From: Acidimicrobiales bacterium
GTDB taxonomy: Bacteria > Actinomycetota > Acidimicrobiia > Acidimicrobiales > SZUA-35
Length of the DNA: 64,000 nucleotides
Direction: 5' to 3'
NCBI GenBank assembly: GCA_013003535.1
Contig: JABDIY010000049.1
Coordinates: forward strand, 62,001-126,000
Positions within the stretch are counted from its first letter, which is position 1; each line of letters opens with the position of its first letter. Of the stretch, positions 1-64,000 are shown piece after piece. The translations under genes and the position numbers were made by a program. Below the pieces are notes generated by a model. It saw only the letters and a list, made by a program, of their open reading frames with translations. It did not search any database and was not told the DNA's origin.

Positions 1-39
1 AAGAACAGCATGATTCATTCGAACTGCGGGGATTGCCAT
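1..39 (-). CDS. Partial CDS, probable VOC-fold protein (N-terminus only)
   Basis: Reading the minus strand from the window edge, an ATG at 39 opens a frame giving MAIPAVRMNHAVL, preceded by a good ribosome binding site (GGAGAGGG about 6 nt upstream). An N-terminal Met-Asn-His-Ala-Val-Leu strand is typical of the vicinal-oxygen-chelate (glyoxalase/extradiol dioxygenase) fold, where the His can be a metal ligand. It follows the hydratase, acetaldehyde dehydrogenase and aldolase genes on the same strand, so a ring-cleaving or related VOC enzyme would fit the pathway. Only 13 residues are visible, so the family call is an inference from a very short stretch. Confidence 0.5.
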   Translation of the reverse strand, partial: MAIPAVRMNHAVL

Positions 40-95
40 GCCCTCTCCAACCCCGTTCTCTGGCAAATGCTTCCCGACGCGGGGTGATGGGCGCG

Positions 96-1136
96 CTAGC
101 GGCTACGGGCGGCCACGAGGTCGAGCGCAACATCGATGATCATGTCTTCCTGCCCGCCGACCATCCGACGTCTGCCAAGTTCCAACAAGATGGTGCGAGT
201 ATCGAGGCCATACATCTCGGCGGCCTTCTCGGCATGACGAAGGAAGCTGCTGTAAACACCGGCATATCCCAGACTGAGCGTCTCACGGTCCACCCGCACC
301 GGTCGGTCCTGGAGTGGTCGGACGAGTTCCTCGGCGGCATCCATCAGCATGTTCACGTCGCAGCCGTGCTGCCAGCCCTCCAAGTTCGCAACTGCGATCA
401 ACGGTTCCAGCGGACAGTTCCCGGCTCCAGCACCCATGCCGGCCAGAGATGCATCGACGCGATAACACCCCTCTTCTACCGCGACCACAGTGTTGGCAAC
501 TCCGAAGGTGAGGTTGTGGTGGGCGTGGATACCGATCTCGGTGTCTGGTTTCAGGACATCACGGTAGGCCCGCATCCGGGCGCGAACATCCCCCATGGTG
601 AGTCGACCCCCGGAGTCGGTGATGTAGACGCACTGTGCGCCTGCGGACTCCATCCGTTTGGCTTGCTGTGCCAACGCCGCCGGTTCGTTCATGTGGCTCA
701 TCATGAGGAACCCAGCCACGTCCATACCGATCTCGCGTGCTTGAGCGATGTGCTGATCGGCGATATCAGCCTCGGTGCAATGTGTGGCGATTCGAACGCT
801 GCGAACGCCAATGTCCCAGGCCCGGTGAAGGTCTTCGATCGTGCCGATCCCGGGCAGCAGCAGCGTGGTGAGAATCGCATGCTCCAAAACGTCGGCCGCC
901 TCCTCCAACCATTCCCAATCGGTGTGGGCCCCGAAACCGTAGTTGAAGGATGATCCAGCGATTCCGTCGCCATGGGCAACCTCCACGGCGTCCACACCAG
1001 CGGCATCAAGTGCCTTACAGATGGAGCGGACGTGTTCGATTCCGTACTGGTGGCGAATGGCGTGCATGCCGTCGCGCAGGGTCACATCTTGCACATACAA
1101 CTTCACTGGCGCCCTGCTTTCCCCGTCGGCGGTCAT
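96..1136 (-). CDS. dmpG: 4-hydroxy-2-oxovalerate aldolase
   Basis: The enzyme cleaves 4-hydroxy-2-oxopentanoate to pyruvate and acetaldehyde, the last carbon-carbon cut of catechol meta-cleavage. The 346-residue length is normal for the family. The HMGL-like TIM barrel opens with DVTLRDG at about residue 17, and the metal-binding GIHAHHN motif lies at about 202-208. The start overlaps the stop of the acetaldehyde dehydrogenase gene by 4 nt (ATGA), so the two are translationally coupled. In known systems aldolase and dehydrogenase form a complex that channels acetaldehyde, and this gene order agrees. The track shows several overlapping ORFs here (for example 33..953 +) that are only shadows. 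Confidence 0.95.
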
Positions 1137-2059
1137 GCCGAAACCGCCGTGGCAATCTGTTCTGCTGTGCGAATGGCCGCCGAGGTCATGATGTCAAGGT
1201 TGCCGGCGTAGGAGGGGAGGTAGTGACCTGCCCCTTCCACCTCGAGAAAGATGCTGACTTTCCACCCCGTGAACTTGCGGTCCAGTTCGGGGATACGTAC
1301 GGCATTGGATCCGTCGAGCGATTCGAACTGCACGTTCTGTTTCAGCCGATAGCCCGGGACGTACTCCTGCACGGTCGCCACCATCTTCGCTACCGATGAC
1401 TCAATCGCTTCCGGTTCACCTTCTTCCACCAAGCAGAACACGGTGTTTCTCATGATCAATGGCGGTTCGGCCGGGTTGAGGACGATGATGGCTTTCCCCC
1501 GTTGGGCGCCGCCTACTACTTCGATCGCTTTGGCTGTGGTCTCTGTGAACTCGTCGATATTCGCCCTGGTACCGGGCCCGGCGGATCGGGACGAGATAGA
1601 ACTGACGATCTCGCCATAGACAACGGGAGCCACCTGATGCACCGCATTCACCATCGGCACGGTGGCCTGGCCGCCACAGGTGACCATGTTGATATTGGGT
1701 TCCGAGAGGTGCTGGGCGAGGTTGATCGGCGGAATGACATAGGGGCCGATCGCCGCAGGTGTGAGGTCGAGAATCCGCTTCCCGTGTTGTCGCAGGATCC
1801 GATCGTGGGTGGCGTGAGCACCGGCGGAAGTGGCGTCGAAAACCAGTTCGACGTCCGCGAATTCGTCCATTGCGACGAGGCCGTCGATACCAGACGCGGT
1901 AGTAGCGACGCCCATACGGTTGGCACGAGCGAGACCGTCGGACTCAGGGTCGATACCCACCATGGCGATCACCTCGATGTCCTCGCTCGTTCGTTTCGAT
2001 TTGATAAGGAGGTCGGTCCCGATATTTCCCGAACCGATCACAGCGGTCTTCAGGGTCAC
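1133..2059 (-). CDS. mhpF: Acetaldehyde dehydrogenase (acylating)
   Basis: Converts acetaldehyde, CoA and NAD+ to acetyl-CoA and so closes the meta-cleavage pathway. The protein is 308 residues, the usual size for the MhpF/DmpF family. It starts with a Rossmann nucleotide-binding motif ([10 protein letters not shown], about residues 7-16) and carries the catalytic cysteine in [11 protein letters not shown] (Cys about 128). Both ends overlap their neighbours by 4 nt: its start overlaps the hydratase stop and its stop overlaps the aldolase start. The three genes therefore form one tightly coupled transcription unit on the minus strand. Confidence 0.95.
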
Positions 2060-2868
2060 TTCTTCGCTCCTTCGGTTGAGCGGTCAGGCAGACGGCAGGA
2101 AACCGTTCCCAGTCCAGTAATGGTGGCACGAACGTGGTCGCCAGGTAGCAAGGGGTGCATCGGACCCAGCGCACCGGTGAGAACGATGTCCCCGGCAGCC
2201 ATGGGAATGCCACGACGGGCGACTTCGTTCACAAGCCAAAGGGCCGCGTTGAGGGGGTTGTGGAGGCACGCAGCACCAGTCCCCTCACTCACGACCTCAC
2301 CGTTGACCGACATCGACATTTCGACGGCCCGAACGTCGACTGCGGACAATGGCACCGGCATGTTACCGATCACAAACACCCCTGAGCTTCCGTTGTCGGC
2401 GATCGTGTCTGTAATCCGGATGTCCCAGTTCTCGATGCGGGAGTCGACAATCTCCAATGCCGCGACCGCATAATCCGTAGCGCTGATCAAATCAACAATG
2501 GTGCTGTCTGGCCGGGCCAGGTCTGATCCGAGGACCAGTGCAATCTCGGCCTCCGCCCGGGGCTGGATCAGGCGATTCGCCGGCAGGTCGACACCGGACG
2601 GGAATGCCATGTCGGCAAAAAGTGCGCCAAAGTCGGGTTGATTCACACCCAGCTGTTCCTGAACAACTGGATTGGTGAGGCCGATCTTGCGACCGATCAA
2701 ACGACGCCCGGCGGCCACACCGTAATCGGTTATCGACTGTTGCACGGCGTATGCCGAATCGAGATCCAGGGCGTCGAAATCGTCTCGAATCGGGGTGGTG
2801 GCCCTTCGGGTGAGTTCGGCCTCCAGCAACCTGGCGGCCGCCTCGCTCACCCTTGCTTGATCGGTCAT
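2056..2868 (-). CDS. 2-keto-4-pentenoate hydratase / related FAH-superfamily enzyme
   Basis: A 270-residue member of the MhpD/hydratase family, which adds water to 2-hydroxypenta-2,4-dienoate to give 4-hydroxy-2-oxovalerate, the substrate of the aldolase downstream. Visible family features are the [13 protein letters not shown] segment, the acidic [12 protein letters not shown] metal-site region, the ALEIVDSRI stretch and the C-terminal [11 protein letters not shown] chose the ATG at 2868 (MTDQARVSE) because GAGGGG lies just upstream. The ORF track extends 60 codons further, into sequence that does not resemble the family. A decarboxylase role (2-oxo-3-hexenedioate decarboxylase) is possible, since the two families are close. 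Confidence 0.88.
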
Positions 2869-3032
2869 CAATCCCCCTCGTGTGTCGCTGCGCAGGGTAT
2901 GCCACCCGCGACGAGCGAACAAAGAACCGTCCCAACCCTTGGAACGATCTGCTGGTTCATAACACAGGCCAACGGGTGGTTTGCCACATGAACTATCGTA
3001 AAGGCATCGCCACCTTCGGCCGAAAAGGTGAC

Positions 3033-3617
3033 ATGGCGGACACCTCACTCAGCGGATCGAACGCGGGATTATTCTCCCCTGAACAGGGCAAACAACTTGC
3101 GCAAAAGGGGTACGAGCTGCTGATCAGAGTGGCCACGAAGGCGAGTCAGGTGGCCCTTGTGCTCTTTGTCATGGCCTCCCTGATCTGTGTATCAGCACTC
3201 ATTACGGGGCTATTGGCCTTATCAGGAACGGTTCGAGCCCTTTGGCTGATCGGTGGCGGCATGATCACGGTGATCGGCGTCGGCGCGGCGTTTCGATCGT
3301 GGCGATCGCTGACCAGGATCACCGAGCAGGCTGCCGGTATCAGCGAAAGCTTCGACCGTCTGATCGAGACAGTCTCCAACGCCAACGTCTTCCGCTCGCT
3401 CGATGAGGCAGAGGTAGAAAGCATGGGTGTGTTCCGGCAGGCAAAATTGACCCGCACCATCAAGCGCACGATCAAAGATTCGATCGGTGAGTTTCAGGAC
3501 CTGTCCTCGGCGTTCGCCGCAGTGTCAACGTTCCCGTCTGTTGCCATCACTGCGCTCGCCGCCATCGTCATCAGTGGCAGTCTCGGTTTCATCTTCTTGG
3601 TCATGCTTCTGACCTGA
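3033..3617 (+). CDS. Small integral membrane protein, function unknown
   Basis: A 194-residue protein with three hydrophobic stretches: a long one near residues 37-65 (VALVLFVMASLICVSALITG), a second soon after (LWLIGGGMITVIGVGAA) and one at the C-terminus (ITALAAIVISGSLGFIFLVMLL). Between the second and third lies a soluble, mostly helical segment with several basic residues. I prefer the ATG at 3033 (MADTSLSG), which has AAAAGGTG just upstream; an in-frame ATG at 2988 is also possible. The gene is divergent from the hydratase operon and convergent with the SDR gene. I recognise no family. Confidence 0.7.
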   Translation: MADTSLSGSNAGLFSPEQGKQLAQKGYELLIRVATKASQVALVLFVMASLICVSALITGLLALSGTVRALWLIGGGMITVIGVGAAFRSWRSLTRITEQAAGISESFDRLIETVSNANVFRSLDEAEVESMGVFRQAKLTRTIKRTIKDSIGEFQDLSSAFAAVSTFPSVAITALAAIVISGSLGFIFLVMLLT

Positions 3618-3639
3618 ATTCAGGGGACGTGCGGCACGG

Positions 3640-4413
3640 TCAGGCCATCGTGAGTCCGCCGGAGACCGACAGGGTTTGGCCGGTGACGAAAGCAGCTTCC
3701 TCCGACGCGAAATAGGCCACCGCCGAAGCCACGTCGCGGGGTTGCCCAAGGCGCTTCATCGGGACTGCACGGGCCATAGCCCCGATAACTTTCTCACCGT
3801 CATCGCTGGCGGCCACCATGCCTTCGAGTAGCGGGGTTTGCGTGGGACCGGGACAAACCACGTTGGCGGTGATCCCGCTCTGCGCCATCTCTCGAGCGAT
3901 TGTCTTGGTGAAGGAAACCACGCCGCCTTTGGCCCCGGAATACACCGCCTCCAAAGATGAGCCAACCAGAGCGGCATCTGAGCTGATATTCACCAACCGA
4001 CCCCAGCCCTGCTCGACCATGGCCGGAAGGCAGCGATGCGTTGTGCGGAGCATGCCCTTGAAGTTGATATCGATCACCTTGTCCCAAAAGGTTTCATCGG
4101 TGTCGAGAAACGGCACCAACGCATCCCAGCCGGCACAATTGACGAGAATCCCGACGGGACCGAGGTCTTCGATCGTTCTGAGGTACCCCTCGCTGACAGA
4201 GTGATCGCTCGTGACGTCCACGGCCACGGCGATCGCCTTGCCACCGGAGCCGGAGACCATTGCCGCTGTTTCAGCGGCAGTGGCGCTATTGAGATCAGCG
4301 ACGGCGACGCTCCGGCCCTCTCCGGCGAGCGCTAGGCAAACAGCCCGACCGATACCGCTGCCGCCCCCGGTCACAAGTGCGACCCTGGCAGCGTCGTGCG
4401 AATGGCTGTTCAT
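3640..4413 (-). CDS. SDR-family dehydrogenase, BadH-like (2-hydroxycyclohexanecarboxyl-CoA dehydrogenase-like)
   Basis: A 257-residue classical short-chain dehydrogenase. It has the cofactor motif TGGGSGIG (about residues 15-22), NCAG (about 92-95), the catalytic serine in NISSDAALVGSS and the YSGAK catalytic Tyr/Lys pair (Tyr about 158, Lys about 162). The acidic residue at the end of beta-2 (VADLN) suggests NAD(H). From memory, the segments SDAA-VGSS-EAVY, VVCPGPT-T-LL and the C-terminal GQTLSVSGGLTM resemble BadH of alicyclic-acid degradation more than FabG. That fits the catabolic operon nearby but remains an inference. The start ATG directly follows the CCA of tRNA-Arg, leaving no room for a leader if the tRNA is processed. 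Confidence 0.85.
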   Translation of the reverse strand: MNSHSHDAARVALVTGGGSGIGRAVCLALAGEGRSVAVADLNSATAAETAAMVSGSGGKAIAVAVDVTSDHSVSEGYLRTIEDLGPVGILVNCAGWDALVPFLDTDETFWDKVIDINFKGMLRTTHRCLPAMVEQGWGRLVNISSDAALVGSSLEAVYSGAKGGVVSFTKTIAREMAQSGITANVVCPGPTQTPLLEGMVAASDDGEKVIGAMARAVPMKRLGQPRDVASAVAYFASEEAAFVTGQTLSVSGGLTMA

Positions 4414-4490
4414 TGGCGCCCACGCGAGGACTCGAACCCCGAACCTGAGAGGTAGAAGCTCTCTGCTCTATCCAGTTGAGCTACGTAGGC
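4414..4490 (-). tRNA. tRNA-Arg (anticodon TCT), CCA encoded
   Basis: The minus strand reads GCCTACG (acceptor 5' strand), a D-arm TAGCTCAACTGGATAGAGC, the anticodon arm GAGAG-CTTCTAC-CTCTC with TCT at positions 34-36, a T-arm containing GGTTCGAGTCC, the acceptor 3' strand CGTGGGC, discriminator G and an encoded CCA. The acceptor stem pairs fully with one G-T wobble. It reads AGA codons. The CCA is immediately followed by the ATG of the SDR gene. Confidence 0.96.
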
Positions 4491-4503
4491 AAGCTCGATC
4501 TCC

Positions 4504-4509
4504 ATTATA
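4504..4509 (-). promoter_or_regulatory. Probable -10 element of the tRNA-Arg promoter
   Basis: A perfect TATAAT on the minus strand lies 13 nt upstream of the tRNA-Arg 5' end, as expected for a vegetative -10 box. I see no convincing -35 hexamer at 16-18 nt further upstream (the region reads GGGTCC). The same promoter would also transcribe the SDR gene, which begins where the tRNA ends. Confidence 0.6.
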
Positions 4510-4595
4510 GCCCCATCGTGGGCACCGGACCCGGTGAGTTCTTGGTTGGCAGCATTCGCCGCTCGCACCCAAATGGGCGATGGTGTGGGGTCCGA

Positions 4596-5801
4596 CTACG
4601 GCATCGCTCTTGCGAAGTACTCGTGAACGGCTGCCACCATGATCCGTACTCCGATGGCTATGGCCCGTTCGTCTACATCGAAATAGCCGGCATGGAGATC
4701 CAGCCGGGGACCAGTGTTGTCAGGGTTATGAGTGCCGACGCGGATGTACACCGCCGGCACTTCGCGTGTGAACCAGGCGAAGTCGTCGGCCCCCCAGCTC
4801 TGCTCAGCTTGGCGAATACTCGCTTCGGTGAGCTGAGCGACACCGGCCCGTCGCACAATTTCAACCATCCCCGGATCATTCACGACGGGAGGCACGCCGT
4901 GAGTGTAGGAAACCCGATGTACGGCCGGAGTGTCGGCCAGGACTTCCTCGAGGGCCTGATCGAAAAGTTCGGGCAGCCGCTCCCACAACGCCGACGACGG
5001 CGTCCGCAGCGACGCTCGTAACACACCATGTGATGGGATGACGTTGCCGGCATCGCCGGCGTGGAAGGCACCAAAGACCAACTTGACCGAACCAGCGCCA
5101 CCGGCCAAATCCTGGAGCCGGATTGGCAAATCGATCACCAGACGGGATGCAACCGTGATGAGGTCAACTGTTTCCTCAGGCCGCGCCGTGTGCCCACCCG
5201 GCCCGGACAACGCAATCTCCACCATGTCGGCCGCTGACGTAATGGCGCCCTCCCGTAACGCAATCGTGCCCACATCCATCTTCGGCATGCAATGCACGCC
5301 CATTACGGCCGACACGCCATCCAGCCCTCCGTCGCTGATGACGTCGAGAGCGCCACCGGGAACGCGCTCCTCGGCCGGTTGGAAGAGGAAACGGAGGGAA
5401 CCGGGCAACTGGTCTCGATGGTGGGCAAAGTACAGCGCCGTACCCATCATGATCGCAGTGTGCACATCGTGGCCACATGCATGAGCTACCCCTGGGACCT
5501 GGCTACGGTACGGCACCTCCTTCATGTCGTCCATCGCCAGCGCATCGATGTCGGCCCGTAGTGCAAGCCGCCGTGGGTCAGTTCGAGTGTCAGAGGGGTC
5601 TAGGTCTGATACCAACCCCGTTCCTACCGCGAGGGTGCGGGTGGCAAGACCAGCCAACCGCAACCGCTCGGACACCAGCTCGGTGGTGGCGTGCTCGGCA
5701 CCGCTCAGCTCAGGATGGGCATGAATGTTGCGCCGAATGGCAATCAGCCCTTCGGTGTGTACGGCCAGCCAGTCGTCCAGCACAGGGTCCCTCTCAGTCA
5801 T
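4596..5801 (-). CDS. M20-family metallo-amidohydrolase
   Basis: A 401-residue zinc amidohydrolase of the M20D group (hippurate hydrolase, N-acyl-amino-acid or IAA-amino-acid hydrolase type), which releases a carboxylic acid and an amino acid from an amide. It shows the family signatures: RRNIHAHPELSG near the N-terminus, ACGHDVHTA and FQPAEE with metal ligands, the dimerisation-domain GPGGHTARP and the late GADDFAW with a glutamine/aspartate-rich site. The start is ATG at 5801, with a GGAG about 9 nt upstream. The substrate cannot be read from sequence. The closeness to aromatic/alicyclic catabolism genes makes an aroyl- or acyl-amino-acid substrate reasonable, as inference only. Confidence 0.9.
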   Translation of the reverse strand: MTERDPVLDDWLAVHTEGLIAIRRNIHAHPELSGAEHATTELVSERLRLAGLATRTLAVGTGLVSDLDPSDTRTDPRRLALRADIDALAMDDMKEVPYRSQVPGVAHACGHDVHTAIMMGTALYFAHHRDQLPGSLRFLFQPAEERVPGGALDVISDGGLDGVSAVMGVHCMPKMDVGTIALREGAITSAADMVEIALSGPGGHTARPEETVDLITVASRLVIDLPIRLQDLAGGAGSVKLVFGAFHAGDAGNVIPSHGVLRASLRTPSSALWERLPELFDQALEEVLADTPAVHRVSYTHGVPPVVNDPGMVEIVRRAGVAQLTEASIRQAEQSWGADDFAWFTREVPAVYIRVGTHNPDNTGPRLDLHAGYFDVDERAIAIGVRIMVAAVHEYFARAMP

Positions 5802-5881
5802 CAGGCTCCGCTATTCGCTGGAAACACTTGCGGGCCAGCTCATCCACCAGGTCATTCACCACTTCAGCAGGGTACCGCTGC

Positions 5882-5974
5882 GCGAGGACAGAAGGTAAAG
5901 CGAAGCGAGCCGAGCGGAAAGCCCGAGGCGCCCCAGCGCCGAAGGGCGCAAAGCGAGGACAGAAGGCAGAGCGA
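5882..5974. repeat. Short direct repeat pair flanking a GC-rich hairpin
   Basis: Two 22-nt copies, GCGAGGACAGAAGGTAAAGCGA (5882-5903) and GCGAGGACAGAAGGCAGAGCGA (5953-5974), agree at 20 of 22 positions. Between them lies a GC-rich hairpin: GGCGC (5927-5931), loop CCCA, GCGCC (5936-5940), with outer GCCC/GGGC pairs (5921-5924 and 5944-5947). The second copy ends just where the upstream minus-strand gene stops. It resembles a dispersed intergenic repeat, but only this one occurrence is visible. Confidence 0.55.
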
Positions 5975-6664
5975 TTACAGGCCGGCGGGCCGGGGCACTT
6001 GCACCGTCTTGGCTAGCGCAACGTTGATGATGGCGATGGCGGGCCCCATCTCGGAGCGGAGCTGCTGAGAGAGTTTGCGGGTCTTCAGAACGGACGAAAC
6101 AAGGCTGAAGCCGGCGTATTGCAGCCAGTACTCCTTGGGAGCCCGGTCATAGTGCGACATCGTGTAGACCTCTCGCGGGATCTGCACCGTCTGCAAATAC
6201 TTGATCATTCCAACTTTGGCGTACCCCAGCGAGCTGGCTCGGAGATCTCGAATCTTGCGATCGGTGACCCGGTTGAAGGTCTCCACCCAGTCGGTTGTGA
6301 CCGGAGCGTCCTCGGTCCAGTCGGCCACCATGATGCATGCGGCTGCGGAACGGAAGAGCCCGATCAACCGGTCGTTTCGGACTTCAAGGGTGAGCGAGTC
6401 ATCCTCCAGCAGGAACTCGAACGTTTCGAGCAGAACGAAAGAGATCGGTTCGTCTCGATCCTGCGCAGCCGTGAACTCCGTGACCTGGGCCCGCTGGGCG
6501 GCGAGGCTGTTCAACTGATCGTTGAAACCAGCGGTGCGGGCCTGATGTTCGACCAGCTCACTCTGTTCCAGCTCGATCGTTTCCAAAAGCGCGCCAAGAG
6601 ATGCCAGAACCGCCTGCTTGTTCGAGGGTGCCGACGTGGCAGCGATGATCTCAGCAGCATCCAT
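5975..6664 (-). CDS. Hypothetical helical protein, function unknown
   Basis: A 229-residue protein I do not recognise. The ORF track starts at 6892, but that extension runs back over the divergent engB gene. The ATG at 6664 (MDAAEIIAATS) has a strong AGGAAGG about 6 nt upstream and is preferred. Its first 75 residues are rich in Ala, Leu, Glu and Gln and look helical or coiled-coil; a Tyr/Trp-rich segment (REVYTMSHYDRAPKEYWLQY) lies in the last third. There is no signal peptide or membrane segment. It is divergent from engB. Confidence 0.75.
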   Translation of the reverse strand: MDAAEIIAATSAPSNKQAVLASLGALLETIELEQSELVEHQARTAGFNDQLNSLAAQRAQVTEFTAAQDRDEPISFVLLETFEFLLEDDSLTLEVRNDRLIGLFRSAAACIMVADWTEDAPVTTDWVETFNRVTDRKIRDLRASSLGYAKVGMIKYLQTVQIPREVYTMSHYDRAPKEYWLQYAGFSLVSSVLKTRKLSQQLRSEMGPAIAIINVALAKTVQVPRPAGL

Positions 6665-6742
6665 ACGCCTTCCTATCGACCGCGTCTTGGGTCCTCTTGA
6701 GATACTCAGAAGATCGGTTTGTTCTGCTCCTAGCCTGATCGC

Positions 6743-7339
6743 GTGAGACCTCTCGACATGCGCTTCTCGGAAAGTGCGACCAACCACAAGACCCTCCCGG
6801 TTATGAAGGCTGAGATCGCCGTTGTTGGTAGATCGAACGTTGGGAAAAGTACGCTGATCAATGCGATTACTAACCGGAAGAAACTGGCTCATGCATCAAA
6901 AACTCCCGGTCGTACCCAGCTGCTCAATCTTTTTGTCCTGAATGAGGACCCGCCCACTCGAGGGATCATGGATCTCCCGGGCTACGGATTCGCCAAAGGA
7001 GCGTCGAAAAAGGCGCAAGCCGATTGGGGACAAATGATCGAGAACTACCTGCTGGAACGGGAGTCGCTGGTGATGGTTTTGGTGCTTGTGGATGGTCGGC
7101 ACGGTCCAACCGATCTGGACAGCACCATGCTGGCGTGGCTCCGCTCGCATCGGGTTCCGCATACGGTTGTCGCCACCAAACACGACAAGGTCAAACCATC
7201 GATGCGCCAGAAGAGACGGAAGGAATTGGCCGCAGGATGTGGGCTCGAAGCGGGCGATGTCTTGTGGGTCAGTGCCACCACCGGCGTAAACATTGACCAG
7301 CTCAGGGGCCTCGCCTTGGATTGGCTGGCAGACGATTGA
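6743..7339 (+). CDS. engB: Ribosome biogenesis GTP-binding protein EngB/YsxC
   Basis: A 198-residue TRAFAC-class GTPase involved in late large-subunit assembly. All G motifs are visible: G1 GRSNVGKST (about 29-37), G2 threonine in KTPGRTQLLN, G3 DLPGYG, G4 TKHDK (usually TKxDK) and G5 VSATTG. Length is normal for YsxC. The track uses a GTG at 6743; an in-frame ATG at 6758 (MRFSES) is equally possible, and neither has a clear Shine-Dalgarno sequence, so the message may be leaderless. Confidence 0.95.
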   Translation: MRPLDMRFSESATNHKTLPVMKAEIAVVGRSNVGKSTLINAITNRKKLAHASKTPGRTQLLNLFVLNEDPPTRGIMDLPGYGFAKGASKKAQADWGQMIENYLLERESLVMVLVLVDGRHGPTDLDSTMLAWLRSHRVPHTVVATKHDKVKPSMRQKRRKELAAGCGLEAGDVLWVSATTGVNIDQLRGLALDWLADD

Positions 7340-7441
7340 CCCCGGAACTTCTTCAACCGGTTGCTTGAACAACGAGCTAGAAGGTAGGCCATATTAACCT
7401 ATCGGCTCAAGGAATTTTGCCCCCAGGCCGATGTCTGGTCC

Positions 7442-8521
7442 GTGCCCGCCGCATCCTCGCCATTTTCTCGCCAACTATTAGCACTTGCTGCAACCTTTCT
7501 CGCCGTTGTCATGGTGCCGATCACCCCCGCTGCAGCGACACGGGTGGTGGCTGACTCCACTCCGGTAGAAGGAGTGACCTCAGAGTCGTTGGCAATGTCG
7601 CCGCTGGAGCGGGCCCTCGCCGAACGGATCGCAGCCGATCACAATGACGCCCGCCGAGACGCCGGCCTCAGTGAATTACGGCAGATGCCTTCGCTGGCAC
7701 CATACGCCGGATCCAACAGCATGACCATGATGGCGACCCAGACGCTGGGCCACAGCGAAATCAGAGTGCTCCTCGACGACTTTCCTCAAAACATGTGGGC
7801 CGCCGAGAACGCATTGGTCATGTTCAATCCAGCTTCCGAAGCGACCGATCTTTGGCTGGGCTCACCCGAGCACGCCGCCAACATGATGGCTAGCCGTGCC
7901 ACCCACGTTTGGGTTGATGTTCGCTGCTCCGCCGAAGGCCGTATGTGGGTGACCAGCCAATACGTCGATGCCCCGGTTGCCCAAACCGACATCCTTCCCG
8001 GAGTTGACCTCCGGGTGAGCGATTCCGCTTCAGTCGACCTTCGCTGCCCCGTTGCGGTTGGACCCTTCGCTTCTGGTGAAGCGTTCGTAGCCCAGCAGTA
8101 TGAGGATTTCCTGGGACGCCCGGCCGATGCATCTGGCTTGGCTTACTGGACCGGAATGTTGAATACCCGCAAAGTCACGCCCGGCCAAGTCGTTCTGAGT
8201 TTCCTGAACTCACCCGAATTCGCCGGTCGTATCCGACCTCGTGCCGAAGCAGCGTTGTTGGCCTCTTCGGAGCTGCCCACGGTGGACGAGGTTGACTCTT
8301 GGCGGCGGACCCCGCCGCCGCAGGTCTCCACCAAGGCCGCTGCCGCCGGCGTGAAGTCACGGGTAGACGTGCTGATGATCTACGTCGGCATGCTGAATCG
8401 AACGCCAGACGCCAAGGGCTTTGCGTACTGGACCGGCTTGGCCGACCAAGAGGTCAGCTTGACCGTGCTCGTGAACGGGTTCCTGGCCTCCCCCGAATAC
8501 ACCGCCCGGGTGGGTTCATAG
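7442..8521 (+). CDS. Secreted CAP (SCP/PR-1) domain protein with two DUF4214 repeats
   Basis: A 359-residue exported protein. A GTG start gives a signal peptide (LLALAATFLAVVMVPITPAAA) ending near residue 32. It is followed by a CAP/SCP-like domain (about 55-185) with family features such as HNDARRDAGLSEL and LGHSEI. The C-terminal half carries two DUF4214 units, each with the pattern Y-x-x-x-x-GR/R-x-x-D-x-x-G-x-x-Y-W: FLGRPADASGLAYW and MLNRTPDAKGFAYW. DUF4214 is often found in surface proteins of Acidimicrobiia. Three other proteins in this window carry the same C-terminal module on different N-termini. Confidence 0.88.
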   Translation: MPAASSPFSRQLLALAATFLAVVMVPITPAAATRVVADSTPVEGVTSESLAMSPLERALAERIAADHNDARRDAGLSELRQMPSLAPYAGSNSMTMMATQTLGHSEIRVLLDDFPQNMWAAENALVMFNPASEATDLWLGSPEHAANMMASRATHVWVDVRCSAEGRMWVTSQYVDAPVAQTDILPGVDLRVSDSASVDLRCPVAVGPFASGEAFVAQQYEDFLGRPADASGLAYWTGMLNTRKVTPGQVVLSFLNSPEFAGRIRPRAEAALLASSELPTVDEVDSWRRTPPPQVSTKAAAAGVKSRVDVLMIYVGMLNRTPDAKGFAYWTGLADQEVSLTVLVNGFLASPEYTARVGS

Positions 8522-8525
8522 ACCG

Positions 8526-9758
8526 CTACTGCTCCGGAACGCTTACCTTGGTGAACCGGCTGACCACCTCAACGTGGCTGGTGTGATTGAAAAGGTCGAG
8601 CACGGTGCACTCGGTCAACGAATAGCCGGCGGCGGTAAGCAGTAGCGCATCACGTCCCAGAGCGCCGGCATCACAACTGATCAGCACGATCCGGTCGGCC
8701 CCGGTGCTGACGAGGCGGGCGACTCCCCCGGCTTCCAGACCAGTCCGAGCGGGATCGGCGATTATCACTTTCGCCGGAATCGGTTTCCACTGCTCCACGT
8801 CAGCTTCGACTTTCTGGACCGCGGTTGCTGGCACATTCAAACGAAGGTCCGCCACCGCACGCGGATTGGACTCGATCGCAATAACTTGTGAGCCGCCCCC
8901 GGCCAACCAGTCCGCCCCGAGGGTGGCGGCAAAGAGTCCCCCACCGGCGTAGGCATCCACGAGGATCCCGTCCGGTTCAATGTCGTTGAGTGCGGAACGA
9001 ACGGCATCCACCAAAGCCTCGGCCCCCACATGCGACGACTGGAAAAACGCCCCGGCCGAGACCCGGAGATCCACGGCCCCGACCCGTTCGGTGATCGCAG
9101 CCGGCGGGTCTGCCGAACGACTCCCCGTTTTCACTACGCTTTTTGCCACGCGCACATCTGCGGGAACGTCTGCCGCTCGGCCCGACACTTCCACCATCCG
9201 GTCGCCGGTGACGGCTCCCACGCGTACCGTCACCTCGCGAGCACCGTGAAACCGAGCGTTCTGGATGAGATCGTTGACTGCGGGATGGGCCACCAAGCAA
9301 GTGTCGGGTCGAAACGGGGCGTGGGATTGGGGTTGGCGGTACGCGAGACGACCGTCGTTGTCCACCAACATTCTCACCGTGGTGCGGTAACCCTGGGTGG
9401 GAAGCGGGGTTCCGCTCGTGATGGCGATCGTTGTCGTGTCGAGCTTCCCGATCCGGCGGAGGGCATCTTCTACGATCGCCACTCGGAGACGCCGCTGAGC
9501 ATCGGGCGTTATGTGCTGCCAGTCGCATCCGCCACAGCGCGGTTCACCGGTCACGTACGGACACGGCGGGATGGCGCGATCTGGTGAGGGATCGAGAACT
9601 TCGATGACCACCGCCTCGGCGAACCGTTTGGATTGCTTGGTCACCGCCACGCGAACGCGTTCGGTGGGGACGGCGCCGCTCACGAAGGTCACCCGGCCGG
9701 AATCATCCAGTCCGATCGCCTTTCCGCCCACAGCAATCCGGTCCACCGTGAGTTCCAT
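8526..9758 (-). CDS. Class I SAM-dependent RNA methyltransferase, TrmA/RlmC/RlmD family
   Basis: A 410-residue RNA uridine-C5 methyltransferase. It has an N-terminal TRAM-like beta region (LTVDRIAVGGKAIG), a cysteine cluster for a 4Fe-4S centre (CPY...CGGCDWQH), the SAM-binding region VDAYAGGGLFA, the ADPARTGLEAGG segment and a catalytic-cysteine motif ISCDAGALGRD, followed by the family C-terminus DLFNHTSHVEVVSRF. I place the start at ATG 9758 (MELTVDR), since the N-terminal extension of the track ORF does not belong to the family. Whether it acts on tRNA U54 or a 23S rRNA uridine cannot be told from sequence. Only 26 nt separate it from the divergent rpe gene. Confidence 0.88.
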   Translation of the reverse strand: MELTVDRIAVGGKAIGLDDSGRVTFVSGAVPTERVRVAVTKQSKRFAEAVVIEVLDPSPDRAIPPCPYVTGEPRCGGCDWQHITPDAQRRLRVAIVEDALRRIGKLDTTTIAITSGTPLPTQGYRTTVRMLVDNDGRLAYRQPQSHAPFRPDTCLVAHPAVNDLIQNARFHGAREVTVRVGAVTGDRMVEVSGRAADVPADVRVAKSVVKTGSRSADPPAAITERVGAVDLRVSAGAFFQSSHVGAEALVDAVRSALNDIEPDGILVDAYAGGGLFAATLGADWLAGGGSQVIAIESNPRAVADLRLNVPATAVQKVEADVEQWKPIPAKVIIADPARTGLEAGGVARLVSTGADRIVLISCDAGALGRDALLLTAAGYSLTECTVLDLFNHTSHVEVVSRFTKVSVPEQ

Positions 9759-9784
9759 CTCGTTCACCGCTCCATACTGGCCGC

Positions 9785-10471
9785 ATGCAATCCGGTTCCG
9801 CCGCAGCAATCAAGATAATTCCGTCCGTCCTCCCTGCCGATTTCGCTCGGTTGGGCGACGAATGCCAGGCGCTCGAAAAAGCCGGGGTCGATCGGATCCA
9901 GTTCGACGTCATGGACGGCCGCTTCGTTCCCAACATCACCTTCGGACCTGACGTGATCGCATCCGTGCGCGGAGCGGTCTCGGTTCCCTTCGAAGCCCAC
10001 CTGATGATCGAAGAGCCCGATCACTTGATCAGTCGCTTCGTCGAAGCCGGTTGTGAGCTGATCATCGTCCACGAGGAGACGTGCATTCATTTGCACCGGA
10101 CTCTCGCACTGATCAACGACCTCGGCGCTCAGGCAGCTGTGGCCCTCAACCCCCATACGCCGATCGACCGGGTTGCCCACGTCTTGGACCTGCTCAACAT
10201 GGTTTTGGTGATGACCGTCAATCCCGGCTTCGGCGGTCAGAAGTACATAACCACGATGGAACCCAAGATTCGCGGCGCGCGGCACCTGCTCAACACCGCC
10301 GACCACTGGATCGACCTCGAGGTCGACGGCGGAATCAGCGCTGCCACCGTGGCTGGAGCGGCGGCTTCGGGCGCCAACGTTCTCATCTCCGGGTCGGCGA
10401 TGTTTCGACACCCTGAGGGTCTCGCCGCCGCCGTCACCGAACTCCGCACACTCGCCACCGAAGCCTACTAA
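9785..10471 (+). CDS. rpe: Ribulose-phosphate 3-epimerase
   Basis: Interconverts ribulose-5-phosphate and xylulose-5-phosphate in the pentose phosphate pathway. It is a 228-residue TIM barrel with all the expected marks: IIPSVLPADF near the N-terminus (Ser/Leu/Asp active-site region), DVMDGRFVPNITFGPD, EAHLMIEEP (His), MTVNPGFGGQKY and the phosphate-binding EVDGGIS plus LISGSAMF. Start at ATG 9785. The next gene starts 9 nt after its stop, so the two may be cotranscribed. Confidence 0.97.
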   Translation: MQSGSAAAIKIIPSVLPADFARLGDECQALEKAGVDRIQFDVMDGRFVPNITFGPDVIASVRGAVSVPFEAHLMIEEPDHLISRFVEAGCELIIVHEETCIHLHRTLALINDLGAQAAVALNPHTPIDRVAHVLDLLNMVLVMTVNPGFGGQKYITTMEPKIRGARHLLNTADHWIDLEVDGGISAATVAGAAASGANVLISGSAMFRHPEGLAAAVTELRTLATEAY

Positions 10472-10480
10472 GACCCCATC

Positions 10481-11371
10481 GTGTGGATTCCGGTCACGCT
10501 GGCCGCCGCCGTCTTCCAGATTCTCCGAACCTCGCGGCAACATCAGCTGCGATCGAGCCTTTCGGTCAATGCGGCGGGGTATGTCCGCTACACCTACGGG
10601 TTCCCGCTTGCCGTTCTCGCCACAGTCATCTCCTTCTTCGTGCTCGGTGAAGAGCTGCCAATCGTGCCAGTCCGGTTTTGGCCCATCATCGGCGCAGCCG
10701 GGTTCGCCCAGATTCTTGGCACCTTGGCGCTGCTCCGCTCGTTCGATCTTCGCGACTTCGCCATCGGCACGGTGTATGCGAAGACCGAGATCGTCATCGT
10801 GGCGATCGTCTCGGCGGTCGCCCTTGGTGAAACCTTGAGGCCGCTGGGGTGGTTGGCGATCGTGCTGTGCATGACCGGCGTGGCCTGGTTGGCAGCCCCT
10901 CGCCATCTCGGAGAAGCGGTGTCGAGCATCGCCGATCCGGCCGCCCTCATGGGAATCCTGGCAGCCAGCGGGTTTGCGCTGGCCGCCGTGGGAATCCGGG
11001 CTGCGTCCAACTCTTTGAGCGATGCGCCCGCCTTCCACAGAGCGCTCTTGACCCTGACTGTGATGCTCGGGATGCAGACCGTTCTCAACGGCACACAGCT
11101 ATTCACATCAGCTCCGGCAGAGTTTGTCAGCGTCTACAAAGTCTGGCGTTCAGCGCTGCCGGTAGGAATACTCAGTGTCTGCGGTTCAGCCGGTTGGGCG
11201 GTCGCGGTAACGCTCACCAATGCGGCCAAGGTCCGGACCCTGGGTCAGGTGGAATTATTGATGGCGTTTGCGATCTCGGCCTGGTGGCTTCACGAGCAAC
11301 ACCTGCGTAGTGAATACATCGCCAGCGCAATGGTCATGGCTGGGGTGGTTGGCGTCATTGCGCTCGGCTGA
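10481..11371 (+). CDS. EamA/DMT-family transporter
   Basis: A 296-residue integral membrane protein with about ten hydrophobic segments in two halves, as in EamA (drug/metabolite) transporters. Typical EamA features are a helix ending IGTVYAKTEIVIVAIVSAVALGE in the first half and the matching VRTLGQVELLMAFAISAWWLHE in the second. GTG start at 10481. The N-terminal helix is short, and the first loop (LRTSRQHQLRSSLSVNAAGYVRY) resembles the subgroup that begins directly with a transmembrane helix. The substrate is unknown. It lies 9 nt behind rpe. Confidence 0.85.
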   Translation: MWIPVTLAAAVFQILRTSRQHQLRSSLSVNAAGYVRYTYGFPLAVLATVISFFVLGEELPIVPVRFWPIIGAAGFAQILGTLALLRSFDLRDFAIGTVYAKTEIVIVAIVSAVALGETLRPLGWLAIVLCMTGVAWLAAPRHLGEAVSSIADPAALMGILAASGFALAAVGIRAASNSLSDAPAFHRALLTLTVMLGMQTVLNGTQLFTSAPAEFVSVYKVWRSALPVGILSVCGSAGWAVAVTLTNAAKVRTLGQVELLMAFAISAWWLHEQHLRSEYIASAMVMAGVVGVIALG

Positions 11372-11451
11372 TCCGGACCAGGCCGGCCGTGGCACCAACA
11401 CTCTTCCTTTCCGTGACTGAGCCGCCGACCGAGCCCGGTAACCTCTACCCC

Positions 11452-12063
11452 ATGACCACCATCCCTGGACTCCCAACAGCCGATATTCCCGGCGCCGGCT
11501 TCGGATTCGATATCTACAACGCCCTCCTGAAGGAACGCATCGTGTTCTTGGGATCCCAGGTGGACGACAACATCGCCAACCAGTTGGCCGCTCAGATGCT
11601 GTTCCTCGCCGGACAAGATTCTGACAAAGACATCTGGTTGTACATCAACTCCCCCGGCGGATCGGTAACCGCCGGCATGGCCATCTATGACACGATGCAA
11701 TTCATCCGCCCCGATGTGGCAACGGTCTGTCTGGGTTTGGGCGCCTCGATGGGCCAGTTCCTCCTCACCGCTGGCGCTACCGGGAAGCGGTATGCCCTAC
11801 CGCATGCCCGCATCCTCATGCATCAGCCCTCGGCCGGCATTCAGGGTCAGGCGTCAGACATCGCTATTCAGGCGGAGAACCTGGTGAAGATGAAACGTCA
11901 GATGGCCGAATTGATCGCTCACCACTCCGGCCGTACAGTCGAGGAGGTCGTTGCCGATTCCGACCGTGACAAATGGTTCACCGCCCAGGAAGCCCAGGAG
12001 TACGGGCTGTTCGACCGGGTGATCACCAAAGCCGGCGAGCTCAGCGGCGACACTCCGATCTAG
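11452..12063 (+). CDS. clpP: ATP-dependent Clp protease proteolytic subunit
   Basis: The peptidase of the Clp machine, working as a tetradecamer with ClpX or ClpC. The 203-residue form from ATG 11452 (MTTIPGLP) matches the family length; the track ORF adds 21 residues that look non-coding. The catalytic triad is visible: Ser in GASMGQF, His in RILMHQPS and Asp in SDRDKWF. The conserved LYINSPGGSVTAGMAIYDTMQ segment is intact. Actinobacteria usually carry two clpP genes, clpP1 and clpP2, side by side; here only one is present, so a second copy should be elsewhere if the rule holds. Confidence 0.96.
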   Translation: MTTIPGLPTADIPGAGFGFDIYNALLKERIVFLGSQVDDNIANQLAAQMLFLAGQDSDKDIWLYINSPGGSVTAGMAIYDTMQFIRPDVATVCLGLGASMGQFLLTAGATGKRYALPHARILMHQPSAGIQGQASDIAIQAENLVKMKRQMAELIAHHSGRTVEEVVADSDRDKWFTAQEAQEYGLFDRVITKAGELSGDTPI

Positions 12064-12131
12064 GCGGGTAGGGCACCAGGCCCTGCGCGGACGACGCCGG
12101 CGCGACGGTGTCACCGCTAGCGTGGAGCGCC

Positions 12132-12842
12132 ATGGCACGACCAGACAACCGCGAAAACTCCGAACTTCGTACGCTCAGCTTTGAGCGCGATTTCACCGAC
12201 ATGGCAAACGGCTCAGTGCTGGTGAAGTTCGGCCGTACGCATGTGTTGTGTACAGCATCAGTTGAAGACGAGGTGCCGCGCTGGATGCGTAACACCGGAA
12301 AAGGCTGGGTAACCGCCGAGTACAACATGTTGCCGGGATCCAGCCCGGAAAGAATTCGGCGTCGCCAATCGGGTCGGGATCAGGAGATTCAGCGACTGAT
12401 CGGTCGGAGCCTTCGAGCAGTAGTGGACATGAACAAGCTGGGCGAGCGCAGCATCACCGTGGACTGCGACGTGCTGCAGGCGGATGGCGGTACCCGGACG
12501 GCGGCGATCTGCGGAGGTTTCGTCGCTCTCCACGATGCTGTCACGAGGCTGAATATCGGCACCGATCCTTTCCTCGGCACGTGCGCAGCGATCAGCGTGG
12601 GAATCGTCGACGGAGAAGCCCGGCTCGACCTGCCCTACGTCGAGGACGTCGCAGCCGAAGTTGACATGAACATCGTTATGACCGGCGACGGTGATCTGAT
12701 CGAAGTCCAGGGCACGGCGGAGGGCAAAGTCTTCAGCCGGGGCCAACTCGACGAACTGCTGGATCTCGGCGCCCTCGGTGTTTCTCGAATCACCGATGCA
12801 CAGAAGGCGCTGATCGCCATACCGCCGGCCCCGCGTTCCTGA
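12132..12842 (+). CDS. rph: Ribonuclease PH
   Basis: A phosphorolytic 3'-to-5' exonuclease that trims tRNA 3' ends; it forms a hexameric ring. The 236-residue product starts at ATG 12132 ([13 protein letters not shown]), with GTGGAGCG upstream. Family features include the FERDFT start, [44 protein letters not shown] (phosphate-binding arginines), [16 protein letters not shown] and the [17 protein letters not shown] end. It is followed 9 nt later by rdgB, a common pairing. Confidence 0.97.
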
Positions 12843-12851
12843 CCTGCAGCT

Positions 12852-13406
12852 GTGGACTTGGTCCTCGCCACCAACAATCCGGGGAAGGTTTCCGAACTCC
12901 GTGACCTCCTGGCCCATTCCGGCGTCACCGTGATGGCCAGACCAGAGCACATCCCCCACACAGTCGAGGATGCTGACACCCTGACCGGGAACGCGGCCAA
13001 GAAGGCTCGTGAAGTGTGCGCCGCCGTGAACAAACCGGCATTGGCCGATGACACCGGGCTGTTTGTGGACGCTCTGGATGGAGCGCCCGGCGTGCAAACA
13101 GCACGATTCGGGGGGTGGGAGAAGCTTTTGACCGCCATGGACGGAATTCCTGTATCTGGTCGCTTGGCTCAGTTTCGAACGGTTGTGGTTGTCGCCTACC
13201 CCGACGGGCGGCCCGAGTTGGAAGTGGAGGGCACCACCAACGGCGTGATTCTCACCCAACCTCGCGGCGACCGCGGCTTCGGCTATGACCCAGTGTTCGT
13301 CCCGAACGACGGCGACGGCCGATCCTTTGCCGAGATGACCACGGCGGAGAAAAACTCGATCTCACACCGTGGTCGTGCGCTGCAGAATCTCCTGAAGCGA
13401 CTCTGA
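12852..13406 (+). CDS. rdgB: XTP/dITP diphosphatase (RdgB/HAM1)
   Basis: Removes non-canonical purine nucleotides such as XTP and dITP from the pool. The product is 184 residues from a GTG start, slightly short for the family (about 195-205). Conserved elements are LATNNPGKVSEL, the acidic metal site PALADDTGLFVDAL, GAPGVQTARFGG (family consensus PGV-SARY/FAG), GDRGFGYDPVFVP and AEMTTAEKNSISHRG(R)A. It follows rph and probably shares its transcript. A hairpin about 30 nt beyond the stop may end the operon. Confidence 0.96.
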   Translation: MDLVLATNNPGKVSELRDLLAHSGVTVMARPEHIPHTVEDADTLTGNAAKKAREVCAAVNKPALADDTGLFVDALDGAPGVQTARFGGWEKLLTAMDGIPVSGRLAQFRTVVVVAYPDGRPELEVEGTTNGVILTQPRGDRGFGYDPVFVPNDGDGRSFAEMTTAEKNSISHRGRALQNLLKRL

Positions 13407-13435
13407 GGAACCCAGCCAGCCGTTATGAAAAATTC

Positions 13436-13464
13436 GAACACCGGACCATTTCGGCCCGGCGTTC
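13436..13464 (+). terminator. Stem-loop downstream of rdgB, possible terminator
   Basis: GAACACCGGACC...GGCCCGGCGTTC can fold into a stem of GAAC/GTTC plus CCGG/CCGG and CC/GG pairs, with an A-C mismatch and a small loop. It starts 29 nt after the rdgB stop codon. No T-run follows, so it may be a GC-rich actinobacterial-type terminator or only an RNA-stabilising hairpin. Confidence 0.4.
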
Positions 13465-13828
13465 TCGAGTCATCACCCACGAGTTGTTGAACGCCACTGT
13501 GGCACAGGTCCATATGCGGGTTCCAGTAGCCGGGAAGTAGCGCCTATCAAGAACTGACGGGATAGGTCGCTGGGCCCCGGCGAATCGACTCGCCCGTCCT
13601 GGGCCTCGCTTCTCTTGCGGGAAAACTCACGATATCGCCGAGGCTGCTTGTCGCTGCATGAGGAAATAGTTCGGGCTGGTCAGCGCTGACCACGGAGGGC
13701 GGAATTCCGGGAGGTTCCACCCAGCGACCCCCGGTATCCATACCCATTGTGCGTTCGCCGTCCTCGCTTAGGTTTCTTCGGAGCACAGGCACTACCTCAG
13801 ATTCTTGACCCAAAAAAGGGAACGTAGA
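13465..13828. other. Intergenic stretch without a recognised gene
   Basis: About 360 nt between the rdgB hairpin and the DUF389 gene. I find no tRNA, RNase P RNA or tmRNA signature here. The only open frame of note is on the minus strand (13547..13744 from an internal ATG, about 66 residues, rich in Pro, Ser and Arg). It has no recognisable family, and the longer version runs into the DUF389 start. The DUF389 promoter must lie here. Confidence 0.5.
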
Positions 13829-14965
13829 TTGAACACGAGACGGACATTGAGACATCCATTGGAGGGCGGCCTGGCGGCCCTAGCTGATTCCCGACTGCGG
13901 ATCGACCCTCTCGGTACCACCGAACGCCAACGGATCGTTTCCGGGCTTTTCCCCGAAGGTGCTCGACGCCTTCCATTCCTCCATCGCTTCTACAGCCTCA
14001 TGACGCTGTCGGTGCTGATCGCAGTTCTTGGTTTGATCGCCGATTCCACCGCTGTCGTGATCGGCGCCATGCTGGTGGCACCGCTGATGGCCCCGGTCCT
14101 GGGAATTGCCGCCGCGCTTGTGATGGACTGGTCAGAGCGAGCCCTGTGGTCGCTGTGGGTCGCCGCTACCGGTGCCGTCATGGCAATTGCGATCGCGGCC
14201 CTGGTCTCCTGGCTCATGCCGGGCGATCCCGCACCGCTCCCGAACGAACTCCTTTCCCGGACCTCGCCTCGCCTGGTCGACCTCGGAGTGGCGCTCGTGG
14301 CTGGCGCCGCCGGTGCCTACAGCCACGTACGGAGGCAAGCTGGTGATGCGATCGTGGGTGTGGCCGTCGCCGTAGCCCTCATCCCACCCCTAGCCGTGGT
14401 GGGAGTCACCCTGGAGATGGGCGAGTGGCAGATGGCCGCCGGATCCTTCCTTCTCTTCCTCGCCAACGTAATCGGGATCATCACGGCCGGAGCCTTCACC
14501 TTCATAATGTTTGGGCTGGTGCCAAAGGGACGCCTCTTCGAAACTCGCCAGCCCATCTCTCGGCGACTGCGGACCACTGTCATTGCCACCGTCCTTGTTG
14601 TAGCGCCGCTGCAGATCATCGACGAGTGGCGGCCCACCCCCGTGATGAGCTCAGTTCCTGGCCAGGCCCTCGTGAGCGAGGTTGTTTCCGGCTGGCGAGC
14701 CGACGTTCAGATCATCTCGATCGCCATCGATGATGTTGTTGAAGAGAGCGAAGCCCCCGAAGTTCACCTCACGCTGGCGAACAGCGCCCCACAAGGGGTG
14801 CCCCTTGGTGTTGATGTCCTTGCCGATCGAATCAGCGAAGCGTTCGGCTCATCGGTCAACGTGGTTGTCACCTCGGTGGAAAGCAACGTCGAGACCGCCG
14901 AAACACTGCTGGAAGAACCCGAGACCAATCCCGAGACCGCCTCAACCAACCGGAAAGGCAACTGA
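13829..14965 (+). CDS. DUF389-family multi-pass membrane protein
   Basis: A 378-residue DUF389 protein of unknown function. The conserved core is recognisable: FHRFYxLMTLSVLIAVLGLIADSTAVVIGAMLVAPLMAP-type sequence at about residues 50-95, then further membrane segments (ALWSLWVAATGAVMAIAIAALVSWL, DLGVALVAGAAGAYS, AIVGVAVAVALIPPLAVVGVTLE, GSFLLFLANVIGIITAGAFTFIMFGL), then a soluble C-terminal domain of about 120 residues. I prefer the TTG at 13829 because AAGGGA lies 7-8 nt upstream; the track uses a TTG 24 nt earlier. The next gene begins 3 nt after its stop, which suggests a coupled partner. Confidence 0.88.
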   Translation: MNTRRTLRHPLEGGLAALADSRLRIDPLGTTERQRIVSGLFPEGARRLPFLHRFYSLMTLSVLIAVLGLIADSTAVVIGAMLVAPLMAPVLGIAAALVMDWSERALWSLWVAATGAVMAIAIAALVSWLMPGDPAPLPNELLSRTSPRLVDLGVALVAGAAGAYSHVRRQAGDAIVGVAVAVALIPPLAVVGVTLEMGEWQMAAGSFLLFLANVIGIITAGAFTFIMFGLVPKGRLFETRQPISRRLRTTVIATVLVVAPLQIIDEWRPTPVMSSVPGQALVSEVVSGWRADVQIISIAIDDVVEESEAPEVHLTLANSAPQGVPLGVDVLADRISEAFGSSVNVVVTSVESNVETAETLLEEPETNPETASTNRKGN

Positions 14966-14968
14966 ACC

Positions 14969-15682
14969 ATGCACACCATCCCGCTCGCGACCTTCGCTTG
15001 GCAGCGCACCGAACCCCGCTTCGAACTGCATCCCGAAACAATCAACTTCTTCTTGCCCAGCCGGTTCGGGGACCTCCCCTGGCTTATCAAACGCAACGAG
15101 GTAGCCGTGGTCGACACCCGTGATCAAATTGCTGAGATCGATCACGGTCTGCTGGGAAATGGCAAGTCCTCGGCCGATTACTCCACTCTCAACGTGCCCT
15201 ATATCGCCACCAGTACCGTCGCAGTGCCAGCGACCACCGGACTGTTGTTCAAAGAACCCAAACTCCACCCCGATCTCGGCGTCCTGGACGGCCTACTCGT
15301 ACGTGAACATCATCCGGGACAACTGATCGACCTGGCCGTGGCGCTCGGGTTGGATACCGCAAAAGATCTCCATTGGTTTACAGATCACCGCCGCTCAATG
15401 CCCCCTGGCGAATCGTCGAACCGCTCCCCTTTCCGCCTTGCGGAGCGGATCGGCGTCGCCTCGGCCGCCACCGGCGGTGGTCTGTTCTTTCTTGCCGCAG
15501 GCCAGAGTATGCACCAGCGCACCGGCCGTCTGGGACTCGGCCTACTTGTCGGTGGAGCCGGTATCGCTGTTGTGGCCGACTGGTTTGGACGGCATCGTCT
15601 CAGGGATGGATTCCACCTCGACACTGCTGTCAGAACTGGTGAAGGCCTCACAGGCGACAGCCGCCACCTCAGCTCGCAATGA
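14969..15682 (+). CDS. Unknown protein coupled to the DUF389 gene
   Basis: A 237-residue protein with a soluble N-terminal part (about 1-155) and two hydrophobic, glycine-rich segments near residues 163-181 (IGVASAATGGGLFFLAAG) and 187-205 (RLGLGLLVGGAGIAVVADW). I recognise no family. It starts 3 nt after the DUF389 stop, so the two are very likely made together. Its 3' end overlaps the 5' end of the ligase gene by 77 nt in another frame. Such a long overlap is unusual; either this frame ends earlier by an unseen difference, or the ligase uses a later start. Confidence 0.7.
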   Translation: MHTIPLATFAWQRTEPRFELHPETINFFLPSRFGDLPWLIKRNEVAVVDTRDQIAEIDHGLLGNGKSSADYSTLNVPYIATSTVAVPATTGLLFKEPKLHPDLGVLDGLLVREHHPGQLIDLAVALGLDTAKDLHWFTDHRRSMPPGESSNRSPFRLAERIGVASAATGGGLFFLAAGQSMHQRTGRLGLGLLVGGAGIAVVADWFGRHRLRDGFHLDTAVRTGEGLTGDSRHLSSQ

Positions 15683-17096
15683 GAAAGTGGCCGCGCTCGC
15701 TGGCTTCTTGGCCGGTGTCGACCCCTCGGAAGTGCCAACGGCAGTCGCTCTCCTCACCGGCGTTCCGCGACAGGGGCGAGTGGGAATCGGCTGGGCCCTG
15801 GTCGAAACAAGTATTGCCAATGTCGACCGGAATGATCACGCTGCTCCAGCGGGGCCGCCGCTAACCCTCGCCGACATCGACACCGCCGTGGACACGGTGA
15901 GCCGAACAGGAGGAAGCGGCTCCGACGCCGCCAAACGGGACATAATGGCCGGGCTTTTCCAGCGAGCCACAGCCGAAGAAGCGGACTTCCTTTCCGACAT
16001 TCTGGTTGGGGGACTTCGCCAGGGTGCTCTCGCTGGGGTTCTCGCTTCGGCGATCAGCAAAGCCTTTGGAGTGAAACTGAGTTTGCTGCGACGAGCTGCG
16101 ATGCTCTTGGGGGATCTCGGCGAGGCCGGAACCATCGCCAGCGTCGCGGGCGACGCTGGCCTAGCAGGCGTCGGTCTCACCGTCGGTCGAGCCGTTGAGC
16201 CGATGTTGGCAGCCACCTCGCCCGATGTTCCCACGGCATTGATCGAAACGGGAACGGCAGCGGTTGAGTGGAAGCTGGATGGGATCCGGATCCAGGTGCA
16301 CAAGCTGGGCGGAGAGGTATGGGTTTTCAGCCGCAACCTCAACGACATCACACTTCGCGTGACCGGTGTGATTGACGTGGTGAGATCGCTCCCTGTCAGC
16401 TCCGCAATCTTGGATGGAGAGGTCCTTGGTTCCTCACCCCACTTCTTCGACATCATTCATCGTGATGGCCAAGATCTTCTGAACCAACCGCTTCACGAGC
16501 GCATGGCCCATCTGGAGGCGGTGGCGGGCGCGCATCGGATCCCATCGGTCATTACTGACGACCCCGAACAGGCACTGGCCCAGCTGGCTGCGGCGTTGGC
16601 AGCGGGTCACGAAGGCGCCATGGTCAAGGGGATCGACACACGGTATGAGGCTGGGCGGCGGGGGAAGGGCTGGCGGAAGGTCAAGCCGGTGCACACTCTG
16701 GACCTTGTGGTTCTCGGAGCCGAATGGGGTCACGGCCGCCGCAAGGGTTGGCTTTCAAACCTGCATCTCGGAGCTCGGAACAACAAGACCGGCGAGTACG
16801 TGATGGTAGGAAAAACCTTCAAGGGACTAACCGACCACCTCCTGGAATGGCAAACCGAGCAACTGTTGATGCGAGAAACCCACCGGGAGGGAATCACAGT
16901 ATTTGCCCGCCCCGAGCTAGTGGTCGAGATCGCAGTGGACTCCACTCACGCGTCCACGCGTTACCCCGGCGGTGTGGCGCTGCGATTCGCCAGGGTACGG
17001 CGCTATCGAGACGACAAGTCTCCTACCGAGGCCGACACTGTCGAGACTGTTCGCTCACTGATGGTGACGCTTCCGGCACACGAACTCCCGGAATAG
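15606..17096 (+). CDS. ligB: ATP-dependent DNA ligase, LigB type
   Basis: A 496-residue ATP-dependent ligase of the actinobacterial LigB group (about 507 residues in Mycobacterium). It has the N-terminal DNA-binding domain (GLRQGALAG), the adenylation motif I EWKLDGIRI with the nucleophilic Lys at about residue 223, motif III region AILDGEVLG, motif IIIa HFFDIIHRDGQDLL, motif IV GHEGAMVKG, motif V KVKPVHTLDLVVL and the OB fold ending in YPGGVALRFARVRRYR. Start at ATG 15606 gives the family N-terminus. Compared with my memory of mycobacterial LigB, about 25-30 residues are missing between DGEVLGSSP and HFFDIIH. Confidence 0.93.
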   Translation: MDSTSTLLSELVKASQATAATSARNEKVAALAGFLAGVDPSEVPTAVALLTGVPRQGRVGIGWALVETSIANVDRNDHAAPAGPPLTLADIDTAVDTVSRTGGSGSDAAKRDIMAGLFQRATAEEADFLSDILVGGLRQGALAGVLASAISKAFGVKLSLLRRAAMLLGDLGEAGTIASVAGDAGLAGVGLTVGRAVEPMLAATSPDVPTALIETGTAAVEWKLDGIRIQVHKLGGEVWVFSRNLNDITLRVTGVIDVVRSLPVSSAILDGEVLGSSPHFFDIIHRDGQDLLNQPLHERMAHLEAVAGAHRIPSVITDDPEQALAQLAAALAAGHEGAMVKGIDTRYEAGRRGKGWRKVKPVHTLDLVVLGAEWGHGRRKGWLSNLHLGARNNKTGEYVMVGKTFKGLTDHLLEWQTEQLLMRETHREGITVFARPELVVEIAVDSTHASTRYPGGVALRFARVRRYRDDKSPTEADTVETVRSLMVTLPAHELPE

Positions 17097-17142
17097 GTTG
17101 TTGCAGCTTGCTCTGCTCACGATCACTGGGCAGGAGTCACGA

Positions 17143-18693
17143 TCACTTCGTTCGAGCTCGAAGATTGCGACGCAAGATCTTGCCACTGGCCGACTTGGGA
17201 ATGGACTCCACGAACTCCACCTGGCGGACCTTCTTGTAGGAGGCCACATGTTCGGCAACGAACGACATGAGTTCTTCAGCGGAAGCCTCGGCGTCAGGTT
17301 TGAGGACCACGAACGCCTTGGGAAGTTCGCCCGCTTCGATGTCAGGGACTCCTACAACGGCAACGTCGGCAACCGCGGGATGCGTGACGATGAGCGCTTC
17401 GATCTCGGCGGGCGGAACCTGGAAGCCTTTGAATTTGATGAGCTCTTTCACCCGGTCGACGATGTACATGTGATCATTGGCGTCGATGCGAGCAACGTCG
17501 CCAGTGTGGAGCCAGCCGTCAGAGTCGATGGTGGCCGCTGTCGCCTCCGGATTATTGAGATACCCCTTCATCACTTGCGGGCCGCGAATCCACAGTTCTC
17601 CCTCGCCACCGGGACCTTGACTCGTCCCGTCCGGCGCCACGATTCGGCACTCGGTGTTCGGTGCGGTAACCCCGTTTGAGCCAGGGGTGACATCAGTACC
17701 CACGGTGGCGTGACTGATGGGGCTCAACTCGGTCATCCCATATCCCTGCACCACCACACAGCCCACCCGGGCCGCCGCCTCCTGCGCCAACTCAGCACCC
17801 AAAGGGGCCGCACCGCTGAAGATCTTACGGAGTGACGACACGTCAAATTGATCCACCAACGGACTCTTTGCCAGGCCCAGAATGATCGGCGGCACGGCGT
17901 AGAACTGCGTGACGCCATGCTCCTGGATCAGTGACAACGCCTGCTCCATATCGAAGCGCGGCATGGTGACAACCGTGACACCGCTGGCCAGCAGTCCGTT
18001 CATCAGAACCTGCATGCCATAGATGTGGAAAAACGGTAGAACTGCGAGCGCCACTTCGCCGGGTTCGTATTCCAGCATCGCATTGCTCTGAGCAAGGTTG
18101 GCAACGCAGTTGTAGTGGCTGAGCATCACGCCTTTGGGCAATCCGGTAGTACCCGAAGAATATGGTAAGACAACAATGTGTTCTTTCGGATCCACTGGGA
18201 TCTGACCGATCGGCGCAGCCATCAGCTCGGCGATGGACCGATGACCATCGACGGGTCCGATCGTGATCACCTCGTCCACTCCACTTCCCTCTAGCGCGGC
18301 CGCGGCGATATCGGCGAAAGGAGCGGCCGCAATCAACAACGTTGCGTTTGCGTCGTTGAGCTGAAAGCGAACTTCGTCAGCTCCGTAGACAGGATTAATT
18401 GTAGTGACCGTTCCACCGCTGACGGCAACAGCATGAAAGACGATGGTGTACTCAGGCATGTTGGGAGCCATCAGCCCAACCGTGATACCCGGGCCAACAC
18501 CCTCACCCGCCAGACCGCCGGCAAGGCTGTAAATTGCATCGGTCAGTTCCTTGAAGGTCCACGACCCTCCCGTTGCACCATCGATCATCGCCACCCGGCT
18601 CTCCGACGACTCATCTCCGAAAACGAAGGGAGTGAGGGCGGTGTCGGGAACGTCAACATCCGGCAACGGACTGCGGAACACGTGCTCTGGCAT
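17143..18693 (-). CDS. AMP-forming acyl-CoA synthetase, 4-coumarate-CoA-ligase-like
   Basis: A 516-residue ANL-superfamily ligase that activates a carboxylic acid through an acyl-adenylate and transfers it to CoA. The P-loop YSSGTTGLPKG is at about 178-188. Other motifs seen are GYGMTELSPISH, GELWIRGPQVMKGYLN, the GWLHTGDVARIDANDHMYIVDRVKELIKFKGFQVPPAEIE hinge and the C-terminal catalytic lysine in SASGKILRR. Together with the length, these place it with plant 4CL-like enzymes rather than long-chain FadD. The substrate is unknown; an aromatic or fatty acid is plausible. It is convergent with ligB. Confidence 0.9.
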   Translation of the reverse strand: MPEHVFRSPLPDVDVPDTALTPFVFGDESSESRVAMIDGATGGSWTFKELTDAIYSLAGGLAGEGVGPGITVGLMAPNMPEYTIVFHAVAVSGGTVTTINPVYGADEVRFQLNDANATLLIAAAPFADIAAAALEGSGVDEVITIGPVDGHRSIAELMAAPIGQIPVDPKEHIVVLPYSSGTTGLPKGVMLSHYNCVANLAQSNAMLEYEPGEVALAVLPFFHIYGMQVLMNGLLASGVTVVTMPRFDMEQALSLIQEHGVTQFYAVPPIILGLAKSPLVDQFDVSSLRKIFSGAAPLGAELAQEAAARVGCVVVQGYGMTELSPISHATVGTDVTPGSNGVTAPNTECRIVAPDGTSQGPGGEGELWIRGPQVMKGYLNNPEATAATIDSDGWLHTGDVARIDANDHMYIVDRVKELIKFKGFQVPPAEIEALIVTHPAVADVAVVGVPDIEAGELPKAFVVLKPDAEASAEELMSFVAEHVASYKKVRQVEFVESIPKSASGKILRRNLRARTK

Positions 18694-18773
18694 GTCAGCA
18701 GGTTAGGAGCTCAGGCCGTCGCTTGCTTCAGCGCGGCGGAAGGGGAGTCGGCGTTCACCGGTTAACTTCTTGC

Positions 18774-20162
18774 ATGAGATTCCTGGCACTAATTGTCGCT
18801 GCGACGGCTCTGGCGACCGCGTGTGCAGCGGACCAATCGAGCGATTCGAGACCTGAAGAAGCCAGCACCATCCCACCACTCCCGCCCGGCCAGGTGCAGG
18901 ACTTCGGAGAACCGCCAGAGTTGCGAGCAGGGCCACTGGCTCCGGAAGTGGTATCGGCCATAGCCCAGGTGTTCGGTCCGTCGCTCGAGGACGGCTTCTT
19001 CGATGTGGACGACCGATCCGCCTTTGACACGATGGGCGCCTCGGGCGACGTGCGAGTTGCATGGCTCCTCAGCGACCTCCTCCGATTCGTCTCCGGCGAA
19101 GACACCAGACCTCGTATTGCCCGGGCAGCCAGCGACGTCATGGGCAGAGACTTGGATGGCGACTGGCGGGCCGTTACCGACCATCTCATTGCATGGGATG
19201 TTCCCGCCCCGCCGAACTACTTCGCCCACAAGAAGCTGCTGTACACCCTCGTCTCGCCAGCCTGGGAGCCCTTTTTCGATGAAACCAGCACTGTCGACTG
19301 GCGGCTGATCAGCTGGGGTGGAGTCTTCATCGACGACCAACCATTCAATGAAACCAGTGGAGACTGTCAACGCTGCATTCCGGCAATCGACAATCCGATC
19401 GTCACCGATGCGGCTGGGGGAGGCTGGTACCCAGACGAACGGGTGGTGTTCGGTGTGGAAATCAACGGCGAGGCCAGGGCGTATCCCAAACACATCATGG
19501 AGATCAGAGAGCTGGTGAACGATTCGTTGGGAGAGCGCGATTTCGGAATGCCCTACTGCACGCTCTGCGGTGCGGCACAGGTCTTCTTCACCGACGAAGT
19601 CGACGGGTTCGACCGACCCATCCTTCGAACCTCAGGCCTATTGAGCCGATCGAACAAGGTGATGTTCGATCTCAACACGAAAAGCGTTTTCGACACGTTC
19701 CTGGGTGAAGCGGTCACTGGCCCCTTGGCCGACGCCGGCGTCGTACTCCCCCAGGCGAACGTCGTGACCACCACCTGGGGTGCGTGGAAAGCCGAGCACC
19801 CGAACACCACGATCCTGGCCGAGGAATTGGATCTGGGCCGTGGCTTCGATCCGCTACGCGGCCGCGATGACGACGGGCCGATCTTCCCGATTGGAGAAGT
19901 CGACAGTCGGCTCCCGGCCCAAGAAAAAGTCCTCGGCGTGATCTCTCCCGAAACCGGTCAGGCTATTGCGTTCCACGTTGTTAGCGCCGTGGCTTTTCTG
20001 GCCAACGGCGAAACCATCGACATCGATGGGATTTCAATTGTTTCCTCGGGAAGTGGAGTCGAAGCCGTCAACGCTGAAGGCGATGACCTCGGGGGCCACG
20101 AAGCCTTCTGGTTCGCTTGGTCCCAGTTCAATCCCGCCACCCAGCTCTGGCCGCCATCGTGA
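18774..20162 (+). CDS. DUF3179-domain lipoprotein
   Basis: A 462-residue predicted lipoprotein. From ATG 18774 the N-terminus is MRFLALIVAATALATAC, with a lipobox ending at Cys17, followed by a Ser/Asp/Glu/Pro-rich linker. The DUF3179 core is visible in the YPKHIMEIRELVND segment and the two-cysteine motif FGMPYCTLCGAAQVF, followed by SKNV-like SRSNKVMFDLNTKSVF. A further motif at about residue 210 (GDCQRCIPAIDNPIV) adds another two cysteines. The function of the family is not known. The ORF track begins 51 nt earlier, before the signal peptide. Confidence 0.85.
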   Translation: MRFLALIVAATALATACAADQSSDSRPEEASTIPPLPPGQVQDFGEPPELRAGPLAPEVVSAIAQVFGPSLEDGFFDVDDRSAFDTMGASGDVRVAWLLSDLLRFVSGEDTRPRIARAASDVMGRDLDGDWRAVTDHLIAWDVPAPPNYFAHKKLLYTLVSPAWEPFFDETSTVDWRLISWGGVFIDDQPFNETSGDCQRCIPAIDNPIVTDAAGGGWYPDERVVFGVEINGEARAYPKHIMEIRELVNDSLGERDFGMPYCTLCGAAQVFFTDEVDGFDRPILRTSGLLSRSNKVMFDLNTKSVFDTFLGEAVTGPLADAGVVLPQANVVTTTWGAWKAEHPNTTILAEELDLGRGFDPLRGRDDDGPIFPIGEVDSRLPAQEKVLGVISPETGQAIAFHVVSAVAFLANGETIDIDGISIVSSGSGVEAVNAEGDDLGGHEAFWFAWSQFNPATQLWPPS

Positions 20163-20175
20163 CCACGATTTCGGG

Positions 20176-20979
20176 TCAAGCAGAATGTTCAGGGGGGCGC
20201 GGAAGCAGCGAAAGTTGGCGGGACTGGGCCACGAGAGTTCCAGTGGCGTCCCACATCAGCCCATCCTCCTCCACAAAACCCTCGCTCACGAAACGAGAGG
20301 AGAAATGACACTGGAGCCACCCGGGGGCTGGCCGCTTTCTGACGTGCACGGTCAGCTCGAGTGTGGGCACCCATGCCATACCGATAGCGCTGTTGAAGAT
20401 GGTGGGCGGGAATGCATCTGAGGCCAGAAGAAGGCCGATGGAGTCCCAGGGCTCATCGTTGATGAGTTTTAGCCAACCCCGCATGAGCAAGTTGCCGGAC
20501 GGGGCATGGTAGAAGTTGTCGTCGGGATGCAACCGAAGGTCTACGTTGCTCATGAATTTCGGGGGAAAGGTCTCGCCCGCCTCTACCCGTTGGCATTCGT
20601 CAGGGTGAGGAAACAACGGGCGCTCGCCAATAGTCATCGTTCTCTGGTCGTTCGACGAATCACTCAAGTCCGTGAAGGTACCGAGCGCAGAGATCAACGG
20701 TTTGGCGGCTGCAACCGTGGCGCGGACGGTTGTGAAACGCCGACCGATCTTGACTAATTCAGCACTGACCGTCACCGGTCCTTCCTGACCGGGGCGAAGA
20801 AAATGGCCCGTGATCGAAGTGACATCGTGCCGATCAGCGGTACCGGCCATGGCCCTCCCCGCAAGGGCTAAGAGGTATCCGCCGTTGGCGTTGCCAACAA
20901 TGTCCCAGTCCGGCGCAATCGCACCAGCCCAGGTACCGGGTTCCGACTCGGTCATAGCGGTGGCACCAGCGAAACTCAC
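20176..20979 (-). CDS. Acyl-CoA thioesterase-like (TesB-type double hotdog) protein
   Basis: A 267-residue protein related to the TesB-like thioesterases of Actinobacteria, which have two hotdog folds. Features are WDIVGNANGGYLLALAGRA in the first hotdog (with an Asn/Gly-rich turn), SITGHFLRPGQEGPV, TVRATV, and in the second half NSAIGMAWVPTLELTVHVRKRP and EEDGLMWDATGTLVAQSRQLSLLP. These fit acyl-CoA hydrolysis in lipid metabolism. The substrate is unknown. It is divergent from the MscS gene with about 95 nt between, and nearly touches the DUF3179 gene at its 3' end. Confidence 0.8.
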   Translation of the reverse strand: MSFAGATAMTESEPGTWAGAIAPDWDIVGNANGGYLLALAGRAMAGTADRHDVTSITGHFLRPGQEGPVTVSAELVKIGRRFTTVRATVAAAKPLISALGTFTDLSDSSNDQRTMTIGERPLFPHPDECQRVEAGETFPPKFMSNVDLRLHPDDNFYHAPSGNLLMRGWLKLINDEPWDSIGLLLASDAFPPTIFNSAIGMAWVPTLELTVHVRKRPAPGWLQCHFSSRFVSEGFVEEDGLMWDATGTLVAQSRQLSLLPRPPEHSA

Positions 20980-21074
20980 CCCGGCATACTAGAGCCCTCC
21001 CCGGCTGCTGCTGCCACATGACTGGTCTCTTGCATGAACCGGGGGGCGATGGCTGTCGAATCTACGATTGGGTA

Positions 21075-22082
21075 ATGCCTGACGAGCTTCTCGATCTGAC
21101 CACCGCCTGTGGCACCCGCCCCGGCTTGTTCTGTGAGTGGGTCTACAACCAAACCGACAGTGACGCGGCTGCACGAATCGCCACCTGGTTGGTGGATCGG
21201 CCGCTGCGAATCTTCCTGATCATCATGGTTGCCTGGTTCATCCGCAAGATGCTCCATCGGACCATCGACCGTTTTGAACGTCGGGTGGCCGAACGATCCC
21301 CGCTCCTGCGAGACGCGCCGCTGCCCGACGATGTCTCCACCGTCACCGGTCGCCGAGCTCTCCGGGAACACACCCTGGCAGCCAGGGCGAAGCAACGAGC
21401 CGTCACAATCGGCGCAGTTCTTCGGAGCTCGGTCTCGCTGGCCGTGTTCCTCCTCGGCGGGCTCTTGGTGCTGAGCGAACTGGATTTGAACCTAGCACCG
21501 CTCATCGCCAGCGCCGGAATCGCCGGCCTTGCCATCGGCTTCGGTGCCCAGAGCATGGTCAAGGATTTCCTGGCCGGGATGTTCATCATCCTCGAGGATC
21601 AGTTTGGCGTCGGCGACATCGTTGACACCGGGTTGGCAACCGGCAAGATCGAGGAGGTCTCGCTCCGGACCACCCGACTCCGGGACCAGTCAGGCACCTT
21701 GTGGATCGTCCCGAACGGCGAGATCAGCCGAGTCGGCAACACCAGCCAGTTGTGGAGCAACGCCGTGATCGACGTAGAGGTGGCCTACGACACCGATCTC
21801 GACTACGCCATCGCCACCATCAAGAGGACGCTGGATGCCATTTGGCAAAGCGACGAACCCGACGCCACCGTCATCGCCGAGCCCAACGTTCTGGGAGTTG
21901 AACGAATGGGCGACTCCTCGGTGGTCATCCGGGCCGTGGTGAAGTGTGAGCCGGCCGAGCAATGGGTGATGGGCCGGATTGCAAGGAAGAAAATCAAGGA
22001 AGCGCTCGACGAGGCCGGGATCGAGATCCCCTTCCCCCAACGAACCATATGGATTCGCAACGAAGCAGGCTCCGCTGCCTGA
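21075..22082 (+). CDS. Small-conductance mechanosensitive channel family (MscS)
   Basis: A 335-residue MscS-family protein. A first membrane segment is at about 45-62 (PLRIFLIIMVAWFI), a second at about 118-140 (SVSLAVFLLGGLLVLSEL), and the pore helix TM3 is the Gly/Ala-rich SAGIAGLAIGFGAQSMVKDFLAGMFIILEDQFGVGDIV, the family signature. The beta domain follows with TTRLRDQSGTLWIVPNGEISRVGN. I prefer ATG 21075 (MPDELLDLT); the track starts earlier at 21018. The channel would release solutes on membrane tension. Confidence 0.92.
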   Translation: MPDELLDLTTACGTRPGLFCEWVYNQTDSDAAARIATWLVDRPLRIFLIIMVAWFIRKMLHRTIDRFERRVAERSPLLRDAPLPDDVSTVTGRRALREHTLAARAKQRAVTIGAVLRSSVSLAVFLLGGLLVLSELDLNLAPLIASAGIAGLAIGFGAQSMVKDFLAGMFIILEDQFGVGDIVDTGLATGKIEEVSLRTTRLRDQSGTLWIVPNGEISRVGNTSQLWSNAVIDVEVAYDTDLDYAIATIKRTLDAIWQSDEPDATVIAEPNVLGVERMGDSSVVIRAVVKCEPAEQWVMGRIARKKIKEALDEAGIEIPFPQRTIWIRNEAGSAA

Positions 22083-22150
22083 ACTGAAACTGAACGGGCC
22101 AAGACCTGTGCTCTTGCAGGAGAAGGGCGCCCTGTGTCACATTCGATGAC

Positions 22151-23197
22151 ATGACTCCTGGCGGATCGAAACGAAACCTTCGGCGGGGCCTCGTGGTGGG
22201 AGCAGGCATTGCACTCATCGGCACCTCGCTCGTCATCTCCCGCGAGCCCCTCTTCTTGTTGGCGCTCCTTTTCGTGTTGGTGGTGCCGTTCGAGAAGTGG
22301 ATGCCTCGCCATCCCGAGCAGAAAATCAGACGAAAAGAACTCGGCACCGACATGGCCCATGGCATCGTGGCCCCCCTCGTTGCCCCACTGGGCGTGTTCG
22401 TGGCGGTGACAATCGGTGCCCTCAGCCTCGGCTGGCTGCCAGGTCTGGCACTCCGTCCGTTGGTGTCCATGCTGCCCGGCTGGGCATCGATGATCCTGGG
22501 AGTTTTCCTCTTTGATGCCCTGATCTATTGGACTCACCGTTTCAGCCATGAAGTGTCGTTCCTGTGGCGCTTCCACGCCGTTCACCACAGCACCGAAACG
22601 CTCGATTGGGTTTCCGGTCTTCGCCAGCATCCCTTCGACGGGGTCATCCTCGCCCCCGCTTTTGCATTTCTACTGGGAGCCGGGTTCACCGGCCAGTATG
22701 CGGGCGTCCTCACCGTGGTCCAGATCCTCACCGGGATCTTCCTTCACGCCAACGTCCGCTGGCGGCTTCGGCCCCTCCACAAGTTGATTATCACGCCGGA
22801 GTTCCACCATTGGCACCACACCAACGAACCGAAGGCGATCCACAGCAACTATTCGGTGTTCCTTCCGATTTGGGATCTGATCTTCGGCACCTACTTCATG
22901 CCATCCAATCGGCGGCCTCAGACCTATGGCATCAATGAGCACATGCCAGCGGGAGTTGCAGCGCAGATGTTGTGGCCGCTCCGAGGAATGGGCAACCCGA
23001 TCAGAATCCTGGTGAGCAGCATGCGGCATCCCATTCGATCGGTGAAATGGTTGGCCCGCTGGATACGAACGCTCATGGCTGAGATGAAGCGCACGGCATT
23101 TCGCCCTACCAAGAACGTCGTAGGTGTCGTGCCGCACCCACCAACGCCACCAGTGACCTCCGTACGCCAAGCTGATCTCGTAGGCAGCGGTTCATAG
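22151..23197 (+). CDS. Sterol desaturase / fatty acid hydroxylase superfamily protein
   Basis: A 348-residue membrane-bound di-iron oxygenase. The eight-histidine pattern is clear: HRFSH (about 130), HAVHH (about 143-147) and EFHHWHHT (about 217-223). N-terminal hydrophobic helices (GLVVGAGIALIGTSLVI, PLFLLALLFVLVVP, IVAPLVAPLGVFVAVTIGAL) and a C-terminal basic tail complete the protein. Bacterial members hydroxylate or desaturate carotenoids, hopanoids or fatty acids; the substrate here cannot be told. Confidence 0.9.
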   Translation: MTPGGSKRNLRRGLVVGAGIALIGTSLVISREPLFLLALLFVLVVPFEKWMPRHPEQKIRRKELGTDMAHGIVAPLVAPLGVFVAVTIGALSLGWLPGLALRPLVSMLPGWASMILGVFLFDALIYWTHRFSHEVSFLWRFHAVHHSTETLDWVSGLRQHPFDGVILAPAFAFLLGAGFTGQYAGVLTVVQILTGIFLHANVRWRLRPLHKLIITPEFHHWHHTNEPKAIHSNYSVFLPIWDLIFGTYFMPSNRRPQTYGINEHMPAGVAAQMLWPLRGMGNPIRILVSSMRHPIRSVKWLARWIRTLMAEMKRTAFRPTKNVVGVVPHPPTPPVTSVRQADLVGSGS

Positions 23198-23238
23198 GTC
23201 TCAACGTCAGCCAGGCCTCGGAGGCTTCGGAGTGGCGG

Positions 23239-23321
23239 TGCCCGGGGTGGGACTCGAACCCACACGCCCTTGCGGGCCGAGGTGTTTAAGACCTCTGCGT
23301 CTGCCATTCCGCCACCCGGGC
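23239..23321 (-). tRNA. tRNA-Leu (anticodon TAA)
   Basis: The minus strand gives acceptor GCCCGGG, D-arm GCGGAATGGCAGACGC, anticodon arm GAGGT-CTTAAAC-ACCTC with TAA, a long variable arm GCCCGCAAGGGC as in class II tRNAs, the T-arm GTGGGTTCGAGTCCCAC, acceptor CCCGGGC and discriminator A. CCA is not encoded (ACCG follows). It reads UUA codons, rare in this GC-rich DNA. A weak -10-like TATCAT lies upstream on the minus strand. The track ORF 22924..23331 is a shadow of this gene. Confidence 0.96.
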
Positions 23322-23364
23322 AAGTGGTCACACAAATGATACGACGTCTGGTAGAACTTGGTCG

Positions 23365-24306
23365 ATGGGATTGCGGGGCGTCGGTGCGGGACTGACGTTC
23401 AGCGTTTTCATCGTCGCCTGCTCATCCGGGAACGGGCTCGCTGGGCCAACCTCATCGCTTTCCGCGACCACCCCGATCACCACTGGTACACCGGAGACAA
23501 CCGATACCACTGCGACCCCGCCGACCTCTGCCATCCCAACCACCACACTGCCCCCGGTGGTGCCGCCCGAAGGGTACGAACTCGTCTGGCGAGATGAGTT
23601 CAACGAGACCGCGCTGAATACAGCCTTGTGGACAATCGAAAACAGTACATTCGGTGAGGGCAACAACGAGCTGCATTGCTACACGCCCGCCAACGTCAGC
23701 GTTGCCAACGATGTTCTCGCCATCACCGCTACCGAGAACCAGACAACCTGCCCCAGAAACAAGGTCCGAGACTACGCCTCGGGAATGGTTCATACACGGG
23801 ACACGGCGGCTTTTCGGTACGCCTGGTTCGAGATTCGCGCCAAAGTGCCGGCCGGCCAAGGTCTCTGGCCAGCAATCTGGCTATCGCCTAATGATGACAC
23901 GTATGGCCTGTGGCCCAAAAGTGGCGAGATTGATCTCATGGAATTGAGAGGCCAGAACCCCACTGTGGCCAGAGTGAACTTTCACTACGCCGGAAGTGAC
24001 GGCGGCAGAGAACAATCACCGAGGGACATCGAGGCCGACGGCGAAGGCTTCCACGAAGCATTCCACACCTTTGCCCTGCGCTGGACTGACCAGGGAATCA
24101 CGTGGTTCATCGATGGCGTTGAGGTGCATTCTGTCAACAACTGGAACAGCGAGGCCGGCCCGTTCCCGGCCCCCTTCGATCAGAGATTCTTTCTCCGTCT
24201 CAATCTTGCCGTGGGCGGCAACTTTCCCGGCCCCCCCGACGACACCACCCCATGGCCGGCCGTGATGGAGGTCGACTACGTGCGAGTCTTCCAGTCCTTT
24301 CCGTGA
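23365..24306 (+). CDS. GH16 family glycoside hydrolase, lipoprotein
   Basis: A 313-residue predicted lipoprotein: the N-terminus ends in the lipobox FIVAC (Cys19), followed by a Ser/Thr/Pro-rich linker (about 25-70). The catalytic domain is a GH16 jelly roll with the signature [10 protein letters not shown], giving Glu188 (nucleophile), Asp190 and Glu193 (acid/base). The [20 protein letters not shown] strand is typical of laminarinase-like beta-1,3-glucanases. It probably breaks down beta-glucan outside the cytoplasm. The GH57 gene follows on the same strand. Confidence 0.93.
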
Positions 24307-24394
24307 TTCTGAAGAGTTCTGGAGCGGGACCACCCCTGACTCGGGAGCAGAACCGCCACGACTACGCTGACAACCGGTTCTAGAGGTCCCCACC

Positions 24395-27300
24395 ATGAAA
24401 ACACTGCTCACTCTCCTACTCACGTTCACTCTTGTGGCGTCGGCCTGTTCCAGTGACGACGACTCCGGCACCACCGCCAGCACGCCGCGCCCCACAACTT
24501 CCAACACCGAAGACGAACCCGTTGGACAGATCGACAGCGAAGGGGAACTGGTTATACCCGAGGAAGACCTGCCGGATATCGAGGTGGCCCTGATCTGGCA
24601 CCAGCATCAACCCAACTACCCCGAGATCGACGGCTCGATCAGCCGGCCCTGGGTCCGCCTGCACGCTTCAAAAGACTATGTCGACATGGCCAGCCTGATC
24701 GAAGAATTCCCGGACCTACGCCTCACCATCAACCTCACTCCGGTCCTCATGAACCAGCTTGTGGACTTGGAGGCCGGAGCCAACGACATCTACGAAAACG
24801 TCGCCCGGACCCCAGCGGAGGAGCTCACGCCCACCGAACGACGGTTCCTCGTCGACCGCTTCTTCGACATCAGCAGTCAAATTGTCGAACGGTCCGATCG
24901 CTATGAAGATCTGCGCGAACTTCGAGACACCGGCGGCGCGTTCTCTGATCAGGACCTCCGTGACCTGCGAACGCTTTTCCACCTGGGGTGGATCGATCCG
25001 GAGATCGTAGAGGAGAATCCGACGCTGAAGTCCCTGCGAGATGACGACAGGGGCTTCACCGACCAGGACACCATCGCCGTGCTGGATGCCATCGATAACC
25101 TCGTCGCCCAAGTGATCCCCACCCACGCTGATCTTTGGAACTCAGGCCAGCTCGAGGTCATCACCTCCCCATTGGCCCACCCGATCCTGCCGCTCATCGC
25201 CGACACCGATCTGGCCCGGCCGGGAGACCCCACGGCGATACTGCCGCGAGCCAACTTCCGTGAATACGGAGACGCCCAGCTCCAGGTTGAACGTGGCCTC
25301 GCTCGGGCCAATGAGCTCTTGGGACAAACGCCCAACGGTATGTGGCCTGGCGAGGGGGCCGTAGCGCAGGCGATCATGCCAATCTTCGCCGAGAACGGTG
25401 TGAGCTGGGTCGGCACGGGAGAAGATGTTCTGGCCAAGAGTCTTGACAACGGAGGTTTCAGCCGGGACGCCAACGACACCGTCATAGACGCTGAAGTTCT
25501 CTACAAGCCCTACCGGGTCGCCACCCGGCAGGGAGATGTCAACATGTTCTTCCGTGATCTACGGCTTTCCGACCTCATCGGGTTCGAGTATTCGGGACGG
25601 GAGGCCGAAGAGGCCGCCGATGACCTTCTCACCCGAATCAACGACATTCGAATTCAACTGGCCCGGGGCGGCGTAACCGCCGATACCGACACAACGCCGC
25701 TCGTGACCCTGATCATCGACGGGGAAAACGCATGGGAGAACTACCCGAACGACGGGCGGGACTTCTTGCGGGCGATGTACAACCGATTCACCACCACAGA
25801 GTGGCTCAAGACCACCACGCCCTCGGAATTCTTGGAGAACCACCCCGACGATGTTGGCGAGCTTGATGAAGTCTTTCCTGCGGCCTGGTTCTCTCCCAAC
25901 TTCGCAACCTGGATCGGAGAGGCTGAGGAAGCTCGAGCATGGGAGCTGCTTCGGAGCACGCGCCAAGACCTTCGCACCGCCGAGCGGCGAGGCACCTCAA
26001 CAGCGGCACAGCTGGCGGTGGCTACCGATCTGATGCTTTCTGCGGAAGGCTCGGACTGGTTCTGGTGGTACGGCGACGACCAGGACTCTGGCGACGATCG
26101 CTACTTCGACAGAGCGTATCGAGAACTGCTCGGCCAGGTCTATGACGCCCTCGGTCAAGCGAGGCCCCGTTGGGTTTCGGTTCCCATAATTCCAGACCCC
26201 CGAGTAGTTCCGGTATCTTCCTCCGGCGAGCCAGTCACGGTGGTGATCGACGGTAACCCGTCAGACTTCGCCGACGCCACCACGTTCGATTTCACCGCCG
26301 ACGGCGACGTGATCTCCCGTATGGCTGTGGCTGTCGACGCTGACCGCGTGGGCCTTTATTTCGATGGCGGCTACGAGAACGGCATGGACCTCTACCTGGG
26401 GACGCCGGGCGGGACCAGCAGAAGAGGTACAACGATTGATGATCGATTCGTGCTCGGATTCGACGCCACGCACCTCATTCGTTGGTCCGAAGCCGACGGG
26501 GCTTGTATCTCCAGCACACTTGCGCCGGAATCGATCATTGATTCCTACCCAAACCAGTGTGATGTGATCGAATCGGCGCTGTCTGCATCGGGCCTCGAGT
26601 TGGCGATCCCCGTCGAGACGCTCGGCTCGCTTACCGTGGGTGACAAGGTTTTCATTCGGATTCAAACCGGATCCTCGCTCACGCCCTCAGCGGGGCCGGC
26701 CGAGGTCCCGATTCCCGACATCGCCGGGTTTACCGAGATACGAGTATTGCCCGATCCCAAGAACGACGATTACGGTCCCGGTTTCTACACCTACCCCACC
26801 GACAACGTGTTCACTCCGGGGAGCTATGATCTGCTCGAGGTGGTGGTGGGGGAAAGCGGCGAAGGCGCGGACGGCGACTACGTCTTCTCGTTTCTCTTCG
26901 ACGCCCCGATCCGGAACCCCTGGAACTCCCCCACCGGTCTGAGTATCCAATCGATCGACTTGTACCTGGACTACGATCCCGGTGCTGGCACCGGAGCGAA
27001 AGCACTGCTGGACGGTCGCAACGCTGAACTTGGTGACAACGCCGGATGGGAAGTGGCCCTGGCACTCGAGGGCTGGGATCGAGCCATCGCTACACCCAAC
27101 CCCAACGGTACGTACCAAGAGAACGACACCGGCATCAACCTCACGGTCCGGGCCGAGCAAGGACTCGTGACCGCGCGCGTCGCAAAGGCCTCCCTACCGG
27201 CAGGGCTCAACCTCGAAAGAGCCGGGATAGCGGTAGCGATACTCAGCCAGGAGGGGTTCCCCAGTCCCGGGGTCCGCCGGGTGCGAGATGTGGCGGCTAC

Positions 27301-27430
27301 CGCTGCGCAGTACAAGATCGGCGGTGGTGACAGCTCCGGTGGCGACACGAGAATTCTCGATGCACTCTTCGCCGAAGGAGGCGCGCAGGAAGCAGACTTG
27401 GCCCAAAACCTTCTTCCGATGCAAGAATAG
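24395..27430 (+). CDS. GH57 family lipoprotein with glucodextranase-like C-terminal module
   Basis: A 1011-residue predicted lipoprotein (LVASAC lipobox, Cys18). The GH57 catalytic domain spans about 60-560: it starts with the family mark WHQHQPNY (about 68-75), has the nucleophile Glu in GMWPGEGAVAQ (Glu320) and an acid/base-type Asp in LIIDGENAWENY (Asp442). GH57 enzymes act on alpha-glucans such as amylopectin or pullulan. From about residue 640 the C-terminus resembles the beta-sandwich modules found behind glucodextranase and amylopullulanase (YTYPTDNVFTPGSYDLLEV, FSFLFDAPIRNPWNSPTGLS). The N-terminal anchor plus an alpha-glucanase suggests surface degradation of starch or glycogen-like polymers. 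Confidence 0.88.
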   Translation: MKTLLTLLLTFTLVASACSSDDDSGTTASTPRPTTSNTEDEPVGQIDSEGELVIPEEDLPDIEVALIWHQHQPNYPEIDGSISRPWVRLHASKDYVDMASLIEEFPDLRLTINLTPVLMNQLVDLEAGANDIYENVARTPAEELTPTERRFLVDRFFDISSQIVERSDRYEDLRELRDTGGAFSDQDLRDLRTLFHLGWIDPEIVEENPTLKSLRDDDRGFTDQDTIAVLDAIDNLVAQVIPTHADLWNSGQLEVITSPLAHPILPLIADTDLARPGDPTAILPRANFREYGDAQLQVERGLARANELLGQTPNGMWPGEGAVAQAIMPIFAENGVSWVGTGEDVLAKSLDNGGFSRDANDTVIDAEVLYKPYRVATRQGDVNMFFRDLRLSDLIGFEYSGREAEEAADDLLTRINDIRIQLARGGVTADTDTTPLVTLIIDGENAWENYPNDGRDFLRAMYNRFTTTEWLKTTTPSEFLENHPDDVGELDEVFPAAWFSPNFATWIGEAEEARAWELLRSTRQDLRTAERRGTSTAAQLAVATDLMLSAEGSDWFWWYGDDQDSGDDRYFDRAYRELLGQVYDALGQARPRWVSVPIIPDPRVVPVSSSGEPVTVVIDGNPSDFADATTFDFTADGDVISRMAVAVDADRVGLYFDGGYENGMDLYLGTPGGTSRRGTTIDDRFVLGFDATHLIRWSEADGACISSTLAPESIIDSYPNQCDVIESALSASGLELAIPVETLGSLTVGDKVFIRIQTGSSLTPSAGPAEVPIPDIAGFTEIRVLPDPKNDDYGPGFYTYPTDNVFTPGSYDLLEVVVGESGEGADGDYVFSFLFDAPIRNPWNSPTGLSIQSIDLYLDYDPGAGTGAKALLDGRNAELGDNAGWEVALALEGWDRAIATPNPNGTYQENDTGINLTVRAEQGLVTARVAKASLPAGLNLERAGIAVAILSQEGFPSPGVRRVRDVAATAAQYKIGGGDSSGGDTRILDALFAEGGAQEADLAQNLLPMQE

Positions 27431-27498
27431 GCCACGAGGCGGTGCCAGGTTCTACTCGGTGCGGTCCCACCACCACCACTGGTGACCATGAGGCTGCC

Positions 27499-27520
27499 CG
27501 TTGGGCGATTTCACCCAACG
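27499..27520. other. Perfect 7-bp stem-loop between GH57 and the beta-helix gene
   Basis: CGTTGGG (27499-27505), 8-nt loop CGATTTCA, CCCAACG (27514-27520). No T-run follows. It lies about 70 nt after the GH57 stop and 95 nt before the next start, so it may end the GH57 transcript or be part of the leader of the next gene. Confidence 0.4.
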
Positions 27521-27614
27521 AGGACGGAGAGAATCGGTCGGTTCAGGATCGCCCTACGGCTAGTTTCGAATGCAGCGGATCACGGCACACTCACGTAAGG
27601 GCAATTCGATTCAA

Positions 27615-29303
27615 ATGACTCAAAAGGTACTTCGGTTCTTCGGCGCGCTTCTACTAGCCAGCACCTTGCTTATGGGAACTATTCCCGCTGCGGAGGCGGA
27701 AACCGGCCGGGACCTCTTCGTGTCACCTTCAGGCAGCGATTCCAATACTGGGACGGCGTCCAGTCAAGCGTGGCGCTCATTGCAGTTTGCCAGTGACCAG
27801 CTGGTTGCGGGCGACACGCTCTGGGTCATGGGTGGCAACTACAAAGGGTTCAGCATGGGACCGCGAGGCCGAAGCGACGCATGGATCCGCATCGTGAATT
27901 ATCCTGGGGCCAACCCAGTTGTCGACGGCGATGAGGGTAGCGGGCTCGAGATCAACGATGCCTCCTACGTAGAGGTGCGGGGACTGGAGTTCAGGGGCGA
28001 CGCAGACCGCAATCAGAACCCCCACGCCATCGGCATGTTGATCACCGGCAACTCCCATCATCTACGGTTCGTCAACAATGTGGTCCACCACTTCGGAGCC
28101 GGTGGAATCATCACCTACCACAGCGGTGACCATCTGGAGTTCTATCACAACACGATCCACAGCAATGCCAACTGGAACCCTGACCAGCATTCCGGAATGT
28201 CGATGTTGGGATTGGTGGACGACGGGGATGGACCCGACGCATATGGTTACAACAACTACGTTGTCGGCAACCTGATCTACAACAATGAGGTGCTGGTCAA
28301 AACCGACCAGTTCGGGGGCGGAACCCGTATCACCGACGGGAATTGTTTCGTGATCGATGTGACCCTGGAGAGCGGGTACCAAGGTCGAACGCTTTTCGGC
28401 AGCAACATCTGTGTAGACAACGGCGGGCGCGGGACCCAGGCCTACAGAAGCGCCCGCCTCGACGTTGTGAACAACACCTTCTACCACAACATGCGCTCAC
28501 TCGACGTGGCCCGGATCGGGTCCGAGGTCATGGCCTATGACAGCCACGACGTCCGGTTCGCCAACAACCTCATCATTTCATTTTTTTTTTTTGTAACGGT
28601 GACCACCGTGATCTACACCCAGATCGCTTACCAGAACAACCTCACCGTCGGCAACCGCACCGCAACAACGCACTCCAGCGATCGCCATCTTGCCCTGGGC
28701 ACTCCGGTTCTCATCAACGGATCGGTGAACGCTGGTATCAACACCGTCGAAAGCTTCACGCCTCGGGCCGATAGTGCCGCCGTCGACGGCGGCAGTGCCA
28801 GCTACACCGCAGCGTTGCTGGTTGACTTCGCCGGCAATTCACGACAGGCGGGTTCGGCCCCTGATAACGGGGCGGTGGAGCGAGGGGCAACCGCTGCCGC
28901 CAATTGGCCGTGGAACTCCGATCTACCTGCTCCCAGTTCCACCGGATCTTCGGGTCAACCAGCTCCAACGATTCAACCAACCGAAGCCCGGGTACAGGCC
29001 GTTGGCCGGCTCTACAGCGCCGCGTTCCTCCGAGCGCCCGACGCGCGAGGGCTTCAGTATTGGTCAACGGTTGACGCCCGCCTCGTGGACATCGCTTATG
29101 CGTTCTCGATCAGTGACGAGTTCAAGAACACCTACGGCGTACTGAGCAACGAAGGCTTTGTGGACCGGATGTATCGGAACGTGCTGCAACGCCCGGCCGA
29201 TGCCAATGGTGCGGCGTACTGGAACAACCTGATGACCAACGGTCTGAGCCGGGCCGAGGTCTTGCTCTACTTCTCCGATTCTGCGGAGTACCGGAACCAG
29301 TAA
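27615..29303 (+). CDS. Secreted parallel beta-helix protein with C-terminal DUF4214 repeats
   Basis: A 562-residue exported protein. I chose ATG 27615 (MTQKVLRFFGALLLAS), which gives a clean signal peptide cleaved after AEA at about 28; the track starts 45 nt earlier. The central part (about 33-430) starts with DLFVSPSGSDSNTGTASSQAWRS, as in right-handed beta-helix proteins (polysaccharide lyase-like), and has many Asn-rich turns (HHLRFVNNVVHHFG, LEFYHNTIHSN). The last 110 residues contain two DUF4214 units (AFLRAPDARGLQYW, VLQRPADANGAAYW). The coding sequence holds a 12-T tract that reads FFFF in the middle of the helix, an unlikely composition there. Confidence 0.82.
   Translation: MTQKVLRFFGALLLASTLLMGTIPAAEAETGRDLFVSPSGSDSNTGTASSQAWRSLQFASDQLVAGDTLWVMGGNYKGFSMGPRGRSDAWIRIVNYPGANPVVDGDEGSGLEINDASYVEVRGLEFRGDADRNQNPHAIGMLITGNSHHLRFVNNVVHHFGAGGIITYHSGDHLEFYHNTIHSNANWNPDQHSGMSMLGLVDDGDGPDAYGYNNYVVGNLIYNNEVLVKTDQFGGGTRITDGNCFVIDVTLESGYQGRTLFGSNICVDNGGRGTQAYRSARLDVVNNTFYHNMRSLDVARIGSEVMAYDSHDVRFANNLIISFFFFVTVTTVIYTQIAYQNNLTVGNRTATTHSSDRHLALGTPVLINGSVNAGINTVESFTPRADSAAVDGGSASYTAALLVDFAGNSRQAGSAPDNGAVERGATAAANWPWNSDLPAPSSTGSSGQPAPTIQPTEARVQAVGRLYSAAFLRAPDARGLQYWSTVDARLVDIAYAFSISDEFKNTYGVLSNEGFVDRMYRNVLQRPADANGAAYWNNLMTNGLSRAEVLLYFSDSAEYRNQ
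28581..28592 (+). repeat. Poly-T tract (12 T) inside a coding sequence
   Basis: Twelve consecutive T in a GC-rich gene, in frame as TTT x4 (residues about 323-326). It sits between NNLIIS and VTVTTVIY. Loss or gain of one or two T would shift the frame and remove the DUF4214 end. It may be a slippage site or an assembly error. Confidence 0.9.
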
Positions 29304-29374
29304 GCCGGCCCTCGGCACGAACCCTGTCATACCCCTCGGTCATACTCCTAGTAGTGGAAACCCAGGAGTGGCAG

Positions 29375-29770
29375 ATGCACACCAAACAAGACCTGAACTT
29401 GATAGAAACCCAGGCCAACGCTATGAGCTTCGCCGCTATCGGTCGCGTCTTGACCGACCAAGCGCTGACCTTGGGAGTTTCCGCACCAAGTTTTCGTAGC
29501 CCGCCTCGTATCCCCGGGGTGCGCCGTTCGGTTACCCGTAACCGTGACGGCTCCATCACAGTTTCTGTGATCGTCTCACGGCGGCCCCTCAGCGCCGTTG
29601 TAGCCGACATGATCGACGGAATCGTTCTCACCTCCGGGCTGAAGGCAGATGAGGCCCGATCCCTCTATGACAAACTGTGGACCACCAGCCACCGCTGGCT
29701 CCTCGGAGACGCTCTTCCCGCTCGGGCCGCACCGCTCCCGGGAGCGCCCACGTTGCGGGCGGTAGCGTAG
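29375..29770 (+). CDS. Unknown small protein preceding a RecB-like nuclease
   Basis: A 131-residue soluble protein of unknown family. I prefer ATG 29375 (MHTKQDLNL) because AGGAG lies 6 nt upstream (the track uses a GTG 21 nt earlier). It has helical ends and a middle with beta character (RSVTRNRDGSITVSVIVSRRP). It has no cysteines and no signal peptide. The next gene starts 6 nt after its stop, so it likely works with or is made with the PD-(D/E)XK protein. Confidence 0.7.
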   Translation: MHTKQDLNLIETQANAMSFAAIGRVLTDQALTLGVSAPSFRSPPRIPGVRRSVTRNRDGSITVSVIVSRRPLSAVVADMIDGIVLTSGLKADEARSLYDKLWTTSHRWLLGDALPARAAPLPGAPTLRAVA

Positions 29771-29776
29771 GCGACC

Positions 29777-30700
29777 ATGGAATCAGTCGCCCTCAACGTG
29801 GCCCAGCAACGGGTCCTCGACGAGCTCGGATCAGTCGAACGCCCATCGTTCGAGCCGTCGCTCCAAGCGGAGTTACGCGCGGAACTCCAGGATGCGTTCA
29901 CTCCGATGGCGACGGTTGTCACCGAGGACGATGACCTCTTCGTCTCCAAGCGAGCACTCGGAATGGTGTTGTCGTGCGAGCAACACTACGTGTGCGACCG
30001 TGACGACGAGTTCACCTGGAGTGTCCCCACCGCCCAGGGAACCGTGGCCCACAAAGCGATCGAGCTGCTGGTTGGTTTCCGTGGGGAACCTACACCGCTA
30101 GACCTCATCGAGGCCGCCTTGGCTCGGCTCGAGAACGATCGATCAATCGGCGACTTTCTCCTTGGCCTATCCGAAGCGGAGCGGGCCGATCTCGTGGCCG
30201 GCTGCAATGACCAGGTCGCCGGTTTCATGGAGTCATTTCCACCGTTGCGCCGGCAGTGGCGTCCCGTTACAGAGGCCCGCGTCCGGGCCAGTTTTCTGGG
30301 AGGCGCCCTGCAGTTGGGAGGCAAGGTTGATCTGCAGCTGGGGTACGCCCGCGGTCAAGAGGCCGGCAAGGTCATCATCGATCTCAAGACCGGGCGGGTC
30401 CATCGGACCCATGTAGATGACCTCCGGTTCTATGCGCTGGTGGAGACGCTGAAGCACGGGGTGCCACCCCGACTTCTCGTGAGTTATTACCTCGATGCTG
30501 CTGCCCCCCATACCGAGGCGGTCACCGAAGACATTCTTTGGGCGGCAGCCCAGCGGACCGCCGAAGGCGTCGCTCGGCTCGTGGAGCTGCGTCAGCCTGA
30601 CGCCAAGCCCACCCGAACCCCCAGCGGCTCGTGCACCTTCTGTCCCCTCAATACCAGTTGTGAACCGGGGCGGGATTTTCTAAAGAACCGGGACCGCTGA
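29777..30700 (+). CDS. PD-(D/E)XK nuclease, Cas4/RecB-like with a probable 4Fe-4S cluster
   Basis: A 307-residue protein with the RecB/Cas4 nuclease layout. In order: a first cysteine in LSCEQHYVC (Cys67, with Cys73 nearby), the motif I His in GTVAHKA (His92), motif II Asp in GGKVDLQL (Asp185), motif III IIDLKTG (Asp202, Lys204), a following helix DDLRFYALVE, and the C-terminal cysteines CTFCPLNTSC (Cys286, 289, 295). Four cysteines in this arrangement usually hold an iron-sulphur cluster, as in Cas4, AddB and Dna2. No cas genes or CRISPR array are near, so a general repair role is more likely. Partner of the small gene upstream. Confidence 0.85.
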   Translation: MESVALNVAQQRVLDELGSVERPSFEPSLQAELRAELQDAFTPMATVVTEDDDLFVSKRALGMVLSCEQHYVCDRDDEFTWSVPTAQGTVAHKAIELLVGFRGEPTPLDLIEAALARLENDRSIGDFLLGLSEAERADLVAGCNDQVAGFMESFPPLRRQWRPVTEARVRASFLGGALQLGGKVDLQLGYARGQEAGKVIIDLKTGRVHRTHVDDLRFYALVETLKHGVPPRLLVSYYLDAAAPHTEAVTEDILWAAAQRTAEGVARLVELRQPDAKPTRTPSGSCTFCPLNTSCEPGRDFLKNRDR

Positions 30701-30703
30701 GGG

Positions 30704-31765
30704 TCACTTCGCTGTCCGGTGGGGGTGCAACTGGCCATCCATCGGTTCGTCCTGTTGCCCATAGCGCCGCTGGAAGAGCAACCAGGCTCCGGCGCCGGCC
30801 AGGATCGGTAACCACAAGGAAACGATGCGATAGGCCAGCGTGGCTAACAACGCGTCGCCTTTCGTGATGCCGCTCAGCACCAGCATGTAGGTCATTCCGG
30901 TCTCGACGAACCCGAAACCGCCCGGGGTGACCGGAATCATGGACAGCACAGCACCGGTGGTGTAGGCGAGGAGCACGAGCGACAGACGAGGATCGGCTCC
31001 AACCGCAACGAGCGCCGTAACGAGCACCAAGTAGTCAAATACCCAATTGAGTGCGGCAGCGACGACGGCACGCAACCAGTTGTTGCCGACCGCTCCCACC
31101 ATCTTGTCGCGCTCTCGGACCAGCATGCGAGGATCCATGGACCAGTCCCGTCGGCTCGCCGAGGCGGCAACGGCAACGATTCGGCTCAGAACGATGCCAA
31201 GCCGGAGGAGCGGCCGGGTGGTCCGGACCGAGAGAACCCCTATTCCCACTAACAAAGGGAAGAGCACTCCTCCGGCCAGTACCGCCGGAACCAGGCTTTC
31301 CGGGATCGGAGCCCCCGCCAGGGCCAACGCCATCCCAGCGGCCGGGAAAGCGGCCAGGGCTGTGGTGGAGAGCCCGCTGGTAGCCGCCAACGCGGCGCCG
31401 GCTTGACCTGCGGTCGTTCCACTAACTGACAGCATCCGGTAGAGAACGGCGCCACCCACGGCCGCTCCTCCAGGAACGATTCGGCTGGCTCCGTTGGAAG
31501 CCAGTTGGCTCGTGGACGCCACAAACCAGGAGACGCTGGGCAGAACCAGCCGGGTCAGCCACCAGAGGAATCCGAAGCTACAGATTTCCAGAGCGATCAT
31601 CAAGATGAACCAGCGTCGATTGATCCTTACCAATTCGGGTGCAGAGTTGAGGAGCTCCAGAATATTGGGGGCGAAATAGTAGAGCGAAAGCATGCCCACG
31701 AACGCCACCACGCCTCTTCGGACCAACGCCCCTCCGGGGAAAGGACCCGGTGCAGAAAGGTTCAC
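30704..31765 (-). CDS. Flippase-like / LPG synthase TM-region family membrane protein
   Basis: A 353-residue protein with about eight membrane helices. It belongs to the UPF0104 (lysylphosphatidylglycerol synthase transmembrane region, AglD2/flippase-like) family, shown by the SNGASRIVPGGAAVGGAVLYRML segment and by the later IPVTPGGFGFVETG motif, both highly typical. It lacks the soluble aminoacyl-transfer domain of MprF, so a lipid- or glycolipid-related transport role is likely. Its start overlaps the stop of maf by 4 nt, so the two genes are coupled. Confidence 0.85.
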   Translation of the reverse strand: MNLSAPGPFPGGALVRRGVVAFVGMLSLYYFAPNILELLNSAPELVRINRRWFILMIALEICSFGFLWWLTRLVLPSVSWFVASTSQLASNGASRIVPGGAAVGGAVLYRMLSVSGTTAGQAGAALAATSGLSTTALAAFPAAGMALALAGAPIPESLVPAVLAGGVLFPLLVGIGVLSVRTTRPLLRLGIVLSRIVAVAASASRRDWSMDPRMLVRERDKMVGAVGNNWLRAVVAAALNWVFDYLVLVTALVAVGADPRLSLVLLAYTTGAVLSMIPVTPGGFGFVETGMTYMLVLSGITKGDALLATLAYRIVSLWLPILAGAGAWLLFQRRYGQQDEPMDGQLHPHRTAK

Positions 31766-32379
31766 GCCACACCCGTCACGAAGGAACGGAGCGGATAACC
31801 AAAGCCACTGAGCATCGTCTCGACCAACGGGACGGGTAGACCGACCACCCCAGCGTGGTTTCCCTCGATCCGATCCACGAACAAACTGCCGAGCCCCTGG
31901 ATTGCGTAAGCACCGGCCTTTCCAAAAGGTTCACCTGAGGCCAGGTACCACCTGATGTCGTCGGCGGTGAGTTCTCTCATCCAGACGGTGGTGACGGCTA
32001 CCGCCGATCGCAGCTCGCCGCCAAGTTCAACCACGGCGACGCCGCTCACCACCTCATGCGATCGCCCGCTCAGCAGCTGCAGCATCCTCACGACGCTGGC
32101 ATCATCCTCCGGTTTGCCAAGAACCTGGCCATCCACCAACACTTCCGTGTCGCCGCCCAACACGAACGTCGGAACGCCGGTTGGCCGGCGATTCTCAGCT
32201 ACGTGCATCGCTTTGGTACGGGCAAGACGCTCCACCAGGTGGGCGGCGGATTCGCCGGGCCGGACCTCCTCGTCGATTTCCGCCGCCACAACGATCGGCG
32301 TGACGCCTGCAAGTTTCAGCAGGTCCAAGCGGCGCGAGGAAGCTGACGCCAAGATCAGGAGCGGAGGAGATCCTGTCAT
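31762..32379 (-). CDS. maf: Maf family nucleotide pyrophosphatase
   Basis: A 205-residue house-cleaning pyrophosphatase (dTTP/UTP or m7GTP hydrolase). The N-terminal LILASASSRRLDLLKLAG, FVLGGDTEVLVDG with the catalytic Asp, GKPEDDAS and AYAIQGLGSLFVDRIEGNHAGVVGLP are all family marks. I chose ATG 32379 (MTGSPPLLILA); the track uses a GTG three codons earlier. The start codon lies on the same four bases (CATG) as the start codon of the divergent neighbour. Confidence 0.95.
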   Translation of the reverse strand: MTGSPPLLILASASSRRLDLLKLAGVTPIVVAAEIDEEVRPGESAAHLVERLARTKAMHVAENRRPTGVPTFVLGGDTEVLVDGQVLGKPEDDASVVRMLQLLSGRSHEVVSGVAVVELGGELRSAVAVTTVWMRELTADDIRWYLASGEPFGKAGAYAIQGLGSLFVDRIEGNHAGVVGLPVPLVETMLSGFGYPLRSFVTGVA

Positions 32380-32791
32380 GGCTTCCACTGTAAGAAAACG
32401 GCCTCAGTTCTGGACAGCAATTGCCGATGTTTCTGGCATGGGACATTTTGACCAATCCTCGGCGTCCTGGATTGACATCCCGGTCTCCGCAAACGATCCG
32501 GCGGGTTCAGCATTGCTGACCCATTTCTTGAATGAGAATCACTTCGCGTTCGAGCAGTCCCGACGGTTCTTTTCCATCCCTGTCTCGGAGGCGGATCGAC
32601 TCGAGAGCCGGGTGGAATTGTGGGCATTCAGACATGAGATGCCCCCGGACGACCGGGTAGAGCATTCCTTGGACGGCAAACTGCGGGAACTGGGCGAAAT
32701 CGTCTTGTTGGCGATCGCCGCCGCAAAGGCCAACGTTGCGCCGAACGACGTCCCCGCCGCGGGCATCGATCTCACTCGCAACCGCCAGTAA
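32378..32791 (+). CDS. Unknown small protein divergent from maf
   Basis: A 137-residue protein of unknown family. The ATG at 32378 has a strong GGAGGAG about 9 nt upstream, inside the 5' end of maf; the track ORF is longer but would run far into maf on the other strand. The sequence has SASWIDIPVSANDPAGS, then an alpha-helical C-terminus (RELGEIVLLAIAAAKAN). No signal peptide. Its start overlaps that of maf, so the two cannot both have ordinary upstream leaders without overlapping. Confidence 0.7.
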   Translation: MASTVRKRPQFWTAIADVSGMGHFDQSSASWIDIPVSANDPAGSALLTHFLNENHFAFEQSRRFFSIPVSEADRLESRVELWAFRHEMPPDDRVEHSLDGKLRELGEIVLLAIAAAKANVAPNDVPAAGIDLTRNRQ

Positions 32792-32824
32792 GGTCCAGCT
32801 CAGGGACTACTGGCGCCGCCAGCT

Positions 32825-33442
32825 TCAGAGCCAGTTGGCGGAAAGGTCGACGGCTCGATCGGCCCACTCCTCGGCGGTGATCGCAAATCGTTCGTGGTCT
32901 TCCCACGTGCCGTTGATCTCGAGGTATCTCTGGGCGACGCCTTCGCTTCGCAGCTCTAATTTCTCCACCACCCGTAGTGATCGAAGGTTGCGAGGCACGA
33001 TGGCGATCTGGACCCGATGCAAATCGAGCGAGTCGAAGGCGAACTGCAATGCCAGCACCACCGATTCCGGGACATAGGCGTTGCCAGCGCGAGCCTGATC
33101 TATCCAGTAACCCAAGTAGGCGTTTTGGAAAGCCCCTCGTTGCACCGAGTTGAGGTTGATTTCCCCGATGAAGTGACCGCCCAGGAATATCCCGAAGCCG
33201 TAGCCGGTGCCCATTTGCCAGCTGCGATCCCGACTGTGACAGCGCAATGCGAAAGCGCTTCTGTCGACGGTGAGATCAGGAGCGTTCGGCGGGCTGGATG
33301 GCTCCCAGACGGTGAGCCATTCGTGGTTGCGCCGACGAACCGCCGACCACTGCGAGAAGTCATCCGGGCGTAATGGTCGGAGCAGCAGACGGCGGCCGAG
33401 CAAACTTGTTTGCGGGGAGGGTGGACGAGCGGTTGTGGTCAT
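32825..33442 (-). CDS. GNAT acetyltransferase, RimJ/RimL type
   Basis: A 205-residue N-acetyltransferase. RRLLLRPLRPDDFSQWSAVR at the N-terminus, FIGEINLNSVQRGAFQNAYLGYWIDQARAGNAYVPESVVLAL in the middle and LHRVQIAIVPRNLRSLRVVEKLELRSEGVAQRYLEINGTWEDHERFAIT in the final third fit the RimJ/RimL group, which acetylates N-termini of ribosomal proteins or other targets. The start overlaps the previous gene stop by 4 nt. In conserved actinobacterial order, a RimJ gene is not a usual part of the eno-ppx run. Confidence 0.88.
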   Translation of the reverse strand: MTTTARPPSPQTSLLGRRLLLRPLRPDDFSQWSAVRRRNHEWLTVWEPSSPPNAPDLTVDRSAFALRCHSRDRSWQMGTGYGFGIFLGGHFIGEINLNSVQRGAFQNAYLGYWIDQARAGNAYVPESVVLALQFAFDSLDLHRVQIAIVPRNLRSLRVVEKLELRSEGVAQRYLEINGTWEDHERFAITAEEWADRAVDLSANWL

Positions 33443-33999
33443 GGTGTGTCTCCGCTGCCGGCTACCACAACGCTCTTCAAGCCGAAACGCCGATAGGCGC
33501 CCACCACCAGGCAGCAGCCTCCGACAATCGTTGGACCCCGTTCGGCGGTGAGACCAGGGTTGTGGAGTCTATTCTCCAGCGACTCGGTGGCAAGAGTACG
33601 AAAGACGTCTTCAGCGGCCGCCCGGGTGAGCTCAAACCCACTCACGGCGGCGGCATCATAGGGCTGCGCGCCCAATTCGACCGCAGCGATGGTCTGGAAA
33701 ATCGGTCCAACTCCCAACACTGTGCCGTCGCGGAATGTCATATCTAGCACGGTACGGCCATCGTCAGGGCTGGCGTCAACCCCCAGTACTCGTGCGAGAT
33801 CATCGAGGTGTAACTCGATGACGGAGAGCAACGCCGAGAGCTCCTCCGGCCGAGGGGGATCGCTGGTAAGGAAGTCGTCGGTCACGTTCTGATAGCCCAT
33901 CGGGAAGACGAACGGTGACGCCGCCAGTGGGCTTACGCCGACGGGAGTAAATGTTGTGAATTGCTCGCCGGGTTCAAAGAGCATTCGTGGCTCGGTCAT
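33439..33999 (-). CDS. Ppx/GppA-like protein lacking the N-terminal half
   Basis: A 186-residue protein that looks like the C-terminal half of an exopolyphosphatase/GppA ASKHA phosphatase. SPFVFPMGYQNVTDDFLTSDPPRPEEL matches the region in which the family has its SLPIGxVRLTExFL-DPP stretch. LGVGPIFQTIAAVELGAQPYD matches the second-domain phosphate-loop area, and LTRAAAEDVFRTLA, NPGLTAERGPTIVGGC match the VLP-AL-PGL-R-DVI stretch. The DIGGGSTE nucleotide-binding motif and the whole first ASKHA lobe are absent. The gene is complete in frame and its start overlaps the upstream stop, so it is a short gene, not an obvious frameshift. Catalysis is doubtful. Confidence 0.6.
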   Translation of the reverse strand: MTEPRMLFEPGEQFTTFTPVGVSPLAASPFVFPMGYQNVTDDFLTSDPPRPEELSALLSVIELHLDDLARVLGVDASPDDGRTVLDMTFRDGTVLGVGPIFQTIAAVELGAQPYDAAAVSGFELTRAAAEDVFRTLATESLENRLHNPGLTAERGPTIVGGCCLVVGAYRRFGLKSVVVAGSGDTP

Positions 34000-35099
34000 T
34001 GCGACGCCACTCCGGGCTCAGACGGGTCGAACGCGAGGCCCTCCGCGGCCAGAACGCGTTCAGTCCATTCCCCAATCACATCCGGCGCTCCGGCCAGATA
34101 GTTGGCGTAGTGAGTGTGCAAGCACTTCACGCCCTTACGAGTTCCCCCCACGCCACCGAAAGGTCGAGGGCCGGCGTAGCCATCTTCGATCAGAGCGTTA
34201 CGTTCGGCCTCGGCGAATGCGTGGGTTCGGACAATTGCCTCCGGGGCAACGTCGGCCTCGGCCCGCCGGACGCCCCCAGCAGATTCGATGTGGCTGATGG
34301 CCTTCACCAACATGGGGTCACACAACCAGAATCGAGTGGGCATCGGTGTGCCGTCGGCCAGCAATGGGGCGTTGCTGAGAACCACCGGACTGCGATCGTG
34401 ACGACGCACCGCTACTGAATACCGGCCCATCGGAGCGCGACCCAGCAGCGCCATCACCATCTCATCATCTCGTTCATCATCTCGGCGATCGGCCGAATCG
34501 ACAGCCTCGGTCGTTGTCTGTTGTTGAGCTCTTGCCAGGTCGTCCACGGTGTCGATATCTCCCGGGTCTCCTGAACAAGGGACCTCCGAAACGAGTTCCG
34601 GGTGCGCCTGCATGAGAACCCGCGCGCCATCATCACCCGCTTCGGGAAGCCGGTCCCAAACCGCCTGGTCGAGTTTGACCGGCGGCCGGCGTGCACCGTT
34701 GAAGGTGGCTGCCACGATGGTCCCACTCGTTGCGCCGACGGTTCGCCACGGACTCACCCCCACGTGGGGTTGGTCACCGAGCCCCACCACGATCGCACTA
34801 TGGCCCTGTTCCCGGGCGTGGCCCACTGCCAGTTGCAGGCTGGTTGCCTGGCCCTGCTCCCAGTTGGGGTTGTGAATCACGGTGGGAGTCCAGCCGTGGC
34901 GTTTCGTTGCGTCTTCGATCACGGCGGACAGCTCGACCGCTCCTTGCACCACAATCACCTCGTTGAACCCGGCCTCCATCGCAGCCGTCAACGCCCAGGA
35001 AACAACCGGCCGATCGCCGAGCAAAGCGAGAAGCTTGTGGTCAGGCCCAGCGAAACGGGTCCCTCCCCCAGCGGCGAGCAGAATGGCAGCAACGGTCAC
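33996..35099 (-). CDS. MobA-like nucleotidyltransferase fused to DUF501
   Basis: A 367-residue two-domain protein. Residues 1-195 are an NTP-transferase fold of the MobA/MocA type: ILLAAGGGTRFAG (about 6-18), VIVVQGAVE and VVGLGDQPHVG; these cytidylyl- or guanylyltransferases modify molybdenum cofactor. A charged linker (about 196-215) leads into DUF501 (about 215-367), seen in PVVLSNAPLLADGTPMPTRFWLCDP and GGVGGTRKGVKCLHTHYA. DUF501 is normally a separate gene between ftsB and ppx in Actinobacteria. I place the start at GTG 35099 (MTVAAILLAAGG); the track ORF adds 58 residues that overlap the xdhC gene. The next gene starts at its stop. Confidence 0.75.
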   Translation of the reverse strand: MTVAAILLAAGGGTRFAGPDHKLLALLGDRPVVSWALTAAMEAGFNEVIVVQGAVELSAVIEDATKRHGWTPTVIHNPNWEQGQATSLQLAVGHAREQGHSAIVVGLGDQPHVGVSPWRTVGATSGTIVAATFNGARRPPVKLDQAVWDRLPEAGDDGARVLMQAHPELVSEVPCSGDPGDIDTVDDLARAQQQTTTEAVDSADRRDDERDDEMVMALLGRAPMGRYSVAVRRHDRSPVVLSNAPLLADGTPMPTRFWLCDPMLVKAISHIESAGGVRRAEADVAPEAIVRTHAFAEAERNALIEDGYAGPRPFGGVGGTRKGVKCLHTHYANYLAGAPDVIGEWTERVLAAEGLAFDPSEPGVASQ

Positions 35100-35130
35100 C
35101 CGCCGAGCGTATCCATCATCGAATCCCGGC

Positions 35131-35919
35131 TCAGACAGTTCGGTGGATATCACCGTGAGTCGAGGCGAGAAATGGAGCCGATCGTCCCGACCGCAACGCA
35201 ATGATCTCTGCACAGATCGAGATTGCTGTTTCCTCGGGGGTCCGGGCGCCAATATCGAGCCCGATCGGGGCATACACCCGTTCTAGCTGCTGGGCCGTGA
35301 CGCCTTCTTGCAGTAGCCGCTCCTGACGATCGGTGGTGGTACGGCGCGAGCCCATTGCGCCGATGTACCCGGCCTCTGTGGTCAACGCCCCGACAACTGC
35401 CGGCACATCAAACTTTGGATCGTGAGTGAGAACACAGATCGCATCCCGGGGCCCGAGTTCAGGGCCGACAGTTTCCAGCAACCGATGAGGCCAATCAACC
35501 ACCAGTTCGTCGGCCAATGGGAACCGAGCCCGAGTAGCGAACACCGGGCGGGCGTCACAGACCGTAACTCGGTACCCAAGTACTTTGGCCACCCGGCACA
35601 ATGCCGCCGTGAAGTCGACAGCACCGAAAATGAGCATGCGCGGCGGGGCGGCGAAGCTCTCGATGAAGACTTTGAGTTCCTCCTGGCGAGCCTCTCCGTT
35701 TGGTCCGTAGTTGCGGACCGATGTAATGCCGGCCGCAAGTTCCCCAACAGCGTCCCGGGCAACGACGCGATCTAAATCTGGATTCCCCAAAGACCCCAAT
35801 GGATCGCGATTTGGTTGGACTAACAGTTTGGCGCCGACGTTCGGTCCGGCCACGATAGTGGCAAGGGCCACCGGCGTCTCGGTCTTGAGAGCGTCGCGAA
35901 GGACGTCAAAGATGCTCAC
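35131..35919 (-). CDS. XdhC-type molybdenum-enzyme accessory protein
   Basis: A 262-residue XdhC/CoxI-family protein. The C-terminal Rossmann-like half has PRMLIFGAVDFTAALCRVAKVLGYRVTVCDARPVFA and CVLTHDPKFDVPAVVGAL plus YIGAMGSRRT, the family signature. XdhC proteins load and protect sulphurated molybdenum cofactor for xanthine dehydrogenase or CO dehydrogenase-type hydroxylases. Here the N-terminal XdhC domain is encoded by a separate gene upstream, overlapping by 4 nt. No Mo-hydroxylase is present in this window, so the target enzyme must be elsewhere. Confidence 0.88.
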   Translation of the reverse strand: MSIFDVLRDALKTETPVALATIVAGPNVGAKLLVQPNRDPLGSLGNPDLDRVVARDAVGELAAGITSVRNYGPNGEARQEELKVFIESFAAPPRMLIFGAVDFTAALCRVAKVLGYRVTVCDARPVFATRARFPLADELVVDWPHRLLETVGPELGPRDAICVLTHDPKFDVPAVVGALTTEAGYIGAMGSRRTTTDRQERLLQEGVTAQQLERVYAPIGLDIGARTPEETAISICAEIIALRSGRSAPFLASTHGDIHRTV

Positions 35920-36230
35920 CAGTCCAGCGGTTCGATGAACAGGTGGATAGTTCCACCGCAGGTGAGTCCTACCGCAAATGCCTCATCGTCGGAATATCCA
36001 AACGTGACGATCTTCCGCGAACGATCGTCAAGGCACTGGAGCGCCTCGTGAACCACGGCGCCCTCAACACACCCGCCGCTGACAGATCCTGATACGTCGC
36101 CGTCCTCATTCACCGCCATCGCCGCCCCCGGCAATCGGGGCCCGGATCCCTCGGTGTCGACGACCCGAGCGATAGCCACGCTTTTCCCTTGACGTTGCCA
36201 CTTCTCCACATCAGGCAGCAGTTCCTTCAT
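35916..36230 (-). CDS. XdhC N-terminal (CoxI) domain protein
   Basis: A 104-residue protein containing only the N-terminal XdhC_CoxI domain: GSGPRLPGAAMAVNEDGDVSGSVSGGCVEGAVVHEA, then VGLTCGGTIHLFIE. The two cysteines in SGGCVEGA and LTCGG are the conserved ones. I chose ATG 36230 (MKELLPD), since the track extension has no support. The stop overlaps the start of the following XdhC gene by 4 nt, so the two parts are translated together and probably form one functional unit that is a single polypeptide in other organisms. Confidence 0.88.
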   Translation of the reverse strand: MKELLPDVEKWQRQGKSVAIARVVDTEGSGPRLPGAAMAVNEDGDVSGSVSGGCVEGAVVHEALQCLDDRSRKIVTFGYSDDEAFAVGLTCGGTIHLFIEPLDW

Positions 36231-36320
36231 CGAAACCAGCCTACGGACCAAGCCGACGCACTGGAACTAGGGACTTTCTTATGAGCAAAGACAACCGGTA
36301 TCACCACGCTACTTTCGCAC

Positions 36321-36334
36321 ACGACTAGTGTCGT
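36321..36334. promoter_or_regulatory. Short inverted repeat between divergent genes
   Basis: ACGAC-TAGT-GTCGT (5-bp arms, 4-nt spacer) lies in the 136-nt region between xdhC-N and the BON/OmpA gene, about 35 nt before the chosen OmpA start. It could be an operator or part of the promoter; the arms are short, so chance is possible. Confidence 0.3.
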
Positions 36335-36366
36335 TGCCAGGTACGGCGACCCCCCTTTGGAGAAAC

Positions 36367-37599
36367 GTGGACGACTCGAAAAATGCAGTTCCTAGATCCC
36401 GGGACAGTGATGAGGAACGCCTTATCCCCGGCTGGAATGTTGCCGCTGACACGCAAATCGTCGCACTCGGGGTTCTCGTCGTCTTTCTGGTGTTGGCCGG
36501 CACCTTTCTGTGGCCTCGGATCTTCGGCGGCGATTCCCCAACCGACCTCAGCACGTCCGCCCGTAACCCCGCAGCCGTGACCAATGAGCTCAGCGGAAAC
36601 CCGACGATCATCCCCCCGGTCGTGACCACCGTGACCGAACCAACTCAGTCCACCGATGTCCTAGATCCTGATCTCAGCCCCGATGTGGCCGCTGCCGTCA
36701 GTACCTTCGATGGCGTGAACGGCAGCGCCAACGGCACAGTAGCGATCCTGGCCGGATTTGTCGGCACCACGGCCGAGTCGCAACAGGCTGCGGCGGCGGC
36801 GGCCGCAGTGACCGGAATCACCTCGGTCGACAACCGTCTGGTGGTTCTTGAGGAATCGGTCAGGCAGGCCGCCGAAGAGGCGAATGTTGGCGAGGCCACC
36901 GTGATCATGGACGGCACCAACGCCACGCTGAGGGGCGTAGTGAGCAACGAGCTAGAAGCTCAGACTGCTCTCTTGGCGGCTGGGGCAGTAGAGGGGATAA
37001 CACCGCCGGTCACCAACGAACTGCGGATACTGCAGCCCGAAGTGGACCAAGCTGTCAGCGCGTTAGAGGTTGTGACCGATGGCGAATTCGTGGTGGAAAG
37101 CGACGGCTCCACTTTGCCGGTAGGACGAATCGCCACCCTCACCGGAAAGGTCAGCAGCGAGGAAGCAAAGGCGGCCGCAGCAGCTACCGCAGCAGCGATT
37201 CCCGGGGTTACTGCGGTCACCAATCTGATCGAGGTTGTAGGGCCAACCGACGTAGAAATCACCACGGACCTCAACGAGCTCTTCGATCTCAACCCGATCC
37301 AGTTCCGATCAGGGTCAGATGTGATCCTCGATGAAAGCTTGCCTACCTTGGATCAAGCGGTGGCGATTCTCACCGGCGCCACCGGCGATATCCGGCTGGA
37401 AGTGCAGGGCTACACCGATACGAGTGGTGGTACCGAAGCCAACCTCCGACTAAGCGAACGGCGAGCAGCGGCAGTCCGTCAGTACCTCGTTGAGGGTGGC
37501 GTCAACGACGCCTCACTGACGTCGAAGGGTTTCGGCGAAACCACCGAATTCGGACCGGAACTCGCCGACAATCGTCGGGTCCGGTTCGCTCTCCTCTAG
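36367..37599 (+). CDS. Membrane-anchored protein with BON-like repeats and an OmpA-type C-terminal domain
   Basis: A 410-residue protein. I prefer GTG 36367 because TTGGAG lies about 8 nt upstream. A single membrane segment near residues 30-50 (IVALGVLVVFLVLAGTFLW) anchors it, with a short cytoplasmic N-terminus. The outer part has at least two BON-like units (for example VAILAGFVGTTAESQQAAAAAAAVTGITSVDNRLVV) and an OmpA peptidoglycan-binding domain at about 300-410 (LEVQGYTDTSGGTEANLRLSERRAAAVRQYLVE and the Asp-Asn pair near the end). This is the layout of mycobacterial ArfA. It probably links the membrane to peptidoglycan. It is inserted on the opposite strand inside the eno-ftsB-DUF501 run. 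Confidence 0.85.
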   Translation: MDDSKNAVPRSRDSDEERLIPGWNVAADTQIVALGVLVVFLVLAGTFLWPRIFGGDSPTDLSTSARNPAAVTNELSGNPTIIPPVVTTVTEPTQSTDVLDPDLSPDVAAAVSTFDGVNGSANGTVAILAGFVGTTAESQQAAAAAAAVTGITSVDNRLVVLEESVRQAAEEANVGEATVIMDGTNATLRGVVSNELEAQTALLAAGAVEGITPPVTNELRILQPEVDQAVSALEVVTDGEFVVESDGSTLPVGRIATLTGKVSSEEAKAAAAATAAAIPGVTAVTNLIEVVGPTDVEITTDLNELFDLNPIQFRSGSDVILDESLPTLDQAVAILTGATGDIRLEVQGYTDTSGGTEANLRLSERRAAAVRQYLVEGGVNDASLTSKGFGETTEFGPELADNRRVRFALL

Positions 37600-37601
37600 C
37601 T

Positions 37602-37903
37602 CTATTCCCCGGCGGGGAGGATTCTGAAACTCTCTTCACCGGGAAACACAAGGTCGTAGTTGGCGCGCGCCAACCGTTCCACTTCGGCATCGGTCTGCAG
37701 CTTGCCCAATTGAGAATCCAGCTGAGCACGCTGGTTCAGCAGCTCAGCGCGGTGCTCCTGGGCGGCGTTCAACGCCTGCCGCTGCGTCCACCAGGTTCGC
37801 GCCGGCAGCACTGCCAGCGCCGCTATGAGCGCGAAGCAGACAGCACAAAACGCCAGTGTGGATAACACCTCGCGCGAGGAAGCAGACGCCCGGGTCCTGG
37901 CCA

Positions 37904-37904
<1 letters not shown>
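37602..37904 (-). CDS. FtsB/DivIC-family septum formation initiator
   Basis: A 100-residue single-pass protein: a short basic N-terminus, a membrane helix (VLSTLAFCAVCFALIAALAVLP) and a coiled coil with heptad-like sequence (ALNAAQEHRAELLNQRAQLDSQLGKLQTDAEVERLARANYDLVFPGEE). The ending PGE and the position right behind eno are those of the actinobacterial FtsB-like gene. It would act in the divisome with FtsL/FtsQ. Its start shares one base with the eno stop. Convergent with the BON/OmpA gene, with only 2 nt between. Confidence 0.9.
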
Positions 37905-41541
<3,637 letters not shown>

Positions 41542-41559
41542 GTTGGGTGTGTTCCTTAC

Positions 41560-43128
41560 TTAGCGGACTCTGGTCCGGTATTCGTCACTGTGAAAAATCT
41601 GGTCGACCAGCTGAGCTCGACGGGCGGGATCGGCTCCGATGGCTGCGACCCATCTCTGGAATTCTTCGGATTGGGGGCTGCGATCGAGCATGGAGTTGTA
41701 AATCGCCACGGTCTGGACCGCAGGATTGCTGGCTCGTTGGAACTCCGCCGAATCGGAGAACAACGTCATGAGGCTGCCCCGACCCAGGCCCAACCGCATT
41801 TGTTGAACCCAGTAGTTGTAGCCCGCGGCATCGGGTAGGCGAAGCAGGACGTTGTTGTACACCAAAGCCACGAACTCGGGGTCGGTCAACGGACCGTATG
41901 TTTGGCGGAACTCAGCCGACGACGCAAACGCGCCGGACACCGCGGCCAGTGGCGCCCCCTGTTGTTTCAAAACGTCGACCCAATAGTTCAGTCCACGGTT
42001 GTCGGGAAGACGGTTGAAGTAAGCGAGATAGAGCCGGATGGCCTGATAGTTGGGCGCAAATTCTCGGCTGGCCATCATCGCGGCCAATACCTGTGATGCG
42101 TTTGAACCGTCTTCGGCGAGTTGGGCAGTCCAGAAGGTGAGACCGGACGCATCCGCGGGCCTGTCGAAGAGGTCGAGGTACTGCCGCGCCACGAACGATT
42201 CTCTCGAAATGAAGGGGCCAATCTGAACCCCGGGCGGGGCGTCGATGGTTGCTCCAACCGTTGTGGGTGGACCTTCGCCCTGATGGTTGCGGGCGGTGAC
42301 AACAATCTGAAAGGTCCCTGGGTTGAAACCCGAAAGCGCTGTTGTGGTCTCACTCACATACCGCTCGAAACCGGGGGCGACGCGCACGACATAGCCGAAC
42401 ACCGCAGAACCACCGTCGGTTGCGGGCGGCGACCACGAGACCATGATCGTGCCATCCTGTACCCAGGCGGAGATGGATGTGACCGCGCCCGGTGGGGAGT
42501 TCCCCACACGAACTTCATTGGAGCCCGCCCAGGCTCCCCAGCCATATTCATTTTCGGCCGCCACCTCGGCCCGATACACACCATCGGCGACATTCTTGAT
42601 ATCTACCGTGCGATCGTCTCCGACAGTCCACACCTTGTTGTTGTACCCGGGACCGTTGAGGCGAACTCGGAAGTCCTCTATAGAACTGCCGCCGTCATCT
42701 TTCGGCGGTGAATAGGTCAGGCGCAGGTCGTCGCCGTTGCGCACGGTCAATTTCACGTCGGTAGGCACCGAGGGCTTCCCCACTGCACGGATGGTGAACG
42801 GCGACGTCTCGGCCCAGGGGCCCCAACCCTGGGAGTTCCGGGCCCGAACCCGGGCGGTGTAGGTTCCCGGCGCAGGAAGCTTCACATCAACGTCGGTCCT
42901 GGTGGTCCGGAAGCCGGGACCGGCGACGTAGACCTCATATTCTCGAATGCGCCTGTCCCCGTCGTCGGCTGGTTTCTCCCAGCTCACTTCGATTTTGTCG
43001 CTCTTGACCTCTGCCTCTAGTTTGCGGACCGGGCCAGGGACCGTTGCCGCCGAAACTGGAGGCGCGCCAAAGAGAACGAGGGCGATTGCGAGCAGGATCA
43101 CCCGCACCGGTACGCTCATAAACTTCAC
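41560..43128 (-). CDS. Secreted protein with three Fn3 domains and C-terminal DUF4214 repeats
   Basis: A 522-residue exported protein. I chose GTG 43128 (GGGAG 9 nt upstream); an ATG at 43119 is also possible, and the track uses an earlier TTG. Signal peptide SVPVRVILLAIALVLFGAPPVSA, then three Fn3 domains (about 28-115, 116-205 and 206-295) with Trp/Asn-rich ends such as RNSQGWGPWAE and ENEYGWGAWAG, and four DUF4214 units (DLFDRPADASGLTFW, AYFNRLPDNRGLNYW, LLRLPDAAGYNYW, MLDRSPQSEEFQRW). The last one departs from the usual DxxG pattern. It is probably cotranscribed with its paralogue downstream and stands behind lacZ. Confidence 0.88.
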   Translation of the reverse strand: MKFMSVPVRVILLAIALVLFGAPPVSAATVPGPVRKLEAEVKSDKIEVSWEKPADDGDRRIREYEVYVAGPGFRTTRTDVDVKLPAPGTYTARVRARNSQGWGPWAETSPFTIRAVGKPSVPTDVKLTVRNGDDLRLTYSPPKDDGGSSIEDFRVRLNGPGYNNKVWTVGDDRTVDIKNVADGVYRAEVAAENEYGWGAWAGSNEVRVGNSPPGAVTSISAWVQDGTIMVSWSPPATDGGSAVFGYVVRVAPGFERYVSETTTALSGFNPGTFQIVVTARNHQGEGPPTTVGATIDAPPGVQIGPFISRESFVARQYLDLFDRPADASGLTFWTAQLAEDGSNASQVLAAMMASREFAPNYQAIRLYLAYFNRLPDNRGLNYWVDVLKQQGAPLAAVSGAFASSAEFRQTYGPLTDPEFVALVYNNVLLRLPDAAGYNYWVQQMRLGLGRGSLMTLFSDSAEFQRASNPAVQTVAIYNSMLDRSPQSEEFQRWVAAIGADPARRAQLVDQIFHSDEYRTRVR

Positions 43129-43202
43129 AAGAGACTTCTCCCACCACTTCGCCGGCAACGGGGTAGGACCCCACTACTGCCGCCAAGCCTAGGGCATGGG
43201 AC

Positions 43203-46238
<3,036 letters not shown>

Positions 46239-46251
46239 CTACAGTATTCCC

Positions 46252-46902
46252 ATGGATCCAGGTGCTCTGATCGTTCCCGGCGCGGGCCATGTTCTCGTTC
46301 GCGGGCCCTTCGCCATGGTGATGTCTGGCAGTGTGGGTCAGGCCCAGGACGCCGACGAAATCTTCGCCGAGATTGCCAAACGACGGGCATGGAATTTCGA
46401 ATCGGTGGCCGCCGCACTCCAGGATCTCGTCGTCAGCCATGATCTGAGCGGCGTGGCGGCGATACTCACCGCCGGCGGAGATCCACTGGTGTTCATTTTC
46501 AACGATGCCATGGCAATTTTCGACGGCTCCGCTCACGGCGGCTCAGGTCGCGAGGAGTGGGTGACCGAAATGGTGATGGGTCAGTCCGTCGAACTACGGC
46601 TGACCGGCGCCAGCACGATGCCGCCACAACACGGGACGTCGTTGCGGGATGGATTGATGCCAGGATCGGGCCTGAGCGTCGAATGGGCCCTGGTTCCCTC
46701 CGCACCAACCACACCATCGCATACCACTTATGGGGCTCCCCCGACTCCGGCCTATGGCCAAGGCGCTGGACCGCTGGCCCAGTACGGCCACCAACCACCG
46801 CCGCCTACCGGGGCGCGAATGCCGCCACCTCCGGCACCAGGATCGGGTCGAGCGGCGCCTGGACGCGTCCAGCACAACCCACCACCTCCCCGCCCCGAAT
46901 AG
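46252..46902 (+). CDS. Unknown protein with a Pro-rich tail, divergent from lacZ
   Basis: A 216-residue protein. The first about 150 residues look like a compact mixed alpha/beta domain (LIVPGAGHVLVRGPFAMVMSG, GVAAILTAGGDPLVFIFNDAMAIFDG), without a family I can name. The last about 65 residues are low-complexity Pro, Gly, Ala, Gln and Thr (TYGAPPTPAYGQGAGP, PPPPTGARMPPPPAPG). Tails of this kind are common in actinobacterial membrane- or forkhead-associated proteins. There is no signal peptide or membrane helix. Confidence 0.7.
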   Translation: MDPGALIVPGAGHVLVRGPFAMVMSGSVGQAQDADEIFAEIAKRRAWNFESVAAALQDLVVSHDLSGVAAILTAGGDPLVFIFNDAMAIFDGSAHGGSGREEWVTEMVMGQSVELRLTGASTMPPQHGTSLRDGLMPGSGLSVEWALVPSAPTTPSHTTYGAPPTPAYGQGAGPLAQYGHQPPPPTGARMPPPPAPGSGRAAPGRVQHNPPPPRPE

Positions 46903-46908
46903 CCGGCT

Positions 46909-48237
46909 TCAGCCGAGAACCCAGTTGGTTTGCGGGCTTGTCCCTTCGGTCTCTTTGAACCGATCCCTGGCATCTTTCACGGCGATCCGAAGTGCCCCTT
47001 CGGGATCGATGTGGTGACGACGAGCCAGTTCGACGATCGACAGTAACGCTCGAGCCACCGATTCCTCGCTCATGTGGTCGAGCTGGGCGAGCTGCCGTAA
47101 CTGGGCTTCGCTGAGTTCCACGGGTGATGACCGCAGTCCCTTTTTGAGCACCTTCTCCGCGAAGGTGAGCGCTGGTAGTCCTTCGGGTATACCGTCCATT
47201 ACCGAGGTGCGATTCTTCTCCGCTACCTTGGCGTGTTCCCAGTTCTCCAACACCGCAGCCGCATCGGCGGCTACCGCGTCGCCGAACACGTGGGGGTGGC
47301 GGGAAACCAGCTTGTCGTGGATCCCACGGGCAACGTCGGCAATGGTGAATTGTCCCGCCTCCCCGGCGAGCTCGGAATGAAAGAGCACCTGGAACCAAAG
47401 GTCCCCGAGCTCCTCTTCGAGATGTTCATAGGCCTGCGCCCCGCCGTGTTCGAGACCATCGATGGCATCCAGAACTTCGTAGGTCTCCTCAACAAGATGG
47501 CGACGCAAGGACTGATGGGTTTGCTCAGCGTCCCATGGGCAGTCCTGCCGCAACCGATGGATGAGTTCAACGGACTTCATGAGCTCGTGGGCCACCGGAG
47601 TCTCCAGCGCCGGGATGTACACAGACGTGAGGTGATCCGCCTCGATGCTGCGGTCGAGGTCAGGCCATGCCACCTCCTGAATTCTTTCGTCCGGCGTGCC
47701 CAGACCTTGGAGGATGATCGCCGTGGTTTCCTCACCAGCTTCGACCGCCAACTTCATCTCGGATAGGATTCGCTTCGCGTGAGTATGAGCCACCAACAGA
47801 GGTCCGGTCTGGCCGGCGGCGCTCGTAGTGAACGTGTGACCGTCGACGAGTCTGACGCTTTCCTCAACGGGGTCAATCCCTAGCCGTTCCCAGACGACGT
47901 CCAAGAAACCGATTGCCGGGAGCACACGGTGGTCCGCGCCGCTCTGGCGGATGAGTTGCACAGTGCGTTCCAGCACCAGCGGAGATCCCGGCACAGCGTA
48001 CAAGACCGACCCTTCGGCCGCTGCCGCTATCAGGCGCTCGGTGATCGCCTCGTAGACCGCGGTGAACGTATCGGCGGATTCGTAGATGGCGTCAAACGAC
48101 TCAGCGTCTGGAACGAGATGGGCACTGGGGTGACGGCTCGTCCGCAGAAATCGGGTGCGGTGTCCGTTGATGGATGCCAGTGTCTGACCGGTTACAAGGT
48201 CTGGATCACCTGGACCCAACCCAACGACGGTGATCAC
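46909..48237 (-). CDS. mazG: YabN-like MazG with N-terminal tetrapyrrole-methylase-like domain
   Basis: A 442-residue fusion. Residues about 1-220 are a tetrapyrrole (SAM) methylase-like domain (ITVVGLGPGDPDLVTGQTL, YAVPGSPLVLERTVQLI); residues about 225-442 are MazG nucleoside triphosphate pyrophosphohydrolase (LIHRLRQDCPWDAEQTHQSLRRHLVEETYEVLDAI, EELGDLWFQVLFHSELA and HPHVFG). MazG removes noncanonical dNTPs and, in mycobacteria, 5-hydroxy-dCTP. I chose GTG 48237 (MITVVGLG), because the track ORF runs into the next gene. The fusion is known from Bacillus YabN and many Actinobacteria. Confidence 0.92.
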   Translation of the reverse strand: MITVVGLGPGDPDLVTGQTLASINGHRTRFLRTSRHPSAHLVPDAESFDAIYESADTFTAVYEAITERLIAAAAEGSVLYAVPGSPLVLERTVQLIRQSGADHRVLPAIGFLDVVWERLGIDPVEESVRLVDGHTFTTSAAGQTGPLLVAHTHAKRILSEMKLAVEAGEETTAIILQGLGTPDERIQEVAWPDLDRSIEADHLTSVYIPALETPVAHELMKSVELIHRLRQDCPWDAEQTHQSLRRHLVEETYEVLDAIDGLEHGGAQAYEHLEEELGDLWFQVLFHSELAGEAGQFTIADVARGIHDKLVSRHPHVFGDAVAADAAAVLENWEHAKVAEKNRTSVMDGIPEGLPALTFAEKVLKKGLRSSPVELSEAQLRQLAQLDHMSEESVARALLSIVELARRHHIDPEGALRIAVKDARDRFKETEGTSPQTNWVLG

Positions 48238-48247
48238 AACAGCCGAG

Positions 48248-49270
48248 TTACTCCGCTGCGGAAGCCAGGACCCGACCCGACGCCGGATCCCATACCCCAA
48301 GAGACTCATCAACCTCCACCGTGGTACTGGCGAGAATGGAACTGAACTCTTGGAATCCTTCGCTCTCGGCAGCGTCGGGGTTGGCGGGGGCGGTCTCCTC
48401 GGCGTAGACCTCGATTACGTGAAACCCGAACTCGGTCTCGACCGGACCGAGAATTTCGTTCAGTTCGCCCTCCAAGATGGCGTTGGCGAAGGGCTCAACG
48501 AAACCATTCGGGTCGGAGCACCCGAGGTCACCGCCATCGGGACCGGAGGGCCCGGTAGACAGTTCCATGGCCAACTCCGCGAAATCCTCGCCATCGGCCA
48601 ATCGAGCCACGATTGCGTCGGCCTCCTCGACCGTATCCACGAGAATATGGCGCGAACACGGGTTGGTGACCTCTTCGTCTGTGAAGAATGCCGCGGTGAT
48701 GGCGGCCTGGCGCACCCGCTGGGCGACGATCAAATCGAGATAGTTCTTCGCTCCGGCATTGACGGTGGCTGCGGCTGCGATCGGATCAGGTTGGGTCCCC
48801 ATGGCGTTGAGCAGTTGCTCGGCGATGAGCGCTTCCTCGATCTCCACTGCGTCGTCGGGAACGGACCCGCCAACCTCGGAGATCGTGTTGTCTAGCACCC
48901 GGAGTTGGATCAACGAAGACAACGTGTCTCGCTGGAAGTCGGCGGTGACCGCTTGACCAAAGAGAAGCGTCGATGCCTCGGGACTGTCGATGAGTTGGCC
49001 GAGAATCTGGCGCAGTTCCTCCCCCGGAACCTCACTGGTGGAACCGTCGGCGAAGGTGATGGTGGCAGCGACCTGGGGAATAGCCGAAAGATCAGGCGGC
49101 TCGACTTCGGGAATTGTGATCGAGTCGGGCACAGAGGTTTCGTCACCTCCGATCGAACCGTCTCCGCCTACTTCGACGGCTTCTGCGGCCTCCCGGGAAA
49201 CACCACAGGCGGCGGTCAGTGCGGCTATGGCCACGATGACAGAGAGAATCTTCCGGGACTGATTAAGCAC
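48248..49270 (-). CDS. Lipoprotein peptidyl-prolyl isomerase, parvulin/SurA-like
   Basis: A 340-residue predicted lipoprotein from GTG 49270: signal region VIVAIAALTAAC, lipobox Cys at about 22, then an acidic linker. The N-terminal helical part resembles SurA/PrsA chaperone regions. The parvulin domain starts with CSRHILVDTVEEADAIVARLADGEDFAELAMELSTGPSGPDGGDLGC and continues to FGFHVIEVYAEE. It would help secreted proteins fold. The mazG gene starts 10 nt downstream of its stop, so the two are probably in one operon. Confidence 0.9.
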   Translation of the reverse strand: MLNQSRKILSVIVAIAALTAACGVSREAAEAVEVGGDGSIGGDETSVPDSITIPEVEPPDLSAIPQVAATITFADGSTSEVPGEELRQILGQLIDSPEASTLLFGQAVTADFQRDTLSSLIQLRVLDNTISEVGGSVPDDAVEIEEALIAEQLLNAMGTQPDPIAAAATVNAGAKNYLDLIVAQRVRQAAITAAFFTDEEVTNPCSRHILVDTVEEADAIVARLADGEDFAELAMELSTGPSGPDGGDLGCSDPNGFVEPFANAILEGELNEILGPVETEFGFHVIEVYAEETAPANPDAAESEGFQEFSSILASTTVEVDESLGVWDPASGRVLASAAE

Positions 49271-49336
49271 CGCTGTAGCGTAGTTACTGGTGCGACAGAT
49301 TTGCCGCCAGCGTCCGCTATTGCCCACCGGCCTCGA

Positions 49337-51127
49337 TTAGGAAAGCTCGTCGGCGTCCGCTTCGTTGGCGAGGCGCGACCGTCGACGGTGACGCGTTGCG
49401 GCGCCCAACTCGCCAAGGTTACTGACGAAGAGCACGCCCGCCGCCAGGGTGATCACTGCGCCGATACCGAAGCGGAACACCGTGAACAAACCGCCGATTG
49501 CGAATGCGAAGAATGCGGCGGTGAGAGCAAACACCACGCTCATTCGGATCACCGCCTGGAAACGACGCCGCACCAACTGTTCGGCCAGTAATGTTCCGGC
49601 TGCTACAACTGCGGTGAAACCGGCGACGGTGATGGAATCGAAGACCAGGACTGCTGCCAGGGACAAAAGGACCAGCGGAACGCTCACCACACTCCAGAAC
49701 GTGAGGATGTAGCCCGTCTCGGCCGGCGGTGGGAGCGGAACGGCAGCATTCTTGAGGTGGGCCCGGTAGTCGAGGTCAGCCGGAGGGTTACTCAAGCGGC
49801 CTCGCAGATCGGTGAGTTCGGTCCGCTGCCGCATGAGTTCGGTCAGGCGTTTGGAGTCAACTTCCATATCTGCGGCCGCCTCGGTCTGGGCGGCGAAAGG
49901 CAACTTTCGAGCAGTTCGACGAATCTCGTGTTCAACATCATCGAGTACCGCATCGAGTTTGGCGTCACTGAACCGTCGCCTCATGGTTGACGGCGGCGGT
50001 GTGCGGTGCAGCCCGGCAAAGCCCACCGGGTCCGCCCAGGAGACCCGGATTTGACCGGTGCGAGTGAACTTCGGGCCGCCCGGTCCCCGTTCACCTTCGC
50101 CAGGGTCGTGCGTATCGAGTCCCCAGAGGCCACGGAACCGGCCAATCCAATCCAGTTGGTCATCCAGTTCTCGAATGTCCCAGACGCGAGCGTCGACCCC
50201 ATCGGCGGTGGCAGTGTCTACGAACGGCGCACCAAAGGCTGGCCCCATGCCTCGCTCAGCAGCCTGGTCCTTGATCCGTAGCGCCCCTTGCGTCCATCGC
50301 TGAGCTCGCAGCAACCACCGGAGACCGGGCACATCGAGCCTGGTCACGTAGTCGCCCGGCCGGAAGTACAACGCATGAGATCCGGCTCCGGCGTGCAAGA
50401 CGGGCCGTCCGTCCGAGATGACCACCTCGGGATCGTTCCAGTGACGGCGGAGGTTGGCGCCCCAGTTGTCATGGCTCGATGCGGCGATCCACTGCGGGCT
50501 GTGGTCGCTGGGGTCGCAGTAGATCCAGATCTGTTCCCAATCGCCTTCGTGATCGTTCAAGCCGCGATAACTGGTACGCCAGTCGTTGAACAGATAGAAG
50601 TAGGCGTAGTGCAGCACCAGCCAGCCTCCGGTATTGATCGCCCGGGCGTAGGTGACGGGTCGGTCTTTGTGGAGACCGAGACGATCGGCTTTCAGCGCGG
50701 CGGCACTTACGGTGCGGTTCGGCACTGTGGGCCGGACGATGTGGATGAGGGAGTAGACCGCATCGAAGACTCGGCCGAATAGTCCGACCCGACCAAGCCG
50801 GGGCGACAAAATCTTTCGGGCGAGACGTTTCGCCTCCTCACCCACCACGCTCTTGCGTTCTTCGTCGCTGACGAACCGAAGGAAGTGGTCACTCAAGCCG
50901 TCGCCGAGGCGTTCCAGTGAGAGTTCCCCTTCGGCAAGCACAACCTGGTCGCCGCGCATCAGGGCCGACGATTTCACGAACCCATCTACTTCGGTTGGGA
51001 AAAAGAGCTCTCGCGCATCAAATTTGATTACCGGACAGTGCCGACGAAGCAGCTCGGAGTGGTCCAGAGGATCATGGCTCAGAGACTTCATGTCGGCCTG
51101 GTCGGGATTGGGGGGATCCTGGGCCAT
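49337..51127 (-). CDS. Vps62-like domain protein with C-terminal membrane helices
   Basis: A 596-residue protein. The first 350 residues include GGWLVLHYAYFYLFNDWRTSYRGLNDHEGDWEQIWIY (about 165-205), the hallmark of the Vps62 family, known mainly from fungi and plants, and LHAGAGSHALYFRPGDY after it. The middle is charged and helical. The last 110 residues have three to four membrane segments (ILTFWSVVSVPLVLLSLAAVLV, FTAVVAAGTLLAEQL, MSVVFALTAAFFAFAIGGLFTVF, GIGAVITLAAGVLFVSNL). The function in bacteria is unknown. Its start is ATG 51127; the pntB terminator lies upstream. Confidence 0.75.
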   Translation of the reverse strand: MAQDPPNPDQADMKSLSHDPLDHSELLRRHCPVIKFDARELFFPTEVDGFVKSSALMRGDQVVLAEGELSLERLGDGLSDHFLRFVSDEERKSVVGEEAKRLARKILSPRLGRVGLFGRVFDAVYSLIHIVRPTVPNRTVSAAALKADRLGLHKDRPVTYARAINTGGWLVLHYAYFYLFNDWRTSYRGLNDHEGDWEQIWIYCDPSDHSPQWIAASSHDNWGANLRRHWNDPEVVISDGRPVLHAGAGSHALYFRPGDYVTRLDVPGLRWLLRAQRWTQGALRIKDQAAERGMGPAFGAPFVDTATADGVDARVWDIRELDDQLDWIGRFRGLWGLDTHDPGEGERGPGGPKFTRTGQIRVSWADPVGFAGLHRTPPPSTMRRRFSDAKLDAVLDDVEHEIRRTARKLPFAAQTEAAADMEVDSKRLTELMRQRTELTDLRGRLSNPPADLDYRAHLKNAAVPLPPPAETGYILTFWSVVSVPLVLLSLAAVLVFDSITVAGFTAVVAAGTLLAEQLVRRRFQAVIRMSVVFALTAAFFAFAIGGLFTVFRFGIGAVITLAAGVLFVSNLGELGAATRHRRRSRLANEADADELS

Positions 51128-51235
51128 CAGTTGCCCAGGCTACTGCGCTCAGATCACGAGCATGGACCGCCGACCAGTGGCCGGCTTCCCGGGCCAACAT
51201 TTGCGAAATCCCTGTTGAGAACCACATTCGAACCA

Positions 51236-51276
51236 TTTTCCTGTCCGGAACCACACTCAGTGTGGCTGTCAACAGG
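51236..51276 (-). terminator. Nested stem-loop after pntB
   Basis: Starting 5 nt after the pntB stop on the minus strand: outer arms TTCCTGT/ACAGGAA (7 bp) around an inner stem CCACAC-TGA-GTGTGG (6 bp), with symmetrical 6-nt internal loops. AAAA follows, not a T-run. It most likely ends the pnt transcript or shields its 3' end. Confidence 0.6.
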
Positions 51277-51280
51277 AATT

Positions 51281-52675
51281 TCAGGGGTTCGAGAGCTCGC
51301 TGAGTGCTTTGGTCATGGCCATCACGGCTTCTTTTCCGTCACCGAAGAGCATCAGCGCATTGTCTGCGGCAAATAGCGGATTGGGAATCCCGGCAAAACC
51401 TGGGGACAAGGAACGTTTGATGATCACGACCGTCTGGGATCGATCCACATCGAGGATCGGCATCCCCGAAATCGGAGAGTTCTCCTGGCGAGCAACCGGG
51501 TTGACCACGTCATTGGCCCCGATCACGATGGTCATGTCTGTTTGAGCGAAAGTGGAGTTGATTACGTCCATCTCGATGAGCTTCTCGTAGTCGATCTCCG
51601 CCTCAGCGAGGAGCACGTTCATATGGCCAGGCATGCGGCCCGCCACAGGGTGAATTCCGAAAACCACTTCGGTGCCGTTGGCCTCGAGCGCCTTCGCGAG
51701 ATCCCGCACCGCGTGCTGAGCCTGGGCGACCGCCATGCCATAGCCAGGCACGATGGCAACCCGTTCAGCGTTCTCCAATAGGAGCGCAACTTCGTCGGCA
51801 CTGGTAGAGGTGACCTTTCCAACATAGGTCTCGTCCGCGTCGGCTCCCTCCACAGCCACCGGAGCGGCGGAGAAGAGCACATTGGAGAGTGTTCTGTTCA
51901 TCGCCACGCACATGATCTGGGTGAGTATCAGACCGCTGGCACCCACCAGGGAGCCGGCGATGATGAGAAGGCTGTTCCCCAGCGCAAACCCCGTGGCACT
52001 AGCGGCCAACCCCGATAGGGAGTTGAGTAGCGCAATCACCACTGGCATGTCTGCCCCGCCGATCGGAACGACACTCGATACTCCGAGCAGAAATCCGAGC
52101 GCGACGAGAGCAACGATCAAGGCGACCGATTTCGGCATGTCCAGCATCAGCAGACCCAAAGCCAGCGACACCACCATGAGCGCACCGTTGACATAACGAA
52201 GGGAGCTAAATCCGAAGGACCCAAAGCTCTCCCGTAGCTTCCCGTATGCAACAACCGAACCCGAAAACGTGATTGCGCCGATGAGTGCGGTGGCCGCTGC
52301 TGCGAGCGTGAAGGTGGCAGATGGATCCTCCGGCAGCTCCCTGACCTCGAGAAACGACGCTCCCACCACCAAAACCGAGGCCAGGCCGCCGAACCCGTTG
52401 AACAGCGCGACCAGTTCGGGCATTCCGGTCATCTGCACCTGGGTGGCCAACGCGCCACCGATCAAGGCGCCCACCACCAGCCCCAAGCCAAGCTGCCAGA
52501 ACGACACGATCTTGTTGTCGGTGAGGGTCACGACCACCGCCATCAGCATCCCCGCGGCGCCGAGGGCGTTGCCACGGACCGCGGTGCGAGGCTTTCCAAG
52601 GCCCTTGAGACCAAGGACGAAAAGAACGGCGGAAAGGATGTAACCGGCTTGGATCAGATTGCTGGTTTCGCCCAT
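51281..52675 (-). CDS. pntB: NAD(P) transhydrogenase subunit beta
   Basis: A 464-residue membrane subunit of proton-translocating transhydrogenase. The N-terminal half has about eight to nine helices (with LVALFNGFGGLASVLVVGASFLE); the NADP(H)-binding domain III is at the C-terminus, with VAIVPGYGMAVAQAQHAVRDLA, FGIHPVAGRMPGHMNVLLAEA, VIGANDVVNPVA and VIIKRSLSPGFAGIPNPLF, all family motifs. Together with PntAa/PntAb it transfers hydride from NADH to NADP+ using the proton gradient. One base lies between the pntAb stop and its start. Confidence 0.97.
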   Translation of the reverse strand: MGETSNLIQAGYILSAVLFVLGLKGLGKPRTAVRGNALGAAGMLMAVVVTLTDNKIVSFWQLGLGLVVGALIGGALATQVQMTGMPELVALFNGFGGLASVLVVGASFLEVRELPEDPSATFTLAAAATALIGAITFSGSVVAYGKLRESFGSFGFSSLRYVNGALMVVSLALGLLMLDMPKSVALIVALVALGFLLGVSSVVPIGGADMPVVIALLNSLSGLAASATGFALGNSLLIIAGSLVGASGLILTQIMCVAMNRTLSNVLFSAAPVAVEGADADETYVGKVTSTSADEVALLLENAERVAIVPGYGMAVAQAQHAVRDLAKALEANGTEVVFGIHPVAGRMPGHMNVLLAEAEIDYEKLIEMDVINSTFAQTDMTIVIGANDVVNPVARQENSPISGMPILDVDRSQTVVIIKRSLSPGFAGIPNPLFAADNALMLFGDGKEAVMAMTKALSELSNP

Positions 52676-52676
52676 T

Positions 52677-52967
52677 TCAGCGTTTCTTCGTTTTCCTGGA
52701 GCTGAACATCGCCAGCATCCGGTTTGTCACCAGGAAGCCGCCAACCACGTTGATGGTGGCAAGAGTGACCGCCCCGACACCCAACCACGTAGCGAGCAGT
52801 GTTTGCTCGGCACCAGCCGACACCACCGCACCGATCAACGTGATTCCGCTGATTGCATTGGATCCGCTCATCAGCGGCGTGTGCAAGGTGGGCGGAACTT
52901 TCGAGATCAGTTCGATCCCGAGAAAGATGGCGAGCACGAACAGGGTCAGTGCGATCAGGAACGTCAC
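52677..52967 (-). CDS. pntAb: NAD(P) transhydrogenase subunit alpha part 2 (membrane)
   Basis: A 96-residue membrane subunit with three to four helices (FLIALTLFVLAIFLGIELI, PLMSGSNAISGITLIGAVVSAG, LATWLGVGAVTLATINVVGGF). KVPPTLHTPLMSGSNAISG is the family mark. I use GTG 52967, giving the usual length of about 95 residues; the track ORF extends back through the pntAa gene. The start lies 7 nt after the pntAa stop. Confidence 0.95.
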   Translation of the reverse strand: MTFLIALTLFVLAIFLGIELISKVPPTLHTPLMSGSNAISGITLIGAVVSAGAEQTLLATWLGVGAVTLATINVVGGFLVTNRMLAMFSSRKTKKR

Positions 52968-52974
52968 GGGCGAC

Positions 52975-54153
52975 TCACGAATCCTCTGGTGGTGGTACTG
53001 GATCTGAACCGAGAGCACCGAGAACCCGAGGGTGCACGACCGCACCGTTGTGAGCCACGAGCGTGCCAGCGGTGATCTCGTCCTCGGTGTCGAGGCGGAT
53101 CTCACCGCCGTCATCGGTCAGATGTTTGAGAAGGTTGACGACGTTGTTGGAGAAGAGTTGGCTGGCTGTGGCCGCTGACCGAGACTCCAGGTCGGTGGGA
53201 CCGAAAATCCTGATGCCGTGGTGATGAACGATCTCATCGGCCACGGTGAGAGCACAGTTCCCGCCGCGCTCCGCGGCCAGGTCCACGATCACCGAACCCG
53301 GCTTCATGCCTTCCACCATGGCTGCGGTGATCAGCTCGGGACTTTTCATGCCCGGTATCGCCGCGGTGGTGATCACGATGTCTGCACCGGCAACATAAGG
53401 GGTGAGCAACCGTTGCTGACGAAGATTGACGTCCTCGTCCTGGGCTTTTGCGTAACCACCAGTGTCCTCGGACCCGGTGGTATCGAGATCCAACTGAATA
53501 CTTCGACCGCCAACCGATTCGATCTGCTCCGCCGTGGCGGGGCGAACGTCGTACGCTTCCACCACCGATCCAAGACGCCGGGCAGTGGCAATCGCTTGGA
53601 GCCCCGCTACCCCGGCGCCAAGCACCACGGTTCGCGTGGCGGGGATCGTTCCTGCGGCGGTCATCATCATCGGCAACATCCGAGGCAGCTCGGATGCAGC
53701 GAGAAGAACAGCCTCATAGCCGGCGATGCTGGCCATCGAACTGAGCACGTCCATAGTCTGCGCCCTGGTGATTCGAGGCACGAGCTCCAAGCTGAGGACG
53801 GCGGCGCCGGTTCTGGCCAAAGACGCGGTTTCGTTGGCCCGCCACAGCGGATCGGCATTTCCTATGAGGACATGCGAATCGTTCACCCCGCTGCGGACAA
53901 CATCAATCCCCACCACCACTCCGCCGGCGGCCAGGAGAGTGTCCCGATCCACCACGCTGGCCTGAGCCCTGCGGTACAGCTCATCGCCAAATCCGGCGGC
54001 GGCCCCACATCCTGACTCTGACATGACGGTATGGCCAGCCGCCCGGAGCTTGACCACGCCATCGGGGGTCAGCGCCACCCGCCTCTCCCTCGAGTTGCTC
54101 TCCCTGACGACGCTCACAAACACCGAGCGGGAGACTAGCCGAGCAACAGCCAT
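52975..54153 (-). CDS. pntAa: NAD(P) transhydrogenase subunit alpha part 1 (NAD-binding)
   Basis: A 392-residue soluble NAD(H)-binding subunit, like alanine dehydrogenase. It shows RESNSRERRVALTPDGVVKL, the Rossmann motif VLGAGVAGLQAIATARRLGSVVEAYDVRPATAEQ, ADIVITTAAIPGMKSPELIT, and VIVDLAAERGGNC. The alpha subunit is split into PntAa and PntAb, as in Mycobacterium and Rhodospirillum. Start at ATG 54153 with TAGGGCG upstream. Confidence 0.96.
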   Translation of the reverse strand: MAVARLVSRSVFVSVVRESNSRERRVALTPDGVVKLRAAGHTVMSESGCGAAAGFGDELYRRAQASVVDRDTLLAAGGVVVGIDVVRSGVNDSHVLIGNADPLWRANETASLARTGAAVLSLELVPRITRAQTMDVLSSMASIAGYEAVLLAASELPRMLPMMMTAAGTIPATRTVVLGAGVAGLQAIATARRLGSVVEAYDVRPATAEQIESVGGRSIQLDLDTTGSEDTGGYAKAQDEDVNLRQQRLLTPYVAGADIVITTAAIPGMKSPELITAAMVEGMKPGSVIVDLAAERGGNCALTVADEIVHHHGIRIFGPTDLESRSAATASQLFSNNVVNLLKHLTDDGGEIRLDTEDEITAGTLVAHNGAVVHPRVLGALGSDPVPPPEDS

Positions 54154-54249
54154 CGCGCCCTAACCACGGCCAGTGGACTCCTCCGAGTCGCCACCTCGTC
54201 GGGTCCTCTCGTCGATACGAAAATGACCTGGTGAGCGGGATTTCCCATT

Positions 54250-54280
54250 GGTCAGAAGGCTTCGAGAAGGCAAACTGACC
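54250..54280. promoter_or_regulatory. Inverted repeat between divergent pntAa and secreted-protein gene
   Basis: GGTCAG (54250-54255) and CTGACC (54275-54280), a 6-bp inverted pair with a 19-nt spacer, in the 200-nt region that holds both promoters. It could bind a dimeric regulator. Short arms; not strongly supported. Confidence 0.3.
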
Positions 54281-54353
54281 TAGGCGACTCAAGATTTTTG
54301 CGGCACGGGTCGATCAACGGCGGACTGCGGAAACCCCCACGTAACGAGGAACC

Positions 54354-54932
54354 ATGATTGTTCAATCACTAGTAAGCCACAAGGTGGCAGCCGCAGCTCT
54401 CGCAATAGCGCTAGGCGGAACTTCGGCTGCGGCGGCAACCGGCAACCTGCCGATCGTGCAAGAAGACCCGGTGGAACTCACCGAGGACACCACCAGCGAC
54501 AGCGAGATCGAGGCGGATGAGAACGAGTCGGAGAACGAGCCGAAGGAAGAGGTGCTTCCGCCGGTCAACGCAGAAGGCGTGGAGTATGGCGACGTCCTTT
54601 GCGCCGATGCCAAAAACCACGGTCAGTACGTTTCGGGCGTAGCCAAAGATGACACGATCGAAGGAAATCGCGGCGAAATCGTAAGTCAGGCCGCCAAGAC
54701 CAACTGTGGCAAGGCCGACAAAGCCGAGGCAAAAGCCGAGCGGGACGCTGAGAAAGCCGAACGTGATGAAGCCAAAGCGGCAGAAAAGGCCGAACGCGAT
54801 GCTGAGAAAGCCGAACGCAAAGCCAACGAATCAGAAGATGAGGGGTCAGCGGGTGACAGGTCCGATGACAGCGACTCTGACGACGACGTCAAGAAAGACA
54901 AGCCGAACAACGGCAATGGCAAGAAGAACTAA
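54354..54932 (+). CDS. Secreted, highly charged protein with KAE-rich repeats
   Basis: A 192-residue protein. ATG 54354 has ACGAGGAACC just upstream. The N-terminus resembles a signal peptide (VAAAALAIALGGTSAAAA). A short conserved-looking core lies at about 75-122 (EYGDVLCADAKNHGQYVSGVAK, TNCGKADKAEAK) with two cysteines that could form a disulphide. From about 120 on there is a repetitive coiled-coil-like region (AERDAEKAERDEAKAAEKAERDAEKAER), then a Ser/Asp/Lys/Asn tail. Function unknown; it probably sits in the cell wall or outside. Confidence 0.8.
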   Translation: MIVQSLVSHKVAAAALAIALGGTSAAAATGNLPIVQEDPVELTEDTTSDSEIEADENESENEPKEEVLPPVNAEGVEYGDVLCADAKNHGQYVSGVAKDDTIEGNRGEIVSQAAKTNCGKADKAEAKAERDAEKAERDEAKAAEKAERDAEKAERKANESEDEGSAGDRSDDSDSDDDVKKDKPNNGNGKKN

Positions 54933-54954
54933 CCCAAATTCTCCCTGACGATGG

Positions 54955-54989
54955 GTGGCGCTGGCCCAGCCGGCGCCACTTGTCGTTTT
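54955..54989. terminator. Strong hairpin between convergent genes, probable bidirectional terminator
   Basis: GTGGCGC-T-GGC-CCA-GCC-G-GCGCCAC: a 7-bp outer and 3-bp inner stem with one mismatch (54955-54979), followed on the plus strand by TTGTCGTTTT. It stands 23 nt after the stop of the secreted charged protein and 42 nt from the mfd stop, so it can end both transcripts. Confidence 0.75.
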
Positions 54990-55020
54990 CCCAGGTCACG
55001 TCAACGCAGCCGGCGAACGT

Positions 55021-58000
55021 TTAGCCGTCAGTTTCGATCGGGAACATCGTTTCGAAAAAGGTCAAGATGTCCTTGGAGATGTCGGCTGCCACGGACTTGA
55101 GCCCAACCTGAACCTCACCGCCGTCGCTTCCATACTCACCGGGTTTCCACACCCCGTGTTTGAAGAGGCGTTTGAACCGTACTTCCTGCGAGATCTTCAT
55201 CTCCACCGGCCCCATTTTGGCCATCCAGCGGGGTGCCCCGAAGCCAGGGCCTTTCACCACCACCAAGTCTCGCATGCCGATACGGATCATCTCGGCCCGA
55301 ACTCGAGCCACGCGTAACAACTGCTCGGCAACCGGGGGAACGGGGCCATATCGGTCCAGCCATTCGGTGGTGATATCTTCCACCTCCGCCTGGGTAGTCA
55401 CCGCAGAGAGTCGCCGGTATGCCTCGAGGCGTTGCGGTCCGCTGGGTACGTAATCTTCAGGAATGAGTGCGTCGACCGGCAGATCCACCTTCACGTCTAG
55501 CTGCTGCACCGGCTCAACGCCATTGAGTTCGTTTACGGCCTCGTTGACCATTTGGCAGTAGAGGTCATAGCCGACGGCGGCGATGTGGCCTTTTTGACCG
55601 GTGCCCAGAAGGTTGCCGGCACCACGTATCTCCAGGTCACGCATCGCGATCCGAAAGCCGGAGCCCAATTCTGTTGCCTCGCCGATCGTCTTCAGCCGCT
55701 CATATGCCGTCTCGGTCAGGGCCGCGTCGGGTCGGGTGAAGAGATAGGCATAGGCCCGCTGACCCGAACGTCCTACCCGGCCGCGTAACTGATGCAGCTG
55801 ACCGAGACCGAGCATCTCGGCCCGATCGACTACGAGCGTGTTCACGGTTGGCATGTCGATACCGGACTCGATGATTGTGGTGCAGACCAGAACATCGTAT
55901 TTCCCGTCCCAGAAATCCATGACGATCGTCTCGAGCGTCCCCTCGTCCATCTGCCCGTGGGCCACCGCCACTCGAGCCTCCGGAACGAGATTGCGGACCC
56001 GCTTGGCGATGTGTTCAATACTTTGGACACGGTTGTGTACGAAGAAGATCTGTCCCTCCCGTAGCAGCTCACGTCGGATCGCCTCGGCCACGGCCCGCTC
56101 GTCGTATTCCCCGACATAGGTGAGAATGGGCTGACGGTCTGCTGGCGGCGTGTTGAGCACGGACAGGTCCCGAATTCCGGTGAGGCTCATCTCCAACGTT
56201 CGCGGGATAGGTGTCGCCGTGAGCGTGAGTACATCGATCTCAGCACTCAGCGTCTTGATCGCCTCCTTGTGCTTCACTCCAAACCGCTGCTCCTCGTCAA
56301 CGACCAAGAGCCCGAGCCGGGGGAACACTACGTCGTCAGACAGTATTCGATGAGTGCCGATCAAAACGTCCACGTCGCCGTCGCCGACCGCAGCGGTGAC
56401 TGTGCGAGCCTGGGCCGGGGTGAGGAATCGACTGAGAACTTCGACCCGAATCGGATATGGCGAGAACCGATCAGTGAACGTCTGGAAGTGTTGGGAGGCC
56501 AGCAGCGTGGTAGGTACGAGAACTGCTACCTGCTTGCCACTTTGAACGGCTTTGAATGCCGCCCTCACGGCGATCTCAGTCTTCCCGAAGCCAACGTCGC
56601 CAACCACGAGGCGGTCCATGGGCGTGGTGCTCTCCATGTCGTCCTTCACCGCATTGACGGTGGTGGCCTGATCGGGCGTCAGCTCGTAGGGAAATGCCCC
56701 CTCTATCTCGGCCTGCCATGGCGTATCGGGATCAAAAGCGAGGCCCGGGGTTGACAGCCGCTGCTGATAGAGAACCACCAACTCTTGAGCGATCTCATTG
56801 ACCTCGGCCCTGACCTTCGACTTGGCTTTTGCGAAGTCACTGCCACCCAGACGGTGAAGGGTGGGCGAATCGCCACCACTGTACGGGCGAACGAGATCCA
56901 TTTGATCAGACGGAACGTACAGCTTGTCGTCGCCGCGATAATCCAACAGCAGATAGTCGCGGCTGTGACCGCCGATCGACCGATTGACCAACCCGGCGAA
57001 GCGGCCTACTCCGTGATGATGATGGACCACATAGTCCCCGGGATTCAGTCCTTCGAAGAACCCATCGCTTTGCCGTCTGGAGCGGGGGCGGGCCCTTCGG
57101 TGGGCTCGGCGACGACCGGTCAGCTCCGACTCGGCCAACACCGCGATGCCGGCTTCTGGAACCACGAACCCCCGTTCGATGTGCTCAACGACGAGATGAA
57201 GACCAGGTCCGAAGGTAGCGGGTGGACCAGCCTCGTGAACGATCGGAGCAACGCCCCATCCGGTCAGTCGCTCGGCGAGCCGACCCAGCGTTCCGGTCCC
57301 CTCCGCGCACACCACAACGGTTGCTCCGGATGCGGTGAGGTTGGTGATCCGATTTGCCATCTCTTCGCCTGGGGCGTCCCAGCCAGAGACTTCGATAGTG
57401 GCCACGCCAGGGCCTTCGGGGATTGACATCACGGACATGATCGGAGCCGAGGTATTGGCGAGCACCCGATCGAGTTCAACGTGCAACATTGGAAAGTGGG
57501 GTGCCGGGGATTTGGGTCCTGCGGACTCTACGTTTCCGGTGGGGGCGAGGGCCCCCCACGTTCGGGCCAACGTGTTGGCGAGGTCGATCTCTTCGGCGAT
57601 GAGGTCAGCGGCCCGGCCCTTCATACGCTTGGGTTCCAGCAGCACCACCATGGCGTCAGCAGGGAGCAGATCGGGGAGGGCCCGGGTGCCACCCGATAAC
57701 CACGGCAACCAGGATTCCATCCCGTCGAACGTCTCACCGTTGGCCAGCCGCTGCCAGTTCTCCCGGCCCCACGGTTCTTCCGCTATGAGGGCCGTTGCTC
57801 GCTCCATGACCGCATCGGTGATGAGCAGCTCGCGACAACCATGAATCTCAACTTCGCGAAGGTCAGCATCGGACCGTTGGGTAGCAATGCTGAAGGTGGT
57901 GAGACGATCGATCTCATCACCCCAAAGGTCGATGCGAACACCCGTGTCGGCCGTGGAAGGAAAAACGTCAACGATGGAGCCGCGAACCGCGATCTCGCCT

Positions 58001-58527
58001 CGGTGTTCCACCTGGGGTTCCCGTCGGTAACCGAGCCGGACGAGCCGAGAAACCAGATCGACCGGATCGACGACATCGCCATGCCCGATGATGACCGGAG
58101 CAGCATCGGCTCCCTCAGGTCCGAGCCGCTGGATGAGCGCCCGCACGGGTGCGACCACGACGGCTGGGGTGGTGACCGGGTCACTCATCCGCCAGAGGGT
58201 CTGAAGGCGGCGCCCCATCGTCTCGATGCTGGGGCTGACCCGCTCGAACGGCAAGGTCTCCCACGCCGGAAAGAGTTCGACCTCGTCCTCGCCCAGTAGG
58301 ACCCGAAGGTCATTTGTGAGCCGTTGAGCCTCGTTGGTTGTGGGGACCGCTACCAAGACTGGGCGACGATCGGTCCCGCGGTGGAGCCCGGCGATCGCAG
58401 GAGCCCAGCCCGCTTCGCCGACAGCAACCACATTGGTCGCTCGGCCAACCACCCGATCCATGGCGGGAAGGTCAGCAAACCTTCGAACGAGGGGCCCAAA
58501 ACCCCGGACGGCGGACCCGGTCACCAT
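55021..58527 (-). CDS. mfd: Transcription-repair coupling factor Mfd
   Basis: A 1168-residue translocase that removes stalled RNA polymerase and recruits UvrA. In order: a UvrB-like N-terminal part ([15 protein letters not shown]), the RNA-polymerase interacting (CarD-like) domain beginning with [23 protein letters not shown] (about 500), the RecG-like helicase with Walker [11 protein letters not shown] and Walker [44 protein letters not shown], and the C-terminal UvrA-blocking domain. Start at ATG/GTG 58527. It lies at the end of the minus-strand run prs-rplY-pth-mfd. Confidence 0.97.
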
Positions 58528-58540
58528 AGGGCTGACGACC

Positions 58541-59191
58541 TCAGTTGGTGGCGTCAGGGCCCGACTCCTCGCCGCGTCGGTTCACAGCGTTCATCGTGGC
58601 GTCCAGGCCATCTCGGACCAGCAGCTCGATTGCTTCTGATGCGTTTGAGATGGCGGTGTCCAGGATGGTGCGCTCGGTTTTCCCGGGTCGCTTCAGGACA
58701 AAGTCCCGTACATCCTGACTGGGCGGTGGTTTGCCAATCCCGATCCGGAGACGCATGAAGTGCCCGCCACCCACATGCTGGGTGATGGACCGCAAACCAT
58801 TGTGGCCCGCCAAACCGCCGCCTTGTTTCAGTTTCAGGCGGCCAACCGGAAGGTCCAGCTCGTCATGAACCACCAGCATTTGTTCGCCGTCGACGATGCC
58901 ATAACGCTTCCGCAGGGCTCGGACCGCCTCGCCAGAGTTGTTCATGAACGTCTGCGGAAATGCCAGCACCACCCGTTTCTGACCGATCCGAATCTCGGTG
59001 ACCAGCGAGCGTTCTTTGCTCTTGCGGAGTTGCTCGCCATAGCGAGCCGCTACGCGGACAACCGCCTCAGCTCCAACATTGTGACGGGTTCCGTCGAAGT
59101 TCTCCCCGGGATTACCCAGACCAATCACTAGAAGATCGGCAGGCGTCCCCCTGCGTCTCTCTGCTTCTTCAGATCGGCCAAGACGAACCAC
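58541..59191 (-). CDS. pth: Peptidyl-tRNA hydrolase
   Basis: Recycles peptidyl-tRNA released from stalled ribosomes. The motifs are intact: VIGLGNPG, GTRHNVGAEAV (catalytic His), FMNNSGEAV, HDELDLPVGRLKLKQGGGLAGHNGLRSI and RLRIGIGKPP. From the GTG at 59191 the product is 216 residues, with about 20 residues before the core (MVRLGRSEEAERRRGTPAD) that are not family-typical, so a later GTG (at the LVIGLG segment) is possible. Stop is 14 nt before mfd start. Confidence 0.95.
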   Translation of the reverse strand: MVRLGRSEEAERRRGTPADLLVIGLGNPGENFDGTRHNVGAEAVVRVAARYGEQLRKSKERSLVTEIRIGQKRVVLAFPQTFMNNSGEAVRALRKRYGIVDGEQMLVVHDELDLPVGRLKLKQGGGLAGHNGLRSITQHVGGGHFMRLRIGIGKPPPSQDVRDFVLKRPGKTERTILDTAISNASEAIELLVRDGLDATMNAVNRRGEESGPDATN

Positions 59192-59200
59192 GAAGGGGGC

Positions 59201-59878
59201 CTACTCTTGGTCGCCGCCGCCGTCACCGGCGTCGTCACCCTCGGCGGACTCTTCGCCTTCACCTTCAGCGACCGCCTCTTCACCCTCGACCTCTTCGCCT
59301 TCGACAACTTCTTCGACGAGGGCACGAGGTACAACGGTGGAGACTACGGGATCCTCGGGATCAACCGAGGTGACGACGCCGGCAGGGAGTTTGATGTCGC
59401 CGACCATGACGTTTCGATCGCCGGTGAGGATTGAGATGTCGGCTTCGAGCGAATCGGGAATGGCGGTTGGGGAACATTCGACCGTCAGGCTGAAGAGGAT
59501 CTGGTCCACCAGCAAACCGGCGTTCAGTGCTTCTTCAGCCTCGCCGACCATATGGATCGGAATATCTACCGAAAGGGTCTGGGTTGCGTCGATGCGGAGG
59601 AAGTCGACATGAATGACCTCCCGACGAACCGGATGGCGCTGCACTTCTTTCACCAATACGAGATCGTCGACGCCATCTACGCTGAGGTGGAATACGGTGT
59701 TCAGACCGGCGTCGGTCTTGAGCGCATCACGCAGCTCGGTGTACGTTACCTGCACATTCACCGGGTCCTTGCCGAGCCCGTAGAGGACTCCTGGGAGCTG
59801 GCCTTCGCGGCGAAGGCGACGGCTAGTAGCCGACCCTAGCTTGCGGTTGCTGCTGGCCTTGACGACCGTCTGCTCCAT
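59201..59878 (-). CDS. rplY: 50S ribosomal protein L25 (CTC/TL5 form) with acidic tail
   Basis: A 225-residue 5S rRNA-binding protein. The N-terminal L25 domain has RRLRREGQLPGVLYGLGKDPVNVQV and VLVKEVQRHPVRREVIHVDFLRID; the TL5/CTC second domain follows up to about 185; then there is an extremely acidic tail of Glu, Gly, Asp and Ala (VEEVVEGEEVEGEEAVAEGE), unlike most L25 proteins. I choose the second ATG (59878), because GGAGG lies 9 nt upstream; for the first ATG, the same GGAGG would be adjacent. It precedes pth by 9 nt. Confidence 0.95.
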   Translation of the reverse strand: MEQTVVKASSNRKLGSATSRRLRREGQLPGVLYGLGKDPVNVQVTYTELRDALKTDAGLNTVFHLSVDGVDDLVLVKEVQRHPVRREVIHVDFLRIDATQTLSVDIPIHMVGEAEEALNAGLLVDQILFSLTVECSPTAIPDSLEADISILTGDRNVMVGDIKLPAGVVTSVDPEDPVVSTVVPRALVEEVVEGEEVEGEEAVAEGEGEESAEGDDAGDGGGDQE

Positions 59879-59962
59879 TGTGCTCATCCTCCGGAAAATC
59901 TGCCGACCCCAACGGTGGGGCGACTGAGTAGCTTATCGGTGACACAACCCCATGCCTCAGCG

Positions 59963-60946
59963 TTACTGTTGGTTCTGACCGTCGAAGATCTTGCTAACCG
60001 AAGCGTCTTCGAACACCGCACGAATTGCGTCAGCGATCAAGGGTGCCACCGAGAGCACCTCGAGCTTGTCGAATTGCTTTTCGGGGGGAAGCGGCAGTGT
60101 GTTTGTGACGATGACCTTGTCGAAGACACTGTTTTTCAGTCGGTCTATGGCAGGCCCGCTGAACACCGCGTGGGTCGCGGCCGCAACGACCGATGCCGCC
60201 CCACGCTCCATGAGGAGTTCCGCACCGGTGCAGATCGTTCCGGCCGTGTCGATCATGTCGTCGATGATCACGCAATGCCGACCCTCGACCTCACCAACGA
60301 TGTCTTTGGCCTCAACCTGGTTCTGCTTGCCCTTCAGTCGGCGTTTGTGAACGATCGCAAGATCGGCCGACAGCTTCTGCGCATACCGCTCGGCTACCTT
60401 CACCCGACCCGCATCTGGCGAGACCACCACGAGATCCTCGCCGTATTGCTCCAAGTGCCGGACCAGAACGGGCATAGCGGTGAGGTGGTCTACTGGACCG
60501 TTGAAGAAACCCTGGATCTGACCGGAGTGCAGGTCGACCGACACGAGCCGAGACGCCCCGGCCGCTTTGAAGAGATCTGCGACGAGTCGAGCCGTGATCG
60601 GTTCCCGTCCTTCGCTCTTGCGATCCTGACGGGCGTACCCATAGAACGGGAGCACCGCAGTGATGCGCTTTGCCGATGCACGCCGCGCCGCATCCACCAT
60701 GATCAAATGCTCCATGACTGCGTCGTTCAGAGAGCGACCCTCGATCGACCCATGACTCTGAATGATGAACACGTCGGATCCACGGATGGACTCGGAAAAC
60801 CGAACGTGCGTCTCGCCGTTCGCGAACTGGCTGGAGTGGGCTTCGGTGATCTCGGCGTTCAGACACTCAGCCACTTCATGGGAGAGTTCTTCGTTGTGCC
60901 GCCCGCTGAACAGGTGAAGCTTCTTCTTGGTTAGGGCTTCAATCAT
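59963..60946 (-). CDS. prs: Ribose-phosphate pyrophosphokinase
   Basis: Makes PRPP from ribose-5-phosphate and ATP. The 327-residue product from ATG 60946 (MIEALTKKKLHLFSGRHNEEL, GGGGGA about 10 nt upstream) has the expected LPFYGYARQDRK, DLHSGQIQGFF, VVVSPDAGRVK, KRRLKGKQNQVEAKDIVG and the PRPP loop VIIDDMIDTAGTIC. The GlmU-position gene lies about 57 nt upstream on the same strand, the usual glmU-prs order. Confidence 0.97.
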   Translation of the reverse strand: MIEALTKKKLHLFSGRHNEELSHEVAECLNAEITEAHSSQFANGETHVRFSESIRGSDVFIIQSHGSIEGRSLNDAVMEHLIMVDAARRASAKRITAVLPFYGYARQDRKSEGREPITARLVADLFKAAGASRLVSVDLHSGQIQGFFNGPVDHLTAMPVLVRHLEQYGEDLVVVSPDAGRVKVAERYAQKLSADLAIVHKRRLKGKQNQVEAKDIVGEVEGRHCVIIDDMIDTAGTICTGAELLMERGAASVVAAATHAVFSGPAIDRLKNSVFDKVIVTNTLPLPPEKQFDKLEVLSVAPLIADAIRAVFEDASVSKIFDGQNQQ

Positions 60947-61003
60947 TATCGTGTGTCCCCCACGCAAATGTGCTGTTGTCGTTGTGCTTCGCCCCGGTGG
61001 CGA

Positions 61004-62086
61004 TCAAGCCCCTGAAGCATAGAAGGGTCCGGTCACGGTTCTGTCGGAAACTTGGGCGCCCGGACTGAGTGCGGCGAACGGGCCCACAATGCATTGTTCG
61101 CCGATGGCGGCGAGCTGGCCGGTTGAGGACCGCACCACACTTCGGGGCCCAACAGTGCAGTGGTCGAGATGGGTGTCTGGCCCAATATCGCATCCCTCGC
61201 CTATGGCGGTGCTGCCGCTCAGTGAAACGCCGGGAAATAGGGTGACGTCCGTGGAAAGCGTGACAGTGGCGTCGACGATTGTTCGAGACGGATCGATCAT
61301 CGTGACACCGCGCGCCATCCAGAAATGATTGATTCGGTTACGAAGGACGGCTTCCGCTGCAGCCAACTGGATCCTGTTGTCAACCTCTTCGAATAACTCC
61401 GCAAGTACGGCGACGGTAGCCACCGCATGACCGCTGTCGGCAAGCACGCCCGGCACGTCACGGAGGAGATGCCGGCCGGTAGCTGGGTCGGGCATGGTCC
61501 GCCGGATCGCCGGCGCCAGGAGACCACGCCGCACCACCATCACCCCCACCGGGGAATCCACAGGATTTCCGGCTTCACCATCGTCATTGGACACAGTGAC
61601 GCCAATGGCATTGCCGTGGCGGTCTCGCAAGACGTACGGCGTTCCAGATCGCCGCGGCTGGCGAGTGCAGGCGATAGTGCAGGCAGAGCCGGTCTGACGA
61701 TGAACCGTGAGAACCTCTTGAAGTACGTCGCCCGTCAGCAGCGGCATATCGGCCGGAAGAATCAAGACATCGCCTTCGTCGTCGAACTCGTCAAACCCGC
61801 TCATGCCAATCAATGCCGCTTCGGCGTTTCCGCGAGAACGAGGCTGTTCCAAGAATCGGGTAGTTAGGTCAGACGGCGGCGTATCCATGATCCTCTTGGC
61901 AATCCAGTCACCGTCTGGTCCAGTAACCACAACCGCTTCAGACACGCCGGAGTCACTTACTGCGTTCAGCACCCACGACAGCATTGGCCTACCACAGAGG
62001 ACATGAATAGGTTTCGGCCGCTCCGACACCAACGGTGCACCGGAAGCGGTTGCAATCACGAGCGCTGACACATCACCCTTCGCCAT
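61004..62086 (-). CDS. GlmU-like protein, truncated and with altered active sites
   Basis: A 360-residue protein (E. coli GlmU is 456) in the usual GlmU position upstream of prs. The N-terminal nucleotidyltransferase-like domain runs to about 230, followed by a short left-handed beta-helix (VTLSTDVTLFPGVSLSGSTAIGEGCDIGPDTHLDHCTVGP). At the uridylyltransferase site the usual GxGTRMxS loop reads ATASGAPLVSE and the usual GTGHA reads RGNAEA. The C-terminus stops where GlmU has GNFVEMKKA, so the acetyltransferase catalytic His/Lys/Tyr part is missing. The PKPIHVLCGRPML, ILPADMPLL and EEVDNRIQL segments show common descent. Start ATG 62086 (GGAGG just upstream). Function may have changed. Confidence 0.75.
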   Translation of the reverse strand: MAKGDVSALVIATASGAPLVSERPKPIHVLCGRPMLSWVLNAVSDSGVSEAVVVTGPDGDWIAKRIMDTPPSDLTTRFLEQPRSRGNAEAALIGMSGFDEFDDEGDVLILPADMPLLTGDVLQEVLTVHRQTGSACTIACTRQPRRSGTPYVLRDRHGNAIGVTVSNDDGEAGNPVDSPVGVMVVRRGLLAPAIRRTMPDPATGRHLLRDVPGVLADSGHAVATVAVLAELFEEVDNRIQLAAAEAVLRNRINHFWMARGVTMIDPSRTIVDATVTLSTDVTLFPGVSLSGSTAIGEGCDIGPDTHLDHCTVGPRSVVRSSTGQLAAIGEQCIVGPFAALSPGAQVSDRTVTGPFYASGA

Positions 62087-62176
62087 ATCCTCCACCGTAG
62101 TTGTTCGACGGGACAAAGGATTACCGCGGGACCTGAAACCCTGTTCCTTCCGGTAGGCCAAAACGCCAAACGGCCA

Positions 62177-62188
62177 GACCTCGAGGTC
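62177..62188. promoter_or_regulatory. 12-bp perfect palindrome upstream of the GlmU-like gene
   Basis: GACCTCGAGGTC, within a wider imperfect 24-bp palindrome (CGGCCAGACCTCGAGGTCCGACCG). It lies 90 nt upstream of the GlmU-like start and 40 nt after the bS22 stop. It could be an operator for the downstream genes or part of a bS22 terminator. Confidence 0.4.
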
Positions 62189-62226
62189 CGACCGAAGGGA
62201 ATCGCTGACGAAACGAGGGCGGTGTT

Positions 62227-62322
62227 CTACTTGTTCCGACGTTGAATACGGGTGCGCTTGAGCAGCTTGCGGTGCTTCTTCTTCCGCATACGCTTCCGAC
62301 GCTTCTTGATCAACGATCCCAT
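62227..62322 (-). CDS. bS22-type (AURKAIP1/COX24 domain) mini ribosomal protein
   Basis: A 31-residue, very basic protein read from ATG 62322 to TAG 62227, too short for the ORF track: it begins [19 protein letters not shown] and ends [12 protein letters not shown]. It is nearly the same as the mycobacterial small-subunit protein bS22 ([30 protein letters not shown]). Such proteins bind 16S rRNA near the decoding centre. There is no clear Shine-Dalgarno sequence (TCTGACTCCTCTT), so the message may be leaderless. Confidence 0.93.
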
Positions 62323-62419
62323 AAGAGGAGTCAGACTAACGCCTGCCGCACCAAGAAACGCTCCACCGGAGATGAGAAAGGTTGCTAACGTTGTTGCCAC
62401 CGCCTCTCAGCGAGGAGAT

Positions 62420-62492
62420 TCCCGAGTAGTTCAATTGGTAGAACACAGGCCTTTGAAGCCTGGCGTTGTTGGTTCGAGTCCAACCTCGGGAG
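62420..62492 (+). tRNA. tRNA-Gln (anticodon TTG)
   Basis: TCCCGAG acceptor, D-arm TAGTTCAATTGGTAGAAC, anticodon arm CAGGC-CTTTGAA-GCCTG with TTG, T-arm GTTGGTTCGAGTCCAAC, acceptor CTCGGGA, discriminator G. CCA is not encoded (CAAAT follows). It decodes CAA. The small ORF at 62466 in the track partly overlaps it only because it begins within the tRNA. Confidence 0.95.
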
Positions 62493-62501
62493 CAAATCAC
62501 C

Positions 62502-62663
62502 ATGTCCCCAAAACATGTCTTTCAGTTGGGCGTGGCGGTTGGGGCGCTCGCCCTCTTCTTGGTCCTGACCCTGGCCACCGGCAACCGCATCGAAGCAGCC
62601 GCTATCGCGATCGGCGGGGCGTTGATTGTCACCGCCTTCTTCAATCGGCCCAAATCGTCATAA
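62502..62663 (+). CDS. Small two-helix membrane protein, unknown
   Basis: A 53-residue protein from ATG 62502 (MSPKHVFQLG), just 9 nt after tRNA-Gln. It has two hydrophobic helices (VAVGALALFLVLTLAT, AAAIAIGGALIVTAFF) linked by a short NRIE loop, and a basic end RPKSS. There is no clear Shine-Dalgarno sequence and it might be cotranscribed with the tRNA. Moderate confidence, as it rests on composition and position alone. Confidence 0.55.
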   Translation: MSPKHVFQLGVAVGALALFLVLTLATGNRIEAAAIAIGGALIVTAFFNRPKSS

Positions 62664-62738
62664 CGGCTCGGTTGACCCAGCACCACCCAGTCCCCACTTG
62701 AACCCCCACTCCCGACTTGGTGATGAAACACTGGGGTT

Positions 62739-63473
62739 GTGCCCCCCGTGTTTCTCACCGCTCCCGCCAAGCTCACACTCGGGCTCCGTATCACCGACGT
62801 TCTGAAGAACGGGCACCACCTGATCGATGCCGAAATGGTGACCGTAGATCTTCACGACACACTGTGGCTCGACCCGACCGGCGACGGGCTCACCGTGGTG
62901 GGCGGCAGCCAGGACGTACCGGTCGGCCCCGACAATCTGGTGGCCCGGGCGTTACGGCTAGCAGGTCGGACTGCTGCCGTTCGCGTGACCAAGCGGATAC
63001 CTAGCCAAGCCGGGCTGGGTGGCGGGTCGGCCGACGCCGGCGCAATTCTCCGCTGGGCCGGCTTCAAGGATCTTGTAGCAGCCGCCGAAATCGGCGCCGA
63101 CGTTGCGTTCTGCGCGGTAGGTGGGAGAGCACACGTGAGCGGGATCGGCGAGATCGTTGCGCCTCTCGAATTTCAACCGATGGACCTGACCCTCCTGACC
63201 CCGCCCGTGGGATGTCCCACCGCTCTGGTGTATGCCCGCTGGGATCAAATGGGTGGGCCTGTTGGCGACAGCGGTAACGATCTAGAACCGGCTGCGGTGC
63301 AGGCCGTCCCCGCGCTGCTTCCGTTTCGTGAGGCGTTGGGAAACGCCACAGGTCAGACGCCCCGACTCGCCGGTAGCGGTAGTACGTGGTTCGTTTCGGG
63401 CCACCACCCCGGCCAGAACCACGTCCTCGTTCGCACGGTTCAGGCCGGATGGTCAGCAACCGACCCCCGGTAG
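62739..63473 (+). CDS. ispE: 4-diphosphocytidyl-2-C-methyl-D-erythritol kinase
   Basis: GHMP kinase of the non-mevalonate isoprenoid pathway, phosphorylating CDP-ME. It begins with APAKLTLGLRITDVLKNGHHLIDAEMVTVDL, has the GHMP ATP motif PSQAGLGGGSADAGA (about 89-103), GADVAFCAVGGRAHVSGIGE and the C-terminal LAGSGSTWFV. At 244 residues it is shorter than usual (about 280-310), with the helical region between the ATP motif and GADV reduced. GTG start at 62739. Confidence 0.92.
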   Translation: MPPVFLTAPAKLTLGLRITDVLKNGHHLIDAEMVTVDLHDTLWLDPTGDGLTVVGGSQDVPVGPDNLVARALRLAGRTAAVRVTKRIPSQAGLGGGSADAGAILRWAGFKDLVAAAEIGADVAFCAVGGRAHVSGIGEIVAPLEFQPMDLTLLTPPVGCPTALVYARWDQMGGPVGDSGNDLEPAAVQAVPALLPFREALGNATGQTPRLAGSGSTWFVSGHHPGQNHVLVRTVQAGWSATDPR

Positions 63474-63516
63474 GCCAGGCGTTGTCGCCAGGATGGTCTT
63501 CCCTACGACCCCCTGG

Positions 63517-63798
63517 TCATGAAACCTTGTGCCGTCGTTCTTCTTCTTCTAGATATTGCCGAGTCTTCCGTTCCTCGAGGTCCCGCCCGTCCACCAGGTA
63601 GGCCAGCGCATGAAAGGCCAACGCGAAGCCCCAGGCGGCAGTGATCCAGATCGACCAATTCACACCACCCGCATCCAGAGTGTCCAGTAACCAGAAGAAC
63701 GCGTTGATGATCACGTACGTCCCGGCGTGCCAGACCAGGCCCGCCAAGTATCCGGCGCGCCGTTGGGCACGTTCCTCAGCAGTTTGAGTTCTCCTCAC
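63517..63798 (-). CDS. 2TM-domain membrane protein
   Basis: A 93-residue protein from a GTG at 63798 that has AAGGGAGG 6 nt upstream; the track ORF adds 36 residues without support. Two membrane helices (LAGLVWHAGTYVIINAFFWLLD, WSIWITAAWGFALAFHALAYLV) and a charged C-terminus (DGRDLEERKTRQYLEEEERRHK) are those of the 2TM family (PF13239), which in some bacteria joins two-component sensors. Function unknown. Confidence 0.8.
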   Translation of the reverse strand: MRRTQTAEERAQRRAGYLAGLVWHAGTYVIINAFFWLLDTLDAGGVNWSIWITAAWGFALAFHALAYLVDGRDLEERKTRQYLEEEERRHKVS

Positions 63799-63946
63799 AA
63801 GAAACCTCCCTTGTATCTTCACTAACCAGACTGCATTGGCACCGCCCCGTTGCCTAGAGGCCAACGTCACGCGCCGAACCCTCGTTGGGACAGACGTAGT
63901 TCGCACCCTGACGAGTGTCGATTCCGTCCGGTTTGTTTACGGATTC

Positions 63947-64000
63947 CTAGAGCAACGCCAACGAGCCCCACTGGGCGGGTGTGAGCATTTCGGCGCGGCT
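63947..64000 (-). CDS. Partial CDS, probable RsmA (KsgA) C-terminus
   Basis: On the minus strand, the last 17 residues SRAEMLTPAQWGSLALL and a TAG stop enter from the window edge. An R-A-E-x-L-(S/T)-x-x-x-(W/F)-x-x-L-A ending is characteristic of the 16S rRNA dimethyladenosine transferase RsmA. In Actinobacteria rsmA commonly lies beside ispE, which agrees, although here the two face in opposite directions. Based on a very short segment. Confidence 0.5.
   Translation of the reverse strand, partial: SRAEMLTPAQWGSLALL

Follow-up and report, generated by a model that had tools for sequence, protein, structure and literature searches.

A short GlmU-position protein in Acidimicrobiales and the altered uridylyltransferase site of one family

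The bifunctional enzyme GlmU (TIGR01173), represented by the proteins of Mycobacterium tuberculosis (PDB codes 3spt and 2qkx) and Escherichia coli, is a drug target. In M. tuberculosis, each of its two activities is essential in its own right (PMC4619583). Artificial N-terminal fragments, which comprise the nucleotidyltransferase domain and the first coils of the β-helix, exist for the E. coli protein (PDB codes 1fxj and 1fwy) and for the M. tuberculosis protein (GlmU-N, residues 1 to 352), and the latter is active as a uridyltransferase and has no acetyltransferase activity (PMC4619583). Loss of catalysis is also on record for a sugar-nucleotidyltransferase relative: GMPPA, a paralogue of the GDP-mannose pyrophosphorylase GMPPB, reportedly has no catalytic activity and acts on a partner through ligand binding (PMC11228364).

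Here, we describe a protein, P0001, that occupies the GlmU position in an Acidimicrobiales genome (the source genome; the window is the whole 64,000-nucleotide stretch of it that was analyzed). P0001 shares homology, fold, and the glmU-prs neighborhood with bifunctional GlmU but lacks the acetyltransferase half and scores far below every GlmU cut-off. Its extent is that of the artificial fragments; unlike them, however, the short form is natural and found throughout the order, and in the family of the source genome the uridylyltransferase site is decayed as well. The likeness to GMPPA is an analogy only, between relatives of sugar nucleotidyltransferases in which catalysis is reported, or for P0001 appears, to be lost. 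P0001 is also distantly similar to the archaeal sugar-1-phosphate nucleotidylyltransferase/acetyltransferase (TIGR03992), which is a different subfamily (53.5 bits against a cut-off of 292.1).

The short GlmU and its spread in Acidimicrobiales

GlmU models match P0001 across positions 2 to 344 of 452, and among solved structures its closest relative is M. tuberculosis GlmU, with residues 3 to 347 aligned. The protein has both the nucleotidyltransferase fold followed by a β-helix and the glmU-prs neighborhood that characterize GlmU; it misses the curated thresholds of TIGR01173 (190 bits; cut-off, 366.85) and PRK14352 (225 bits; cut-off, 611). The β-helix stops short of the acetyltransferase residues H363, Y366, N377, N386, and K392 (active-site positions are numbered by E. 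coli GlmU throughout), the translation ends in ...VGPFAALSPGAQVSDRTVTGPFYASGA, and the alignment contains no acetyltransferase-site residue beyond position ∼345. P0001 is, then, not a working bifunctional GlmU, and its coordinates, translation, and homology agree with a sequence-only reading of this DNA, which had described a GlmU-position protein of about 360 residues without an acetyltransferase half. A gap of about 36 to 40 b separates its stop codon from the prs reading frame; because that frame starts ∼36 b past the stop, an acetyltransferase half cannot be hidden in another frame. Elsewhere in the window, an IspE-like kinase (positions 62739 to 63470, plus strand) has just 244 amino acids, compared with the usual ∼300.

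Features of the short GlmU locus and of related loci discussed in the text
Feature	Location	Strand	Remarks
P0001, short GlmU-position CDS	61004..62086	minus	360 aa, ATG start, stop included; homologous to GlmU 2-344/452
prs (ribose-phosphate pyrophosphokinase)	59963..60967	minus	directly downstream of P0001
Shortened left-handed β-helix of P0001	61016..61303	minus	residues ∼262-357; Hexapep match, alignment, AlphaFold, Foldseek
Degenerate nucleotide loop ATASGAPL, residues 12-19	62030..62053	minus	replaces AAGxGTRM; R18 equivalent is P
Lys25, equivalent of E. coli K25	62012..62014	minus	kept in P0001 (alignment); lost in genus g5
RGNAEA, residues 85-90	61817..61834	minus	replaces LGTGHA (alignment)
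Asp113, equivalent of Mg2+ ligand D105	61748..61750	minus	kept (alignment)
3pnn-type nucleotidyltransferase of source genome	G000 C101:4920-5729 (L273)		PDB 3pnn family
Giant GlmS-like protein, 1128 aa	G000 C175:86640-90023 (L185:4641-8024)	minus	adjoins glmM
g5 glmU-position open frame, G008 C31	L478:1669-2739		beside prs; loop, K25, D105 lost
g5 glmU-position open frame, G024 C152	L479:1222-2202		beside prs; loop, K25, D105 lost

A TIGR01173 profile search of the contigs found no second GlmU in the source genome, which is 95.8% complete. The other matches reach at most 54 bits and fall on other nucleotidyltransferases and sugar acetyltransferases, which by sequence resemble a mannose-1-phosphate guanylyltransferase-like protein, a glucose-1-phosphate cytidylyltransferase, GalU, a MocA-like protein, and two nucleotide-sugar acetyltransferases. 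The search was extended to 61 genomes, namely, the source genome (G000) and 60 relatives from 25 families of the order Acidimicrobiales; we refer to the family and genus of the source genome as f1 and g1 and to the genus of G008 and G024 as g5. In none of the 61 did the GlmU profile match into the acetyltransferase half, and acetyltransferase residues are absent from every aligned Acidimicrobiales row. The suggestion that another GlmU lies elsewhere is not supported by the search of the source genome or, for a form with that half, by that of its 60 relatives. The short GlmU occurs in 56 of the 61 genomes, mostly whole, as fragments in others, and much diverged in G008 and G024. The remaining five gave just distant nucleotidyltransferase matches, as a dedicated profile confirmed; four of these (G010, G013, G018, and G021) belong to f1, and the fifth (G046) is only 70% complete. 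At an E value of 1e-30, three further genomes of the order (G199, G263, and G294) had no GlmU match. A full GlmU, with a match to positions 447 to 450, is found in other orders of the class (e.g., G076, G104, G227, and G316).

Three of the genomes with the short form are nearly complete and assembled into one or two contigs (G038, G042, and G047), and the form is present in 80 database loci as well. One of these loci comes from Aquihabitans sp. G128, whose chromosome is complete, and 79 of the 80 have prs immediately downstream. Conservation of the short form in related genomes, a check that the sequence-only reading had proposed, was borne out. Nearly all database relatives of P0001 carry the names Acidimicrobiales, Acidimicrobiia, or unspecified Actinomycetota. 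A few metagenome-assembled genomes bear implausible labels (L101 and L121, Bifidobacterium breve; L127, Acidobacteria), carry an Acidimicrobiales-type glmU-prs, and are probably mislabelled.

The source assembly is fragmented (221 contigs), which might allow a frameshift to hide the acetyltransferase half, but there is no room for one before prs, and the same end recurs in the 56 genomes, one-contig assemblies included, and in the 80 database loci. An assembly or sequencing artifact is therefore vanishingly improbable; the frameshift alternative is refuted by the related genomes, and the recurrence excludes chance and assembly error, so that the short form is a natural one.

Outside f1, most aligned rows keep LAAGxG(T/S)RM, K25, Q76, GTG, D105, YG, E154, and N227; at N169, which is mostly kept, some rows have A, C, or another residue. 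L027, L028, L108, and L129 clearly depart from this pattern, and L138 and L142 do so to a smaller extent. Most other Acidimicrobiales rows, unlike P0001, therefore combine an intact uridylyltransferase site with the absence of the acetyltransferase half, and because the site outside f1 is nearly always intact, the short GlmU in its usual form is probably a uridylyltransferase with no second activity, comparable to the GlmU-N fragment of M. tuberculosis.

Decay of the uridylyltransferase site in family f1

In P0001, the LAAGKGTRM of E. coli GlmU reads IATASGAPL, GTG reads GNA, and E154, N169, and N227 are replaced by V, P, and D, respectively, while K25, Q76, G81, and D105 are kept. The altered motifs pointed out in the sequence-only reading (the ATASGAPL loop and RGNAEA) were confirmed by the alignment, which adds the loss of E154 and N169. 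Every f1 row with a readable N terminus has R18, E154, and N169 replaced, by residues that differ among genera, and N227 is usually replaced as well. Most f1 members keep K25, G81, and D105, and Q76 is nearly always kept. Genus g5, in which the frame beside prs still spans 327 to 357 residues, has lost the loop, K25, and D105, and in four f1 genomes that are at least 95% complete the dedicated profile found no homologue. G048 and L108, whose sites are partly decayed, are sister to f1 in the short-GlmU tree (support, 98/95), a position that depends on long branches and calls for caution; this placement suggests that decay proceeded from E154/N169 to R18, then to K25/D105, and finally to the gene itself. 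The truncation, which is order-wide, and the decay, which affects one clade and isolated cases, are two separate events.

These replacements suggest that P0001 has lost uridylyltransferase activity and is probably not a working uridylyltransferase either, although the retention of K25, Q76, G81, and D105 in most f1 members makes a residual or altered activity possible. A stronger version of that alternative, in which the f1 protein is still a UDP-GlcNAc pyrophosphorylase and other residues replace R18, E154, and N169 in a rearranged site, would also fit the ancestral place beside prs, the purifying selection within the genus, and the closest folds, which are those of M. tuberculosis GlmU. We consider it quite unlikely, since positions 18, 154, and 169 vary from genus to genus with no conserved replacement, g5 has lost K25 and D105 too, and the gene is missing from four near-complete f1 genomes.

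Stepwise decay that ends in loss from four genomes is also what a degenerating gene with no remaining function would show. Against this rather improbable reading, frames are full length and conserved in position in nearly all members, and a dN/dS of 0.09 to 0.18 for the short GlmU within g1 indicates purifying selection in that genus, albeit with synonymous substitutions close to saturation. An AlphaFold model of P0001 is GlmU-like (mean pLDDT, 75), and Foldseek ranked M. tuberculosis GlmU first with it. Loop residues 15 to 31 fall below 50 in the model, which is not independent evidence because the alignment is shallow. With catalytic residues lost and purifying selection persisting in the genus, P0001 is best read as a GlmU-derived pseudo-nucleotidyltransferase. 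The new role proposed in the sequence-only reading is thus plausible for f1, where the residues are lost in every readable member and selection persists in the genus, but for that family only. Because of this selection, and by analogy with GMPPA, the role is probably one of binding or regulation.

Candidates for uridylylation and acetylation

A listing of nucleotidyltransferases drew attention to one that keeps the full nucleotide loop and belongs to the family of PDB entry 3pnn, which is of the same broad fold class as P0001 but is encoded by a separate gene in the same genomes. The solved 3pnn structure is named only "conserved domain protein," and our literature search found nothing on 3pnn. 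At E values below 1e-100, 34 of the 37 f1 genomes have the 3pnn-type gene (the other three are 76 to 81% complete), as do G048, whose GlmU is decayed, and G294, for which the search returned no GlmU. None of the 29 genomes of the order with an intact short GlmU, 21 of them judged by residues and eight by score alone, has the gene at that level. Its distribution matches the decay. Seven genomes have distant relatives (E values of 1e-46 to 1e-58), five of them with an intact GlmU and two with a decayed or missing one; among decayed or missing-GlmU genomes, G044 and G263 have distant relatives only, and G199 has none. The association has a Fisher P value of 2e-14 uncollapsed and of 0.018 with clades collapsed (2/5 versus 0/29), where it is weak, and it may reflect a single ancestral event because f1 and G048 form one clade.

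A 3pnn homologue on a Hymenobacter plasmid is followed by a gene for a kinase of the aminoglycoside phosphotransferase family, an arrangement that a sugar-1-phosphate route might have; no comparable pathway hint appeared in the other annotated 3pnn regions inspected. In f1, the regions compared often place the gene near genes read as menaquinone genes, not sugar genes. The 3pnn-type protein is a candidate replacement for UDP-GlcNAc synthesis in f1, a takeover hypothesized from the phyletic pattern.

Alternatively, GlmR (YvcK) or a broad-specificity GalU- or ManC-like enzyme could make UDP-GlcNAc in f1, with the 3pnn-type gene unrelated to the loss. GlmR makes UDP-GlcNAc from GlcNAc-1-P and UTP, and its operon is said to be conserved in firmicutes and actinobacteria, but it is reported as an accessory uridyltransferase (PMC10128056). 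GalU-like and ManC-like enzymes are present in the source genome. A phylum-wide gene would not, however, explain loss of the GlmU site in one clade alone, and it is the 3pnn-type gene that tracks the loss; we regard this alternative as unlikely.

GlmM scored above its cut-off in 57 of the 61 genomes. The eukaryote-type UDP-sugar pyrophosphorylase (PF01704) is absent from the source genome and present in three of the 61. Among the hexapeptide, GNAT, and GlmS candidates examined, no convincing GlcN-phosphate acetyltransferase was found. A stand-alone GlmU-like acetyltransferase half was represented in the source genome and its relatives by just weak, sporadic hexapeptide matches. A query with an approximate yeast GNA1 sequence had no match in the source genome and weak GNAT matches elsewhere. 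One conserved GNAT (G000 C147, locus L372) was present in all 14 genomes of the order examined and was not among the GNATs inspected in two relatives with full GlmU; it is not specific, having close relatives on Streptomyces plasmids, and in the PDB it is matched best by general GNATs and only weakly by GNA1.

The sole GlmS-like protein with a full domain make-up found in the source genome is a giant one (1,128 compared with ∼609 amino acids). It carries an insertion in its N-terminal part and a conserved ∼310-residue extension at the C terminus, and in neither was a domain recognized. This giant form is common in the order, and about eight genomes have a canonical GlmS. It was set aside as the acetyltransferase: its extra parts contain no recognized domain, and there is no obvious link between the giant GlmS and the short GlmU, since the latter also occurs in families whose GlmS is normal. 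Separately, frames of ∼800 to 1,270 amino acids that match a sugar nucleotidyltransferase fused to a phosphohexomutase were seen in genomes of the order outside f1 (e.g., G047 C1:326357-328825) and were not listed for most f1 genomes.

Two further proposals of the sequence-only reading find support here. That acetylation is done differently is supported for the whole order, but the enzyme itself was not found; split enzymes are supported in part, in that the decay is tracked by a different nucleotidyltransferase.

A proposed two-loss history

We favor, with moderate confidence, a history of two losses. GlmU would have lost its C-terminal acetyltransferase half no later than the ancestor of Acidimicrobiales, leaving a monofunctional UDP-GlcNAc pyrophosphorylase whose β-helix is short and capped, after which a separate enzyme would have acetylated GlcN-phosphate. 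In the clade of the source genome, another nucleotidyltransferase, most likely the 3pnn-type protein, would then have taken over UDP-GlcNAc synthesis, and the uridylyltransferase site would have decayed stepwise, first at E154 and N169 and later at R18 and mostly N227, with one genus also losing K25 and D105 and some genomes the whole gene. P0001 would be a pseudo-nucleotidyltransferase that keeps the GlmU fold beside prs.

More tentatively, these parts may belong to an undescribed, order-wide route to UDP-GlcNAc, with separate acetylation (which may act on GlcN-6-P or be linked to the giant GlmS), uridylylation in f1 by the 3pnn-type protein, and a former GlmU as a regulatory pseudoenzyme; we see this as a possibility short of even. 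In the literature searched, mostly outside subscription journals, GlmU and Acidimicrobi- are mentioned together only twice, both times in passing, and no paper describes the short, decayed form.

An entire order of actinobacteria does without one of the GlmU activities, and one of its families apparently without either, with no obvious substitute; the residue losses suggest that f1 cells make the universal wall precursor UDP-GlcNAc with other enzymes. This poses a missing-enzyme problem for the GlcN-phosphate acetyltransferase and offers a testable candidate for the uridylylation step. It also provides a graded natural series in which an essential enzyme appears to decay into a pseudoenzyme.
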